Position numbers and translations under genes: made by a program. A stretch of 64,000 bases of DNA from contig NZ_JAUXZY010000004.1 in the NCBI RefSeq assembly GCF_030693775.1, positions 1 to 64,000 of the forward strand, written 5' to 3'. Below are positions 1-64,000 of the stretch, piece after piece; the first letter of the stretch is position 1, and each line of letters opens with the position of its first letter. The notes under the pieces are model-generated. The model worked only from the letters and a program-made list of their open reading frames with translations. It made no database searches and was not told the origin of the DNA. Source of the DNA: Polynucleobacter sp. (lineage in GTDB: Bacteria > Pseudomonadota > Gammaproteobacteria > Burkholderiales > Burkholderiaceae).

Positions 1-324
<324 letters not shown>

Positions 325-477
325 ATCACTGTGAACCTTGCGGTTCGTCGCACTCATATTAGAAATTGACTTGGTTATAAAACCAAATCTTTTTACTGAC
401 ATTGAGTACTGTTTATTTACATCTGTCCCGAAGGACTGGATGCGTTCACTCAGTACCCACAATTATCGATTGACTAT

Positions 478-490
478 TTTTTAAAGAGGG
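478..490 (-). promoter_or_regulatory. Putative rrn leader boxA-like antitermination element
   Basis: Minus strand reads CCCTCTTTAAAAAAT, resembling boxA (GCTCTTTAA), in the leader about 150 nt upstream of 16S. Confidence 0.55.
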
Positions 491-531
491 CCGAAACGCT
501 TTAAATAAAAATGTTTCAGCAGAGAGGTGAG

Positions 532-560
532 ACTATGCCATGACTGTAGGAGGCTGTCAA
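532..560 (-). promoter_or_regulatory. Putative sigma70 rrn promoter (TTGACA-N17-CATAGT)
   Basis: Minus strand TTGACA (555-560), 17-nt spacer, CATAGT (532-537), upstream of 16S leader. Confidence 0.7.
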
Positions 561-752
561 CATCTTTCGCACTCTTTTTCCTACTATTTCCGTGTTTTTT
601 TGCAGGTTTATAGAAATACACATATAAATCAATAAGTTAAGAATTATAGATTTTTTGCAGAATTTTTAAAATTCTTCTTTCTTCTTACGCCATACAAATA
701 AACTAGGGAAAACCCTGATTTATCTCCAGCATTCTGCTAGAGTGATCTGATC

Positions 753-1403
753 ATGAAGCCCATCTCATCTGCTCCCGCCCGCAGTACAAGGCCGGCAGCC
801 TATCTGGCGGCCCCAGTGCGCGAACTTGACGACACCAATCGTGCAGCCGTACTGTTGCATTTTTTGGCCCTAGGCGTCGACGATCGCCACCTGCGCTTTG
901 GTTCGCCCACTTCGGATGCGGTCATCGAGCGCTATGTGGCAAATCTGGACTTCGGCCGCGATGCCTTGTTTGGTGTTTTCAATGACGCCCTGGATCTTGT
1001 CGGAATTGCGCATCTTGCATATGTACCAACCACCAAAGAAAATCCACGCACTGCAGAGTTTGGTGTTTCTGTATTGCACGACAGCCGCCATCGCGGTCTT
1101 GGCGCAGCGCTCTTAGCCCGAGCTGCTGTTCACGCACGCAATACGCACATCGATACTTTGTTTGTGCATTGTTTAGCGAATAACAAAGCGATGATGCACC
1201 TCGCACAGAAGCTTGGTATGCGTGTCGAATTTGCTTACGGCGATGCAGATGCATTTTTAATTTTGCCGCCAGCGACCGCGCAAAGTATTTTGTATGAAGC
1301 ATCGCAAGAACACATAGCCGACCTCGATTACGCACTCAAGGCGAACCTAAAACAATCCAAACAAATTTGGCGCTGGTTTTATGGCATGCACAGCCAGTTA
1401 TAA
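753..1403 (+). CDS. GNAT family N-acetyltransferase
   Basis: 216-aa ORF; GNAT-like core (EFGVSVLHDSRHRGLGAALLARAAVHAR...LFVHCLANNKAMMHLAQKLGM). Confidence 0.85.
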   Translation: MKPISSAPARSTRPAAYLAAPVRELDDTNRAAVLLHFLALGVDDRHLRFGSPTSDAVIERYVANLDFGRDALFGVFNDALDLVGIAHLAYVPTTKENPRTAEFGVSVLHDSRHRGLGAALLARAAVHARNTHIDTLFVHCLANNKAMMHLAQKLGMRVEFAYGDADAFLILPPATAQSILYEASQEHIADLDYALKANLKQSKQIWRWFYGMHSQL

Positions 1404-1407
1404 AAAA

Positions 1408-1431
1408 AATGCCCATGCATGCATGGGCATT
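1408..1431. terminator. Bidirectional intrinsic terminator (24-bp perfect palindrome)
   Basis: AATGCCCATGCATGCATGGGCATT, with an A-run on the left giving a U-run on the minus strand; lies between convergent genes. Confidence 0.8.
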
Positions 1432-1454
1432 GAGCTTACTAAACTACATTCAGC

Positions 1455-2096
1455 TTAATTGTTAACGTTGGTGTTAGGCTGCGATCTATCTGCTTTACCT
1501 TCTTGCTCAAGACGCAACCTTTCCGCATTGGAGATGATGTCAAAATATACGAACACTTGTTTTACGCCACTCGTATTGCTCGCCACTTTTTTAGCGAGCT
1601 CTGCCTCTTCTTTGGTGAGGATGCCCATCAAGTAAACATTGCTTGCCTCGACCACAATATTCATGGAATTGGATGGAAGGTCGCTCGTAAAGATCATTTG
1701 TGTTTTGATGCGTGAGGCAAGGTAAGCATCATTTGCGCGCGCCGTAAATGAACTATTGGGCCCAATGACAATTTCATTAAACACAGAGCGAACGTTTTTT
1801 AAGCTCTGCACATAGGCGCCTGCGCCACCCTTGATATCAGCGTCTTTTGCTTCGCCCGTCAACAAAACTTTTTGATTAAATGATGTAACTGTAATGTGTG
1901 CATTATCACCATAGCGCTTGATGAGCTGATTGCCCGCCTCTAACTGAATACCAACATCTATGGCCTGCACTCCGGGTGATCTGCGATCAGCAAGAATGGT
2001 AGTTGTGCCGGTGACCGCGCCCACCGCCAAAATTCCGCATCCGCTAAGCAGCGCTGCTGCCATAAACCCAAGAGACCACTTCAGCATGCTCGTCAT
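1455..2096 (-). CDS. BON-domain lipoprotein (DolP/YraP-like)
   Basis: 213 aa; lipobox LLSGC; two BON-like repeats (ITVTSFNQKVLLTGEAKD..., NIVVEASNVYLMGILTKEEAELA). Confidence 0.85.
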   Translation of the reverse strand: MTSMLKWSLGFMAAALLSGCGILAVGAVTGTTTILADRRSPGVQAIDVGIQLEAGNQLIKRYGDNAHITVTSFNQKVLLTGEAKDADIKGGAGAYVQSLKNVRSVFNEIVIGPNSSFTARANDAYLASRIKTQMIFTSDLPSNSMNIVVEASNVYLMGILTKEEAELAKKVASNTSGVKQVFVYFDIISNAERLRLEQEGKADRSQPNTNVNN

Positions 2097-2108
2097 GTGA
2101 TTTCCTTT

Positions 2109-2729
2109 TTAATCCAATAGTAGATGATCTACACCATCGCACAGGCTATGCAGCAAAACCAAATGCGTTTCTTGAATGCGCGCGGTGCGTGTAGAAGGGG
2201 CGCACAAATGGACGTCGCGCTCTCCTAAAAGTTGTGCAATTTTTCCGCCACCGTTGCCGGTAAGCGCAATGATATGCATGCCAATTTTTTTGGCGGCCTC
2301 AATGGCTGCAAGAACATTTTTTGAATTTCCTGATGTCGATATTGCCAACAAGATGTCATCTTTTTTTCCAAGGCCGCGTACCTGTTTACTAAAAATCTCA
2401 TCGTAGTGATAGTCATTGGCGATTGCCGTCAAAATCGACGAATCGGTGGTGAGCGCTATCGCCGCCAGCTCTCTGCGCTCTCGCTCAAAGCGGCCGACTA
2501 ATTCTGCTGCAAAATGCTGCGCGTCTGCCGCAGACCCGCCATTGCCACAAGCCAATATTTTTCCACCCGACTGCAAGCAATTAGCCATGGCTACAACGCC
2601 TTTAGCAACCTGCTCTGGTAGCAACCTTAGGGCCTCTTGTTTTACAGCAATGCTCTCTACAAAATGTGCGGATGCGCGCTCGCTTAGCCGATTCAGTGTT
2701 TTTGTATCCATAGCAATATTATGCGCCAA
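2109..2729 (-). CDS. SIS-domain protein, phosphoheptose isomerase/DiaA family
   Basis: SIS motifs [26 protein letters not shown] and STSGNSKNV; next to the BON protein and rsmI as in other betaproteobacteria. Confidence 0.9.
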
Positions 2730-2817
2730 ACAAAGGCTTTCTTATCGGCTTTATGGCGACCTGCTATGTGCCATGAATTCCTTCTGCCTGCTGGCTTTTT
2801 TCTGCATAATCAGTCTC

Positions 2818-3723
2818 ATGGTTAATACTCGCATGCCCAATACGTGGTCGACTGATTTTCTCAATCAACAAGACTTACCAACATCGACTTTGTATATGGT
2901 CGCAACCCCCATTGGGAACCTAGGGGACATTACATTGCGCGCGCTGCATGTACTAAATGCGGTAGATGGGATTGCGTGCGAGGATACGCGCCACAGCGCA
3001 CCCTTGCTCAATCACTTTGGCATTCATAAAAAATGCGTAGCCTTGCATGCCCATAATGAAGCCGCTGCATCCGACGTCCTGATTGGGGGACTGCAACAGG
3101 GTGAACGCTGGGCCTATATATCGGACGCGGGCACGCCCGGCGTCTCTGACCCAGGAGCCCGCCTTGCCTGTGCTGTTGGCTTGGCTGGCTTTCGGGTTAT
3201 CCCAATACCGGGAGCGAGTGCTGTTTCTTGCGCCGTATCGGTGGGCGGTTCGGCACTGCTTCCTTCGGACGGGCAGTTTCAGTTTCTTGGCTTTTGGCCT
3301 CATAAATTACGCGATCAGGAAGAATGGCTTCTGCAAATTGAGCATTGCAATAAGGCAACGGTCTTTTTTGAATCCCCGCATCAGATTTCAAATACCCTAC
3401 TAAAGCTAGCGGCCTGCCTTGACGATAGTCGGATCGTGATGGTTGGGCGGGAGCTGACCAAAAAATTTGAGCAAGTGGTGCACCTAAAACCCAGTCAGCT
3501 CTCGAACTGGTTAAGCACGACCGAAAGCCTAAAAGGCGAATTTATCGTTGTTATTTCGGCGCATGAGCAAAGCAGCAATTCACCAGCTAGTCACGCAGAG
3601 ATGTTGCGCTGGGTGGCGGCGCTGAAACCCTTCTTGGGCAGTAAAGAAGTGGCGAATGTCATCGCTACTATTGCTGGTATATCGAAAAAAGAGGCCTATC
3701 AGCTGGCACTGGAGGGGAAATAA
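2818..3723 (+). CDS. rsmI: 16S rRNA (cytidine-2'-O)-methyltransferase RsmI
   Basis: LYMVATPIGNLGDITLRALHVL...CEDTRHS...SDAGTPGVSDPGARL are RsmI signatures; ORF track start (2416) is too far upstream. Confidence 0.95.
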   Translation: MVNTRMPNTWSTDFLNQQDLPTSTLYMVATPIGNLGDITLRALHVLNAVDGIACEDTRHSAPLLNHFGIHKKCVALHAHNEAAASDVLIGGLQQGERWAYISDAGTPGVSDPGARLACAVGLAGFRVIPIPGASAVSCAVSVGGSALLPSDGQFQFLGFWPHKLRDQEEWLLQIEHCNKATVFFESPHQISNTLLKLAACLDDSRIVMVGRELTKKFEQVVHLKPSQLSNWLSTTESLKGEFIVVISAHEQSSNSPASHAEMLRWVAALKPFLGSKEVANVIATIAGISKKEAYQLALEGK

Positions 3724-3752
3724 AAAAGCCGGCGATTAAGCCGGCTTTTTTA
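3722..3752. terminator. Bidirectional intrinsic terminator
   Basis: AAAAAAGCCGGCgattaAGCCGGCTTTTTT between convergent rsmI and the cytochrome gene. Confidence 0.85.
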
Positions 3753-3763
3753 TTTGTAAACGC

Positions 3764-4291
3764 TTATTTTGCTGCAGCCTCGGCTGGGGCAACAGCGGGC
3801 GCCTTAGGCTCTGGAAACTTACCGCCAGCGGAGGCGGTCAAATAAACCACGGACAGGCCTAGCTCATAGTCGCTAATGTCGGCAGGGTTTGCGCCGCCAC
3901 GTGCTGGCATGGCGCCCTTGCCTTTAATGACTGAAGTTAAAAGCGCATCGTAGCCTTTGCCAAGCCTGCCAGACCAGTCGCCCGCATTATTGAAACGGGG
4001 TGCTCCAGCGGCGCCATTGGCATGGCAAGAGGCACACGCCGCTTTATAAACTGCGGCTCCTGTCTTCATTTCCCGAGGGGCATTGGCATCGCGAAAATCC
4101 AGCTGTGCCACCGGCTTAATCAACAGGCTGGCCGATTTAGCGGACTCTTCGGCATCCCCGCCAGTTCGTTTGCTGTTATCAACATAAACCATTAATAACA
4201 AAATCACTATTAACGGTACAAAAAAGCTAACAAACACCATGATGATGAGTTGTTTGGGCGATTTGATCAGACTGCCGTGGTCGTTGCTCAT
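3764..4291 (-). CDS. Membrane-anchored class I cytochrome c (c5 type)
   Basis: N-terminal TM segment and CASCH haem-binding motif (YKAACASCHANGAAGAPR), distal GAMPARGG Met ligand region. Confidence 0.9.
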   Translation of the reverse strand: MSNDHGSLIKSPKQLIIMVFVSFFVPLIVILLLMVYVDNSKRTGGDAEESAKSASLLIKPVAQLDFRDANAPREMKTGAAVYKAACASCHANGAAGAPRFNNAGDWSGRLGKGYDALLTSVIKGKGAMPARGGANPADISDYELGLSVVYLTASAGGKFPEPKAPAVAPAEAAAK

Positions 4292-4397
4292 GTTGGAGTG
4301 GACTTAATGGTTGGGGGTTAAAAAATAGACTAATGCGATTATAGCGAGTGGTTTTTGATGCAGCCACTTACAATAGAGTCCAGTTTCCACATTCTTG

Positions 4398-4473
4398 GCG
4401 CCCGTAGCTCAGTGGATAGAGTATTGGCCTCCGAAGCCAAGGGTCGCAGGTTCGATTCCTGCCGGGCGCGCCA
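4398..4473 (+). tRNA. tRNA-Arg (anticodon CCG)
   Basis: GCGCCCG/CGGGCGC acceptor stem, CCTCCGAA anticodon loop, GGTTCGATTCC T-arm, encoded CCA. Confidence 0.96.
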
Positions 4474-4536
4474 GCTGATTTGGGGTTTTGCTCCAGTGTA
4501 TGCAGAATAATGTGAAAACCTCTATTATTCATAGGT

Positions 4537-4566
4537 CTAACTACTGCTAATTACTGCTAACTACTG
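4537..4566. repeat. Three tandem 10-bp direct repeats (CTAAYTACTG)
   Basis: CTAACTACTG CTAATTACTG CTAACTACTG, ending at the GTG start of the desaturase ORF. Confidence 0.9.
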
Positions 4567-5708
4567 TGTCTACACACCTAAACTCCACGCTCACTGATCC
4601 GTCGATTGTGGCGCCTTTAGCGCCAACCGAGCCCTTGCCACACCGCAAAATCATTCGGAGCTGGCTCATTCCTATGGCGGAGGGTCAGACGGGCAGGGCA
4701 TTATTCCTACTGCTGATCGATGCAGCCCTTTGGCTGGGAGCGATTGCGGCCACCATTTTTGTCGAAAGCATTCTCCTCAAAATCGTATTCGGTGTAATTG
4801 CTGGTTTTGTTACAGGTCGCATTTTCATCTTGGGGCACGACGCCTGCCACCAAAGCTTTACGCCAAACCGCGAGCTCAACAAGGTTTTGGGTCGCATTGC
4901 CTTTTTGCCCTCACTAACACCCTATAGCCTTTGGGACGTTGGCCACAACGTCGTTCACCATGGACAAACCAATTTAAAAGGCTTTGATTTTGTATGGGCA
5001 CCCCTTTCGAAAGCGGAGTTCGATGCCTTGCCAAGATGGCGTAAAAGCCTTGAGCGCCTTTACCGTAGCGGCTGGGGGCCGGTTTTCTATTATTTGATCG
5101 AGATTTGGTGGAGACGTGAGTACTTCCCCAATGCGCAGAATAAGCCGGGCGACCGTCCGATTTTTCTCAAAGATAATTTGCTGGTCACCGGCTTTGCAAT
5201 TATTTGGATTGCGTGCCTCATCGCTGGAGCCCTCGCAACCGGCCAGTCCATTTGGATTGGCCTCTTAACTGGATTTGTGCTGCCGTTCTTGTTTTGGAAC
5301 GGCATGATCGGTTTTGTTGTGTATGTGCACCATACCCATCCATCCGTCTCTTGGTATGACAAAAAGTCAGAGTGGTTGCGCGCGCAACCCTTTGTGTCGA
5401 CTACTGTACACCTGACGTTTGGCTTTTACTGGGGCGCTTTAATGCACCACATCATGGAGCATACCGCCCACCACGTCGACATGAGCGTGCCCCTATATCG
5501 CCTCCAAGAGGCCCAAAATACCCTCGAAACACTGCTACCAGAGCGTATTTTCATTCAAAAATTCTCATGGAAGTGGTATTTCGATACCGCCCGCAAATGC
5601 AAGCTCTATGACTTTGAAAATAAGGCTTGGCTGGACTTTGATGGCAACAAAACAGCGGATTCAGTGCGTGTGATGTTAACCCCTGCTCCCGTAGGGCAAA
5701 CAGGGTAA
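4566..5708 (+). CDS. Fatty acid desaturase
   Basis: Three His boxes: GHDACHQ, GHNVVHHGQTN, MEHTAHHVD; several TM segments. Start codon (GTG 4566) uncertain. Confidence 0.9.
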   Translation: MSTHLNSTLTDPSIVAPLAPTEPLPHRKIIRSWLIPMAEGQTGRALFLLLIDAALWLGAIAATIFVESILLKIVFGVIAGFVTGRIFILGHDACHQSFTPNRELNKVLGRIAFLPSLTPYSLWDVGHNVVHHGQTNLKGFDFVWAPLSKAEFDALPRWRKSLERLYRSGWGPVFYYLIEIWWRREYFPNAQNKPGDRPIFLKDNLLVTGFAIIWIACLIAGALATGQSIWIGLLTGFVLPFLFWNGMIGFVVYVHHTHPSVSWYDKKSEWLRAQPFVSTTVHLTFGFYWGALMHHIMEHTAHHVDMSVPLYRLQEAQNTLETLLPERIFIQKFSWKWYFDTARKCKLYDFENKAWLDFDGNKTADSVRVMLTPAPVGQTG

Positions 5709-5744
5709 AATAGAGCTTTAGTAGATTAGTTGGCCAGCTTACCC

Positions 5745-5930
5745 ATGACTACCACCGCACCTGAATCAACGCAAGATACATCCCAGAGCTTAAAGTTTTG
5801 CTCTTCTTGCAGTCGAGAAAAGCGCCTCGAAGGCGGAACCTGGATCCCAACGAGCAACCGTAAGCAACGCTGGATTTGCGCAAGCTGCCTGTACAACCGA
5901 ACCCACCGCACAGGCTCAGCCAAAACCTAA
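5745..5930 (+). CDS. Small zinc-ribbon-like protein (two CxxC pairs)
   Basis: 61-aa ORF: LKFCSSCSREKRLEGGTWIPTSNRKQRWICASCLYNRT; no other plausible gene here. Confidence 0.6.
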   Translation: MTTTAPESTQDTSQSLKFCSSCSREKRLEGGTWIPTSNRKQRWICASCLYNRTHRTGSAKT

Positions 5931-6041
5931 GTTTTGTTTTTCCTGGTTTACTCATTGCTGCTTTCGCGTAATCTGATTAGACCCATTACACCCCATTTAT
6001 AGAATGAAACCTGCACCGTTGCAATGCGGGCAACCCAATAC

Positions 6042-6434
6042 ATGACTAGCGCGAAACCCAATTACCTTTTTGCTGAGACCCATGAGTGGGCAGATCTTCA
6101 ATCCGATGGCCTGGTGTGGGTGGGCATTAGCGATCACGCTCAAATCGCATTAGGTGATGTTGTGTTTCTAGAGACTCCCGCTGTTGGGGCTGTCGTCGAA
6201 CAAGGACAGGCTTGCGCTGTCATTGAGTCAGTGAAGGCAGCAAGCGACATTCATGCTCCGGTATCCGGAACAGTGGTTGCAGTAAATGCATCCGCGGTTG
6301 ATGCGCCTGAATCGATTAATCAAGATCCCTATGGAACTTGGCTATTTAAAATCCAAGCCGTCAGTGCTGAATCACAAACGCACGATCTTGCGCGCCTTCA
6401 TCCCCTTGCGCAATACGAATCCACATTAAATTAA
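6042..6434 (+). CDS. gcvH: Glycine cleavage system H protein
   Basis: KPNYLFAETHEWA... and lipoylation site ESVKAASDIHAPVSG; WLFKIQ C-terminal motif. Confidence 0.93.
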   Translation: MTSAKPNYLFAETHEWADLQSDGLVWVGISDHAQIALGDVVFLETPAVGAVVEQGQACAVIESVKAASDIHAPVSGTVVAVNASAVDAPESINQDPYGTWLFKIQAVSAESQTHDLARLHPLAQYESTLN

Positions 6435-8624
6435 GTTTGGGTCGCGCTCAATTAACCAGCGCACTCGGCTAGCAGCGCTGATGCGACCCTGCGACACAGC
6501 GCGCAACACTTGATCGATCTTTGTTAATGCGTGCTGTAAATTTTTACGGCTATCGCTTTCGATTACAAGCTGCGCCCTTTCCATACTACTAACGCGTACA
6601 ATCGCTTTGGGCACAGGATCATACATCCGAACTCCGTCTGGAAAATCCGACTCACTCCGAACTGTTTTTTTAATGTCCGCTAAAAACTGAATTGCGCTAC
6701 TAATATTTTTTGCTTCAGCATGGATTAGTGCCTGATAACTGTATGGCGGCAATAAAGCATCTTTTCGTTCAGAGGCAATATGCCCCAAAAACCCATCCAC
6801 GTCATGACCTAATACATGATGAAAAACAGGCAGATCAGGATAGCGTGTTTCAATGTAAATCTCGCCTGCGTCTTGCGCGTCTTGTCCGGCGCGGCCGGCC
6901 CGCCCTGCAACTTGTACGAGCTGTGCAAATAAACGTTCCGCTGCCCGGTAGTCCTGTGAGAACAGCCTACTGTCGGCATCGATCACAGCAACTAAGCCGA
7001 TGTTTTGATAATCATGGCCTTTGGCAACCATCTGCGTACCAACAATAATATCGGCACTGCCATCGTGTATTTGTTCAAACAATCCTTCGGCATGGGCGCT
7101 TTTTTTACTCGAGTCTGCATCGATTCGGAGCACTTTTGCATCTGGCCACTGGGCTTGTATGTAATCTTCCATCTTTTGGGTGCCCTGCCCAATCGTGCTG
7201 AGCTCTGCGTTGCCGCATTCTGGACAAAAGGGTGGGACCTCTTTGATCAGTCCGCAATGGTGGCAGTTCAATACTGCCTTTTTACCCAACATGCTGGACT
7301 TATGCATCACCATATACGAGGAGCATTTGCTGCACCCCGATAACCAGCCACATGCAGAGCAACTGAGGATGGGTGCATAACCGCGTCGATTGATTAATAC
7401 CAGGCTTTGTTTTTTTTGTAGCAAGTTGCGTGTAATTGCATCGCGCACCTCGGATGATATGAGCTGAGCATCACCCTGAGAGCTCGGTGCGCTTTTTTTA
7501 TTCAAGCGTACGAGTTTTACTTTGGGCATCACTGAACTCTGTGCACGCACATCAAGCCTGATGCGTTCATAGCGGCCGTCTTCTGCAGCGAGCCATGTTT
7601 CTAACGACGGCGTAGCCGATGCTAACACTACCGGTATTGCTAATTGATGGGCTCGCCACACGCATAGGTCTCTCGCTGAATAGCGCGTGCCTTCTTGCTG
7701 TTTATACGATGCGTCATGCTCTTCATCCACCACGATTGCCTTCAAATGGGGTATTGCTGCTAGCGCTGCTAATCGCGTACCTAGAATAATTTGTGCCTTG
7801 CCTAGGGTGGTTTCTTGCCATGCAATGCCACGGCGTTTTTCAGTGAGCCCGCTATGCATGACTGCAATGCGCTTCTCAGGGAAAAATTCTGCGACGCGCT
7901 TTTCTAGTTGCGGTGTTAGGTTAATTTCGGGAACCAAAATCAACGCCTGATCATCATCACTTTGCAGCGCTGCTTTAATCCAGTTTAGGTAAACGGCCGT
8001 TTTTCCGGAGCCGGTTTTGCCTTGCAATAGGATGGCGCGATATCCCTGTTCGGCGTTGGCATCACCTACGAGATGATTAAGTGCTTTAGTTTGCTCTGCG
8101 TTTAACTGGTCTTTCTGGATTCCGGAAGAGGGCACGTGCACAGGGGGCTTTTGTTCGAGAGCCGTCTTTCTTTTGCCGGCCTTTTTTTCGGGCTTTAACC
8201 CCTTACCGTCGGCTTTTTCTGCAAGTGCTTGCCATTTTTTTGGTTTTTTCCAATACGCAGGAATCGATGGCAGGGTAATTTCACCTAAGGTGCTGAAGTA
8301 ATACTGACTGGCAAAGTTAAGCATGCCCAAGGTGTTGGCATCCAATGGGGGCAAGGGTGCCTGTTGACTTACTTTCCTTAATTTAGAATACTCATATTCT
8401 GAGTGATTACTCACTTTTATTACTATAGCGACTGTATTGGTTCTGCCAAATGGCACCTCAACTAGCTGGCCTATTGTAGGCATGCAGCCCAATTCATCTG
8501 CGTCCCAAATGTAATCAAAGCCTTGGACCAGCGGCTTATCGAGCACCACCTGCACGTAGCAATGTCGCGATGCTTTAGTGGTATCGCTCTGCTGCTGTTC
8601 TGTGGATAAGTCTGTGGATATCAT
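6426..8624 (-). CDS. priA: Primosomal protein N' (replication restart helicase PriA)
   Basis: GKTGSGKTAVYL, DEEHDASYKQQEGTRYSARDL, zinc-binding Cys cluster (CSACGWLSGCSKCSSY...CHHCG...CPECG), VAGRAGRAG. Confidence 0.97.
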   Translation of the reverse strand: MISTDLSTEQQQSDTTKASRHCYVQVVLDKPLVQGFDYIWDADELGCMPTIGQLVEVPFGRTNTVAIVIKVSNHSEYEYSKLRKVSQQAPLPPLDANTLGMLNFASQYYFSTLGEITLPSIPAYWKKPKKWQALAEKADGKGLKPEKKAGKRKTALEQKPPVHVPSSGIQKDQLNAEQTKALNHLVGDANAEQGYRAILLQGKTGSGKTAVYLNWIKAALQSDDDQALILVPEINLTPQLEKRVAEFFPEKRIAVMHSGLTEKRRGIAWQETTLGKAQIILGTRLAALAAIPHLKAIVVDEEHDASYKQQEGTRYSARDLCVWRAHQLAIPVVLASATPSLETWLAAEDGRYERIRLDVRAQSSVMPKVKLVRLNKKSAPSSQGDAQLISSEVRDAITRNLLQKKQSLVLINRRGYAPILSCSACGWLSGCSKCSSYMVMHKSSMLGKKAVLNCHHCGLIKEVPPFCPECGNAELSTIGQGTQKMEDYIQAQWPDAKVLRIDADSSKKSAHAEGLFEQIHDGSADIIVGTQMVAKGHDYQNIGLVAVIDADSRLFSQDYRAAERLFAQLVQVAGRAGRAGQDAQDAGEIYIETRYPDLPVFHHVLGHDVDGFLGHIASERKDALLPPYSYQALIHAEAKNISSAIQFLADIKKTVRSESDFPDGVRMYDPVPKAIVRVSSMERAQLVIESDSRKNLQHALTKIDQVLRAVSQGRISAASRVRWLIERDPNLI
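8601..8621. promoter_or_regulatory. Two adjacent DnaA-box sequences (TGTGGATAA, TGTGGATAT)
   Basis: TGTGGATAA at 8601-8609 and TGTGGATAT at 8613-8621, within the first codons of priA. Confidence 0.5.
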
Positions 8625-8845
8625 TTGTTTGCGGTGCTTTTTAGCATTTTCACCTTGAAATGCACCAAGAATGCTCTTTTTAACTTAACTACTATAAATT
8701 CAATAAAATCAATTGCTTATCTCTTAATATGGATAAAGTAATTGAAAATTAACGCCAATCCCACTGAATTAATTTTTGTACTGCCAACTGTGTATAACCC
8801 GAGGTGGGTAGGTAAGTAAACGCTTCTTTACGTCAACAATTAGGA

Positions 8846-9952
8846 TTATTGGCGTAGCTTTTGCGACTGCTCAATAACCGCCTGGGCTAGCGCAGTGACG
8901 CTTTCGGGAGGGGTAAATTGGGAAATGCCATGGCCTAGATTAAAAACATGGCCATCGAGGGGGTGCAGTCCGGGCTTTAACGCCGGCGCACTGGCTAAAT
9001 CAGCCAGCAGCTTGCCTGCTTCTTGAGCAATCTTCTCTGGACTAGAAAACAGAATTAATGGGTCGAGATTTCCTTGAATGGCGAGCGGCTTGCCGGACGC
9101 CAAGAGGGCTTTACGAGCACGGCCTAAGGAAATAGTCCAATCGAGCCCAATCGCATCTGCGCCAACCTGGGCCATGTCTTCAATCCACAGACCGCCGCCT
9201 TTGGTGAAAATGATGACCGGGATGCGTTGACCTTCATATTCTCTGGGCAACAGGGCAATTACTTTTTGCATCGCGGCCAAGGATACCTGCTGGTACCAGC
9301 CGTCTGGCAACATACCGCCCCACGTATCAAAGATCATTAGGGCTTGCGCCCCTGCCTTCACTTGCTCTGTAAGGTAGGCTGCAACTGATTGAATATTAAC
9401 CTCGAGAATGCGCTCCAATAAATCGGGGCGATCAAACATCATGGTTTTAGCGTGACGAAATTCATCGGCGCTCGAGCCATCAATCATGTAGCACGCCAAA
9501 GTCCAGGGGCTTCCTGAAAAGCCAATCAAGGGCACACGTTGCTTACCCTCCTGAATTAATGCTTTACGAATTTCAGATACGGCATCAAAAACATAGGTCA
9601 ACTCACCCATATCTGCAACGCGTAGTTTTTTTACATCCGCCTCGGTGCGCAGTGGGTGCTTAAAGCTAGGGCCTTCGCCAGCCGTAAATTGCAATCCAAG
9701 CCCCATCGCATCCGGGATCGTCAAAATATCAGAAAACAAAATGGCCGCATCGAGTGGATAGCGATCCAAAGGCTGAAGGGTGACCTCAGTTGCATACGCA
9801 GGAGTTTTAGCTAGGCTTAAAAAACTACCGGCCTTTGCTCGCGTCGCATTGTATTCAGGGAGATAGCGTCCAGCTTGACGCATTAGCCAAAGCGGCGTGC
9901 GATCAACCGTCTGCCCAAGACAGGCCTTAATGAATCGATCGTTTAGCAACAT
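8846..9952 (-). CDS. hemE: Uroporphyrinogen decarboxylase
   Basis: [49 protein letters not shown] motifs. Confidence 0.97.
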
Positions 9953-9963
9953 TTGGTGCGTGC

Positions 9964-10380
9964 TTATTTTTTACGACGAAAACGGGCAATTGCCGCCAAC
10001 TGCGCAGCAGCCATGGCAAATTCTGACTGCGCCAAGGCCAAATCGAAATCACTGCTGCGATTTTGCATAGCCTCTTCGGCGCGTTGTTTTGACTCGAGCG
10101 CTTTTGCCTCGTCTAAGTCATGACCACGAATGGCAGTATCGGCAAGCACTGTGACGTGATCGGGCTGCACTTCTAAGTAGCCGCCCGCAACGAATACAAA
10201 CTCTTCATCGCCATCGGCTTTTTCAATGCGCACGGAACCAGGGCGAATGCGCGTGATTAGGGGAGTGTGCCCACGCAAAATGCCGAGCTCGCCATTTTCT
10301 CCAGGAAGAGCAACGAACTTCGCTTCTCCACTGAAGATGGATTGCTCAGCACTAACAACATCGACGCGAATGGTTGACAT
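9964..10380 (-). CDS. atpC: F-type ATP synthase epsilon subunit
   Basis: [40 protein letters not shown]. Confidence 0.97.
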
Positions 10381-10398
10381 GGTTTCCTTGGTATCTGA

Positions 10399-11847
<1,449 letters not shown>

Positions 11848-11852
11848 TCAGC

Positions 11853-12722
11853 TTAAACCGCTGCCGCTCCACCAACAATCTCTGAAAGCTCTTTTGTAAT
11901 CGCGGCCTGACGGGTTTTGTTATATTCCAATTGCAACTCGCCAATGACATTCTTCGCATTGTCAGATGCTGCTTTCATGGAAACCATCCGCGCAGATTGC
12001 TCTGAGGCCATGTTTTCTGCCACTGCCTGATAAATCAAAGCCTCAACATAGCGCTTTAACAGGCCATCCAAAATTGACTCGGCGTCGGGCTCATATATGT
12101 AATCCCATGATGTGCCCTTACCCTCACCAGCTGTAATCGCATTGGGCGCTAGCGGCAAAATCTTTTCGAGTACAGGCTCTTGTTTCATTGCATTCACAAA
12201 GCGCGTATACGCCAGGTAAACCTCATCCACTTCGCCGCGCTCAAAGGCCTCAAGTTGTGCGGTAATCGCACCAATCAAGGTATCCATATGCGGCGTATCG
12301 CCCAATTGAATGGTCTGTGACAACAGCTTTGCTTTTGAGCGATTTAAAAATTGCAGGCCTTTTGATCCAATGGCTGTAAATTCAATGCTCAGTTTCTTTT
12401 CTTGCATTTCACGTACTTGGTTTGCAATCAAACGCAATACGTTGGTATTGAGACCGCCGCAAAGCCCTTTGTCCGTGCTAACCAAAATAGTGCCCACCTT
12501 TTTAACCTCGCGTACCACCATGTATGCAGGGCGGTACTCGGGATTCGCTTTAGCTAGGTTTGCAACAATTTCCCTAATTTTTTCAGAGTAGGGGCGCGCA
12601 TTACGCATACGCTCCTGGGCACGCCGCATCTTCGATGCGGCGACCATTTCCATTGCCTTTGTGATCTTGCGCGTGTTTTGAACGCTCTTGATCTTAGACC
12701 GTATCTCTTTTGTGCTTGCCAT
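11853..12722 (-). CDS. atpG: F-type ATP synthase gamma subunit
   Basis: [36 protein letters not shown]. Confidence 0.98.
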
Positions 12723-12739
12723 GATGTATGCGCGTCCTC

Positions 12740-14281
12740 TTAGAAGGAGGCTGAGCGCTTGTAATCCTCAATTGCGGCACGTAAAGCAGCTTCATCATCT
12801 TTGCTCAAATCTTTGGTTTCTTCAATGCGACCTACTAAGTCGGCGTATTTTGATTTCAGATGATCTTGCAAGCCTTTTTCAAATGCCAATACATGCTTTA
12901 CTTCGAGATCGTCAAAGTAGCCGTTATTCATGGCATACAGTGAAGCAGCCATTTCCCAAACTTGCAAAGGCTTGTACTGGGCTTGTTTGCAAAGCTCGGT
13001 TACGCGCTTACCGCGCTCGAGCTGTTTGCGTGTTGCATCATCAAGATCCGATGCAAACTGCGCAAACGCAGCGAGTTCACGGTATTGCGCCAAGTCGGTA
13101 CGAATACCGCCAGATAGCTTTTTAATTACTTTAGTTTGTGCGGCACCACCCACGCGGGATACCGAAATACCGGCGTTAATCGCTGGACGTACGCCGGCGT
13201 TAAAGAGGTCGGTCTCCAAGAAGATCTGGCCGTCAGTAATCGAAATCACGTTGGTTGGAACGAAGGCAGAAACGTCGCCCGCCTGGGTTTCAATAATAGG
13301 CAGAGCGGTTAATGAACCAGTCTTTCCTTTAACAGCGCCGTTGGTAAATTTCTCAACATAATCTGCGTTCACACGAGCAGCGCGCTCTAACAAACGGGAG
13401 TGGAGATAGAACACGTCGCCAGGGTATGCTTCGCGACCTGGTGGACGACGTAGCAACAAGGAAATCTGACGATAGGCAACCGCTTGTTTGGTTAAATCGT
13501 CATACACAATCAAGGCATCTTCACCGCGATCGCGGAAGTATTCACCCATGGTGCAACCAGCATACGCGGAGAGGTATTGCATTGCGGCGGACTCCGACGC
13601 ACTAGCAGCAACTACTACGGTGTATTCCATTGCGCCGAGTTCGGTTAGCTTGCGCACGACGTTTGCAATAGTGGATGCTTTTTGACCAATCGCAACATAG
13701 ACGCAATAAACGCCTTTGCCTTTTTGGTTAATGATGGCATCGACAGCAACGGCAGTCTTACCAGTCTGACGGTCGCCAATGATGAGCTCGCGCTGACCAC
13801 GGCCAATCGGAACCATGGCATCAATCGCCTTTAAACCGGTTTGTACTGGCTGACTAACGGATTGACGGGCGATAACGCCGGGAGCTACTTTTTCAATAAA
13901 GTCGGTTAACTTTGCGTTGACTGGGCCTTTTCCATCGATCGGCTGACCCAGGGCGTTTACTACGCGGCCAAGGAGCTCTGGACCAACTGGAACTTCCAAG
14001 ATGCGTCCTGTGCACTTGACTGGATCGCCTTCTTTAATGTGGGTGTACTCACCGAGCACCACCGCACCAACGGAATCGCGCTCTAAGTTCAGCGCAAGGC
14101 CGATGGTATTGCCAGGGAACTCCAACATTTCCCCTTGCATCACACCAGACAAACCGTATACGCGGCAAATACCGTCGGTTACTGAAATAACGGTGCCTTG
14201 GTTGCGCAGTTGGGAATCAACTCCCATCTCGCTAATTCGGCTCTTGATCAGTTCGCTGATCTCGGAAGGGTTCAGTTGCAT
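12740..14281 (-). CDS. atpA: F-type ATP synthase alpha subunit
   Basis: [48 protein letters not shown]. Confidence 0.98.
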
Positions 14282-14323
14282 CAATTACTCCTGGATATTA
14301 TTTCGTATGTTCTTAGTAAAAGG

Positions 14324-14860
14324 TTATGCGCTTAGGCTTGCTTGCATTGTGGCCAACTGGGCCTTAACTGTGCTGTCCAATACCTCATCGCCAACTTGAA
14401 CGCGGACGCCGCCAATTAAGCTGGGGTCAACTTCAATCGTTGGGCGCAATTCCTTACCGCCAAACCGCTTTTTCAAACTTGCCAACAAACTGCTCAGTGC
14501 ATCGCCTTCAAGTGGAAATGCACTGGTAATGAGCACTTCGGCAGCGCCTTCACTTTGATTTTTCAATAACTCAAATTGAGCTGCGATTTCAGGCATTGCG
14601 GCCAAGCGATGGTTTTGATTCACTAAACGCAAAAAAGCATTCACTTTGTTGTCTAGCTTCGTCTTCACCATGCCGCTCAGTAATTTGCTGAGATCGTCTG
14701 CGGAAATTTTGGGATTATTAGCCAACACTGCCACATCGGGCATGGCCGACAACTGCGCGAGTTCAGTTAACTGAACCAAAGAAGAGCCTAGTTCTGCAGG
14801 CTTAACGCTTGAGAAAAGGGCTTCCGCGTAAGGGCGTGCAATGGTTGCTAAATCAGCCAT
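14324..14860 (-). CDS. atpH: F-type ATP synthase delta subunit
   Basis: MADLATIARPYAEALF...IEVDPSLIGGVRVQVGDEVLDSTVKAQLA. Confidence 0.97.
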   Translation of the reverse strand: MADLATIARPYAEALFSSVKPAELGSSLVQLTELAQLSAMPDVAVLANNPKISADDLSKLLSGMVKTKLDNKVNAFLRLVNQNHRLAAMPEIAAQFELLKNQSEGAAEVLITSAFPLEGDALSSLLASLKKRFGGKELRPTIEVDPSLIGGVRVQVGDEVLDSTVKAQLATMQASLSA

Positions 14861-14861
14861 A

Positions 14862-15332
14862 TTAGAGCTCTGCCTTGAGTTGATCTAACAATGCTGCATG
14901 TGCCTTTGGATCGACTTCGCGACGCAAAATTTGCTCGGCGCCGCGTACGGCTAAAGTCGCCACTTCAATGCGTAAGGCATCGCGAGCACGCGACACTTGC
15001 TGCTCTGCGTCTTGTTTCGCTTGCGCAATAATGCGCGCTGCTTCGGCTTGGGCATTGCTACGAATCTCGTCCGCAGTTAATTGTGCGCGCTTTTCTGCTT
15101 CGGCGACACGCTGTCCGCCTTCTTGGCGAGCGCGTGTGAGCTCTTGTTCAGCGAGCTTGGATGCGGATGCAAGATCAGCCTTACCACGCTCGGCTGCGGC
15201 TAGGCCTTCTGCAACTTTGGTAGCGCGCTCGTCTAAAGCCTTTACTAATGGCGGCCACACAAAACGTGCGACAACCCACCATAAGATAAAAAAGACGATC
15301 ATTTGCGCGAATAGGGTCGCGTTCAGATTCAC
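14862..15332 (-). CDS. atpF: F-type ATP synthase subunit b
   Basis: [29 protein letters not shown] plus long coiled-coil; position in operon. Confidence 0.97.
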
Positions 15333-15394
15333 GGTATTCCTTTCAGTATTGTTAAGAGCATGCGGACAACACAGCGTTGCCCGCGTCAGAACAA

Positions 15395-16573
<1,179 letters not shown>

Positions 16574-16606
16574 TTATATAACCTTTACATTCAACATAAC
16601 CGCCAG

Positions 16607-17098
16607 TTATTTCCAAAACCAAGCCAGCCATACGCATTTCAACGTAGCTAGATAGGTCAGCAATAGTGGCACCCATTTCACTTCGGGGTAGGTGTACGCA
16701 ACCCCGATAAAGAGCAGAACGGTTAAGGTGATCTTTATAAACTCGCCCGAAACCAATGCTGCCAAAAACTTGCCTGGATTTAATTGGTGCAACCGTTTGG
16801 CCATCTCCAGTCGCAACACAAACAGCGCAGAAGGCAAGAAACCGATCAAACCACCCCAAAAGGCGGAGTAAGTATAAACGCTAATATGTCCGTCGTCCAA
16901 AAAAAATACACAAACTGCCATGCTCAAGATTGTTAAAGCCAGCTGGCTCGCTACCACCTTCCAAGGCGATACAAATGCATTGCTGACGATGCCGGCCTTT
17001 ACGAGGGCCTGCATTTCGCCTTTGCTGTAGAGCCTGTGGGGCTCCTCTGGCTCGAGCCAGGGATCTTCAGGCTCGTATTGATTGGACTGGCGGGTCAC
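16607..17098 (-). CDS. atpI: ATP synthase subunit I (AtpI-like)
   Basis: Four-TM small protein upstream of atpB (SAFWGGLIGFLPSALFVLRL...). Confidence 0.8.
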   Translation of the reverse strand: MTRQSNQYEPEDPWLEPEEPHRLYSKGEMQALVKAGIVSNAFVSPWKVVASQLALTILSMAVCVFFLDDGHISVYTYSAFWGGLIGFLPSALFVLRLEMAKRLHQLNPGKFLAALVSGEFIKITLTVLLFIGVAYTYPEVKWVPLLLTYLATLKCVWLAWFWK

Positions 17099-17156
17099 GC
17101 TGGCAGTCGCAGTTGAGCACTATCAGAGCTCTGAATTAGCTGCATGGGCACCCCGC

Positions 17157-18041
17157 TTACGCTTCGATGCCCAGCTTCTTAAAGAGCGCATCAAGCTCAT
17201 CTGCGCGGCTAAAGCGGATACGCAGCTCTCCGCCCTTGCCTTTCAACTTAAATTCGGCATTTAAGCCGATCAAATCAGCAATTTCGCGCGATAAGCGCTG
17301 TAGGTCAGGATCTGCGGCGGGCGAGTCAGCGCCTTTTTTGGACGGCTTTGCGCCCATTTGCCCACCAGCGCGTGCCAGCATGACTGAGAGCCGTTCGGCT
17401 TCCCGCACTGAAAGTCCTTGAGCCATGATTTTTTGTGCCAAAGCAACCTGGCTCGCGCCCGGCAGAGGGAGGAGGGCGCGGGCATGGCCCATGTCTATGT
17501 CGCCTGCCAACAGCATTGCCTGAACTGGCTTTGCTAATTGAATCAGGCGCAATAAGTTACTGACGGCGCTCCTTGACTTACCAACCGATTTTGCTGCCTG
17601 TTCGTGTGTAAACCCAAATTCTTCAATCAGGCGCGCCAGACCCTGCGACTCCTCTAGGGGGTTTAAGTCCTCACGCTGCATGTTTTCAATCAGGGCCATT
17701 GCCGCGGCGCCCTTGTCGTCTGCCAGGGATACCAGCACCGGAACCTCGGTCAGTCCAGCCAGGGTGGCGGCCCTAAAACGGCGCTCGCCCGCAATAATTT
17801 CGTATTTGCCTGCCGCAATGGCGCGCACCAAGAGAGGTTGCATGACGCCTTGCTCGCGGATACTTTCAGCTAGCTCCTGAAGTGGGCCTGCATCCATTTT
17901 TTGGCGTGGTTGGTATTTGCCAGCCTGCAACGCGCTTAAGGGGAGGCGGGATACCGCCGCCCCGTTCTCGGCCGGCTTTTGCTTTTCACCCAAGAGGGCC
18001 TCAAGGCCGCGGCCAAGGCCTTTTTTCTTCATTGTGCTCAT
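17157..18041 (-). CDS. parB: Chromosome partitioning protein ParB
   Basis: KKKGLGRGLEALLGE, KYQPRQKMD, EIIAGERRFRAATLAGL, ALIENMQREDLNPLEE. Confidence 0.97.
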   Translation of the reverse strand: MSTMKKKGLGRGLEALLGEKQKPAENGAAVSRLPLSALQAGKYQPRQKMDAGPLQELAESIREQGVMQPLLVRAIAAGKYEIIAGERRFRAATLAGLTEVPVLVSLADDKGAAAMALIENMQREDLNPLEESQGLARLIEEFGFTHEQAAKSVGKSRSAVSNLLRLIQLAKPVQAMLLAGDIDMGHARALLPLPGASQVALAQKIMAQGLSVREAERLSVMLARAGGQMGAKPSKKGADSPAADPDLQRLSREIADLIGLNAEFKLKGKGGELRIRFSRADELDALFKKLGIEA

Positions 18042-18054
18042 GGTATTTGATCAA

Positions 18055-18825
18055 TCACATTTGTTGAATTCGTTGAATCATTTCTGCACCAAAATCCAAG
18101 TAGGCCTTAGCGCCGCGCGATGATTTGTCAAAAGACACCCCCGGCAAACCATACGAGGGCGCCTCTGCCAAGCGAACGTTGCGCGGAATGATTGTTTTAA
18201 ATACTTTGTCGCCAAAGTGCTCTAGCAATTGCTCTGAAACCTGTTGCTGCAAAGTCATGCGCGGATCAAACATCACCCGCAACAAACCAATAATCATGAG
18301 ATCCGGATTGAGGTTTGCGTGCACCTGCTTGATCGTGTTTACCAAATCCGATAAGCCCTCTAGGGCAAAGTACTCGCACTGCATCGGCACAATCACGCCA
18401 TTGGCTGCGCATAGGCCATTGAGCGTCAGCAAGGAGAGTGCAGGCGGGCAATCAATCAAGATAAAGTCATACTCGGCGCCTACCAAAGCCAATGCAGCCT
18501 TGAGGCGTAGCTCGCGCTCATCCAGATCAACCAACTCAATTTCTGCGCCCGCTAAGTCCCGGTTTGCTGGCAAGACATCATAGCCAGCGCTTTCGCAGCG
18601 CTTTACACAGGCCGCTACCGTTGCCTGACCAATCAATACTTGATACACGCTCATATCAAGCTCTGCTTTTTCAACTCCGGAACCCATGGTTGCATTGCCC
18701 TGTGGATCCAAATCAATCAGCAGCACCCGCTGCTGATGGCCCGCTAGGCCGGCGGCTAAATTCACGGCGGTCGTGGTTTTTCCAACGCCGCCTTTTTGAT
18801 TTGCAATACAGAATATTTTGGCCAT
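18055..18825 (-). CDS. parA: Chromosome partitioning ATPase ParA
   Basis: MAKIFCIANQKGGVGKTTTAVNLAAGLA Walker A; DCPPALSLLTLN. Confidence 0.97.
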   Translation of the reverse strand: MAKIFCIANQKGGVGKTTTAVNLAAGLAGHQQRVLLIDLDPQGNATMGSGVEKAELDMSVYQVLIGQATVAACVKRCESAGYDVLPANRDLAGAEIELVDLDERELRLKAALALVGAEYDFILIDCPPALSLLTLNGLCAANGVIVPMQCEYFALEGLSDLVNTIKQVHANLNPDLMIIGLLRVMFDPRMTLQQQVSEQLLEHFGDKVFKTIIPRNVRLAEAPSYGLPGVSFDKSSRGAKAYLDFGAEMIQRIQQM

Positions 18826-18840
18826 GGTTTTTATGTGCTC

Positions 18841-19503
18841 TTAATGTGTAATTTTCGCATGGGGCGTAAAGACCAAAAGTCGCCGCTCTGCTGTGCTGTT
18901 AGGTATAACTACAAAGCGGTCTGCTAAAAGCTGCCAGCGCTCGGCCGATACGGCCAAGAGCTCCTCGTCTGCTCGCTTTGCCTTCATAGCAAAAACCAAG
19001 CCGCCCGGCTTCAAGAACGGTTCTGCCAAATCTAAAAAGCGGTCTAGGCTTGTAAATGCTCTGGATATAACCGCATCGTACTTGCCTGGCTCTTGGCTGG
19101 CGACATGCTCCACGCGATCACTGTAAATCGATGCATTACCAAGACCGAGCTTGCCTTTTACGTTTTGCAAAAAGGCTGTTTTTTTGCGAACCGCCTCAAT
19201 TAAGCTAATGCTCCAGTTGGGCTGCGCAATAGCAATCGGAATTGCCGGCAAGCCGCCGCCGGACCCAAGGTCTGCAATCTGTATTGGTGTGGAGGGTAAA
19301 AATTCACGCATTATTGGTAAAATTGCAATAGAATCAATAAGATGCAAATCGATACTAGCCTGCTCACCCTCAACCGAGGTTAGGTTGTGCACCCTGTTCC
19401 AGCGCTCTAACTCTTGCAAGAACGCATTTAAATCGGCTACCTGCTGCTGCGATAAGGTCAGACCAAGTTCAGCAACCCCAAGCGCGAGTGCTGACCCGCT
19501 CAC
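18841..19503 (-). CDS. rsmG: 16S rRNA (guanine-N7)-methyltransferase RsmG
   Basis: [28 protein letters not shown]; overlaps mnmG by 4 bp. Confidence 0.96.
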
Positions 19504-21413
19504 ACCGACTCCTGGGATTTGCCAATGCCCCGCTTTAAGTGCACCAACAACAATGAAATAGCGGCAGGCGTGACCCCCGATATGCGCGCAGCTTGACCCA
19601 AGGTTTCTGGTTTTTGCGCGGCCAGTTTCTGCTGAACCTCTTTTGATAGCCCCCGAACCAGGCCGTAATCTAAATAATCGGGCAGTGGATAGCCCTCATT
19701 AAACTCTTGGCGGGCGATTTCTAGCGCCTGGCGATCAATGTAGCCGGCATATTTAATTGAAATCTCAACCTGATCTTGAATTTGCTGATTTAAATTTGGG
19801 TCAGCATCGAGCGTAGGCGCAGCTCCATCAACCGCCTCGGAAAGCGATGCATACGTAATCGTGGGGCGCTTCAAAATGTCGGCCAAACTGGCCTCATGGG
19901 ATAGCTCTTGCCCCAAAAGCGTGGCCAAGGATTGGGCGGCGGCATGTTTTGGGCTTACCCAAGACTCCTTCAAGCGCGTTGTTTCACGTGAAACAGCCTC
20001 TCTTTTTTTGCAAAAGAAGGTCCAGCGCGCGTCATCCACCAAACCAAGGGTTCTTCCAATCTCGGTTAGGCGTAGGTCTGCGTTGTCTTCTCTGAGGCTA
20101 AGCCTATACTCGGCTCGGCTTGTAAACATGCGATAGGGCTCTTGAACGCCCCGAGTAATCAGGTCGTCTACTAAAACCCCAATATAGGATTCGCTGCGCT
20201 TAGGCAGCCAGGGCGGGCAGCCTTTAGCGGCAAGCCCTGCATTCATACCGGCAAGCAGCCCTTGGGCTGCAGCCTCTTCATAACCGGTTGTGCCATTAAT
20301 TTGGCCAGCAAAATAAAGTCCGTCGATGGCCTTGGTTTCTAAGCTGTGCCGTAATTGGCGTGGGTCAAAAAAATCGTACTCAATGGCGTAGCCGGGGCGC
20401 ACGATATTGGCGTTCTCAAGCCCCCGAATACTACGCACCAAATCCCACTGCACATCAAAGGGAAGGCTGGTTGAAATTCCGTTGGGGTAAAACTCGTTGG
20501 TTGTTAGGCCCTCGGGCTCTAAAAAAATTTGATGGCTATTTTTAGAGGCAAAGCGATGAATTTTGTCTTCAATGGAAGGGCAGTAGCGCGGCCCAACACC
20601 CTCAATAACGCCGGTATACATGGGTGAACGGTCTAGGCCGCCACGAATAATGTCGTGGGTCGCTTCATTGGTATGGGTAATCCAGCACGGCACCTGTCTT
20701 GGATGTTGCTCGGGTCGCCCCAGATAAGAAAAACAGGGGACCGGGTCAAGATCCCCCGGTTGCTCTAGCATCACCGAAAAATCAATGCTTCTGCCATCAA
20801 TTCTAGGGGGGGTGCCCGTTTTAAGTCGTCCCTGCGGCAAAGCAAGGTCCTTTAGTCGGGCTGACAGAGTGAGTGCCGCTGGATCACCAGCACGACCGCC
20901 CGAATGACTGTTAAGCCCTACATGTATCTTGCCATCTAAAAATGTGCCGGCCGTCAGCACAACCTGGCCAGCCGAAAACTCAAGGCCCGATTGGGTACGA
21001 ACCCCTACTACGGCATTGCCCACAACCAGGAGGTCGTCCACAGCAGCCTGAAATAAGCTCAAGTTGGCTTGATTTTCGAGCCTGTGGCGTATTGCCGCCT
21101 TATAGAGAATACGGTCGCCTTGGGCGCGCGTTGCCCGAACGGCAGGGCCTTTGCTGCTATTTAATATACGAAACTGAATGCCGGCCTCATCGGTTGCCGC
21201 AGCCATTGCGCCGCCTAGCGCATCGATTTCTTTAACTAAGTGGCCTTTGCCAATGCCGCCAATCGAGGGGTTGCAGCTCATTGCCCCCAAAGTCTCAATG
21301 CTGTGGGTGAGTAGCAGGGTGTCGCAGCCCATGCGTGCAGAAGCTAACGCCGCCTCAGTGCCAGCATGCCCGCCGCCAATCACAATTACATCGAATTTTT
21401 TAGAGTACCGCAT
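19500..21413 (-). CDS. mnmG: tRNA uridine-5-carboxymethylaminomethyl modification enzyme MnmG
   Basis: [45 protein letters not shown]. Confidence 0.98.
19980..19995. promoter_or_regulatory. parS site (perfect TGTTTCACGTGAAACA), inside mnmG
   Basis: Exact 16-bp palindromic ParB-binding consensus. Confidence 0.93.
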
Positions 21414-21453
21414 GGTTTGCCTCAATAAGGGCAATGATCATATCATTTTGCCT

Positions 21454-21469
21454 TGTTTCACGTGAAACA
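21454..21469. promoter_or_regulatory. parS site (perfect TGTTTCACGTGAAACA), upstream of mnmG
   Basis: Exact 16-bp palindromic ParB-binding consensus. Confidence 0.95.
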
Positions 21470-21515
21470 AGAACATACTGGTCTGTAAGAATAAAATCCT
21501 AACACTATGATTTAA

Positions 21516-22313
21516 TTAGGAAAAATAGGCGTCCCAGGCGGTCTTTAAGATTAAGGCGGAAACAAGAACGAGGAAGGCTTTCCGCACAAAGCCACTTCCA
21601 TGCTTGATTGCAAGACGGCTGCCAAAGTGACTACCAGCGATGTTTGCAATCATCAGCGCAAAACCAAGGGCCCAACTAATTTTGCCCAAGCCACCCAACA
21701 TAATGATCGCCGCCAAGTTTGTTGCCACATTAACTAGCTTTGTGGCTGCAGACGCATGCAAAAAATCGAAGTGAAAAAAACGAACAAAACCAAACAGCAG
21801 AAAGCTTCCTGTGCCCGGCCCAAAAAATCCGTCGTAGAGGCCCAACACTAAGCCCAAAACAACCCCCTTCAGCTGTAACAAGCGGCTGTGAGCCTGTGGC
21901 TGATGGTTTTGACCAAGCGCTGGTTGAAGAATCGTATAGATCAGGAGAAAAAATAATAAAAAAGGAAGGGCCTTGCGCAGCGGCTCTGCGGGAAATGTAC
22001 TGACTAAATTGGCCCCAAGAAGCGCACCAACGAAACCAGCAATAATCGCGGGAACAATCAATGCCCAAGGCAAGCGAACGTAGCGCAGGTATTTGCGAGC
22101 CGCGTTGATCGTGCCGCCAATAGCAGACACCTTGCCAGTGCCCAAAAGGTTGGCTGGCGGAACTTCGGGGTAAGCAGCAAAAAGAGCGGGAACTTGAATT
22201 AGGCCTCCACCGCCCGCTACCGCATCAACTAGGCCAGCAAAAAAAGAGGCTGCCAACAATAGGGGCCACAAGTACAAAGAAAATTCAATGGCCGTTTCAA
22301 GCAAGGCAAGCAC
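21516..22313 (-). CDS. TSUP family sulfite/sulfonate exporter-like membrane protein (TauE/SafE)
   Basis: ASFFAGLVDAVAGGGGLIQVPAL and GLYDGFFGPGTGSFLLFGFVRFF repeats. Confidence 0.93.
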   Translation of the reverse strand: MLALLETAIEFSLYLWPLLLAASFFAGLVDAVAGGGGLIQVPALFAAYPEVPPANLLGTGKVSAIGGTINAARKYLRYVRLPWALIVPAIIAGFVGALLGANLVSTFPAEPLRKALPFLLFFLLIYTILQPALGQNHQPQAHSRLLQLKGVVLGLVLGLYDGFFGPGTGSFLLFGFVRFFHFDFLHASAATKLVNVATNLAAIIMLGGLGKISWALGFALMIANIAGSHFGSRLAIKHGSGFVRKAFLVLVSALILKTAWDAYFS

Positions 22314-22345
22314 CTGCCAACCTAATCAATCGCAGCCAAACAATA

Positions 22346-22555
22346 CTACCGAGCAAGAAATACTTTCAGTGCGCTAAGGGCAGCTTCATCAAGAACATCC
22401 AGGGGAATGCGAGCTGAGCCCTGAACAATCATCATCGCGTATGGTTTTGCCAAGGCAGAGGCTTCGGCACACAACTGCAAAGCATCACCCGATGCGGGAG
22501 ATTGATTACGCCAATAATTAATTGCCGCCTCTAATTCTTGAATGGATACAAACAT
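22346..22555 (-). CDS. Small conserved protein (probably DUF3717)
   Basis: 69 aa; ELEAAINYWRNQSPASGDALQLCAEASALAKPYAMMI. Confidence 0.65.
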   Translation of the reverse strand: MFVSIQELEAAINYWRNQSPASGDALQLCAEASALAKPYAMMIVQGSARIPLDVLDEAALSALKVFLAR

Positions 22556-22567
22556 AGTGCGGCCGTT

Positions 22568-23062
22568 TTACTTATCGCGCTTGGCAAGCATGGTGCCTCT
22601 GCAGCGCTTAGCGCCACAGCGACATTCATAATCTTTTTTCATTTGTTTGGTGCGGCGTCCCTCAACATCAAGCGAATAATCGTAAAACAACTCTTCGCCC
22701 GGCTCTAAGTCGCGCTTGGCAAAAATGAATACGCGCGGCATATCTTTGTATGAGCCCTCTTGTGCTTCGCAATTCGGTTTACATGAATGATTAATCCACC
22801 GCGCCGCATTACCACCGCGATTGGCATCGATCACGCGACCACTCTCCAAAGAAAAATAAAACGTGTGATTTGGCTCATCGGGGTTGTGTGGATGTCGGCG
22901 CTCAGCCTCTTTCCAACTAATGCGCTCGCCCTCGTACTCAATCAGAGCACTGCCTTTTTTAATGGCTACTTTTGCAAACACACCCTTGCCATGAATAGGA
23001 GAGGAGCGCACAACGATCGCGGCCCGATTCACCTTGGGTAAAGACAGCTTACTTTTTTTCAT
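22568..23062 (-). CDS. SET domain-containing protein (putative protein-lysine methyltransferase)
   Basis: GKGVFAKVAIKKGSALIEYEGERI, RWINHSCKPNCE, GEELFYDYSLD and post-SET-like Cys cluster YECRCGAKRCRGTML. Confidence 0.92.
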   Translation of the reverse strand: MKKSKLSLPKVNRAAIVVRSSPIHGKGVFAKVAIKKGSALIEYEGERISWKEAERRHPHNPDEPNHTFYFSLESGRVIDANRGGNAARWINHSCKPNCEAQEGSYKDMPRVFIFAKRDLEPGEELFYDYSLDVEGRRTKQMKKDYECRCGAKRCRGTMLAKRDK

Positions 23063-23065
23063 ACA

Positions 23066-25570
<2,505 letters not shown>

Positions 25571-25575
25571 CTAAT

Positions 25576-26691
25576 TTAAATGCGCATTGGCATTACAACG
25601 TACTTAAAGTCCTCGGAAGCGGGTAATGTAATTACGGCGCTGCTATTGGCATCGCCCAAACTAATCTGAATGCGCTCCACTTTGACGTTTGCGAGCACGT
25701 CAAGTAAATAACTTACGTTAAAGCCGATCTCTACTGAATCGCCAGCGTACTCTGTTTCAATGTCTTCTTGAGCCTCTTCTTGCTCAGCATTGGTCGACTG
25801 AATCGTAATGCGATTAGGTGATAAGGAAAAACGAACGCCTTTGAATTTGTCGGTTGTTAAAATGGCAGCTCTTTGCAGAGCTGCCTGGAGAGTTTCACGC
25901 GCAACAACTAGTGAGTTTTTATGACCTTTTGGAATCACCCGCTGGAAATCAGGGAACTTGCCCTCAACCAGTTTCGAGATGAGCTCAACATCACCAAAGT
26001 TAAATTTAATTTGATTGGCGGTCAAACTAACCTCCAACTCAGCATCGCTATCATCCAATAAATGCTGGCACTCTAAGATGGTTTTCCGAGGAATAATAAT
26101 TTCTTGATGACCACCACTACCCGCTACCGGTTGTGCCAATTCAACCCGGCTATAGGCCAAGCGATGACCGTCCGTAGCCACCGCAACAACTTCCTTGCCA
26201 TCAATGACCAACAACATACCATTCAGGTAATAGCGAATATCTTGCTGAGCCATTGCGAAATGTACCTGGCTAATGAGTTGCTTAAACGCCTTTTGTGGCA
26301 TTTTCCAACTTGCAGTAACCTCACCCACCGATTGCATCACCGGAAACTCTGTGGCAGATAAGGTCTGAAGGGTAAAGCGACTTTTGCCACTTTGGACCAC
26401 TAATTTCGAATCTTTTAAATTCAACGATACCGGGCCTTCAGGCAGCGCCCGCAAAATATCCAATAATTTTCTTGCTGCAACTGTCGTTGTCATGTCGGTA
26501 TCACCAACACCAAAACTGGCGCTAGTTGCTATCTGTATTTCAATATCAGTAGAAACAAAAGAAACGCGCTCACCTGTTTTTTTAAACAACAGGTTTGCCA
26601 AGATAGGAAGGGTGTGACGACGTTCAACAATGCCGCTTACGATTTGAAGTGGTTTTAATAAACTATCGCGCGATGTATTTATAAGTTGCAT
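25576..26691 (-). CDS. dnaN: DNA polymerase III beta subunit (sliding clamp)
   Basis: MQLINTSRDSLLKPLQIVSGIVERRHTLPILANLL...YVVMPMRI. Confidence 0.98.
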   Translation of the reverse strand: MQLINTSRDSLLKPLQIVSGIVERRHTLPILANLLFKKTGERVSFVSTDIEIQIATSASFGVGDTDMTTTVAARKLLDILRALPEGPVSLNLKDSKLVVQSGKSRFTLQTLSATEFPVMQSVGEVTASWKMPQKAFKQLISQVHFAMAQQDIRYYLNGMLLVIDGKEVVAVATDGHRLAYSRVELAQPVAGSGGHQEIIIPRKTILECQHLLDDSDAELEVSLTANQIKFNFGDVELISKLVEGKFPDFQRVIPKGHKNSLVVARETLQAALQRAAILTTDKFKGVRFSLSPNRITIQSTNAEQEEAQEDIETEYAGDSVEIGFNVSYLLDVLANVKVERIQISLGDANSSAVITLPASEDFKYVVMPMRI

Positions 26692-26952
26692 TGCTTTTAA
26701 ATCCTTGTATATATCTAACTAGTAATAGTAATAAGCCTTCAAAAAACAGTGGATAACCCATTAAAGACTTATACAACAACTACTTGTAACTAAAAAAACC
26801 TGTGCACAACTTCGGTATAAATGAAGGATAGATTCGGGATAACTTTTTCGACTAACTCTATTTTTGCATATCAGCGCTGTTTTCCCCAATTTATACACAT
26901 GAATTTTGCCCAGTTATACACAGACTCATCCACACGTTTATCCACAGCCCAT
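26692..26952. promoter_or_regulatory. oriC: Candidate oriC region / dnaN promoter region with DnaA-box cluster
   Basis: AT-rich dnaA-dnaN intergenic with TTATCCACA (26938-26946), TTATACACA (26891-26899 and 26914-26922) and near-boxes AGTGGATAA and TGTGCACAA. Confidence 0.6.
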
Positions 26953-28398
26953 TTAAGCCTTCAGTGTCTGCTCGATCACATGAATTTCATGGTTTAGTTG
27001 GCTGTCGTGGGCACGCTCTTCTGTGATTTTGCGGACCGCATGCAAAACAGTCGTGTGATCGCGCCCACCAAACAGTTCACCGATCTCCGGAAGGCTTTTT
27101 TGGGTCAGCTCTTTTGCCATAAACATGGCAATTTGCCGCGGCCTGGCAATGTTCGCAGGCCTGCGCTTCGAGTACATATCCGCCACTTTCATATTGTAAA
27201 AGTCAGCTACGGATTTTTGGATGTTTTCAACTGAAATTTGGCGGTTTTGAATCGACAGAAGGTCTTTCAGGGCGGCACGGGCAACATCAATCGTTACATC
27301 ACGCCCATGAAAGCGCACAAATGCCAAAATCTTGCGCAGCGCACCCTCAAGCTCGCGCACATTTGATCTGAGGTGTTTGGCCACAAAAAACGCAACATCT
27401 TCAGACATTGGTATGCCTTCTGCAGCCGCTTTTTTCATCAAAATGGCAACGCGCATTTCAAGCTCGGGTGGCTCAATTGCTACTGTGAGTCCAGAATCAA
27501 AGCGTGAGATAAGGCGGTCATCGATGCCGGCCATCTCTTTGGGGTAGGTATCGCTGGTAATGATGACTTGCGCACGATTACCTAAAAGGGCTTCAAACGC
27601 ATAAAAGAACTCTTCTTGGGTACGTGATTTCCCACTAAAAAACTGAATATCATCAATTAATAGAAGGTCTAGAGAGTGGTAATAGCGTTTAAAGCGGTCA
27701 AATGCCTTCTGTTGATATGCCCTTACAACGTCCGACACATATTGCTCCGCATGAATATAGCGAATACGGGCGTTGGGGTTTTCTTTTAGAAGGTGATTGC
27801 CAATTGCGTGGATCAAATGGGTTTTACCTAGGCCGACGCCCCCATATAAAAACATGGGGTTGTATGACGTGCCAGGATTGTGCGCCACTTGAATTGAAGC
27901 GGCGCGCGCCAGTTGATTTGCTTTACCTGTAACGAAGGTTTCAAAAGTCAACATAGGGTTGAGTTTGGAGTGGTCCTCTAATTCAAAGGCAGACGACTCG
28001 CCCAACTCCGCTTCCGGCATGGTCTGTAAATAATCAGAAGATGCCGTATTAGCCTCTTGAGGCCTGCTTGTGGGAGTTGTGGCCAAGGCGCTTGCAGCCG
28101 ATGCAGAGCCGCCATCATCCAACACAAACAGTAAAGTGAAGGACTTGCCAAAATAACTTTGAGCAAGCTCTTGAAATCGATCAGAAAACGTTTTTTTCGT
28201 CCAATCTAATTTAAAGCGATTGGGAGCAGATATTGTAAGCAAACACTCACTCTCATCCAAACCATTTAATTTAAGGGGTTGAATCCAGGTTTTAAATTGT
28301 TGCGGGGAAAGCTCACGCAGCAAGGTGGCGGTGGCGTGATCCCAAAAGCCCAGAGGGCTTAAGGAAGAGAGGGTGGTGTTGTTTTCTAGATTGCTCAT
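26953..28398 (-). CDS. dnaA: Chromosomal replication initiator DnaA
   Basis: [82 protein letters not shown]. Confidence 0.98.
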
Positions 28399-28619
28399 TT
28401 TCGGAGGGTTGATTGTAGCGATTTTCTAAAGTTATCCACAAGCCATAAGTAGGTGGAAAAACTGTGGATAACTTGTGCCCAAATGATAAAAACCTATATA
28501 AATCAATGAACAAAGAAAAAGTCGAAAAATAAAATAAGGGAAAAACCCAATAAGAGCAGAACTAAGGTTGACCTTTTGGGCGGCACAAAGGAAAATACTT
28601 GGCTTTCCCGAGGTCAATC
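28399..28619. promoter_or_regulatory. dnaA-rpmH divergent intergenic region with two perfect DnaA boxes (alternative oriC component)
   Basis: TTATCCACA at 28432-28440 and TGTGGATAA at 28463-28471 facing each other, followed by an A-rich stretch. Confidence 0.6.
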
Positions 28620-28754
28620 ATGAAAAGAACGTATCAACCATCCGTAACCCGCCGCAAACGTACCCATGGATTTCGTGTCCGTATGAAAACACGTGGTGGC
28701 CGTACCGTATTAAATGCACGCCGCGCCAAAGGCCGTAAGCGCCTAGCAGTGTAA
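28620..28754 (+). CDS. rpmH: 50S ribosomal protein L34
   Basis: Own translation [44 protein letters not shown]; below the ORF track length cutoff. Confidence 0.97.
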
Positions 28755-28764
28755 GTGTACTGGC

Positions 28765-29085
28765 TTGAATAGCGCGCGCATATCCGAATTACTTAAATCA
28801 AATCCCAAAACATCAAAGAACTGGGGTTTGTATTTAGGGGCTCGTAGTCAGGGCACGGATAGTGCTCTAGGAATTGCTGTTGCAAAAAAATTAGCCAAAA
28901 GAGCGGTAGATCGAAACAGACTAAAACGGTTTATTCGAGAAAGCACACGACAGCCGCACAGTGCGATATTAGAAGGTCACGATGTCGTCATTCGGCTTAA
29001 GAAACCCATTGGCCAAACAACGCGAGGCCGATTGCGTTCCGCAGAATTTAATGCATTGAAGCAGCAACTAGCGGAGCTAATTTAA
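28765..29085 (+). CDS. rnpA: Ribonuclease P protein component
   Basis: LGIAVAKKLAKRAVDRNRLKRFIRES; between rpmH and yidD; TTG start. Confidence 0.95.
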   Translation: MNSARISELLKSNPKTSKNWGLYLGARSQGTDSALGIAVAKKLAKRAVDRNRLKRFIRESTRQPHSAILEGHDVVIRLKKPIGQTTRGRLRSAEFNALKQQLAELI

Positions 29086-29325
29086 GTGCAGATCATTAAT
29101 CGCGCGGCAATCGCTTTAATCCGGATTTACCAAATCGCGTTAAGCCCTTTTTTTGGCTCTCAATGCAAGTTCGAGCCTAGCTGTTCCCAATACGCATGCG
29201 ATTGTTTTAAAGCCCACGGCAGCGCTAAAAGTACCGGACTCATTGTCTGGCGGCTATTGCGTTGCAACCCTTGGAGTCATGGTGGCTATGACCCAGCAAT
29301 TAACCCACGCAAGATAAAAGAATAA
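29086..29325 (+). CDS. yidD: Membrane protein insertion efficiency factor YidD
   Basis: YQIALSPFFGSQCKFEPSCSQYACDCFKAHG...RLLRCNPWSHGGYDP. Confidence 0.96.
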   Translation: MQIINRAAIALIRIYQIALSPFFGSQCKFEPSCSQYACDCFKAHGSAKSTGLIVWRLLRCNPWSHGGYDPAINPRKIKE

Positions 29326-29332
29326 ATACAAC

Positions 29333-31000
29333 ATGGACACAAAAAGAACCATCCTCTGGGCCGTTTTTTCAATAGCGGGGCTGCTCCTTTATAACAACTG
29401 GTTGGCCTACGAAGGCAAGACACCGCTGTTCGGATCACAAAGCATGAGCAAGCAGGAGGCCGCTCCAGTTAGTGGGAATGAAAAGAAAAGTGACGTACCG
29501 GTTTCAACTGCCAACACCAATAACACTGCGCCAGCCCTTGCCCCCAAGGCAATTCCAGCGAGCATGGCACAGCTGGCAAACAAAGAGCGCTTCACATTGC
29601 AAAACGATGTCCTCGCAATTGAGGTGAGTGCAGACGGCGCTAACGTGGTGAGCGCGACCTTATTAAAAGAACTAGAGGCCGATAAAAAACCAATCAAACT
29701 AATGCAGGTAACACCGGGCCATCAATATTTTGCGCGCTCCGGATTGATTGCTGCAGGCAACGCAGATTTACCGAACCACACCAGTGAATTCAAATTGCAA
29801 ACGAGCGGTAAGGATGGATCGGGCCGCCCTTTCTTGGTTGTGGCTAGTGAGCGTGGTGGCGTAACCCTTGAAAAAACCTTCATCCTAAATCCGAGCAGCT
29901 ATGTGATTGATGTGATGCACCGCGTCAGCAAAAATAACGCAGCAATAGGCCCTCTCGTTTTATATACCGAATTAGTACGCGACGGAAGCAAGCTCGATGA
30001 GAGTGAGTTCTACAGCACATTTACTGGCCCGGCGGTCTATACCAATAAAGAGAAATTTAATAAGCTCGAATTTACCGACATAGAGAAAAACAAAATCGCC
30101 ATACCAAAGCAAGTTCCTGCTGGTGATCCTGCATGGGTGGCGATGGTGCAACACTATTACGCAAGCGCATGGATACCGAGCGATAAATTAAATCGCGATA
30201 TTTATGCTGGAAAAATCGACACCAACGTCTATCGCGTTGGTATACAAACCCCGCTCGAAGATATTGCTCCTGGCAAAACAACCACCGAGACAGCACGTTT
30301 ATTTGTAGGCCCACAACAAGAAAGTACTCTGGAGGCAATTGCACCTGGACTCGAGCTGCTTAAGGACTATGGCTATTTAACGATCCTAGCTAAGCCCATT
30401 TTCTGGACCCTAGAGCGTATTTATGAGTATGTACACAATTGGGGCTGGTCGATTGTTATATTGACCTTCTTAATTAAGCTCTTGTTCTACCCCTTATCGG
30501 CTGCAAGCTACAAATCAATGGCGCGCATGAAAGAGGTTCAGCCAAAAGTAATGGCGATGCGCGAAGCCAACAAAGGCAATCCGCAAAAAATGAACCAAGA
30601 AATGATGGCCCTTTACAAAAAGGAAAAGATCAATCCGCTTGGTGGTTGTTTGCCAATGTTGATTCAGATACCCGTATTCATTTCTTTGTATTGGGTGTTG
30701 CTGTCGTCAGTTGAAATCCGCAATGCGCCTTGGATTCTTTGGATTCATGATTTGGCTGTGCCGGATCCGTATTACATCTTGCCAGTCATTATGGCGGTTT
30801 CAATGTGGGTTCAAACCAAATTGAATCCAACGCCACCAGACCCAATTCAGGCAAAAGTGATGCTCTACATGCCGATCATTTTTTCCATCATGTTCTTTTT
30901 CTTCCCGGCCGGATTGGTGTTGTACTGGGTAGTCAACAACATATTGTCGATTGCGCAGCAGTGGCAGATCAATAAGATGATTATCAAACGAGCAATGTAG
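29333..31000 (+). CDS. yidC: Membrane protein insertase YidC
   Basis: MDTKRTILWAVFSIAGLLLYNNW...GGCLPMLIQIPVFISLYWVL. Confidence 0.98.
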   Translation: MDTKRTILWAVFSIAGLLLYNNWLAYEGKTPLFGSQSMSKQEAAPVSGNEKKSDVPVSTANTNNTAPALAPKAIPASMAQLANKERFTLQNDVLAIEVSADGANVVSATLLKELEADKKPIKLMQVTPGHQYFARSGLIAAGNADLPNHTSEFKLQTSGKDGSGRPFLVVASERGGVTLEKTFILNPSSYVIDVMHRVSKNNAAIGPLVLYTELVRDGSKLDESEFYSTFTGPAVYTNKEKFNKLEFTDIEKNKIAIPKQVPAGDPAWVAMVQHYYASAWIPSDKLNRDIYAGKIDTNVYRVGIQTPLEDIAPGKTTTETARLFVGPQQESTLEAIAPGLELLKDYGYLTILAKPIFWTLERIYEYVHNWGWSIVILTFLIKLLFYPLSAASYKSMARMKEVQPKVMAMREANKGNPQKMNQEMMALYKKEKINPLGGCLPMLIQIPVFISLYWVLLSSVEIRNAPWILWIHDLAVPDPYYILPVIMAVSMWVQTKLNPTPPDPIQAKVMLYMPIIFSIMFFFFPAGLVLYWVVNNILSIAQQWQINKMIIKRAM

Positions 31001-31019
31001 TACTACATCCACTATTCAA

Positions 31020-32399
31020 ATGTCAGCAATGGGGCCCGCATCTAGAAAAATCCCCATTGTTGCTATCGCCACTGCGCCCGGCAAAGCCGGGGTTGGCATT
31101 ATTCGCATCAGTGGTGAAGGCTTGCAAGAGTTAGCCTTTGCTATTACCAATACACGACTGCAGCCCCGCAAAGCCACACTGGTTGATTTGCGCAACCATG
31201 ATGGCCGCATTATTGATTCGTGCCTTGCAATTTACTTTTCAGCGCCCCACTCGTTTACAGGCGAAGATGTTTTAGAGTTGCAGTGCCACGGCGGACCACA
31301 GCTTCTCGATTTAGTTGTGCAGCGCTGCCTACAATTAGGCCAAGGGGCCGGTTTAGCAATAGCCGAGCCGGGTGAATTCTCTCTGCGCGCTTTTTTAAAT
31401 GAAAAAATTGATTTAGCCCAAGCGGAAGCCATTGCCGACTTAATCGATGCACAATCGCACGCCGCTGTCATGGGCGCGGCGCGGTCGCTGCAGGGTGCGT
31501 TCTCAGATGATATTCATCGTTTGGTTCAGGCCTTAACGGAATTGCGCATTTTGGTTGAGTCGACCCTCGACTTCCCAGAGGAAGAAATTGAGTTTTTAGA
31601 AAACGCCCACGCACGCCAACAGCTAAGCGATATTCAGGAACAGCTTCAGCGCTTACTTGGCGCTGCCAAGCAGGGACAGATATTGCGTGATGGTGTACAG
31701 CTAGTCTTGGTAGGCGCCCCTAATGTGGGCAAAAGCTCTTTGTTAAATTGCCTGGCTGGTGAAGAGGTAGCAATTGTTACTTCTGTAGCCGGAACAACGC
31801 GGGACAGGGTAAGGCAAAGCATCACACTCGACGGCGTTCCAATACACATTATTGATACGGCTGGTCTGCGGCAGACGAATGATGAGGTCGAGGCAATTGG
31901 GATTGAGCGCACCTGGGCATCGATACGCGCAGCCGATTTGCTTTTATACATAGAGGCCCCGGATGCGCAAACGGCCGATGAGATGCTTTATGCCGAAGTA
32001 GTGGCGGCATTACCTGCGGGTTGCACGTCTTTGCGATTAGTCAATAAAGCGGATTTACTTGGCGCGGCTAATAGCGCCACAGAGCCGGAGATGCTTTTTG
32101 TCTCTGCCAAAACAGGTGCCGGGATTCCAGAGTTAAAAAATGCCATCTTGACCCGCGTCGGTTGGCAAGCCGGCCAAGAAGATGTTCTTATTTCTCGGCA
32201 ACGCCACATCGATTGTTTATTACATGCGGAAGCTGCTCTGAGTAAAGCAGGCATTTATGCGCTCCAAGGAAATCGCGCATTGGAACTCTTTGCAGAAGAG
32301 CTTCGGTTGGCACAAGAACATCTGGGCCAAATCACCGGCCGCCTATTGCCAGACGATTTATTGGGAAAAATATTTAGTCAATTCTGCATTGGAAAATAA
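31020..32399 (+). CDS. mnmE: tRNA modification GTPase MnmE
   Basis: IVAIATAPGKAGVGIIRISG, GAPNVGKSSLLNCLAGEEVAIVTSVAGTTRD, C-terminal FCIGK. Confidence 0.98.
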   Translation: MSAMGPASRKIPIVAIATAPGKAGVGIIRISGEGLQELAFAITNTRLQPRKATLVDLRNHDGRIIDSCLAIYFSAPHSFTGEDVLELQCHGGPQLLDLVVQRCLQLGQGAGLAIAEPGEFSLRAFLNEKIDLAQAEAIADLIDAQSHAAVMGAARSLQGAFSDDIHRLVQALTELRILVESTLDFPEEEIEFLENAHARQQLSDIQEQLQRLLGAAKQGQILRDGVQLVLVGAPNVGKSSLLNCLAGEEVAIVTSVAGTTRDRVRQSITLDGVPIHIIDTAGLRQTNDEVEAIGIERTWASIRAADLLLYIEAPDAQTADEMLYAEVVAALPAGCTSLRLVNKADLLGAANSATEPEMLFVSAKTGAGIPELKNAILTRVGWQAGQEDVLISRQRHIDCLLHAEAALSKAGIYALQGNRALELFAEELRLAQEHLGQITGRLLPDDLLGKIFSQFCIGK

Positions 32400-32543
32400 C
32401 AAGGCCATTAACCATTTTATTTCAGGGCACTTCTTCTTCTGCTTTTAAAAACAAGGGCTTGCAGCTATTCAGGCGATGAAAAACGCTGGCAGGAAAATGC
32501 TAAAATCGATCTATCCAAAATATTAAAAATGCGAGGGCTTTAC

Positions 32544-34412
32544 ATGAATCAACCATTAACGCACGATGCCATTTCAGTTGCAGCGCCAGAGTATGTGAAG
32601 AACCAAAAACTGATAGAGTGGGTTGCCGAAGTTGCTGCACTAACCAAGCCGGACAACATTCATTGGTGCGATGGTTCGCAAGCCGAATATGATCGACTGT
32701 GCGATTTAATGGTGGCCGCTGGCTCATTCAAGCGTTTAAATCCAGCCAAGCGAAAAAATTCTTTTTTAGCGATCTCGGATCCCCAAGACGTCGCTCGCGT
32801 TGAAGACCGCACCTTTATTTGCTCGCAGCGCAAAGAGGACGCCGGCCCTACCAACAACTGGGTTGCTCCGGACGAGATGCGCGCAACATTGAAGCCCTTA
32901 TTTGCGGGCTGTATGCGCGGTAGAACTATGTATGTGGTTCCCTTTTCAATGGGCCCGATTGGCTCGCCGATTGCACACATTGGTGTTGAGTTATCGGACA
33001 GCCCATATGTGGCCATCAATATGCGCATCATGACCCGCATGGGGCGCGCTGTGATTGATCAACTCGGCAGCAACGGAGAATTTGTCCCTTGCATTCATAC
33101 CGTAGGTAAGCCGCTTGAGGTTGGCGAGAAGGATGTTGTCTGGCCCAATAACCCAACCAAATACATTGTTCATTACCCCGAGACGCGTGAGATCTGGTCA
33201 TTTGGTTCTGGCTATGGTGGCAATGCCTTGTTGGGCAAGAAGTGCTTTGCCTTGCGCATTGCGTCCACCATGGGACGAGACCAAGGCTGGTTTGCAGAGC
33301 ACATGCTCATTCTCGGCGTTACCTCACCACAGGGAAAGAAATACCACATTGCGGCGGCATTCCCTTCGGCGTGTGGCAAAACCAACTTCTCCATGATGAT
33401 TCCGCCCAAAGGGTTTGAGGGCTGGAAAGTGACCACCATTGGTGATGACATTGCTTGGATTAAGCCGCGTAAAGATGCTGCGACCGGCAAGACGCGTTTT
33501 CATGCGATTAACCCAGAGTCTGGTTACTTTGGCGTTGCTCCGGGCACCAATCGCAAAACAAATCCCAATTGCATCGACTCATTAAACCAAGACGTCATCT
33601 TCACCAATGTGGCGCTGACTGATGATGGCGATGTGTGGTGGGAAGGTTTGACCGAAACGCCACCAGCGCATTTGATCGACTGGCAAGGAAAAGATTGGAC
33701 TCCAGCAGATGGAGCCGCTGGCAGAAAAGCTGCACACCCTAATTCGCGTTTCACCATGGCGGCAACCAATAATCCAGCAGTTGATCCCAACTGGAATGAT
33801 CCAGACGGCGTGCCGATTGATGCATTCTTGTTTGGCGGTCGCCGCTCTACTACCGTGCCTTTAGTAAGTGAAGCCCGAGACTGGGAAGAAGGCGTTTATA
33901 TGGCGGCTACCATGGGCTCGGAAACCACCGCAGCCATCACCGGTCAAGTCGGCGTTGTGCGTCGCGACCCTTTTGCAATGCTCGCATTTGCTGGCTACAA
34001 CATGAGCGATTACTTTCAGCATTGGCTTAGCCTTGGCAAAAAATTAATGGCGTCGGGCGCAGAACTGCCGAAAATTTATTGCGTCAACTGGTTCCGCAAA
34101 AACGACGCTGGTCAGTTTGTCTGGCCTGGCTTTGGTGAAAACATGCGTGTCTTAGCTTGGATCCTCGAGCGCGTGGACGGCAAAGCCAAAGGCAAGGAAA
34201 CGATTTTTGGCATCTGCCCTGAGTATCAGGATCTCCATTGGGACGGCCTTGATTTTTCAGCCGAGCAGTTCAGTGACGTGATGTCGGTAAGCAAGTCAGA
34301 TTGGCAGGCCGAAGTGAAATTGCACTCGGAGCTTTTTGAGCAATTAAAGCATCGCTTACCAGCTGAGCTCTTAGCAACGCGCAGCAAGATTGAGCAACGC
34401 ATCGGAAGCTGA
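32544..34412 (+). CDS. pckG: Phosphoenolpyruvate carboxykinase (GTP)
   Basis: [37 protein letters not shown]. Confidence 0.97.
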
Positions 34413-34426
34413 TTCCTGTTCACCAT

Positions 34427-35656
34427 ATGATCGCCCCCCAGCACCATGACATCGTGGTGATTGGGGCTGGCATCGCAGGCGCAAGCATTGCGTACGAAAT
34501 CATCTCTCGGGGTCACGCAGTATGCGTTGTTGAGTCTGAATGTGGCCCTGCCACAGGATGTTCAAGTCACGCCTATGCCATTGCCCATCCCCATATCACC
34601 AGGGGATCAGCAAAACTACTCCAATTAACTCGCATCGCATTTGAGCTGGCATTAGCCCGTTGGGGCGATCAATGGGTGCACCGCGGCGCACTGCAGCCTA
34701 TAAAAAATGGCCTTGATTTTGATGCCGATGCCATCGCGCTGCAACTGTCGGAGCTTGGCTTAAGACCAGAAATAGCGTTCCCTGTCTCCGCAGAACAAGC
34801 AAGTCAGTTGGCAGGAGTGGCACGAGCCGGCGTTTGGTTTCCCAATGCCGGAATGCTGAGCTTAGAAAAAACAAGTAAAGAGCTATTGCAACCCTGCGCG
34901 CAGTTAACGCAGATCAATCAGGTGCGGATAGACACATTGATGCGCGAAGGCAATCACTGGCTGCTAAGCGACACGACAAACAAAATCTCGATACGCGCAA
35001 ATAAGGTGATCGTTGCGGCCGGCCTATCGTCAAAAAAATTACTGAGTAGCATCCAAATTAAGTTGCCCCTGAAGCCGGTACGCGGTCAGCTGAGCTTTTT
35101 TCAAATTGACTCGAAGAGTGATTGGATTACTCGCTTACCCCGAGCGATTATCTGTGGCGACGGTTACTGCATTCCAGCGAGTCGATTAGAAAATGGCAAT
35201 ATGCGCTGGATTGTCGGCTCGAGTTTTGATGAAAATGAAAGCGATCATCACCCCCGCTTTGAAAGTGATCGCTTTAATCAAGCGCAGGCAGCCGGTCTAC
35301 TCAACTATGCCGAGGGCAACCAAAGTGAGCTGACGCCAGACGGCCAATTCGTTGGTATTCGTTGTGTAGCAGGCGATCGGCTGCCCATCATCGGCGCACT
35401 GCCGCAGCGACCCGGCATTTTTGTGGCTACTGCCCTTGGGTCGCGCGGTATTTTGTGGTCTGCCTTGGCAGCAAAACTAATTACAGATCAGGTTTTGGCA
35501 GGGGACTTTGCTTTGCTGACGCGCTTAGGTTTTACCTCTGCCTTGGCTGCAGCGCTTGCACCTGATCGTTTTTTGGCGGGCGGGGCAGCGCCCGCTTTGG
35601 GCGCTTTCGCTTCAAATTCAAATCCAATTTTGCCGCCTTCGCCAAGAGCCAGATAG
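34427..35656 (+). CDS. FAD-dependent oxidoreductase, MnmC C-terminal-domain-like (MnmC2)
   Basis: IVVIGAGIAGASIAYEIISRGHAVCVVE, GCSSHAYAIAHPHI, GIRCVAGDRLPIIGALP...TALGSRGILWSALAAKLI. Confidence 0.85.
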   Translation: MIAPQHHDIVVIGAGIAGASIAYEIISRGHAVCVVESECGPATGCSSHAYAIAHPHITRGSAKLLQLTRIAFELALARWGDQWVHRGALQPIKNGLDFDADAIALQLSELGLRPEIAFPVSAEQASQLAGVARAGVWFPNAGMLSLEKTSKELLQPCAQLTQINQVRIDTLMREGNHWLLSDTTNKISIRANKVIVAAGLSSKKLLSSIQIKLPLKPVRGQLSFFQIDSKSDWITRLPRAIICGDGYCIPASRLENGNMRWIVGSSFDENESDHHPRFESDRFNQAQAAGLLNYAEGNQSELTPDGQFVGIRCVAGDRLPIIGALPQRPGIFVATALGSRGILWSALAAKLITDQVLAGDFALLTRLGFTSALAAALAPDRFLAGGAAPALGAFASNSNPILPPSPRAR

Positions 35657-38157
35657 GCCTTAAAGCCGCGCCCGGTGCGATTGGATTTAAAGTTGGTCAA
35701 CAAGTCAGTTTTGCCGCTGGTCAGCAGTTTCTGAACTTGCTCCGTCGATATCTCTTGCTGCAAGACAACCTTGCCTGTTTTGAAATCACAGGTTTTGCTA
35801 GGCCCGGTATTGCGCTCACAAACATAACGCATGCCATCTTCATAGACTGCACCAGAACATTTTGGGCAAACGCCTAAAGCGGTGCGACCAGTAAAGTCGA
35901 TGGCTTCCGCATCATCATCTTCAGTATTACCAAAGTCGAATTCCAATTTGAAGCCGGCGTTGGGATAGTCTTTATCGTCCTCCGGAATTTCAGTTAGCTG
36001 AATGATGGCCGCAAAAGGGCGGCCGATCTTGCTACGAAACCCCTGTAATGGTCCGATGGTCTTATCACGCAACAGCGTTTCAACTTCATCGTATTCAAAT
36101 GCCCGCCCGCCTGGCGTTTTACTAATCGTAAAGCCACACTTCTCACAAGCAAAGCGCCGGTAGTTTTCTTTGACGGACCCTTTGCAATGGGGGCAGGGTG
36201 TGGTGAGGGTGGCGTAGTCGCCCGGAATGGTATCGCTATCGTATTCTTTGGCACGCTTCACAATGCGCTGCGTCATTTGTGCAATTTCCTGCATAAATGC
36301 ATCGCGCTTCATTTTTCCTTGCTCAATTAGCGAGAGCTTATTTTCCCAATTGCCGGTAAGATCTGGGCGCGTTAATTCTTCGACATCGAGACCACGTAAC
36401 AGGGTCATCAATTGGAATGCTTTGGCAGTGGGTATGAGCTCCCTCGCTTCGCGCACCATGTATTTTTCTGCTAGCAGCCCCTCAATGATGGCGGCGCGGG
36501 TCGCAGGAGTGCCAAGGCCCTTTTCAGCCATCGCCTCACGCATATCGTCATCATCAACCCACTTGCCGGCGCTTTCCATGGCCGAGAGGAGTGTTGCTTC
36601 GCTATAGCGGGCTGGTGGTTTTGTTTTTAGAGCCAGCGCCTCAATCGTGTCGCTTTGTACCGTTTCGTTTTCTTGTACCGCAACCAGTTCGTCGTCCGCT
36701 TGATTGCTGCGACCATAGACGGCTAGCCAGCCTGGGTGAACCAAAACGCGTCCTTCGGTTTTAAAGTGGTGCCCCGAACATTCGGTTATGCGAGTGGTGA
36801 CACGGAATTCTGCGGCAGGAAAAAACACCGCTAAGAATCGCCGCACAACCAAATCGTAGAGTTTTTGTTCTGGCTCGCTGAGGCTCTTAGGGGATTCCAG
36901 CGTGGGAATAATGGCGAAGTGATCTGATATTTTAGAGTTATCAAAAATTCGCTTATTGGGCTTGATCCAGCCATACCCTTTTGTTTTGGCGGCGCTGTCT
37001 TTTCCATCGCCTTTCAATATGGCGTTGGCATGGGGTCGGTACTCATTGGAATTCGCGGCCAGATTTTCAACGGTTTGCTTTACGGTGTCCAAGTAGTCTT
37101 CTGGTAATGCTCTTGAGTCGGTTCGTGGGTAAGTAAGCACTTTATGGCGTTCGTATAAAGCCTGAGCAAGACCCAAGGTGTTTTTTGCCGAGAAACCAAA
37201 GCGGGCATTCGCCTCGCGTTGCAGGCTGGTTAAATCAAATAGCTGTGGCGCTAGCTGCGTCGCGGGTTTTGCCTCTTCGCGCACGCTGGCCTTCTTGTTG
37301 CGGCACGCGGCCACAATGCTGTTCGCAGCCGCTTCGCTCCATAGGCGGTTCTCGCGTAAATCTGGCTCCGCAGCGTCCTTCTTAAATTTAGGATCAAACC
37401 AGCGGCCCTCATAAACCCCAGCCGATGCCAGAAAATCAGCCTTTACTTCCCAGTAATCTTTAGAAATAAATTTACGAATGAGCTCTTCGCGCTCAACCAC
37501 AATGGATAGGGTTGGTGTTTGCACGCGCCCCACTGTCGTCAAAAAGAAGCCACCACTTTTGCTATTGAAGGCTGTCATGGCGCGGGTGCCGTTAATGCCA
37601 ACCAACCAGTCGGCTTCAGAACGGCAGCGCGCAGCATCAGCCAAAGGTTGCATGTCTGCATCAGAGCGCAGTGCGCTAAATCCTTCGCGGATGGCGTTGG
37701 GCGTCATCGATTGCAGCCATAAGCGCTTAATTGGCTGACTGGCCTTGGCGTGTTGTGCAATCAAGCGAAAAATCAGCTCACCCTCGCGACCCGCGTCACA
37801 GGCATTAACCAAGGCAGCAATGTCTTTGCGCTTAATCAGTTTTTGTAAAACCTTGAGTCGTGACTCCGTTTTTACAATCGGCCGCAGATCAAAATGGGGG
37901 GGAACCACTGGCAAATTGGCAAACGACCACTTTCCGCGCTTAACATCGTATTCCTCAGGGGCGGCAATCTCCAAAAGGTGGCCCACCGCCGAAGAAACAA
38001 CATACTGCTCATTTTCAAAATAATCATCGTATTTAGTAAAGCCGCCTAGGGCCTTAGCGATATCGCTGGCAACCGACGGTTTTTCTGCAATGATCAGTGT
38101 TTTAGGCGTGCTGCCTGCAGTCGATTTGGATGCGGTTTTGGTAGTTGCTTTAGCCAC
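35488..38157 (-). CDS. topB: DNA topoisomerase III
   Basis: LIIAEKPSVASDIAKALGG, DAGREGELIFRLI, TYPRTDSRALP, C-terminal zinc-finger domains. Confidence 0.95.
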   Translation of the reverse strand: MAKATTKTASKSTAGSTPKTLIIAEKPSVASDIAKALGGFTKYDDYFENEQYVVSSAVGHLLEIAAPEEYDVKRGKWSFANLPVVPPHFDLRPIVKTESRLKVLQKLIKRKDIAALVNACDAGREGELIFRLIAQHAKASQPIKRLWLQSMTPNAIREGFSALRSDADMQPLADAARCRSEADWLVGINGTRAMTAFNSKSGGFFLTTVGRVQTPTLSIVVEREELIRKFISKDYWEVKADFLASAGVYEGRWFDPKFKKDAAEPDLRENRLWSEAAANSIVAACRNKKASVREEAKPATQLAPQLFDLTSLQREANARFGFSAKNTLGLAQALYERHKVLTYPRTDSRALPEDYLDTVKQTVENLAANSNEYRPHANAILKGDGKDSAAKTKGYGWIKPNKRIFDNSKISDHFAIIPTLESPKSLSEPEQKLYDLVVRRFLAVFFPAAEFRVTTRITECSGHHFKTEGRVLVHPGWLAVYGRSNQADDELVAVQENETVQSDTIEALALKTKPPARYSEATLLSAMESAGKWVDDDDMREAMAEKGLGTPATRAAIIEGLLAEKYMVREARELIPTAKAFQLMTLLRGLDVEELTRPDLTGNWENKLSLIEQGKMKRDAFMQEIAQMTQRIVKRAKEYDSDTIPGDYATLTTPCPHCKGSVKENYRRFACEKCGFTISKTPGGRAFEYDEVETLLRDKTIGPLQGFRSKIGRPFAAIIQLTEIPEDDKDYPNAGFKLEFDFGNTEDDDAEAIDFTGRTALGVCPKCSGAVYEDGMRYVCERNTGPSKTCDFKTGKVVLQQEISTEQVQKLLTSGKTDLLTNFKSNRTGRGFKAYLALGEGGKIGFEFEAKAPKAGAAPPAKKRSGASAAAKAEVKPKRVSKAKSPAKT

Positions 38158-38328
38158 GCGTGAACCTAAATTAAGTACAGATTAGTCAAATTACAGCCAT
38201 CGATGCAGCCCCCTATTGCGGCGCATTCCCTTTTTTATTATTAACCGATAAATCAAGAACTGTCCAAAATGCCGACTTTTCCCCGCAATATCAGGCGATT
38301 TACGCCGCTTTTTAATTAGCAAGATCCG

Positions 38329-39021
38329 CTACAGGTTGGGGTTCCGGGGCAGTTCAGTCAAAATATCCCCCAAGGCGTGGACCAGTTTGGCGCCGTTTTG
38401 AATTAGGCTGTGGCAACCCTCCGAGTGGCCCCCAAGGATCGAGCCAGGCACGGCAAATACTTCCCGGCCCAGCTCTGCCGCAAGGCGTGCGGTAATCAAT
38501 GACCCCGATCGATTGCTGGCCTCAACGACTACTACCCCTAAGGCAAGGGCCGCAATCAGGCGGTTACGCCTCGGGAAGTGAAAGGGTTTTGGACCAACCC
38601 CAGGGGGGAATTCCGATATGAGAAGGCCTGAATGGGCGACGGCCTCTGCCAGGGCAAGGTGTTCGTAGGGGTAGACACGATCCAGCCCGGTTCCGCAAAT
38701 GGCGCCAGTTTTGCCGACGGGGGATTTTAGGGCGGCACGGTGTGCTGCCCCATCAATGCCCCGTGCAAGCCCAGAAACGATCAAAAAACCAGCCTCTGCG
38801 AGCCCCTTTGACAACTCGGAAGCAATATAGAGGCCTTGAAGGCTGGCTTTACGTGACCCGACAATAGCAATGGCAGGACGTTTAAATAAGGCAGCATCAC
38901 CGTATATATATAGAGGGCTAGGTGGATCACGTAAATCGAGTAGGCGCTTTGGATAGCCCGGCTTGCCGGGATAGAGTAACTGCATGGAGGGATGGTTTTG
39001 CATAAACCAATTCTTGAGCAC
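38329..39021 (-). CDS. dprA: DNA processing protein DprA/Smf
   Basis: AIVGSRKASLQG, VSGLARGIDGAAHRAAL, GTGLDRVYPYEH, FPRRNRLIAALALGVVVVEA. Confidence 0.95.
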   Translation of the reverse strand: MLKNWFMQNHPSMQLLYPGKPGYPKRLLDLRDPPSPLYIYGDAALFKRPAIAIVGSRKASLQGLYIASELSKGLAEAGFLIVSGLARGIDGAAHRAALKSPVGKTGAICGTGLDRVYPYEHLALAEAVAHSGLLISEFPPGVGPKPFHFPRRNRLIAALALGVVVVEASNRSGSLITARLAAELGREVFAVPGSILGGHSEGCHSLIQNGAKLVHALGDILTELPRNPNL

Positions 39022-39075
39022 GGGCTTTTGTTTGCCAATCAGCCCAGCCTGATTAGTCTGTAAGATAATTCTGAT

Positions 39076-39591
39076 ATGACTTTGTTAACCGTTCTCCATT
39101 ACCCCGACCAGCGATTGCATAAGGTAGCAAAGCCTGTTGCCGTCGTGGACGATCGTGTGCGCAAGATCGTTGCCGACATGGCGGAGACGATGTATGACGC
39201 CCCCGGCGTGGGTTTGGCTGCGACCCAAGTAGATATACATGAGCGCATTATTGTGATTGACGTATCAGAGGAGCAAAACCAGCTGATGGTCTTCATCAAT
39301 CCGGAGCTCGTTTGGGCTAGCCCGGAGAAAAAAGCATGGCGCGAAGGTTGCCTGTCGGTACCCGAGTTCTTTGATGAAGTAGAGCGACCTGATCAGATTC
39401 AAGTAAAGGCGCTTGACGTGAATGGCAAACCATTTGAAATCAAAGCCGACGGCTTGCTTTCGGTTTGCTTGCAACACGAAATGGATCACTTGCTTGGAAA
39501 GGTGTTCGTGGAATACCTCTCTTTCCTAAAGCGCAACCGCATCGCCCTCAAAATGAAAAAGCGCGCCAAAGAGCTGGTAGGACAACGCTGA
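39076..39591 (+). CDS. def: Peptide deformylase
   Basis: [46 protein letters not shown]. Confidence 0.98.
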
Positions 39592-39604
39592 GAAGGCGCC
39601 CACG

Positions 39605-40618
39605 ATGAGGGTCGTTTTTGCTGGCACCCCCGAGTTTGCTGCGCATGCCTTACAAGCCATAGAGGCAGCTGGGCATACGATTGCATTGGTTCTAACTCAG
39701 CCCGATCGACGTGCCGGCCGCGGCATGCATTTACATGCGAGCCCCGTTAAGGAGTTTGCGCTGAGCAAGGGCATTCCGTTGCTCCAGCCGACATCCCTCA
39801 ATACCAATAGCGCCGACGATGCAAAAAGAGCGGAAGCAATCGCGGCCTTGCACGTCTTGAGCCAAACCCAGTTTGATGCCATGGTAGTGGTTGCCTATGG
39901 CCTGATCATCCCGCAGTCAATATTGGACCTAGCGGAGCAGCTTGGGCGGCACGGCGCATTCAACATCCATGGCTCGCTATTGCCACGTTGGCGCGGAGCC
40001 GCACCCATTCAGCGAGCCATTGCTTCAGGAGACGAGCGAACGGGCATCACCATTATGCAAATGGATGCGGGATTGGATACGGGGGATATGGTGCTAAGCG
40101 AAGCAATTGATATCGCGCCCGATGAAACCAGCAGCAGTTTGCACGATCGCCTTGCCGACATGGGCGCGAGGCTAATGGTGCGCTGCCTCGCTATGCTGGA
40201 TGCGCAAGCAGAAATGCCGCGCATTCCTCAGGGCGAAGACGGGATGTGTTACGCCGAAAAAATACAAAAAGCCGAGGCTGAAATTGATTGGTCGCAAAGC
40301 GCAATCACTATTGATCGTCTGATTCGGGCATTTAACCCATTTCCTGGAGCAAGCTCTACGCTTAATGGCCAAAGCCTCAAGTTTTGGCGTGCTCGCCCTT
40401 TGACACAAGTGCAAGCAGACCAATACCAAGAGCAAGCAAGCAATCGTCCTGGCTTGGTTGTGGGTAAAAGCAAAGATGGTTTTGTGGTGTGGTGCAAGGA
40501 CGGCGCATTAGAGGTGTTAGAGATACAAAAGCCCGGCGGTAGGCGTATGTCAGCAGCACAATGGATTCAAGCAGAAAAGCCGGCGGGCGCATTGCAATTT
40601 ACGAAAGCGACTGCCTAA
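39605..40618 (+). CDS. fmt: Methionyl-tRNA formyltransferase
   Basis: MRVVFAGTPEFAAHALQAI, NIHGSLLPRWRGAAPIQRAI. Confidence 0.98.
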   Translation: MRVVFAGTPEFAAHALQAIEAAGHTIALVLTQPDRRAGRGMHLHASPVKEFALSKGIPLLQPTSLNTNSADDAKRAEAIAALHVLSQTQFDAMVVVAYGLIIPQSILDLAEQLGRHGAFNIHGSLLPRWRGAAPIQRAIASGDERTGITIMQMDAGLDTGDMVLSEAIDIAPDETSSSLHDRLADMGARLMVRCLAMLDAQAEMPRIPQGEDGMCYAEKIQKAEAEIDWSQSAITIDRLIRAFNPFPGASSTLNGQSLKFWRARPLTQVQADQYQEQASNRPGLVVGKSKDGFVVWCKDGALEVLEIQKPGGRRMSAAQWIQAEKPAGALQFTKATA

Positions 40619-40645
40619 GCCGTGGATAAAAAAAAGGAAGTGGTG

Positions 40646-41974
40646 ATGTCATCAAAAGCGCCGCCCCAGAACCTGCCCTTATCGCAAGCGATCACGATTG
40701 CAGCGCAGGCGATAGGCGAAGTCATGTCGGGCAGGTCCTTGACTCAGGTGCTAGAAGAGCTCGAGCCGCAAGAGCGGCCCATCGTTCAAAGCATTACGTT
40801 TGACACATTTCGGCGCTGGACCCGTTCACATGCGTTAATTAAAGAGTTCGTGCCAAAGCCACCAAGCAAGCCAGTGGAGCATGTGCTAGCAGTGGCTATC
40901 ACGCTCCTGCTGGATCGGACTGATGTGGCTAAGAAAGGCTATGCAACCCATACCATCGTCAACGAGTCCGTGAAGGCGTGTGGTGAATACGATGAAACAC
41001 TGTATGCCAAAGGCTTGATGAATGCCGTGCTGCGAAAAGTCAGCACCGCCTTGGATGCGCAAGGTGTAAAACGCCCAGACCACAATAGCGTGGGTGAGTC
41101 TTACTTTCCGCCCTGGTGGATTGCTAATTTAAGAAAAAATTACCCAAAGAGCTGGCAATCCATTTGCTTGCAACAATCGCAGCGCCCACCCCTAACCCTG
41201 CGCGTTAATCGCCGCGCAATTTCTCTTGCGGATTACGCCGCTGTATTGCAGGCCGCGCAGATTGAGGCCGAAGTAATAGAGCAAGTTGCCAATGTCGGAC
41301 TAGATGCTGCTTTGCTTATCAAAGAGCCAGTACCGGTCGCAAGTATCCCCGGATTTTTTGATGGCCTAGTTTCGGTTCAGGATGCGGGGGCGCAGCTTGC
41401 AGCTACGCTCTTGGATCCGACCTCGGGCGAGCGTGTTCTTGATATGTGTGCGGCACCGGGCGGTAAGGCTGCTCATATGCTGGAGTGTGCTGATATCAAT
41501 CTAGTGGCGATTGATGTAGATCGAGAGCGATTAAAGCGCGTGAGCGAGACCTTTGGCCGCTTGAAGCTGAGTGCTGTGCCCGGGCAAAGCGTCGAGTGCA
41601 TCGCTGCCAACGCTGCCTCACTCGACTGGTGGGATAAGCAGCCCTTTGACAAAATACTGATTGATGCACCATGTTCTGCTTCTGGGATTGTGAGTCGGCA
41701 TCCCGACATTCCTTTTTTGCGCCGCGCGGATGATATTGCTGAGCTGCAAGGGCGCCAGCGTGCTCTGTTGGAGGCCGGCTGGCAGGCTCTAAAGGACGGC
41801 GGCTTGTTGCTTTATATCACCTGTTCTATTTTTCCAGAAGAGGGCAAAGACCAGGCAGAATGGTTTATGGCGGGACGCCAGAATGCGTTACGATTAGATG
41901 CGCCCGGCCAAATATTGCCCGGCCACCTGCACGACGGTTTTTACTATGCTCTCTTTAAAAAGAATGGGCCATGA
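40646..41974 (+). CDS. rsmB: 16S rRNA (cytosine-C5)-methyltransferase RsmB
   Basis: VQDAGAQLAATLLDPTSGERVLDMCAAPGGKAAHMLE, DAPCSASGIVSRHPDI. Confidence 0.96.
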   Translation: MSSKAPPQNLPLSQAITIAAQAIGEVMSGRSLTQVLEELEPQERPIVQSITFDTFRRWTRSHALIKEFVPKPPSKPVEHVLAVAITLLLDRTDVAKKGYATHTIVNESVKACGEYDETLYAKGLMNAVLRKVSTALDAQGVKRPDHNSVGESYFPPWWIANLRKNYPKSWQSICLQQSQRPPLTLRVNRRAISLADYAAVLQAAQIEAEVIEQVANVGLDAALLIKEPVPVASIPGFFDGLVSVQDAGAQLAATLLDPTSGERVLDMCAAPGGKAAHMLECADINLVAIDVDRERLKRVSETFGRLKLSAVPGQSVECIAANAASLDWWDKQPFDKILIDAPCSASGIVSRHPDIPFLRRADDIAELQGRQRALLEAGWQALKDGGLLLYITCSIFPEEGKDQAEWFMAGRQNALRLDAPGQILPGHLHDGFYYALFKKNGP

Positions 41975-42561
41975 CCCAGCGCTTTAAGCAACTCCTTTTA
42001 TCGGTCATTGTGCTGATAGGCGCTGTGCTGGCGCCTGCCGCAAACGCAGAGGGCATTAAGGTTAAGTTTTTTGAGCTTGAGCGGGTTGAGTCCGAGTGGT
42101 TTTTAAATGCAGGCTTTCAGATTGAGCTATCCCCCGGGCTCGAAGATGCCATTCAAAAAGGAGTGGTGCTGCACTTTCAAACCGAATTTGAGTTAACCCG
42201 ATCACGGTGGTATTGGTTTGATGAGCGGCCCGTTTTGGCTGTTCGGCAAACGCGGCTCTCCTATCAACCCTTAACTAAGCAGTTTCGGATTGCTTCTGGC
42301 GGCCTAACATTTACAGCGCAAACCATTGCAGAGGCATTACAAGTAGTTGGAAGCATTGGTGGCTGGCGCGTCATTGATGGGCCGGGCCTGGATCCCAGCA
42401 AGCCGTATTCTGCGGCCCTGCGCATGAGCCTTGATTTGAGTAAGTTGCCCAAGCCGTTCCAAGTCAACGCCCTCAACAATAAAACATGGAACGTTTCTAG
42501 CGATTGGACTCGCTTTACGTTTACACCCGATGCGCAATCTGTACTAAAGCGCCAAGAGTGA
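41971..42561 (+). CDS. DUF4390 protein with signal peptide
   Basis: Located between rsmB and ntrY; signal peptide AANA; ARW/beta-rich sequence as in the family. Confidence 0.85.
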   Translation: MTQRFKQLLLSVIVLIGAVLAPAANAEGIKVKFFELERVESEWFLNAGFQIELSPGLEDAIQKGVVLHFQTEFELTRSRWYWFDERPVLAVRQTRLSYQPLTKQFRIASGGLTFTAQTIAEALQVVGSIGGWRVIDGPGLDPSKPYSAALRMSLDLSKLPKPFQVNALNNKTWNVSSDWTRFTFTPDAQSVLKRQE

Positions 42562-42571
42562 GCATCATCAC

Positions 42572-44869
42572 ATGAGCTTACTTCGTTTTGATCGGCCCGC
42601 TTGGAAGCGTCGCGCACTACCGATAGCAACTGCCGCCACCGGCATCTTTGCACTTGCCTTGTTAGTGTTGCTATCCACAGCGACTTCAAACACAAGCTTT
42701 TTCGATAATTACTTTATCTGGCTTTACGCTGCCAACGTGGTGGTTGGTATTTGTTTGCTGCTGGTTATCGTGACTTTGGTGGTGGTGATCACCATACGCT
42801 GGAAAAAAGGCCGCTTTGGTACGCGCTTAATTGCCAAGCTGGCGATGATTTTTGGTTTGGTAGGGGTGGTCCCGGGCCTCATCCTGTATGGCGTCTCCTT
42901 GCAGTTCGTCTCACGTAGTATTGATACTTGGTTTGACGTGAAGGTGGAGTCAGCTCTAGAGGCCGGTCTCGAGCTGGGGCGCGCTACCTTAAGCACCTCC
43001 TTGCAAGAATTACAAGATGAGGGCCGTATTGTGGCCGATCAACTGCAGCGCATTCCAAATCAAGCCAGCCCAGCAGAGCTCACGCTCTTGCTCTCTCGTA
43101 TGCGTGATCAGTTTGGCATTCAAGAAATTACCATTTTCAATGCCCGTCAGGCCGTGGTTGCCACGGCATCATCCGGCGTGACCTCGAGCGTGGCAGTGGC
43201 GCCTAGCGCAGAGATCATGAGTCAAGCGAACAAGGTAAATGGCGTTGGCTTTATAGAAGAGCTGCAGGGCACTCAGGACTATCGATTAAAAGCAGTTATT
43301 CCGCTCGTCAAAGAAAAGTCTAGCGGCCAAGGTTTTGGGCTTAGCCTGCAGTATCAACGCGAGCTCTGGTATTTGCAGCTGATTAAGCGAGTTCCGGACG
43401 AAATTACAAAAAATACGCTCGCTGTACAGGCAGCGTATAGCGATTACCAAGAAAAATCCCTGGGCCGAACGGGCCTGCGCCAAATGTACATTGGCACGCT
43501 CACCCTCACCCTCTTTTTTGCTTTATTTGTGGCGGTTACCTTGGCTCTTTTGCTGGGCAGGCAGCTGGCCCGCCCATTGCTCATGCTGCTGCGCGGAACG
43601 CAGGCGGTGGCGCAAGGCGATCTTTCACCCAAGCCCGAACTAGATACGGGCGATGAGCTGGGCATGTTGACGCGTCAATTTAATGTCATGACGCGGCAGC
43701 TGGCGGATACTCGCACGTCGCTGCAGGAATCAAAATCATTTCTAGAGACAGTATTAAGCAACCTGACCGCTGGTGTATGTATCTTTGACGATGCCTTTAA
43801 GCTGGTTTCGAGTAATGCCGGCGCCGATGCCATTTTTAGGCATGACCTCACTCAGCTCACGGGCAAAGCGCTGAGCCAAATTCCTGCTTTAGCTGAATTT
43901 GAGACGGCGGTAAAAGAGGGGTTTGCTGCCATGCAAATGACGGTAGGGCCGCGAGTGGGCGATGACCTACCCGCCACAAAGGGCCTAGATCAGACAAGTG
44001 CTCGGGTATGGCAAAAGCAAATTCAGCTGCATGCTAGTAGTGAGTTTGACCAAGAGCTTGGCGTCACTATTTTTGTGCGCGGAACAGAGCTCGCTCCAGG
44101 GCTCAATATGATTGTGTTTGATGACATCACCGATGTGGTTACGGCACAGCGCTCGATTGCCTGGAGTGAAGTTGCGCGCCGCCTAGCCCACGAGATTAAA
44201 AATCCGCTGACCCCAATACAGCTGTCTGCTGAGCGTCTGCAGCAAAAATTGGCAGGGAAGGTAAGCCCCGAGCAGGAAGACATGATGAATCGGAGTACCG
44301 CCACCATCATTGGTCAAGTAGAGGCGATGAAGCAGATGGTGAATGATTTTCGGGATTTTGCAAAGACGCCGGCGCCACAGCTCCGCGCGGTTTCGATTAA
44401 TCAGTTAATACAAGAAATTCTGGTGCTGTATGAGGGCAGCCCTATGGAGGTGTCGCTCGATTCAGCCTGCCCCGATATCTTGGGCGATCCCACGCAATTG
44501 CGCCAAGTAATTCATAATCTCTTGCAGAACGCACAAGACTCTACCTTGGAAGGGCAACGCACAGGGGCGTCAGTTGCGATTACAACTGAAGCAGTGCCCT
44601 ATAAACAGGCCAATGGTGTGATGCAAAAAGCGGTGCGATTTAGCATTACTGACTCGGGGGCGGGATTTCCGGCTAAGATACTAGCAAGAGCGTTTGAGCC
44701 GTACGTCACAACAAAAACCAAAGGCACGGGCTTGGGCTTAGCAGTGGTGAAGAAAATTGTGGATGATCATGGTGCAAAAATTGAGATTCGGAATCGAATG
44801 CAAGGGGACGTCGTAGTGGGGGCACAAGTGTCTATTTTGTTTATGAATCTAGCGAAAGAGGCAGTTTAG
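42572..44869 (+). CDS. ntrY: Sensor histidine kinase NtrY-like
   Basis: TMs, HAMP, PAS-like, HisKA ARRLAHEIKNPLTPIQLSAERL, HATPase KTKGTGLGLAVVKKIVDDHGA. Confidence 0.95.
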   Translation: MSLLRFDRPAWKRRALPIATAATGIFALALLVLLSTATSNTSFFDNYFIWLYAANVVVGICLLLVIVTLVVVITIRWKKGRFGTRLIAKLAMIFGLVGVVPGLILYGVSLQFVSRSIDTWFDVKVESALEAGLELGRATLSTSLQELQDEGRIVADQLQRIPNQASPAELTLLLSRMRDQFGIQEITIFNARQAVVATASSGVTSSVAVAPSAEIMSQANKVNGVGFIEELQGTQDYRLKAVIPLVKEKSSGQGFGLSLQYQRELWYLQLIKRVPDEITKNTLAVQAAYSDYQEKSLGRTGLRQMYIGTLTLTLFFALFVAVTLALLLGRQLARPLLMLLRGTQAVAQGDLSPKPELDTGDELGMLTRQFNVMTRQLADTRTSLQESKSFLETVLSNLTAGVCIFDDAFKLVSSNAGADAIFRHDLTQLTGKALSQIPALAEFETAVKEGFAAMQMTVGPRVGDDLPATKGLDQTSARVWQKQIQLHASSEFDQELGVTIFVRGTELAPGLNMIVFDDITDVVTAQRSIAWSEVARRLAHEIKNPLTPIQLSAERLQQKLAGKVSPEQEDMMNRSTATIIGQVEAMKQMVNDFRDFAKTPAPQLRAVSINQLIQEILVLYEGSPMEVSLDSACPDILGDPTQLRQVIHNLLQNAQDSTLEGQRTGASVAITTEAVPYKQANGVMQKAVRFSITDSGAGFPAKILARAFEPYVTTKTKGTGLGLAVVKKIVDDHGAKIEIRNRMQGDVVVGAQVSILFMNLAKEAV

Positions 44870-44871
44870 TC

Positions 44872-45576
44872 ATGGCTAGCATCTTGGTGGTCGACGATGA
44901 AATGGGAATTCGTGAGCTTCTCAATGAGATTCTGACGGATGAGGGCCATACCGTCTATGCAGCAGAAAGTGCGATACAAGCACGAACAGTGCGCGAGCAA
45001 ATGCGGCCCGATTTGGTTCTCTTGGATATTTGGATGCCCGATACCGACGGCATTACTCTGCTAAAGGAATGGTCCAATAGCGGGCAGCTCACTATGCCAG
45101 TGGTGATGATGTCGGGCCATGCCACGATTGATACTGCAGTGGAGGCAACCCGGATTGGTGCCCTTAACTTTTTAGAAAAACCCATTGCCCTTCAAAAGCT
45201 GCTCAAGACAGTAAATAAGGCGCTGGAAAGTGCGCCCAAACAAGTACAAATCGAAGAGGCAGCAGTGATGCCGCCCTCGTCAAGGCCTGCCGCTGAAGTA
45301 AAGCCGATAGCTGCAGTAGTGGTCCCGCCGTCAGGCGAGTACATTAGTGGTATCGCGAAGATGTATTTTGATTTGCCTTTGCGCGAGGCGCGAGACCTAT
45401 TTGAAAAAGCCTATTTTGAGCATCAGATGCAAATCATGGGCGGAAGCATGACTCGCATTTCTGAATACACGGGGCTAGAGCGTACGCACCTGTACCGCAA
45501 ACTCAAGGCGCTGGGTGTGGACGCTACCAAAAGCAAAGGCGAAGTAGTACCAGAGTCTGCGCCAGTTAAGCAGTAA
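44872..45576 (+). CDS. Response regulator, NtrX-like, receiver plus Fis-type HTH only
   Basis: SILVVDDEMGIRELLNEIL, LLDIWMPDTDGI; C-term ISEYTGLERTHLYRKLKALGV; no sigma54 AAA+ domain. Confidence 0.93.
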   Translation: MASILVVDDEMGIRELLNEILTDEGHTVYAAESAIQARTVREQMRPDLVLLDIWMPDTDGITLLKEWSNSGQLTMPVVMMSGHATIDTAVEATRIGALNFLEKPIALQKLLKTVNKALESAPKQVQIEEAAVMPPSSRPAAEVKPIAAVVVPPSGEYISGIAKMYFDLPLREARDLFEKAYFEHQMQIMGGSMTRISEYTGLERTHLYRKLKALGVDATKSKGEVVPESAPVKQ

Positions 45577-45649
45577 ATCAATTTAATTCAGTCGGCTGGC
45601 AAAGGCGACCTACTCAGCATGGAATGCAAGCAAGGCTGCTCTAAAAATA

Positions 45650-46987
45650 ATGCATGACAAAAGTAAGCTAGTCATTATTGGCGATGGCTTTGCCGCTGCA
45701 GTAACGGCCATTCATCTCTTGCGTAAAGGCATCGCGGCAGACTCGTTCACCATCATCGGCCCCGGCCCCTTAGGTAAAGGCCATGCTTACGGTTGTGAAA
45801 GCCCATCTTTTCGGCTCAATGTGCGCGAAGATTTGCCCATTGTTTTTTCAGACGATCCATTGCATTTTGCGCGCTGGGCCAAAACAAACATCGATGACTC
45901 AGAAGCAAAAACAAGTGCGGGCAATTTTTATCGTCGCGCCGATTTTGGGCGCTACGTTTCTGAGCTCGTTGCCGCAGAAGTAGGGTTCGATCAAATTCAG
46001 CGAATCCCTAGTAAAGTATCGCGCTTAAACCAAGTGCACGATGGCTTGTGGAGGCTCGACACTACTGATGGGCATTGCATCCACTCTGAGAGGGTGATTA
46101 TTGCAACTGGCAATTCACCGCCAACGTGGCCGTGTGCCATAAAGGCTGGCCCAGGAGAGCACGCCGCTTCGAGGTTAATAGAAAACCCATGGACCGGACA
46201 GTACCTTGCTGCCATTGGCGCAGAAGAGCATGTTGTGTTGCTTGGCGGAGGCCTCACTGCATTGGATGCAATCTACGCACTAGCAACGCAAGGGCATCGC
46301 GGCCCGATTACGATAGTGGGACCAAGATCAGTATTCCCCCCGACACAGGCGCAATGGACCAGACAAAAGCAGCCGAACTGGCCCGAAAAATTAAGCCCGG
46401 CCAAGCTGCTGCGCTTTATGCGCCAATACCTGCCATCTGCGCCTACAACCAGTTCAGAGTGGCAGTGCGCCTGGGAAGAGTTAAGACCCAATCTCAATAC
46501 GATTTGGCAGCAATTGACACCGCATCAACGGCAAATCCTATTCAAGCGACTGGGGTGGGCTTGGTCTTTGTATCGGTTTCGTGCCTCTCCACAAACAATC
46601 AAAGCCTATGAACAGCTGAGGGCAAATCATCAAGTCCAGTTTGCCGTAGGGCGGGCAAAGCAAGTCGAGTGCTCTGAGGGCGCGATAATGGTTCAACTGA
46701 ATAATGGTCAAGGCATTCAAGCTGATCGGATTGTGAACTGCACTGGCGTTGGAAGAGATGTATTTTTAGATAGATTAGTCGCAGATTCAATTGCGCTTCC
46801 AGACCCCCTAGGTCATGCTGTTGGTGTCAACACAAAACTCAATGTCATTAAGCCAAATCTGCAAGCCTGGAACAATTTATGGATGCTGGGCCCAGCTACG
46901 ATGGGCAGTTTGGGCGATGTTATTGCTGCTAGCGCTATTTCAAAGCAAGCCGAGGAGCTGGCCCTGCAAATAGCAAGCCTAGACTAG
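45650..46987 (+). CDS. FAD/NAD(P)-binding protein (NAD_binding_9-like)
   Basis: KLVIIGDGFAAAVTAIHLL, GPGPLGKGHAYGCE, RLNVREDLP, VLLGGGLTALDAIYAL. Confidence 0.85.
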   Translation: MHDKSKLVIIGDGFAAAVTAIHLLRKGIAADSFTIIGPGPLGKGHAYGCESPSFRLNVREDLPIVFSDDPLHFARWAKTNIDDSEAKTSAGNFYRRADFGRYVSELVAAEVGFDQIQRIPSKVSRLNQVHDGLWRLDTTDGHCIHSERVIIATGNSPPTWPCAIKAGPGEHAASRLIENPWTGQYLAAIGAEEHVVLLGGGLTALDAIYALATQGHRGPITIVGPRSVFPPTQAQWTRQKQPNWPEKLSPAKLLRFMRQYLPSAPTTSSEWQCAWEELRPNLNTIWQQLTPHQRQILFKRLGWAWSLYRFRASPQTIKAYEQLRANHQVQFAVGRAKQVECSEGAIMVQLNNGQGIQADRIVNCTGVGRDVFLDRLVADSIALPDPLGHAVGVNTKLNVIKPNLQAWNNLWMLGPATMGSLGDVIAASAISKQAEELALQIASLD

Positions 46988-47072
46988 AGCAATCTGGGCA
47001 ACCAAGAATAAACTCAGAATTGATTGGTTTGAGCGGCTTAATACGATGGTGCTCTCCCAAGGGGGTGTGCCG

Positions 47073-47855
47073 CTATTCCGTGCGCGTCTCAATAGAGGCA
47101 AATACTTTTTTCAGTGCCGTTGATTTAACCGAAGTACTTCCCTTAAATGGCTGATCAAAAATAATTAACAAGCCCAGCATTGATCCATAAATAATTGGAA
47201 AAACTGTAATAGCAAAATTGAGTTCATTGCCTGGCATAACTAGCGATGTAATACTGCTGATGGCAATAAATATAAATAAGATTGAAATCCAGAAGATGGC
47301 GGGAAGCTTTTGCGTAGAACGATCAATCCGTATTTCGCGTGACTCCGAAACGTTCTCTGCTACATCCAAAATATCGGAGTAGATGGCAATTTGCTTGGGG
47401 GTCACCGGCTCTAGCTTAAACAGCATTTGCGATATCGTGCGCCAGAGCAAGTGCGTTTGTTGAGAGCCCTGCTCTAATCTCAGCTCGGGCCACTCATTTT
47501 GAATAATAGACTCGATATACAGCTTTAATTTGGCGCGGATCTCCAGGGAATAGGCGTCACCAAAGCGCAGCAGTAGTCGATCTAGATTATTAATTTGACT
47601 AGCCTCCGCTGCAACCAATGCAGAAGCCGCTTGAAAGTTGCTTTGGGCCTGGTTCAATAAAAACCCAATAAACATCCCGATGGTTGCACCCAGTAATGCA
47701 AATAAAGACTGCGCAATCTTGACTGTTTCTTCCGTTGGATGAATAAGAAATAGACTCTTAACTATCGATGGCATGACGTGCGCCAGCAGATTGATCATCG
47801 CAATGCACAGCAAAATGATGAGTAAGTTAGGCAGCTTATAAATGAGTTTTGGCAT
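47073..47855 (-). CDS. DUF4239-like (bestrophin-like) membrane protein
   Basis: Four predicted TM helices with FIGFLLNQAQSNFQAASALVAAEASQINNLDRLL characteristic segment. Confidence 0.7.
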   Translation of the reverse strand: MPKLIYKLPNLLIILLCIAMINLLAHVMPSIVKSLFLIHPTEETVKIAQSLFALLGATIGMFIGFLLNQAQSNFQAASALVAAEASQINNLDRLLLRFGDAYSLEIRAKLKLYIESIIQNEWPELRLEQGSQQTHLLWRTISQMLFKLEPVTPKQIAIYSDILDVAENVSESREIRIDRSTQKLPAIFWISILFIFIAISSITSLVMPGNELNFAITVFPIIYGSMLGLLIIFDQPFKGSTSVKSTALKKVFASIETRTE

Positions 47856-47944
47856 GGCACAGAAAAATAATGGGGTAACTCAATATACGACAAGTGACCA
47901 AAAGAGGCTATTCCAAAAAAGACGAGGGTGACCAGCGCGCAACA

Positions 47945-48259
47945 TCAGCCCACTTTCAGCAAAATGACGCCAAGAATGATCAAGGCGGCGCCAAGCCAGC
48001 GGATTGGAATATTCGGGTCACCAAAAACCAATACACCAATCGCAAAGGTGCCAACGGCCCCAATCGAGGTCCATACGGCATACGCCGTACCAATCGGAAT
48101 GCCTTTTAATGAATACCAAAGTAAGAATCCGCTGAGTGCCATGCTAGTGCCAGCCAAAGCCAGCCCCGCGATTTTCATATTCGGGTTGCTCGATAGCTTT
48201 AGGCCAAGTGGCCAGCCAATTTCACAAACACCTGCCAATAGGAGAGATAACCAGTACAT
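47945..48259 (-). CDS. SMR family transporter (SugE/Gdx-like)
   Basis: YWLSLLLAGVCEIGWPLGLKLS...GTAYAVWTSIGAVGTFAIGVLVFGDP; conserved membrane Glu. Confidence 0.88.
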   Translation of the reverse strand: MYWLSLLLAGVCEIGWPLGLKLSSNPNMKIAGLALAGTSMALSGFLLWYSLKGIPIGTAYAVWTSIGAVGTFAIGVLVFGDPNIPIRWLGAALIILGVILLKVG

Positions 48260-48499
48260 GCGGAGCCAAGAGTGAAGTAAAGAATCCACTGTATCAAAAG
48301 TGGGGGGCGTGATTCACCTTGTTTTTGGAGGCGCTTACAACAAGGCGCGCTGCAAAGAAACCACCCTCAATTCATGGATAGATTGGGGCGATGCCATTAA
48401 TTGCCCGTTGGATATAAAGTTATTTACTCGGATAACCGAACTGATTAGACTGCCAATAATGATCGGCAGCATTGATCTTATGGGCAATAAATACTAAAG

Positions 48500-49861
48500 A
48501 TGAGTAAAACCAATCCGAAGCGGCTCGACTTACTGGATCGGGCTTCGGCCATGTTGCAGGGCAAAGCTCTCCGAGATGCCAGCCCCTTACAAGACCAGCG
48601 CATTCTTCCGCCTCGCCCAAAGCGGTTTAGTTCCATTGCGGTTTTAGAAAAATCCAACCATGATCGGCTTGAAGATCTCATTCCGATACGCTACAGCCGA
48701 ATGCTAACAAGCCCGTTTAGTTTTTTGAGGGGCTCTGCTGCATTGATGGCAGATGATTTATCGAGAACTCCTAGCAGCGGGATTTATGTACAAGCCTGTG
48801 GCGATTGCCATTTACTCAATTTTGGCGCGTATGCAACGCCCGAACGCAAACTCGTATTTGATATCAATGACTTTGATGAAACCCTGCCTGCCCCCTGGGA
48901 GTGGGATGTAAAGCGCCTAGCCACTAGTTTTGTGGTGGCGGCAGAAGACAGTCAGCTTAGTAAATCAAGCGCACAGCGCATCGCAAAGATATGCGCTCAG
49001 TCTTACCGTGAAAATATGCGCGCGTATTCCAAGCAAAGCCCATTAGAGGTTTGGTACGGACACCTCGACTTGGCTAAATTTGCGAAAGAGGCACCCAATA
49101 AATCAAGCAGATTGCATCGTGAAAGCCTAATCAAAAAAGCAGAGAAGCAAGTTGCCGAATACCTTTTTCCAAAAATTACGACCGAGGTCAATGGCGATAA
49201 GCGCTTAATCGATAATCCGCCGCTGATTTACCATTTGGATGATCGGTGGATAGAAAAGATCGGTAAAACTGCAGTTGAGAGTTATCGCGCCTCCCTCTCG
49301 CATGACCGCAAAGTGCTGCTGGATCGCTATCAACTCAAAGACATTGTGGTTAAGGTAGTCGGAATTGGTAGTGTGGGCACGCGCTGTTTTGTTGCTCTAT
49401 TCATGACCCCAGATGGCGACCCCCTCTTGCTGCAGATCAAAGAGGCACGCAACTCCGTGCTGGAGCCCTATGCTGGAAAAAGTCAATATCACCAGCATGG
49501 TGAGCGCGTGGTGGTTGGTCAGCGATTAACACAGTCATCGAGCGATGTCTTTCTAGGCTGGATGCGCGGACCCAAAGGGAAAGATTTTTATGTGCGGCAA
49601 CTAAGGGATATGAAGGTATCGTTTTCAGTCCAAGACATTACGCCAACACGTCTAAAGCGCTATGCAGTCTATTGTGGGCAAGCACTAGCAAGATCCCATG
49701 CCAAGTCTGGCAATGCAGCGCTTATTTCTGGCTACCTCGGAAAGTCCGATGTTTTTGATGAGGCAGTCAGTCTGTTTGCTATGGAATACGCCGAACAAAA
49801 TAAGCGGGATTACGAAGAGCTCGTGCAGGCAGCTAAAACAGGCAAGATTACTACCGCCTAA
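48500..49861 (+). CDS. DUF2252 family protein
   Basis: RYSRMLTSPFSFLRGSAALMADDL, CGDCHLLNFGAYATPERKLVFDINDFDETLPAPWEWDVKRLATS. Confidence 0.92.
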   Translation: MSKTNPKRLDLLDRASAMLQGKALRDASPLQDQRILPPRPKRFSSIAVLEKSNHDRLEDLIPIRYSRMLTSPFSFLRGSAALMADDLSRTPSSGIYVQACGDCHLLNFGAYATPERKLVFDINDFDETLPAPWEWDVKRLATSFVVAAEDSQLSKSSAQRIAKICAQSYRENMRAYSKQSPLEVWYGHLDLAKFAKEAPNKSSRLHRESLIKKAEKQVAEYLFPKITTEVNGDKRLIDNPPLIYHLDDRWIEKIGKTAVESYRASLSHDRKVLLDRYQLKDIVVKVVGIGSVGTRCFVALFMTPDGDPLLLQIKEARNSVLEPYAGKSQYHQHGERVVVGQRLTQSSSDVFLGWMRGPKGKDFYVRQLRDMKVSFSVQDITPTRLKRYAVYCGQALARSHAKSGNAALISGYLGKSDVFDEAVSLFAMEYAEQNKRDYEELVQAAKTGKITTA

Positions 49862-49868
49862 AACCGCT

Positions 49869-50882
49869 CTACGTTGTGTAGCCCTCTAGTCCAAACGTTT
49901 CAGGATAGCCAAACAAAGCGGCACTACCGCCGGTGTGTAAAAAAATCACTGTGTCGTCTTTAGTAAATCGGCCATGACGAACCCAATCAATTAAGCCGGA
50001 GAGCCCTTTGCCTGTATAGACGGGGTCAAACAAAAGACCTTCTATTTCAGCAAGCATTTTTACAGCCTCAACCATACCTTCGGTGGGTAAGCCGTAGCCG
50101 GCCCCTACATAGTTGCAGTCGGCAAAAACATCTTCGCGCTGGACTGCCCCTTCGTGCCCAAGCATTGCAGCGGTTTTGCAAGCAAGGTCATAGACCATTT
50201 GCTCTTGTTTCTCTTTGGGCGCGCGTACGCCAAAACCAATCACTTTGAGTGGGCTATTGAGTATCTTGAGTCCGGCAATGAGTCCAGCATGAGTACCTGC
50301 GCTGCCGGTTGCGAGCACGAGGTGAGTGGCCTTCAGTCCCATCTCATTCATCTGGTAGGTCAACTCCAGCGCTGCATTGACGTAACCTAGGGCGCCCAGC
50401 GGATTAGAGCCGCCGCCAGGAATCACATACGGTTTTTTGCCAGCAGCTTTTAATGTTTCGGCAAAAGACTCCATTTCGGTTTGCATGTTTGCGCCAGCAG
50501 GTCTTGACGATACGCTAGCACCATGAAGGCGGTCTAACAAAACGTTGCCACTCAGTCGATAGGCTTCATCTTTAAAGCCCGTGCGGTCTTCCAGCAAGAT
50601 ATGGCAAGTGAGCTTCAGTTTGGCGCACAGAGCAGCAGTCTGGCGGGCATGGTTTGATTGCACCGCGCCTTGCGTAATCACTGTATCAGCACCCTTAGCA
50701 AGGGCATCAGCAAGCAGGTATTCCAGCTTGCGCGTTTTATTGCCGCCCGTAGAAAGTCCTGTGCAGTCATCGCGCTTAACCCAAAGAGCAGGGCCGCCTA
50801 GCTCAGAGGACAGGTTCAGCATAGGCTCAAGCGGTGTAGGCCAGTGACCACAGCGGATTCGGGGGTAGTGAGTGAGATCCAT
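49869..50882 (-). CDS. D-cysteine desulfhydrase / ACC-deaminase family PLP enzyme
   Basis: [52 protein letters not shown]. Confidence 0.92.
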
Positions 50883-51091
50883 GACGCCTCCTTAAATTTG
50901 ATTCATGTATTAAAGCAAGGGTAGCATGGGTATGGGCCAGACAAGGAGCGTTAACACCAACACATTGACAATCAGGGGAATCAAGGATCAGCCATCCCCG
51001 CTAGATAGGATTTCCAGCAAATCAACCTGAGTTGACGGAGTTATCTGAATTTTCTAAGCCTAAAAACAGTTCCGCTATAATTCAAACACTT

Positions 51092-51167
51092 GGCCTGGTA
51101 GCTCAGTCGGTAGAGCAGAGGATTGAAAATCCTTGTGTCGGTGGTTCGATTCCGCCCCGGGCCACCA
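51092..51167 (+). tRNA. tRNA-Phe (anticodon GAA)
   Basis: GGCCTGG/CCGGGCC acceptor, ATTGAAAAT anticodon loop, GGTTCGATTCC T-arm, encoded CCA; 76 nt. Confidence 0.96.
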
Positions 51168-51171
51168 AGAA
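51146..51171 (+). repeat. 26-bp direct repeat copy 1 (tRNA-Phe 3' end plus AGAA): att-like
   Basis: TCGATTCCGCCCCGGGCCACCAAGAA, identical to 51687-51712. Confidence 0.95.
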
Positions 51172-51173
51172 TC

Positions 51174-51205
51174 TCAATAGCCCACTTGTTGGGCTATTTT
51201 CTTTT
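51174..51205 (+). terminator. Intrinsic terminator after tRNA-Phe
   Basis: AATAGCCC acttgtt GGGCTATT TTCTTTT. Confidence 0.75.
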
Positions 51206-51606
51206 CAAGCCTTCTTAAGAGTCCAGGCGCTTGGGTGCTGTTCAAAACCAAGCGGCCCATAATATTCTCGTGCCTTTGGGGCGGCCAGCAAAACCAACAT
51301 ACAGTCTTGATCAAGGTGTGCTTTGGTTTCTTGAATCAATCTTTTGCCAATCCCCTGCTTTTGGTATTGAGCGTCCACCGCTAAGTCCGATAGATACGCC
51401 ACGTATGAGAAATCTGTCAATGTTCTAGAGATCCCAACTAACTTATCGTCATCCCACGCTGAAATAATCAAATTGGCATGTTTATACATATTTTCAAATG
51501 CTTTGCGATTATGAATGGGGCGCCTTTCCCCAAGTGTCGATCTAATGTATAAATCAATCGCTTGATCAGCAGAGATATTGGTCGAACTGGAATAGGAGAT
51601 TTTCAT
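51205..51606 (-). CDS. GNAT family N-acetyltransferase
   Basis: AYLSDLAVDAQYQKQGIGKRLIQETKAHL...AREYYGPLGFEQ; 133 aa. Confidence 0.9.
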   Translation of the reverse strand: MKISYSSSTNISADQAIDLYIRSTLGERRPIHNRKAFENMYKHANLIISAWDDDKLVGISRTLTDFSYVAYLSDLAVDAQYQKQGIGKRLIQETKAHLDQDCMLVLLAAPKAREYYGPLGFEQHPSAWTLKKA

Positions 51607-51686
51607 AGCTTTACACTGAATAAAAATACCAGTCTATAGAGACGTCATAAAAAAGTAAAACCGGGATCAAGTATCCTGAGCCCTGG

Positions 51687-51712
51687 TCGATTCCGCCCCG
51701 GGCCACCAAGAA
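51687..51712 (+). repeat. 26-bp direct repeat copy 2 of tRNA-Phe 3' end
   Basis: TCGATTCCGCCCCGGGCCACCAAGAA; the remainder of the tRNA is absent. Confidence 0.95.
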
Positions 51713-51717
51713 ATACC

Positions 51718-51741
51718 AAAACCACCTTCGGGTGGTTTTTT
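51718..51741 (+). terminator. Intrinsic terminator
   Basis: AAAACCACCTTCGGGTGGTTTTTT. Confidence 0.88.
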
Positions 51742-51783
51742 CATTTATGCTTTTGTAACAAATTACTTTTTCAAGGAAGCTTT

Positions 51784-52278
51784 ATGAATTTTCTTGTATG
51801 GAGACATGCGGATGCCGCTCCCGGTGAACCAGATGAGTTGCGACCATTAACCCCCTTGGGCATTCAACAGGCTCAGTACATAGGTGCATGGATTAAAAAA
51901 AATGTCCCAGGACCTTACCGCGTATTTGGAAGCTCGGCCTTAAGAGCGTCCCAAACTGCGTCCTTTTTTAGCGAGCATTACGACCCCATCGATGATTTTG
52001 GCTATATGAAAGATACCGCGACAGGAAGTGCTGTTCTCAAGCATGCAAACTGGCCATTGGCAGATATCACCACCATTTTTGTTGGACATCAGCCCACTGT
52101 AGGCCGGATTAATTCAATCCTTCATAGTGATATTGAGAAAGACACCAATATGGAGGGCGGTAGCGTATGGTGGTTTACTTCTGACCATGACAATAAAAAC
52201 CGCTTAGCAATGCTCAAAGCAGTGATCTCAGCAAATGGAGATTCGACAATCAATACTTCATTCTGCAGGGTTGAATAG
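51784..52278 (+). CDS. SixA-like phosphohistidine phosphatase (histidine phosphatase superfamily)
   Basis: NFLVWRHADAAPGEPDELRPLTPLGIQQA...VFGSSALRASQTA...FVGHQPTVGRI. Confidence 0.9.
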   Translation: MNFLVWRHADAAPGEPDELRPLTPLGIQQAQYIGAWIKKNVPGPYRVFGSSALRASQTASFFSEHYDPIDDFGYMKDTATGSAVLKHANWPLADITTIFVGHQPTVGRINSILHSDIEKDTNMEGGSVWWFTSDHDNKNRLAMLKAVISANGDSTINTSFCRVE

Positions 52279-52341
52279 TAAGGGCTAACTCAGATAGTCA
52301 GGTGCTTAGACCGCTTTGACGTCAAAATCTTTTCAATAAAA

Positions 52342-52365
52342 AAGAGGTAGCAATTGCTACCTCTT
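52342..52365. terminator. Palindromic terminator between sixA-like gene and katG
   Basis: AAGAGGTAGCAATTGCTACCTCTT, U-run on the minus strand side. Confidence 0.75.
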
Positions 52366-52385
52366 AAAAGTAATCCTCAGCAATC

Positions 52386-54560
<2,175 letters not shown>

Positions 54561-54805
54561 TCATTTTCTTTGACTATTTCAGCTTAACTGATTCAGCGGA
54601 AATAGGTTCATTCTGATGCTAATCATTTTTTTATGACGTCTATACGCTTCCCATGAAATGATTGAAAATAGCCCTGATAGAGCTATTTATTGGCTTTTCG
54701 TAGGGGGTTTGTGGGCAATGCCAAATCCTTCTGGTAGATGTGGTTAATGAAGTGAAGCATTCAGCCATCTGCGAATCAATTTTTAATCTTCATTTTTGAT
54801 TCCTG

Positions 54806-54826
54806 CTGTGGGTGGTTCGATGCCGC
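54806..54826 (+). repeat. Degenerate tRNA-Phe T-arm fragment
   Basis: CTGTGGGTGGTTCGATGCCGC vs tRNA-Phe GTGTCGGTGGTTCGATTCCGC, read as 18/21 identical (my manual alignment). Confidence 0.55.
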
Positions 54827-54978
54827 ACACAGAAGAAAATAAAGTAGTGCCAAGCCATATGCTGAGCATTTTGGGCTTGGGGGTCAATGCCGAAAAATAC
54901 TTGAGACATCGTGCCGCTCAAATCGGTTACGCTTGTAGCCGACTCATATGGGTGAATGAATCTCCTGAGTAAACTTGG

Positions 54979-55881
54979 CTAATTGCCAAGGCGACCGAAC
55001 CGTCGCATCAATTCTACGGTGGCGCCATCGGCCATGAGGTCGCGTTCCAGCCGATAAGTCTCTCCAAAAAATGCCTGGCTGGCCACACGGTCATTTAGAA
55101 CAGTTCTAAGAACGCCTAGAGCTGCCTCTCGATCAAAAATGCTTTCCATGTAAAGTACTCGCGTGCCAGCAGAGCCAGCACCAAATGCATACACAAAATA
55201 TTGGAATTGCAGATTGCCCTCGCGGGGCGTCTTTGGGCCGGTAATAACGGCAATCGCGTTGTCGAACTCTCCCGGCTTCAGTTTTTTACTGAGTTCGCGC
55301 ACAGCGTGATCTAGGGCCTCAATCTGGACAGTTGCCGCATCCGCAGCATTGGCTAGTAGAAGTGGTGCAACCGTGCGCGAGTAACGGTTAATCGACGCAA
55401 TATCGGTATTTCCGCGCAACAAAATAGCATCGAGATAGGTGCGTGATAGGGACAGGATTTTCTGCTGACGGGCTCTTTGCTGCTCGGTAAATGATGTTTT
55501 TGGAAGATCTGTCTGGGCACTATTTAACTCTGTGCGTAATACCCTTAGCCGATCCATCCAGCGTTTATCCGCTGGGTTCTCAAGTAGTCCTATCGAAGCA
55601 GAGTAGACCCCTAGCGGCAGATGAGAAATAGACTTTAAGTACTGATAAAGGGCTGGCGTATACGGTAGAGAGCCCAAATCCTCACCTCTAATCAGGGTGA
55701 CGGTATCCGTCACTAGAAAGACGGGTTGGTCACTCTTTAATGCAAGGGCTCGAGACGCAGCGTAAGACTCTCTTGCCGCTGTATTGAGATCATTGAATAG
55801 GAGGGGTGTTGGACTCTGGGCAAATGCAGGCAGAATGAATGCAAAAAAGATCGAAATAGTTTTAAGTGGGATTCTGTACAT
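54979..55881 (-). CDS. Secreted protein of unknown function
   Basis: Signal peptide MYRIPLKTISIFFAFILPAFAQ, long ORF to 54979. Confidence 0.75.
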   Translation of the reverse strand: MYRIPLKTISIFFAFILPAFAQSPTPLLFNDLNTAARESYAASRALALKSDQPVFLVTDTVTLIRGEDLGSLPYTPALYQYLKSISHLPLGVYSASIGLLENPADKRWMDRLRVLRTELNSAQTDLPKTSFTEQQRARQQKILSLSRTYLDAILLRGNTDIASINRYSRTVAPLLLANAADAATVQIEALDHAVRELSKKLKPGEFDNAIAVITGPKTPREGNLQFQYFVYAFGAGSAGTRVLYMESIFDREAALGVLRTVLNDRVASQAFFGETYRLERDLMADGATVELMRRFGRLGN

Positions 55882-56035
55882 GGCAGCACCAACATCAGAG
55901 TGAATGAACTTGTGTGAAATCGTTAAAGATGGCCTTATGAGACTATGCCATGTTTTGTATCTAAAGTGACAACATAGTACAAAACAGTTCGCGCCTAAGC
56001 CTAGGCACAAAACGTGGCAGGCTCGTCTTTAGTCA

Positions 56036-56082
56036 ATTCTGCCTTGGGCCACCAAGAAATACCAAGCCACCTTCGAGTGGTG
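56036..56082 (+). repeat. Degenerate tRNA-Phe 3' end plus terminator block
   Basis: ATTCTGCCTTGGGCCACCAAGAAATACCAAGCCACCTTCGAGTGGT versus ATTCCGCCCCGGGCCACCAAGAAATACCAAAACCACCTTCGGGTGGT at 51690 onward. Confidence 0.88.
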
Positions 56083-56126
56083 ATTTGATTTGGACCGCTT
56101 GCCGATGAGTTGTTTATGAAGACAGC

Positions 56127-57554
56127 TTAGGTAATAGGCAATCGAATGACAAAGCATGCTCCGCCGTTGATAGCGTTGTGGGCGGTAATTTCACCATCGA
56201 AGCGATTGATGATATTTTTTGAGAGCCAAAGACCAATACCAGAGCCGGCTTCCTTACTGCTAAACATCAGGTCAAAAATTTTCGACTCTTGACCAGCCTG
56301 TATGCCAGGCCCATTGTCTTCAATAAAAATCGTTAGAAGCTGGTTCTCTTGTTTGACGCTAATTTCGATTCTTTTTTGATCGGGATTAGCTTCATCCAGG
56401 GCCTGGATCGCATTATTGATTAAGTTAATTAATACCTGTTGCCATTCGCTCATATTGACACTAATTTGATAGTGGCTGGCGCAGTCAAGATTAATAGTAG
56501 TTTTCGAGGATCGTAACTTTCCTTTGGAGATTTCAATAACTTGATTAATTGACTCAGCAAGATTGACATAAGTAACGCTACTGCTTTGATTGGAGCTGAG
56601 TCGCGACAGATTTTTAACAATGGTCGAGGCCCTATTAATATCGTCCAATATGTTTTTGACAAGCCCCCTAAGGAGAGGAACATTACTTGGATCAGACTGA
56701 AGTTTCATTTCAGCAAATTGTGCATTGAGTCTTGATGCCCCTAAAGGCTGATTTATCTCGTGCGAGATTGTGGAAGCTAAGGCATTGATTGATGCCGATC
56801 TATTCAGTTTTTGCAGAGAGAGAATCATTTCATTGCGCTCTTCTAAAACATCGGAGAGTCTCAAGTTCATGCTATTTAAGCGAGTATGTTCGTTAAATCC
56901 CAAATGCAGTCGGAGCACAATATAAGCAAGGTTTCTAATGGATCCAAATAAAAAGAGCGCAAACCATACGATGACATTGAGTGTTTTAGTGTCAAATGAG
57001 TGCCCACTATAGCCGCTCAGAATAATAAAAATTCGCATGAAATATAAGGCGGCAACAACCCCGAAAACAAGAATTAAAAAATTGAAAAAAGTTTTATTTT
57101 CAAATTCATTCTTGACTCGCATTGTCTGGTAGAGACAAAAGATATTTGCGATAGCGAACGTCAATGTAGTTGATGCAGATATGACTGGGGTTATTTCTCC
57201 ATTGGCCATCTGCCTACAAAGTTCAACAACAGAAAAAAGAATGATTGGAATGGCAAATGTCAGCCAGCTCAACTTAATTTTTGAATTCGTTATTGACAAC
57301 CGTTTTAACGATTCACTAAACAAAAGAACGGAAAGAGCCTCAATAGAAACCATCAGGCTATAGCTAATGGTTAGGGGAATACTGCCTCGGTTAACCGTGA
57401 TTACAGTAGCAATTGCTGTTAACAGGCAGCCCCAAAGCCAGAGCTTTGCAGATTGATCGTTGCGTTTCCAAAATAATGTGCCAATCAGGGTTGCAGATAA
57501 AAAACTCAGGGCGCTGTAAAACAGAAAAAGGGTTTGAATTGTAAAAGGCGTCAT
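56127..57554 (-). CDS. Membrane sensor histidine kinase (orphan)
   Basis: Several N-terminal TM helices; HisKA ALASTISHEINQPLGASRLNAQFAEM; HATPase IEDNGPGIQAGQESKIFDLMFSSKEAGSGIGLWLSKNII; no adjacent response regulator. Confidence 0.9.
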   Translation of the reverse strand: MTPFTIQTLFLFYSALSFLSATLIGTLFWKRNDQSAKLWLWGCLLTAIATVITVNRGSIPLTISYSLMVSIEALSVLLFSESLKRLSITNSKIKLSWLTFAIPIILFSVVELCRQMANGEITPVISASTTLTFAIANIFCLYQTMRVKNEFENKTFFNFLILVFGVVAALYFMRIFIILSGYSGHSFDTKTLNVIVWFALFLFGSIRNLAYIVLRLHLGFNEHTRLNSMNLRLSDVLEERNEMILSLQKLNRSASINALASTISHEINQPLGASRLNAQFAEMKLQSDPSNVPLLRGLVKNILDDINRASTIVKNLSRLSSNQSSSVTYVNLAESINQVIEISKGKLRSSKTTINLDCASHYQISVNMSEWQQVLINLINNAIQALDEANPDQKRIEISVKQENQLLTIFIEDNGPGIQAGQESKIFDLMFSSKEAGSGIGLWLSKNIINRFDGEITAHNAINGGACFVIRLPIT

Positions 57555-57780
57555 GCACGAGAGTGTATGGGAATAATTGAGGATTGCAATTGGCTGCTTA
57601 TTCACCCTAAAGCTAATAAACAAAGGCTCTTTGCGCCTCAAAATGCGTTTACAAAATCAACGTAGCTCATGAGAGCCAGTTGTTGGGAGATTAAAAATCT
57701 AAGCAGTAAGCCAAATAACTAAGGGAAGCCATAAGAGCCTGAGTTGGCCAATTTAGCTTTGTGCCCTTTAGAATGAATAT

Positions 57781-58341
57781 ATGACTAATCTTAACCAGCT
57801 CCCTACGGATCTACCCATTCCGCACGATGATGGTTTGGCGAATCATTTGAAGGGAATGAAGCTGCCCCCTGTTTCCTTAAATGCCACCAATGGAAGGGCT
57901 ATTCATTTTGGGGATATCAAAGGGAGGCTGGTTATCTATTGTTATCCAATGACAGGGCAACCCAATGTTGCTCTGCCAGAGGGCTGGGATCAAATTCCCG
58001 GAGCAAGAGGCTGTACTCCCCAGAGTTGTTCATTTCGAGATCACTATCAAGAGCTTCAAGCATTGGGTGCAGAGGTCATAGGCTTGAGTGTTCAGTCTAC
58101 CGAATATCAAAAAGAAATGGCTGATCGACTTCATTTGCCATTTCCGGTTGTCAGTGATGTGAACTATCAATTTCAAAAAGCATTGAATATGCCCACTTTT
58201 GTTGCTGCTGGCATGACTTTGTTAAAACGAGTCACACTCATTTCGAATAATGGCGTGATCGAGGCGGTTCACTATCCCATCTTCCCAAGTGATAGTGATC
58301 CAGCCTGGGTGATTGATTATTTAAAGGCGCACCAGGATTAA
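57781..58341 (+). CDS. Peroxiredoxin (PrxQ/BCP-like, AhpC/TSA family)
   Basis: PGARGCTPQSCSFRDHYQELQALGAEVIGLSVQSTEYQKEMADRLHLPFPVVSD. Confidence 0.9.
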   Translation: MTNLNQLPTDLPIPHDDGLANHLKGMKLPPVSLNATNGRAIHFGDIKGRLVIYCYPMTGQPNVALPEGWDQIPGARGCTPQSCSFRDHYQELQALGAEVIGLSVQSTEYQKEMADRLHLPFPVVSDVNYQFQKALNMPTFVAAGMTLLKRVTLISNNGVIEAVHYPIFPSDSDPAWVIDYLKAHQD

Positions 58342-58450
58342 GTAAGCTACGTATTAGTTTGGCCCACTATGACCCGTTCATTCGTACTTCGATGAGCGGA
58401 AATTGAATAATCGGTATATAACCGATAGATCATGAACTAAAGGGGCTCAA

Positions 58451-58903
58451 ATGAACAAATTACTGCCAATCATTATTTTGCTGCTTTCGATGACTGGGCT
58501 ATCTCAAGCAGCGGATACGGAACCCGCCAAGTCAGATCCCACTTGGCTAACCGAGGCAAGGGCAAGCATTAAGTCTGAAAATTACGATCAAGCTATCAAG
58601 CAATTGCAGGCCGCTAACGAAACAAGCTCAGCCGATTGGAATAATTTACTAGGCTATAGTCTGCGCAAAAAACAGCCACCCGACTTAGTGGGTGCTGAAA
58701 AATATTATCAAGCTGCTTTGAAGATAGATCCACGGCATCGTGGTGCCCTCGAGTATTACGGAAAGTTAAAGTTATTAAATAATGACTTGCCAGGAGCTGA
58801 GGCTTTATTGGCGAGACTAGATAAGGCCTGTACTTTTGGATGCGAGGAATACTCTGACTTAAAAGAGGCCGTACGTAAATACAAGTCTAGAAAACAGAGC
58901 TAG
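58451..58903 (+). CDS. Secreted TPR-repeat protein
   Basis: Signal peptide LLLSMTGLSQAAD; TPR-like KYYQAALKIDPRHRGALEYYGKL. Confidence 0.8.
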   Translation: MNKLLPIIILLLSMTGLSQAADTEPAKSDPTWLTEARASIKSENYDQAIKQLQAANETSSADWNNLLGYSLRKKQPPDLVGAEKYYQAALKIDPRHRGALEYYGKLKLLNNDLPGAEALLARLDKACTFGCEEYSDLKEAVRKYKSRKQS

Positions 58904-58940
58904 GCAGCATGGACTCTAGCTAACGCCGCGATGCATCATT

Positions 58941-58978
58941 AAGAAACACCAAAACCACCTTCGGGTGGTTTTTCATTT
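58941..58978 (+). terminator. Terminator block homologous to the one after the tRNA-Phe 3' copy
   Basis: AAGAAACACCAAAACCACCTTCGGGTGGTTTTTCATTT vs 51708-51746; one substitution and one T deletion. Confidence 0.88.
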
Positions 58979-59013
58979 GCTAGACTATATTGGCTGATTC
59001 CTAGGAGGTCCAT

Positions 59014-59532
59014 ATGTCTGCCGTTCGAAATATCCGAATGCTCACACGCTATAACAAGTGGGCAAATACGATGCTGCTAGATGCGATTGCGAGCTTGCCG
59101 CCGGAAGAAGTAAGCAAAAAGCGCGCCGCTGCATTTGGCGGGATGTCATTTGCTTTAGCGCACGTGGCGATTGTGGATCAAATCTGGCAGGCCCACTTGT
59201 TAGGAAAGGACCGCGGATTTAAGTCGCGAATTACGGATTCTCCTGATTCCTTGGGCTTGCTTACAGATAAGTGGAATGAGATGGGCGACTGGTACATTCA
59301 ATATGCCGACACCATGAGTGAGGCGCAGCTCAATGAAAAGATTCGCTTTTCCTTTGTAGATGGTGGTACTGGAGAAATGAGCAGAGGCGACATTTTGATT
59401 CATGTTTGTAATCACAAAGCCTTGCATCGCGGGCAAATTGGAGACATGTTTTATCAATCTGGATTTAGGCCGCCATCCATCGATTTGCCTGTGTATATCA
59501 GAGATGCATTTAATGAGGCAGAGCTTAGCTAG
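59014..59532 (+). CDS. DinB family protein
   Basis: MLTRYNKWANTMLLDAI...LAHVAIVDQIWQAHLLG...HVCNHKALHRGQIGDMFYQSGFRPPSID. Confidence 0.92.
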   Translation: MSAVRNIRMLTRYNKWANTMLLDAIASLPPEEVSKKRAAAFGGMSFALAHVAIVDQIWQAHLLGKDRGFKSRITDSPDSLGLLTDKWNEMGDWYIQYADTMSEAQLNEKIRFSFVDGGTGEMSRGDILIHVCNHKALHRGQIGDMFYQSGFRPPSIDLPVYIRDAFNEAELS

Positions 59533-59555
59533 ACCATCCTCTGCCCTGGGCCCCT

Positions 59556-60044
59556 TTACCCTCTTGTAAGCGCCTCGACAGCTTCTTTGTGAAGGACTGT
59601 TGTGCCAAAAGTGTCCAGTAAGGTTTGCCGTTGCCCCATTTCAAACTCCGTAAACGTAAATGCGGGCCCGACTACGCAACTGACTAAGCAAAAAGCATCT
59701 GCTCGCACCGGTTTTGCCGCAAACCAAGTGTTCGCCGGGATCGTGACCTGAAATTGCATGGACTCCTGGCCAAGCTGAACCGTTGCGAGCTTATTCTGCG
59801 GATCAAAGAAGTGGATGGCGATATCGCAGCCCAAATGAAAGAACCAGGTTTCATCCGATTGAATGCGATGCCATGCCGAAAAATCATGCCCCGCTAAAAG
59901 GTAGTAAATGCTGGAATAGGCATTCTTGCTATTGCCATTGGCCTCGCGTATTAAGGCGCTTGCCCGGTGCATTTCCTTGTAAAAGCCCCCTTCTGGATGC
60001 GGTTCTAGTTGAAGCGAGTCAATTACAGCCTTGATATCCTGCAT
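59556..60044 (-). CDS. Cupin-fold protein, DUF985 family
   Basis: LQLEPHPEGGFYKEMHRA, SSIYYLLAGHDFSAWHRIQSDETWFFHLGCDIAIHFF, CVVGPAFTFTEFEMG. Confidence 0.93.
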   Translation of the reverse strand: MQDIKAVIDSLQLEPHPEGGFYKEMHRASALIREANGNSKNAYSSIYYLLAGHDFSAWHRIQSDETWFFHLGCDIAIHFFDPQNKLATVQLGQESMQFQVTIPANTWFAAKPVRADAFCLVSCVVGPAFTFTEFEMGQRQTLLDTFGTTVLHKEAVEALTRG

Positions 60045-60099
60045 AAAAGGGCGCCTTTTGTAAATACACAATTCGATAAAAGTACGATAAACTAGTTTT

Positions 60100-60281
60100 A
60101 AGCAGGAGAGTGAGGCCATGCCTCCACCGAAGGCGCAAACTCCCATGAACGCTCAGGTATCCACCCGGAAGGTACTGCTTATCCTAAATAGCCGTCTGGA
60201 GAGTCGCCATTACGTGGCGCACCGAAGGAGCAAATACTAAGCTGGGCTTAGTGTGAATCTCTCAGGTATCAGGGACAGGGG
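60100..60281 (+). ncRNA. Tandem glycine riboswitch (two aptamers)
   Basis: Aptamer 1 GGAGAGT...CACCGAAGGCGCAAAC...CGCTCAGGTATC; aptamer 2 GGAGAGT...CACCGAAGGAGCAAA...ATCTCTCAGGTATCAGGGACAG, close to the gcvT-motif consensus. Confidence 0.93.
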
Positions 60282-60288
60282 GAGCGGC

Positions 60289-60318
60289 AAGCATGCAATC
60301 AGCCTGGCTGATGCATGG
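60289..60318 (+). promoter_or_regulatory. Strong hairpin 3' of glycine riboswitch (candidate expression platform)
   Basis: AAGCATGCAATCAGCC-T-GGCTGATGCATGGC; near-perfect stem without an obvious U-run. Confidence 0.55.
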
Positions 60319-60337
60319 CGCTATTAGGAGCCCCGCA

Positions 60338-60358
60338 ATGACCACTTATTCCAGTTAA
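60338..60358 (+). other. Six-codon ORF (MTTYSS*) with Shine-Dalgarno
   Basis: TTAGGAGCCCCGCAATGACCACTTATTCCAGTTAA. Confidence 0.35.
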
Positions 60359-60431
60359 TTCAGTGCATGTTTTGAGTCTATTGGCCTTTAATCCGGCCGT
60401 CACTGCAACCCACTGAATGAAAGAAATTCCC

Positions 60432-60635
60432 ATGTCGAATCAATATGCGCACGAAGCCCCTTACCACCCCGGTTATGAGGATGCCTCATTTAAAAACGAA
60501 GTATCCCCACAAATTGCAGAGCTAATGGAGTATCGCAAGATGAATGCCCGGCACCTGCAGTTCTCCAATACGATTGTGCAATTCTGTAAGTCTGATTTAA
60601 ATCACCATGCACAGCAAAGGCAGGCAAGAGCCTAA
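60432..60635 (+). CDS. Small protein of unknown function downstream of glycine riboswitch
   Basis: 67 aa MSNQYAHEAPYHPGYEDASFKNEVSPQIAELMEYRKMNARHLQFSNTIVQFCKSDLNHHAQQRQARA; followed by a terminator. Confidence 0.65.
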   Translation: MSNQYAHEAPYHPGYEDASFKNEVSPQIAELMEYRKMNARHLQFSNTIVQFCKSDLNHHAQQRQARA

Positions 60636-60662
60636 GCAAAACATTAGTAGAGGCTAAATTAC

Positions 60663-60685
60663 AAACCACCTGCGGGTGGTTTTTT
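60663..60685 (+). terminator. Intrinsic terminator
   Basis: AAACCACCTGCGGGTGGTTTTTT. Confidence 0.85.
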
Positions 60686-60729
60686 CATGGCGATGTACTA
60701 TAGCAATTCATCATCCCTCAGGGCAAAGC

Positions 60730-61128
60730 ATGCTTATCGTCACAACGCTGATCGCTTGCATTTTGGCAGTACTCTTTATTCGCTTATCGTTTGGCGTTAT
60801 TCGTCTGCGACGACAATATAGGGTAGGTTTGGGCAGTGGTGGCGTTGACGATTTAGAGCGTGCGATTCGTGCCCAAGCGAACTTTGCCGAATACGTACCG
60901 ATCGCATTAATACTCATGGCCTGCCTTGAGCTCAATGGCGCGCCGCTGTGGCTCATCGCCATTCTCGGCATAGCCTTCGTAGCTGGCCGCTTGATTCATG
61001 CCAAAGGAATTAATCAGCCACCGCCACACTTTAGCAATCGCGTTATTGGCATGAAATTCACGATCACGACCTTAATTGTGTTGGTGGTATTCAATCTCGC
61101 TTGGTTGCTATTGCAGCTATGGAAATAG
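60730..61128 (+). CDS. MAPEG family protein
   Basis: VDDLERAIRAQANFAEYVPIALILMACLELNG...AGRLIHAKGI. Confidence 0.92.
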   Translation: MLIVTTLIACILAVLFIRLSFGVIRLRRQYRVGLGSGGVDDLERAIRAQANFAEYVPIALILMACLELNGAPLWLIAILGIAFVAGRLIHAKGINQPPPHFSNRVIGMKFTITTLIVLVVFNLAWLLLQLWK

Positions 61129-61136
61129 GAAAAAAT

Positions 61137-61979
61137 ATGCAAATGAAGCGCCGTTACCTTGCCATTGCCTGCTGTCTCGCCCTTCCACTTCTTTATGGGT
61201 GCGCCACCACCAACTATGGCGACAATCAGTTTAAGCTCAGCATGGCGAGCTCAGGTAAAGACGTCATGTGGGTGCCAACCAAAGTCGAGATGGCCGATCA
61301 AATGCTCTCGCTCGCACAGGTGCGCAAAGGAGATCTGGTCTACGACCTCGGCTCAGGCGATGGCATCATTCCGATTGAGGCCGCAAAAAAATACCAAGTG
61401 CGCGCAGTCGGCATTGAGTACAACCCGGATTTAGTCAAGCTATCTCAGCGGAATGCCGAGCGGGCTAAGGTCGAAAGCCTTGTCACATTTAAGCAGGGCG
61501 ATATTTTTGTTGAGGATTTTTCAAAAGCCACCGTGCTGACCTTATACCTTGGGGAAAACCTCAACACCAGACTCATGCCCACTATTCTAAAGATGCAAGC
61601 AGGCACACGCGTGGTCTCCAATACATTTCGGATGGACGGGTGGATAGCAGATCAGGAGGTACGCATTTCCAATGGAGAAATGGCCTACCTTTGGATTGTC
61701 CCAGCCAATATTGACGGTAGCTGGCAATGGAATGGCCCATCCGAGCTGAGCAATCTTCGCCTTGTGCTTCGTCAAAAGAAGCAATTCGTAGATGGAACGC
61801 TGTATCAGGGCAATAAACGAATAGCGCACTTTGAAGATGGACGTATCCGCGGATCGGATCTCGAGTTTGCCTTTACTTACCAAAATACAAACTATGTATT
61901 TAAGGGCAAGATCAATGGATCAAGCATGACGGGCAATCTGAACAATAATCCCGCATTGGCTGTTAGTGCTAGGCGCTAA
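61137..61979 (+). CDS. Class I SAM-dependent methyltransferase with N-terminal lipoprotein signal
   Basis: LPLLYGCATT lipobox; KGDLVYDLGSGDGIIPIEAAKKYQVRAVGIEYNPDLV motif I. Confidence 0.85.
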   Translation: MQMKRRYLAIACCLALPLLYGCATTNYGDNQFKLSMASSGKDVMWVPTKVEMADQMLSLAQVRKGDLVYDLGSGDGIIPIEAAKKYQVRAVGIEYNPDLVKLSQRNAERAKVESLVTFKQGDIFVEDFSKATVLTLYLGENLNTRLMPTILKMQAGTRVVSNTFRMDGWIADQEVRISNGEMAYLWIVPANIDGSWQWNGPSELSNLRLVLRQKKQFVDGTLYQGNKRIAHFEDGRIRGSDLEFAFTYQNTNYVFKGKINGSSMTGNLNNNPALAVSARR

Positions 61980-62027
61980 CGGTGGGATTTAGGGATAAGC
62001 ATTTTTCTCTACCATCACTAACTAAGC

Positions 62028-63101
62028 ATGTTTAACTTCGCTCAATTAGCACTGCCATTGATTCAGGCCCCAATGGCTGGCGGAATTACTACGCCCCAAT
62101 TGGTGGCGGCAGTTGCTAATCACGGAGGGGTTGGAAGTTTTGGTTTTGCATACAGTACGCCAGAAAAGATTCATGCGGATTTACTTGCGGCGCAGTCACT
62201 GACCAGCGGACCCATTAACGCGAATTTTTTTGTGTTCAGTCCAGTTTGCTTGCCAAGCAATCAGATACAAGTTCAAGCCGTGCAGGCTTTGCGGTCACTG
62301 GGCGTCGACGGAGTTCGGTCGCTCACGATCCCGGCAGAGCCCTTCTATCCCAGCCTGATGGATCAGCTAGAGCCCATTTGGCAGGCGCGACCAGCAATTC
62401 TGAGCTTTCATTTTGGCCTGCCGCCGGAGGGTGTGATTGAAAAAGCCCATGCGCTGGGAATTGCCGTCGGCATCAGTGCGACCAGCCTTACGGAAGCTTT
62501 AGTCATTGAATCTGCTTCTGCCGATTTTATTGTTGCCCAGGGAATTGAAGCTGGCGGACACCGTGGGCAATTTGATTTGCAGGCTGAAGATGAGGCGCTG
62601 AGCACCTTAGGGCTTACAGCTCTGCTAGCTAAGCATTGCCGCATTCCGATTGTTGCTGCAGGCGGCATCATGAATGGGGCCGATATACATGCGGCACTTG
62701 CTAACGGTGCGCAGGCAGCCCAAATGGGAACGGCATTTTTATGTTGTGATGAGTCAGGGACTCCGCCCAGTTATCGCCACTATTTATTGCACAAACAAGA
62801 CAGGTCAACGACGCTGACGAAGGCCTTTTCAGGGCGGCTTGCACGCGGCATAGAAAATACCTTCACCCGCACTATGCAAGATCAAGTCACCTTACCCTTT
62901 CCAATCCAAAATACCCTGACAGGGCCTCTGCGCCAGTGGGCAGTAGAGCAGCAGGACGCCGAGTACCAGAGTCTTTGGGCGGGCACAGCGTATGCACAGA
63001 TGCGGAGCATGTCGACAAAAGACTTGATGCAGCAATTGCGCAATGAAATTGGGCAGGCATCGTTGACGCGGCGACATGAAAAGCAAAGTAGTAAGCCCTA
63101 A
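62028..63101 (+). CDS. Nitronate monooxygenase (2-nitropropane dioxygenase family)
   Basis: LPLIQAPMAGGITTPQLVAAVANHGGVGSFGFAY...DFIVAQGIEAGGHRGQFD...IVAAGGIMNGADIHAALANGAQAAQMGTAFL. Confidence 0.93.
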   Translation: MFNFAQLALPLIQAPMAGGITTPQLVAAVANHGGVGSFGFAYSTPEKIHADLLAAQSLTSGPINANFFVFSPVCLPSNQIQVQAVQALRSLGVDGVRSLTIPAEPFYPSLMDQLEPIWQARPAILSFHFGLPPEGVIEKAHALGIAVGISATSLTEALVIESASADFIVAQGIEAGGHRGQFDLQAEDEALSTLGLTALLAKHCRIPIVAAGGIMNGADIHAALANGAQAAQMGTAFLCCDESGTPPSYRHYLLHKQDRSTTLTKAFSGRLARGIENTFTRTMQDQVTLPFPIQNTLTGPLRQWAVEQQDAEYQSLWAGTAYAQMRSMSTKDLMQQLRNEIGQASLTRRHEKQSSKP

Positions 63102-63190
63102 ATAATTTAGGCGCTTCAAAGTCATGCCCGTACTGGTAAGATCAATTACGTCCAGATATTGCCTTTACCCATTAGAAAGTATTCAAACTC

Positions 63191-64000
63191 ATGCCGCATG
63201 ACATCGGCTTAATCGCGATCCTTGCCATTGGCTTTGGCCTTGCCCTTGTGCTGGGTATGGCGGTTTCATACCTAAAAATGCCGCCCTTGGTTGGGTATTT
63301 ATTGGCGGGCGTCATGATCGGCCCAGCAACACCGGGTTTTGTGGCGGACATCAGTCTATCGACACAGCTCGCTGAAATTGGGGTGATGCTATTGATGTTT
63401 GGGGTTGGACTGCATTTTTCGATTAATGACCTCTTATCAGTGAAGAAAATTGCAATCCCTGGTGCCCTCTTTCAGATGGCCGTAGCGACCGCCCTTGGCT
63501 TTTTTGTGGGTAGCTGGTGGGGCTGGTCATTTTTGGGCTCAATCGTATTTGGCCTCAGCCTCTCGGTAGCCAGTACGGTAGTTCTCTTGCGCGCACTCGA
63601 AGCAAAAGGTTTGCTAGAGACGCCCAACGGCAAAATTGCCGTCGGCTGGCTTGTCGTCGAGGACCTGGTAATGGTTCTGGCCCTGGTTCTCTTGCCCGTG
63701 ATGGCTGATATCTTTCATACGCAGCCAATGGGCGGTGCCGACAAAAATCAAATGGATGTATTGCAGGCAGTTGGTATTACCTTAGCCAAAGTCACGGCAT
63801 TTATTGTGTTGATGCTCGTGGTGGGTAAGCGCCTTCTACCTAAAATTCTATGGCTGGTGGCAAAAAATGGATCGCGTGAGCTCTTTACGCTCGCCGTTAT
63901 TGCGTCAGCGATTGGAATTGCATTCTTAGCGGCCTCGCTTTTTGATGTTTCATTTGCCTTGGGCGCTTTCTTTGCCGGAATGATGCTGGGCGAGTCTGAA
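63191..64000 (+). CDS. Monovalent cation:proton antiporter-2 (CPA2/KefB-like), truncated by window end
   Basis: Own translation from ATG 63191: MPHDIGLIAILAIGFGLALVLGMAVSYLKMPPLVGYLLAGVMIGPATPGFV...QLAEIGVMLLMFGVGLHFS; no stop before 64000. Confidence 0.92.
   Translation, partial: MPHDIGLIAILAIGFGLALVLGMAVSYLKMPPLVGYLLAGVMIGPATPGFVADISLSTQLAEIGVMLLMFGVGLHFSINDLLSVKKIAIPGALFQMAVATALGFFVGSWWGWSFLGSIVFGLSLSVASTVVLLRALEAKGLLETPNGKIAVGWLVVEDLVMVLALVLLPVMADIFHTQPMGGADKNQMDVLQAVGITLAKVTAFIVLMLVVGKRLLPKILWLVAKNGSRELFTLAVIASAIGIAFLAASLFDVSFALGAFFAGMMLGESE

Follow-up and report, generated by a model that had tools for sequence, protein, structure and literature searches.

The window, a 64,000-nucleotide stretch of Polynucleobacter DNA, contains a tandem glycine riboswitch that precedes a six-codon ORF and an ORF for a 67-amino-acid protein, and the question is what such a riboswitch controls. 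Glycine riboswitches described so far mostly control the degradation or import of glycine. The initial annotation of the locus, which reported a tandem glycine riboswitch with no glycine-cleavage gene, offered two answers: that the riboswitch controls the small protein, or that the RNA has been retained, or has moved, in the absence of its target. The source genome is in five contigs, and the assembly of the window is 94.5% complete. gcvP was absent from this genome, and the RF00504 riboswitch was not part of a gcv operon, the next ORFs being the six-codon mini-ORF and the 67-amino-acid ORF. The downstream order was also as first described, with the two ORFs followed by a terminator and then by genes for a MAPEG protein and a methyltransferase. 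The interval originally given, 60100-60635, captured the feature, but its limits were too narrow: the start of aptamer 1, together with the conserved -10 element before it, fell outside (Table 1).

Both aptamers exceeded the cut-off (gathering score) of Rfam family RF00504, which is 32 bits, in agreement with the initial assignment. The match to aptamer 1 was absent from the clan-filtered cmscan table but was still above the cut-off. The aptamer helices have been kept by compensatory changes, with two-sided changes at 11 of 50 consensus pairs among 43 sequences. The predicted riboswitch would be expected to bind glycine and to change expression in response. Other cmscan matches near the locus, to STnc130 and a snoRNA, were below the cut-off and were taken as chance.

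Table 1. Features of the glycine riboswitch unit in the window
Feature	Coordinates	Strand	Description or basis
Probable -10 promoter element	60087..60094	+	GATAAACT here, GATATAATTT in most relatives
Glycine aptamer 1	60093..60187	+	RF00504, 48.8 bits
Glycine aptamer 2	60186..60288	+	RF00504, 59.1 bits, E 1.1e-9
Expression-platform hairpin	60290..60322	+	Minimum free-energy folds
Shine-Dalgarno AGGAG of mini-ORF	60326..60330	+	Purine-rich site, common to 67/68 riboswitch leaders
Six-codon mini-ORF MTTYSS, candidate translational relay	60338..60358	+	Start/stop conservation
Helix, mini-ORF stop to small-ORF start region	60358..60418	+	Arms 60358-60365 and 60411-60418
67-aa small protein ORF	60432..60635	+	Unnamed Polynucleobacter family, motif EAP[YF]HPGYED
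Intrinsic terminator of unit	60663..60685	+	AAACCACC-TGCG-GGTGGTTTTTTC, U tail, read directly

The -10 element corresponds to conserved columns 5' of aptamer 1 in the leader alignment, and transcription probably starts from it near position 60100; a generic promoter scan did not detect this element. Similarly, a simple terminator scan did not list the hairpin at the end of the unit, and many relatives have, at the matching place, terminator-like hairpins whose sequences differ. The leader is conserved and about 330 nt long, which might be expected if the leader RNA or the mini-peptide were the main product and the small ORF a separate gene with another promoter. However, the only conserved promoter element seen was the one 5' of aptamer 1, and where the riboswitch has been lost, the small ORF is preceded by a new leader in which the Shine-Dalgarno site is strong. 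Thus, it seems quite improbable that the small ORF stands apart from its leader.

The small-protein family was present in 78 of the 186 Polynucleobacter genomes searched; one genome has two copies, each preceded by a riboswitch. At 68 of the 79 loci read, aptamer 2 had an intact end that lay no more than 260 nt 5' of the small ORF, although these genomes and loci are counts of species and not independent events. The remaining loci were one in which the aptamer has decayed (L095), one from which the riboswitch has been lost (L098) and nine in a clade without the riboswitch. The median omega of the small ORF was 0.09 over 302 pairs, indicating strong purifying selection, and this value ruled out the possibility that the ORF is non-coding sequence. 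Homologues of the 67-amino-acid protein therefore exist, are conserved at the codon level and lie behind tandem riboswitches in dozens of species, as the first of the two proposed answers predicts. Control of the small ORF by the riboswitch is thus well supported by these comparisons of sequence, and glycine is very probably the signal.

Proteins of the family are about 60 to 67 amino acids long, and a core consisting of EAP and HPGYED was invariant among 29 aligned members. None of the 29 matched any Pfam or NCBIfam family over the cut-off, and the scores of two candidate identities, MftB2 and Cys_rich_FGFR, were below it. The predicted structure (mean pLDDT, 78.7) has a conserved disordered N terminus and a single long helix, and comparison of the small protein with PDB sequences and PDB folds gave no match. 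Such a predicted structure would fit a binding role better than an enzymatic one. No homologue was found outside Polynucleobacter in 399 genomes of the order. In a scan of genome contigs, the named matches were all Polynucleobacter and the rest were metagenome-assembled genomes labelled Burkholderiaceae or beta-proteobacteria.

The distribution of the family was compared with that of the glycine cleavage system. gcvP was found in 29 of the 186 Polynucleobacter genomes, and none of these 29 encodes the small protein, compared to 12 expected (Fisher p 3e-8, uncorrected for shared descent). All 29 have a glycine riboswitch, and in those examined a tandem riboswitch precedes gcvT-gcvH-gcvP. The only other glycine riboswitch in the genome of the window is also a tandem (contig C1, 428125-428310), and it precedes not gcvT but a gene for a D-amino acid dehydrogenase (L179; C1:426813-428310, minus strand; NF009074, E 2e-215), an enzyme related to glycine oxidase ThiO. 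The dehydrogenase gene was present in 26 of the 186 genomes; the copies examined lie behind a glycine riboswitch, and the enzyme may provide another route of glycine removal. At three further loci (L119, L123 and L124), a tandem glycine riboswitch that is close kin of the one in the window precedes a Rossmann-like, ketopantoate-reductase-like protein of 360 amino acids, for which no family was found in Pfam or NCBIfam at E 1e-5.

In the aptamer tree, the riboswitches of the small-protein class grouped with those of the reductase class, so that their nearest relatives precede this unclassified Rossmann-like protein, and the dehydrogenase and gcvT classes were each separate. The tree gave no support for descent from the gcvT riboswitch of the genus. 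These results bear directly on the second proposed answer, in which the glycine cleavage genes were lost, the RNA was then retained or relocated and the 67-amino-acid ORF is incidental. The missing gcvP would be consistent with such an orphan, as would the decay of riboswitches at other loci in the genus (L095 and L111). However, an orphan reading fails because the neighbour of the riboswitch is coding and conserved, and it is further contradicted by the lineage of the small-protein riboswitches, which is apart from that of the gcvT riboswitches; we regard it as hardly credible. The first alternative of the initial annotation is therefore supported and the second contradicted; the annotation had seen neither the conservation of the six-codon ORF nor the restriction of the unit to genomes without gcvP. 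The protein may have the glycine-linked role that it suggested.

A purine-rich Shine-Dalgarno site followed by a start codon (66 AUG and 1 GUG) was found in 67 of the 68 riboswitch leaders. The mini-ORF that begins there is six codons long in 60 of the 67 leaders, five in 6 and 16 in 1, and its peptides diverge (for example, MTTYSS, MHTLPS, MNTTPS, MQNLCK, MHIQIE and MQNSS). Among 27 close pairs, changes were seen at 1 of 81 start-codon sites and 5 of 81 stop-codon sites, compared to 84 of 399 inner sites. The start, stop and length of the mini-ORF have been kept, but the peptide has not.

The Shine-Dalgarno site of the mini-ORF pairs more strongly with the anti-Shine-Dalgarno sequence than that of the small ORF in 65 of the 67 leaders, with mean 16S rRNA pairing of -7.1 versus -4.0 kcal/mol. 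Orthologues without the riboswitch have no mini-ORF, and their Shine-Dalgarno pairing is -9.3. In one riboswitch-bearing locus (L109), the small ORF lies straight after the riboswitch without a mini-ORF and is itself driven by the riboswitch-proximal site, an arrangement that is possibly an ancestral or reduced form. The riboswitch-proximal Shine-Dalgarno site likewise drives the main ORF directly in the reductase-linked relatives.

It is conceivable that the riboswitch acts on transcription or on the small-ORF start and that the mini-ORF is a by-product of the conserved purine-rich element. The lack of conservation of the peptide, the absence of a mini-ORF from L109 and the four or five U residues that follow the platform hairpin in part of the family are all consistent with this. 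Nevertheless, the start, the stop and a length of five or six codons have been kept while the inner codons diverged, and the clade to which the window belongs has no U tract 3' of the platform hairpin, which argues against transcriptional control there. We therefore consider a by-product unlikely, although deserving of some weight. Attenuators, too, usually take the form of a short ORF placed between the sensor and its gene, and the mini-ORF could in principle be a classical leader peptide, added to the riboswitch, with codons that respond to charged tRNA. The mini-ORFs share no conserved codon type, glycine was found only in MTRYSG and MHSLPG, and there was no consensus terminator/antiterminator pair 3' of the mini-ORF; attenuation of this kind is very improbable.

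We prefer to read the conserved mini-ORF as a translational relay. Minimum free-energy folds of 32 leaders indicated that the platform hairpin reaches the 3' strand of the P1 helix of aptamer 2 in part of the family, and this P1 seldom formed in unconstrained folds (mean probability, 0.05). The downstream hairpin is thus predicted to compete with aptamer-2 P1, which is the usual design of a riboswitch. Folding with the aptamer constraint gave a mean accessibility of 0.32 for the mini-ORF Shine-Dalgarno site, versus 0.25 without it, with accessibility going up in some clades and down in others. The predicted accessibility of this site thus shifts inconsistently and singles out neither a mechanism nor a direction of the switch. 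By analogy with gcvT switches, an ON switch would be more likely.

Sequence at the mini-ORF stop can often form a helix with sequence near the small-ORF start; these arms were paired in 73% of cells, versus 20-50% when slid. Two-sided changes were seen in 22 cells, a number reached by 3 of 500 shuffles, but most of the covariation measures did not exceed the shuffles. The duplex energy was -9.7, compared to -6.4 for shuffled arms and -8.0 for arms swapped between species. Support for the helix is moderate, and the helix is only partly conserved. Global consensus folding of the leader yielded no pairs, a result that probably reflects differences in helix register from clade to clade.

Taken together, the locus is best explained, with reasonable though far from full confidence, as a stand-alone unit of lineages without the glycine cleavage system, in which a tandem glycine riboswitch acts through a mini-ORF relay on a small partner-binding protein. 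When glycine is bound, the aptamer-2 P1 strand would re-pair with respect to the downstream hairpin, and the altered pairing would change the access of ribosomes to the strong Shine-Dalgarno site, at which the six-codon mini-ORF is initiated. The helix would bring the mini-ORF stop near the small-ORF start site, which is the weaker of the two, and ribosomes terminating at the stop could then continue onto the small ORF. The mini-ORF stop and the small-ORF start are 39-108 nt apart, which is long for termination-reinitiation and counts against a relay; on balance, we give the relay about an even chance. The small protein would most likely bind a partner, such as an enzyme of glycine synthesis, import or use, and so contribute to the control of glycine in those Polynucleobacter lineages that lack the glycine cleavage system. 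A partner-binding, perhaps inhibitory, role is a tentative proposal.

The sensor appears to be an ordinary glycine riboswitch, and the regulated unit appears to be new. Like the tandem riboswitches of gcvT operons, it has two short-linked aptamers that exceed the Rfam cut-off and carry compensatory changes. It differs from them in that a small protein of an unknown family lies downstream, in genomes without gcvP, and in that its aptamers form a separate lineage within the genus with a mini-ORF in between.

Two other systems offer closer functional parallels, and the unit works like both but is a member of neither. In cyanobacteria, a glutamine riboswitch controls gifB, which encodes the small glutamine synthetase inactivating factor IF17 (PMC6316151). 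Here too an amino-acid riboswitch precedes a small protein, and the two have been kept together in 68 of 79 loci; by analogy, the Polynucleobacter protein might be a small inhibitor produced when supplies of the amino acid are ample. The ligand and the RNA class are different, a mini-ORF is present here, and no sequence relation to IF17 was found for the 29 family members at Pfam and NCBIfam cut-offs. In Mycobacterium tuberculosis, expression of the B12-riboswitch-linked gene ppe2 needs translation of a uORF that overlaps it at AUGA, and termination-reinitiation was measured (PMC11260477). The likeness is a short ORF with a Shine-Dalgarno site between riboswitch and gene, seen here in 67 of 68 leaders. 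In contrast to ppe2, 39-108 nt separate the two ORFs described here, with at most a helix to link them, and reinitiation would be a prediction.

No paper pairing a glycine riboswitch with Polynucleobacter was found in the literature collection searched, and the unit of riboswitch, mini-ORF and small protein is not described in the portion consulted of a structured-RNA survey that covers Polynucleobacter necessarius. The locus is of interest because an ordinary sensor points to an unannotated family and so provides a functional handle where homology and fold searches fail. A mini-ORF of fixed length and free sequence is also a natural test case for a riboswitch-controlled translational relay over a helix. 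Because the unit and the glycine cleavage system exclude each other, these freshwater bacteria may have another way to cope with excess glycine. In its fullest and rather doubtful form, the proposal would be that a glycine riboswitch acts through a near-minimal ORF of free sequence and a helix relay on a family of inhibitors that stands in for glycine cleavage. If true, the unit would act in streamlined freshwater bacteria as a safety valve for glycine, replacing the glycine cleavage system.

Several loci departed from the common arrangement. The orthologue clade without the riboswitch and mini-ORF (L097, L103-L108, L110 and L112) has a very strong Shine-Dalgarno site and is missing the cysteine near residue 52. 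At L095, aptamer 2 is damaged and the conserved protein motif is altered, and L098 has lost the riboswitch and carries a terminator-like hairpin 5' of the small ORF; both loci are apparently decaying. Assemblies commonly break at rRNA operons, and the window and contig C1 both start within a 16S rRNA gene, which occupies positions 1-323 of the window on the minus strand.
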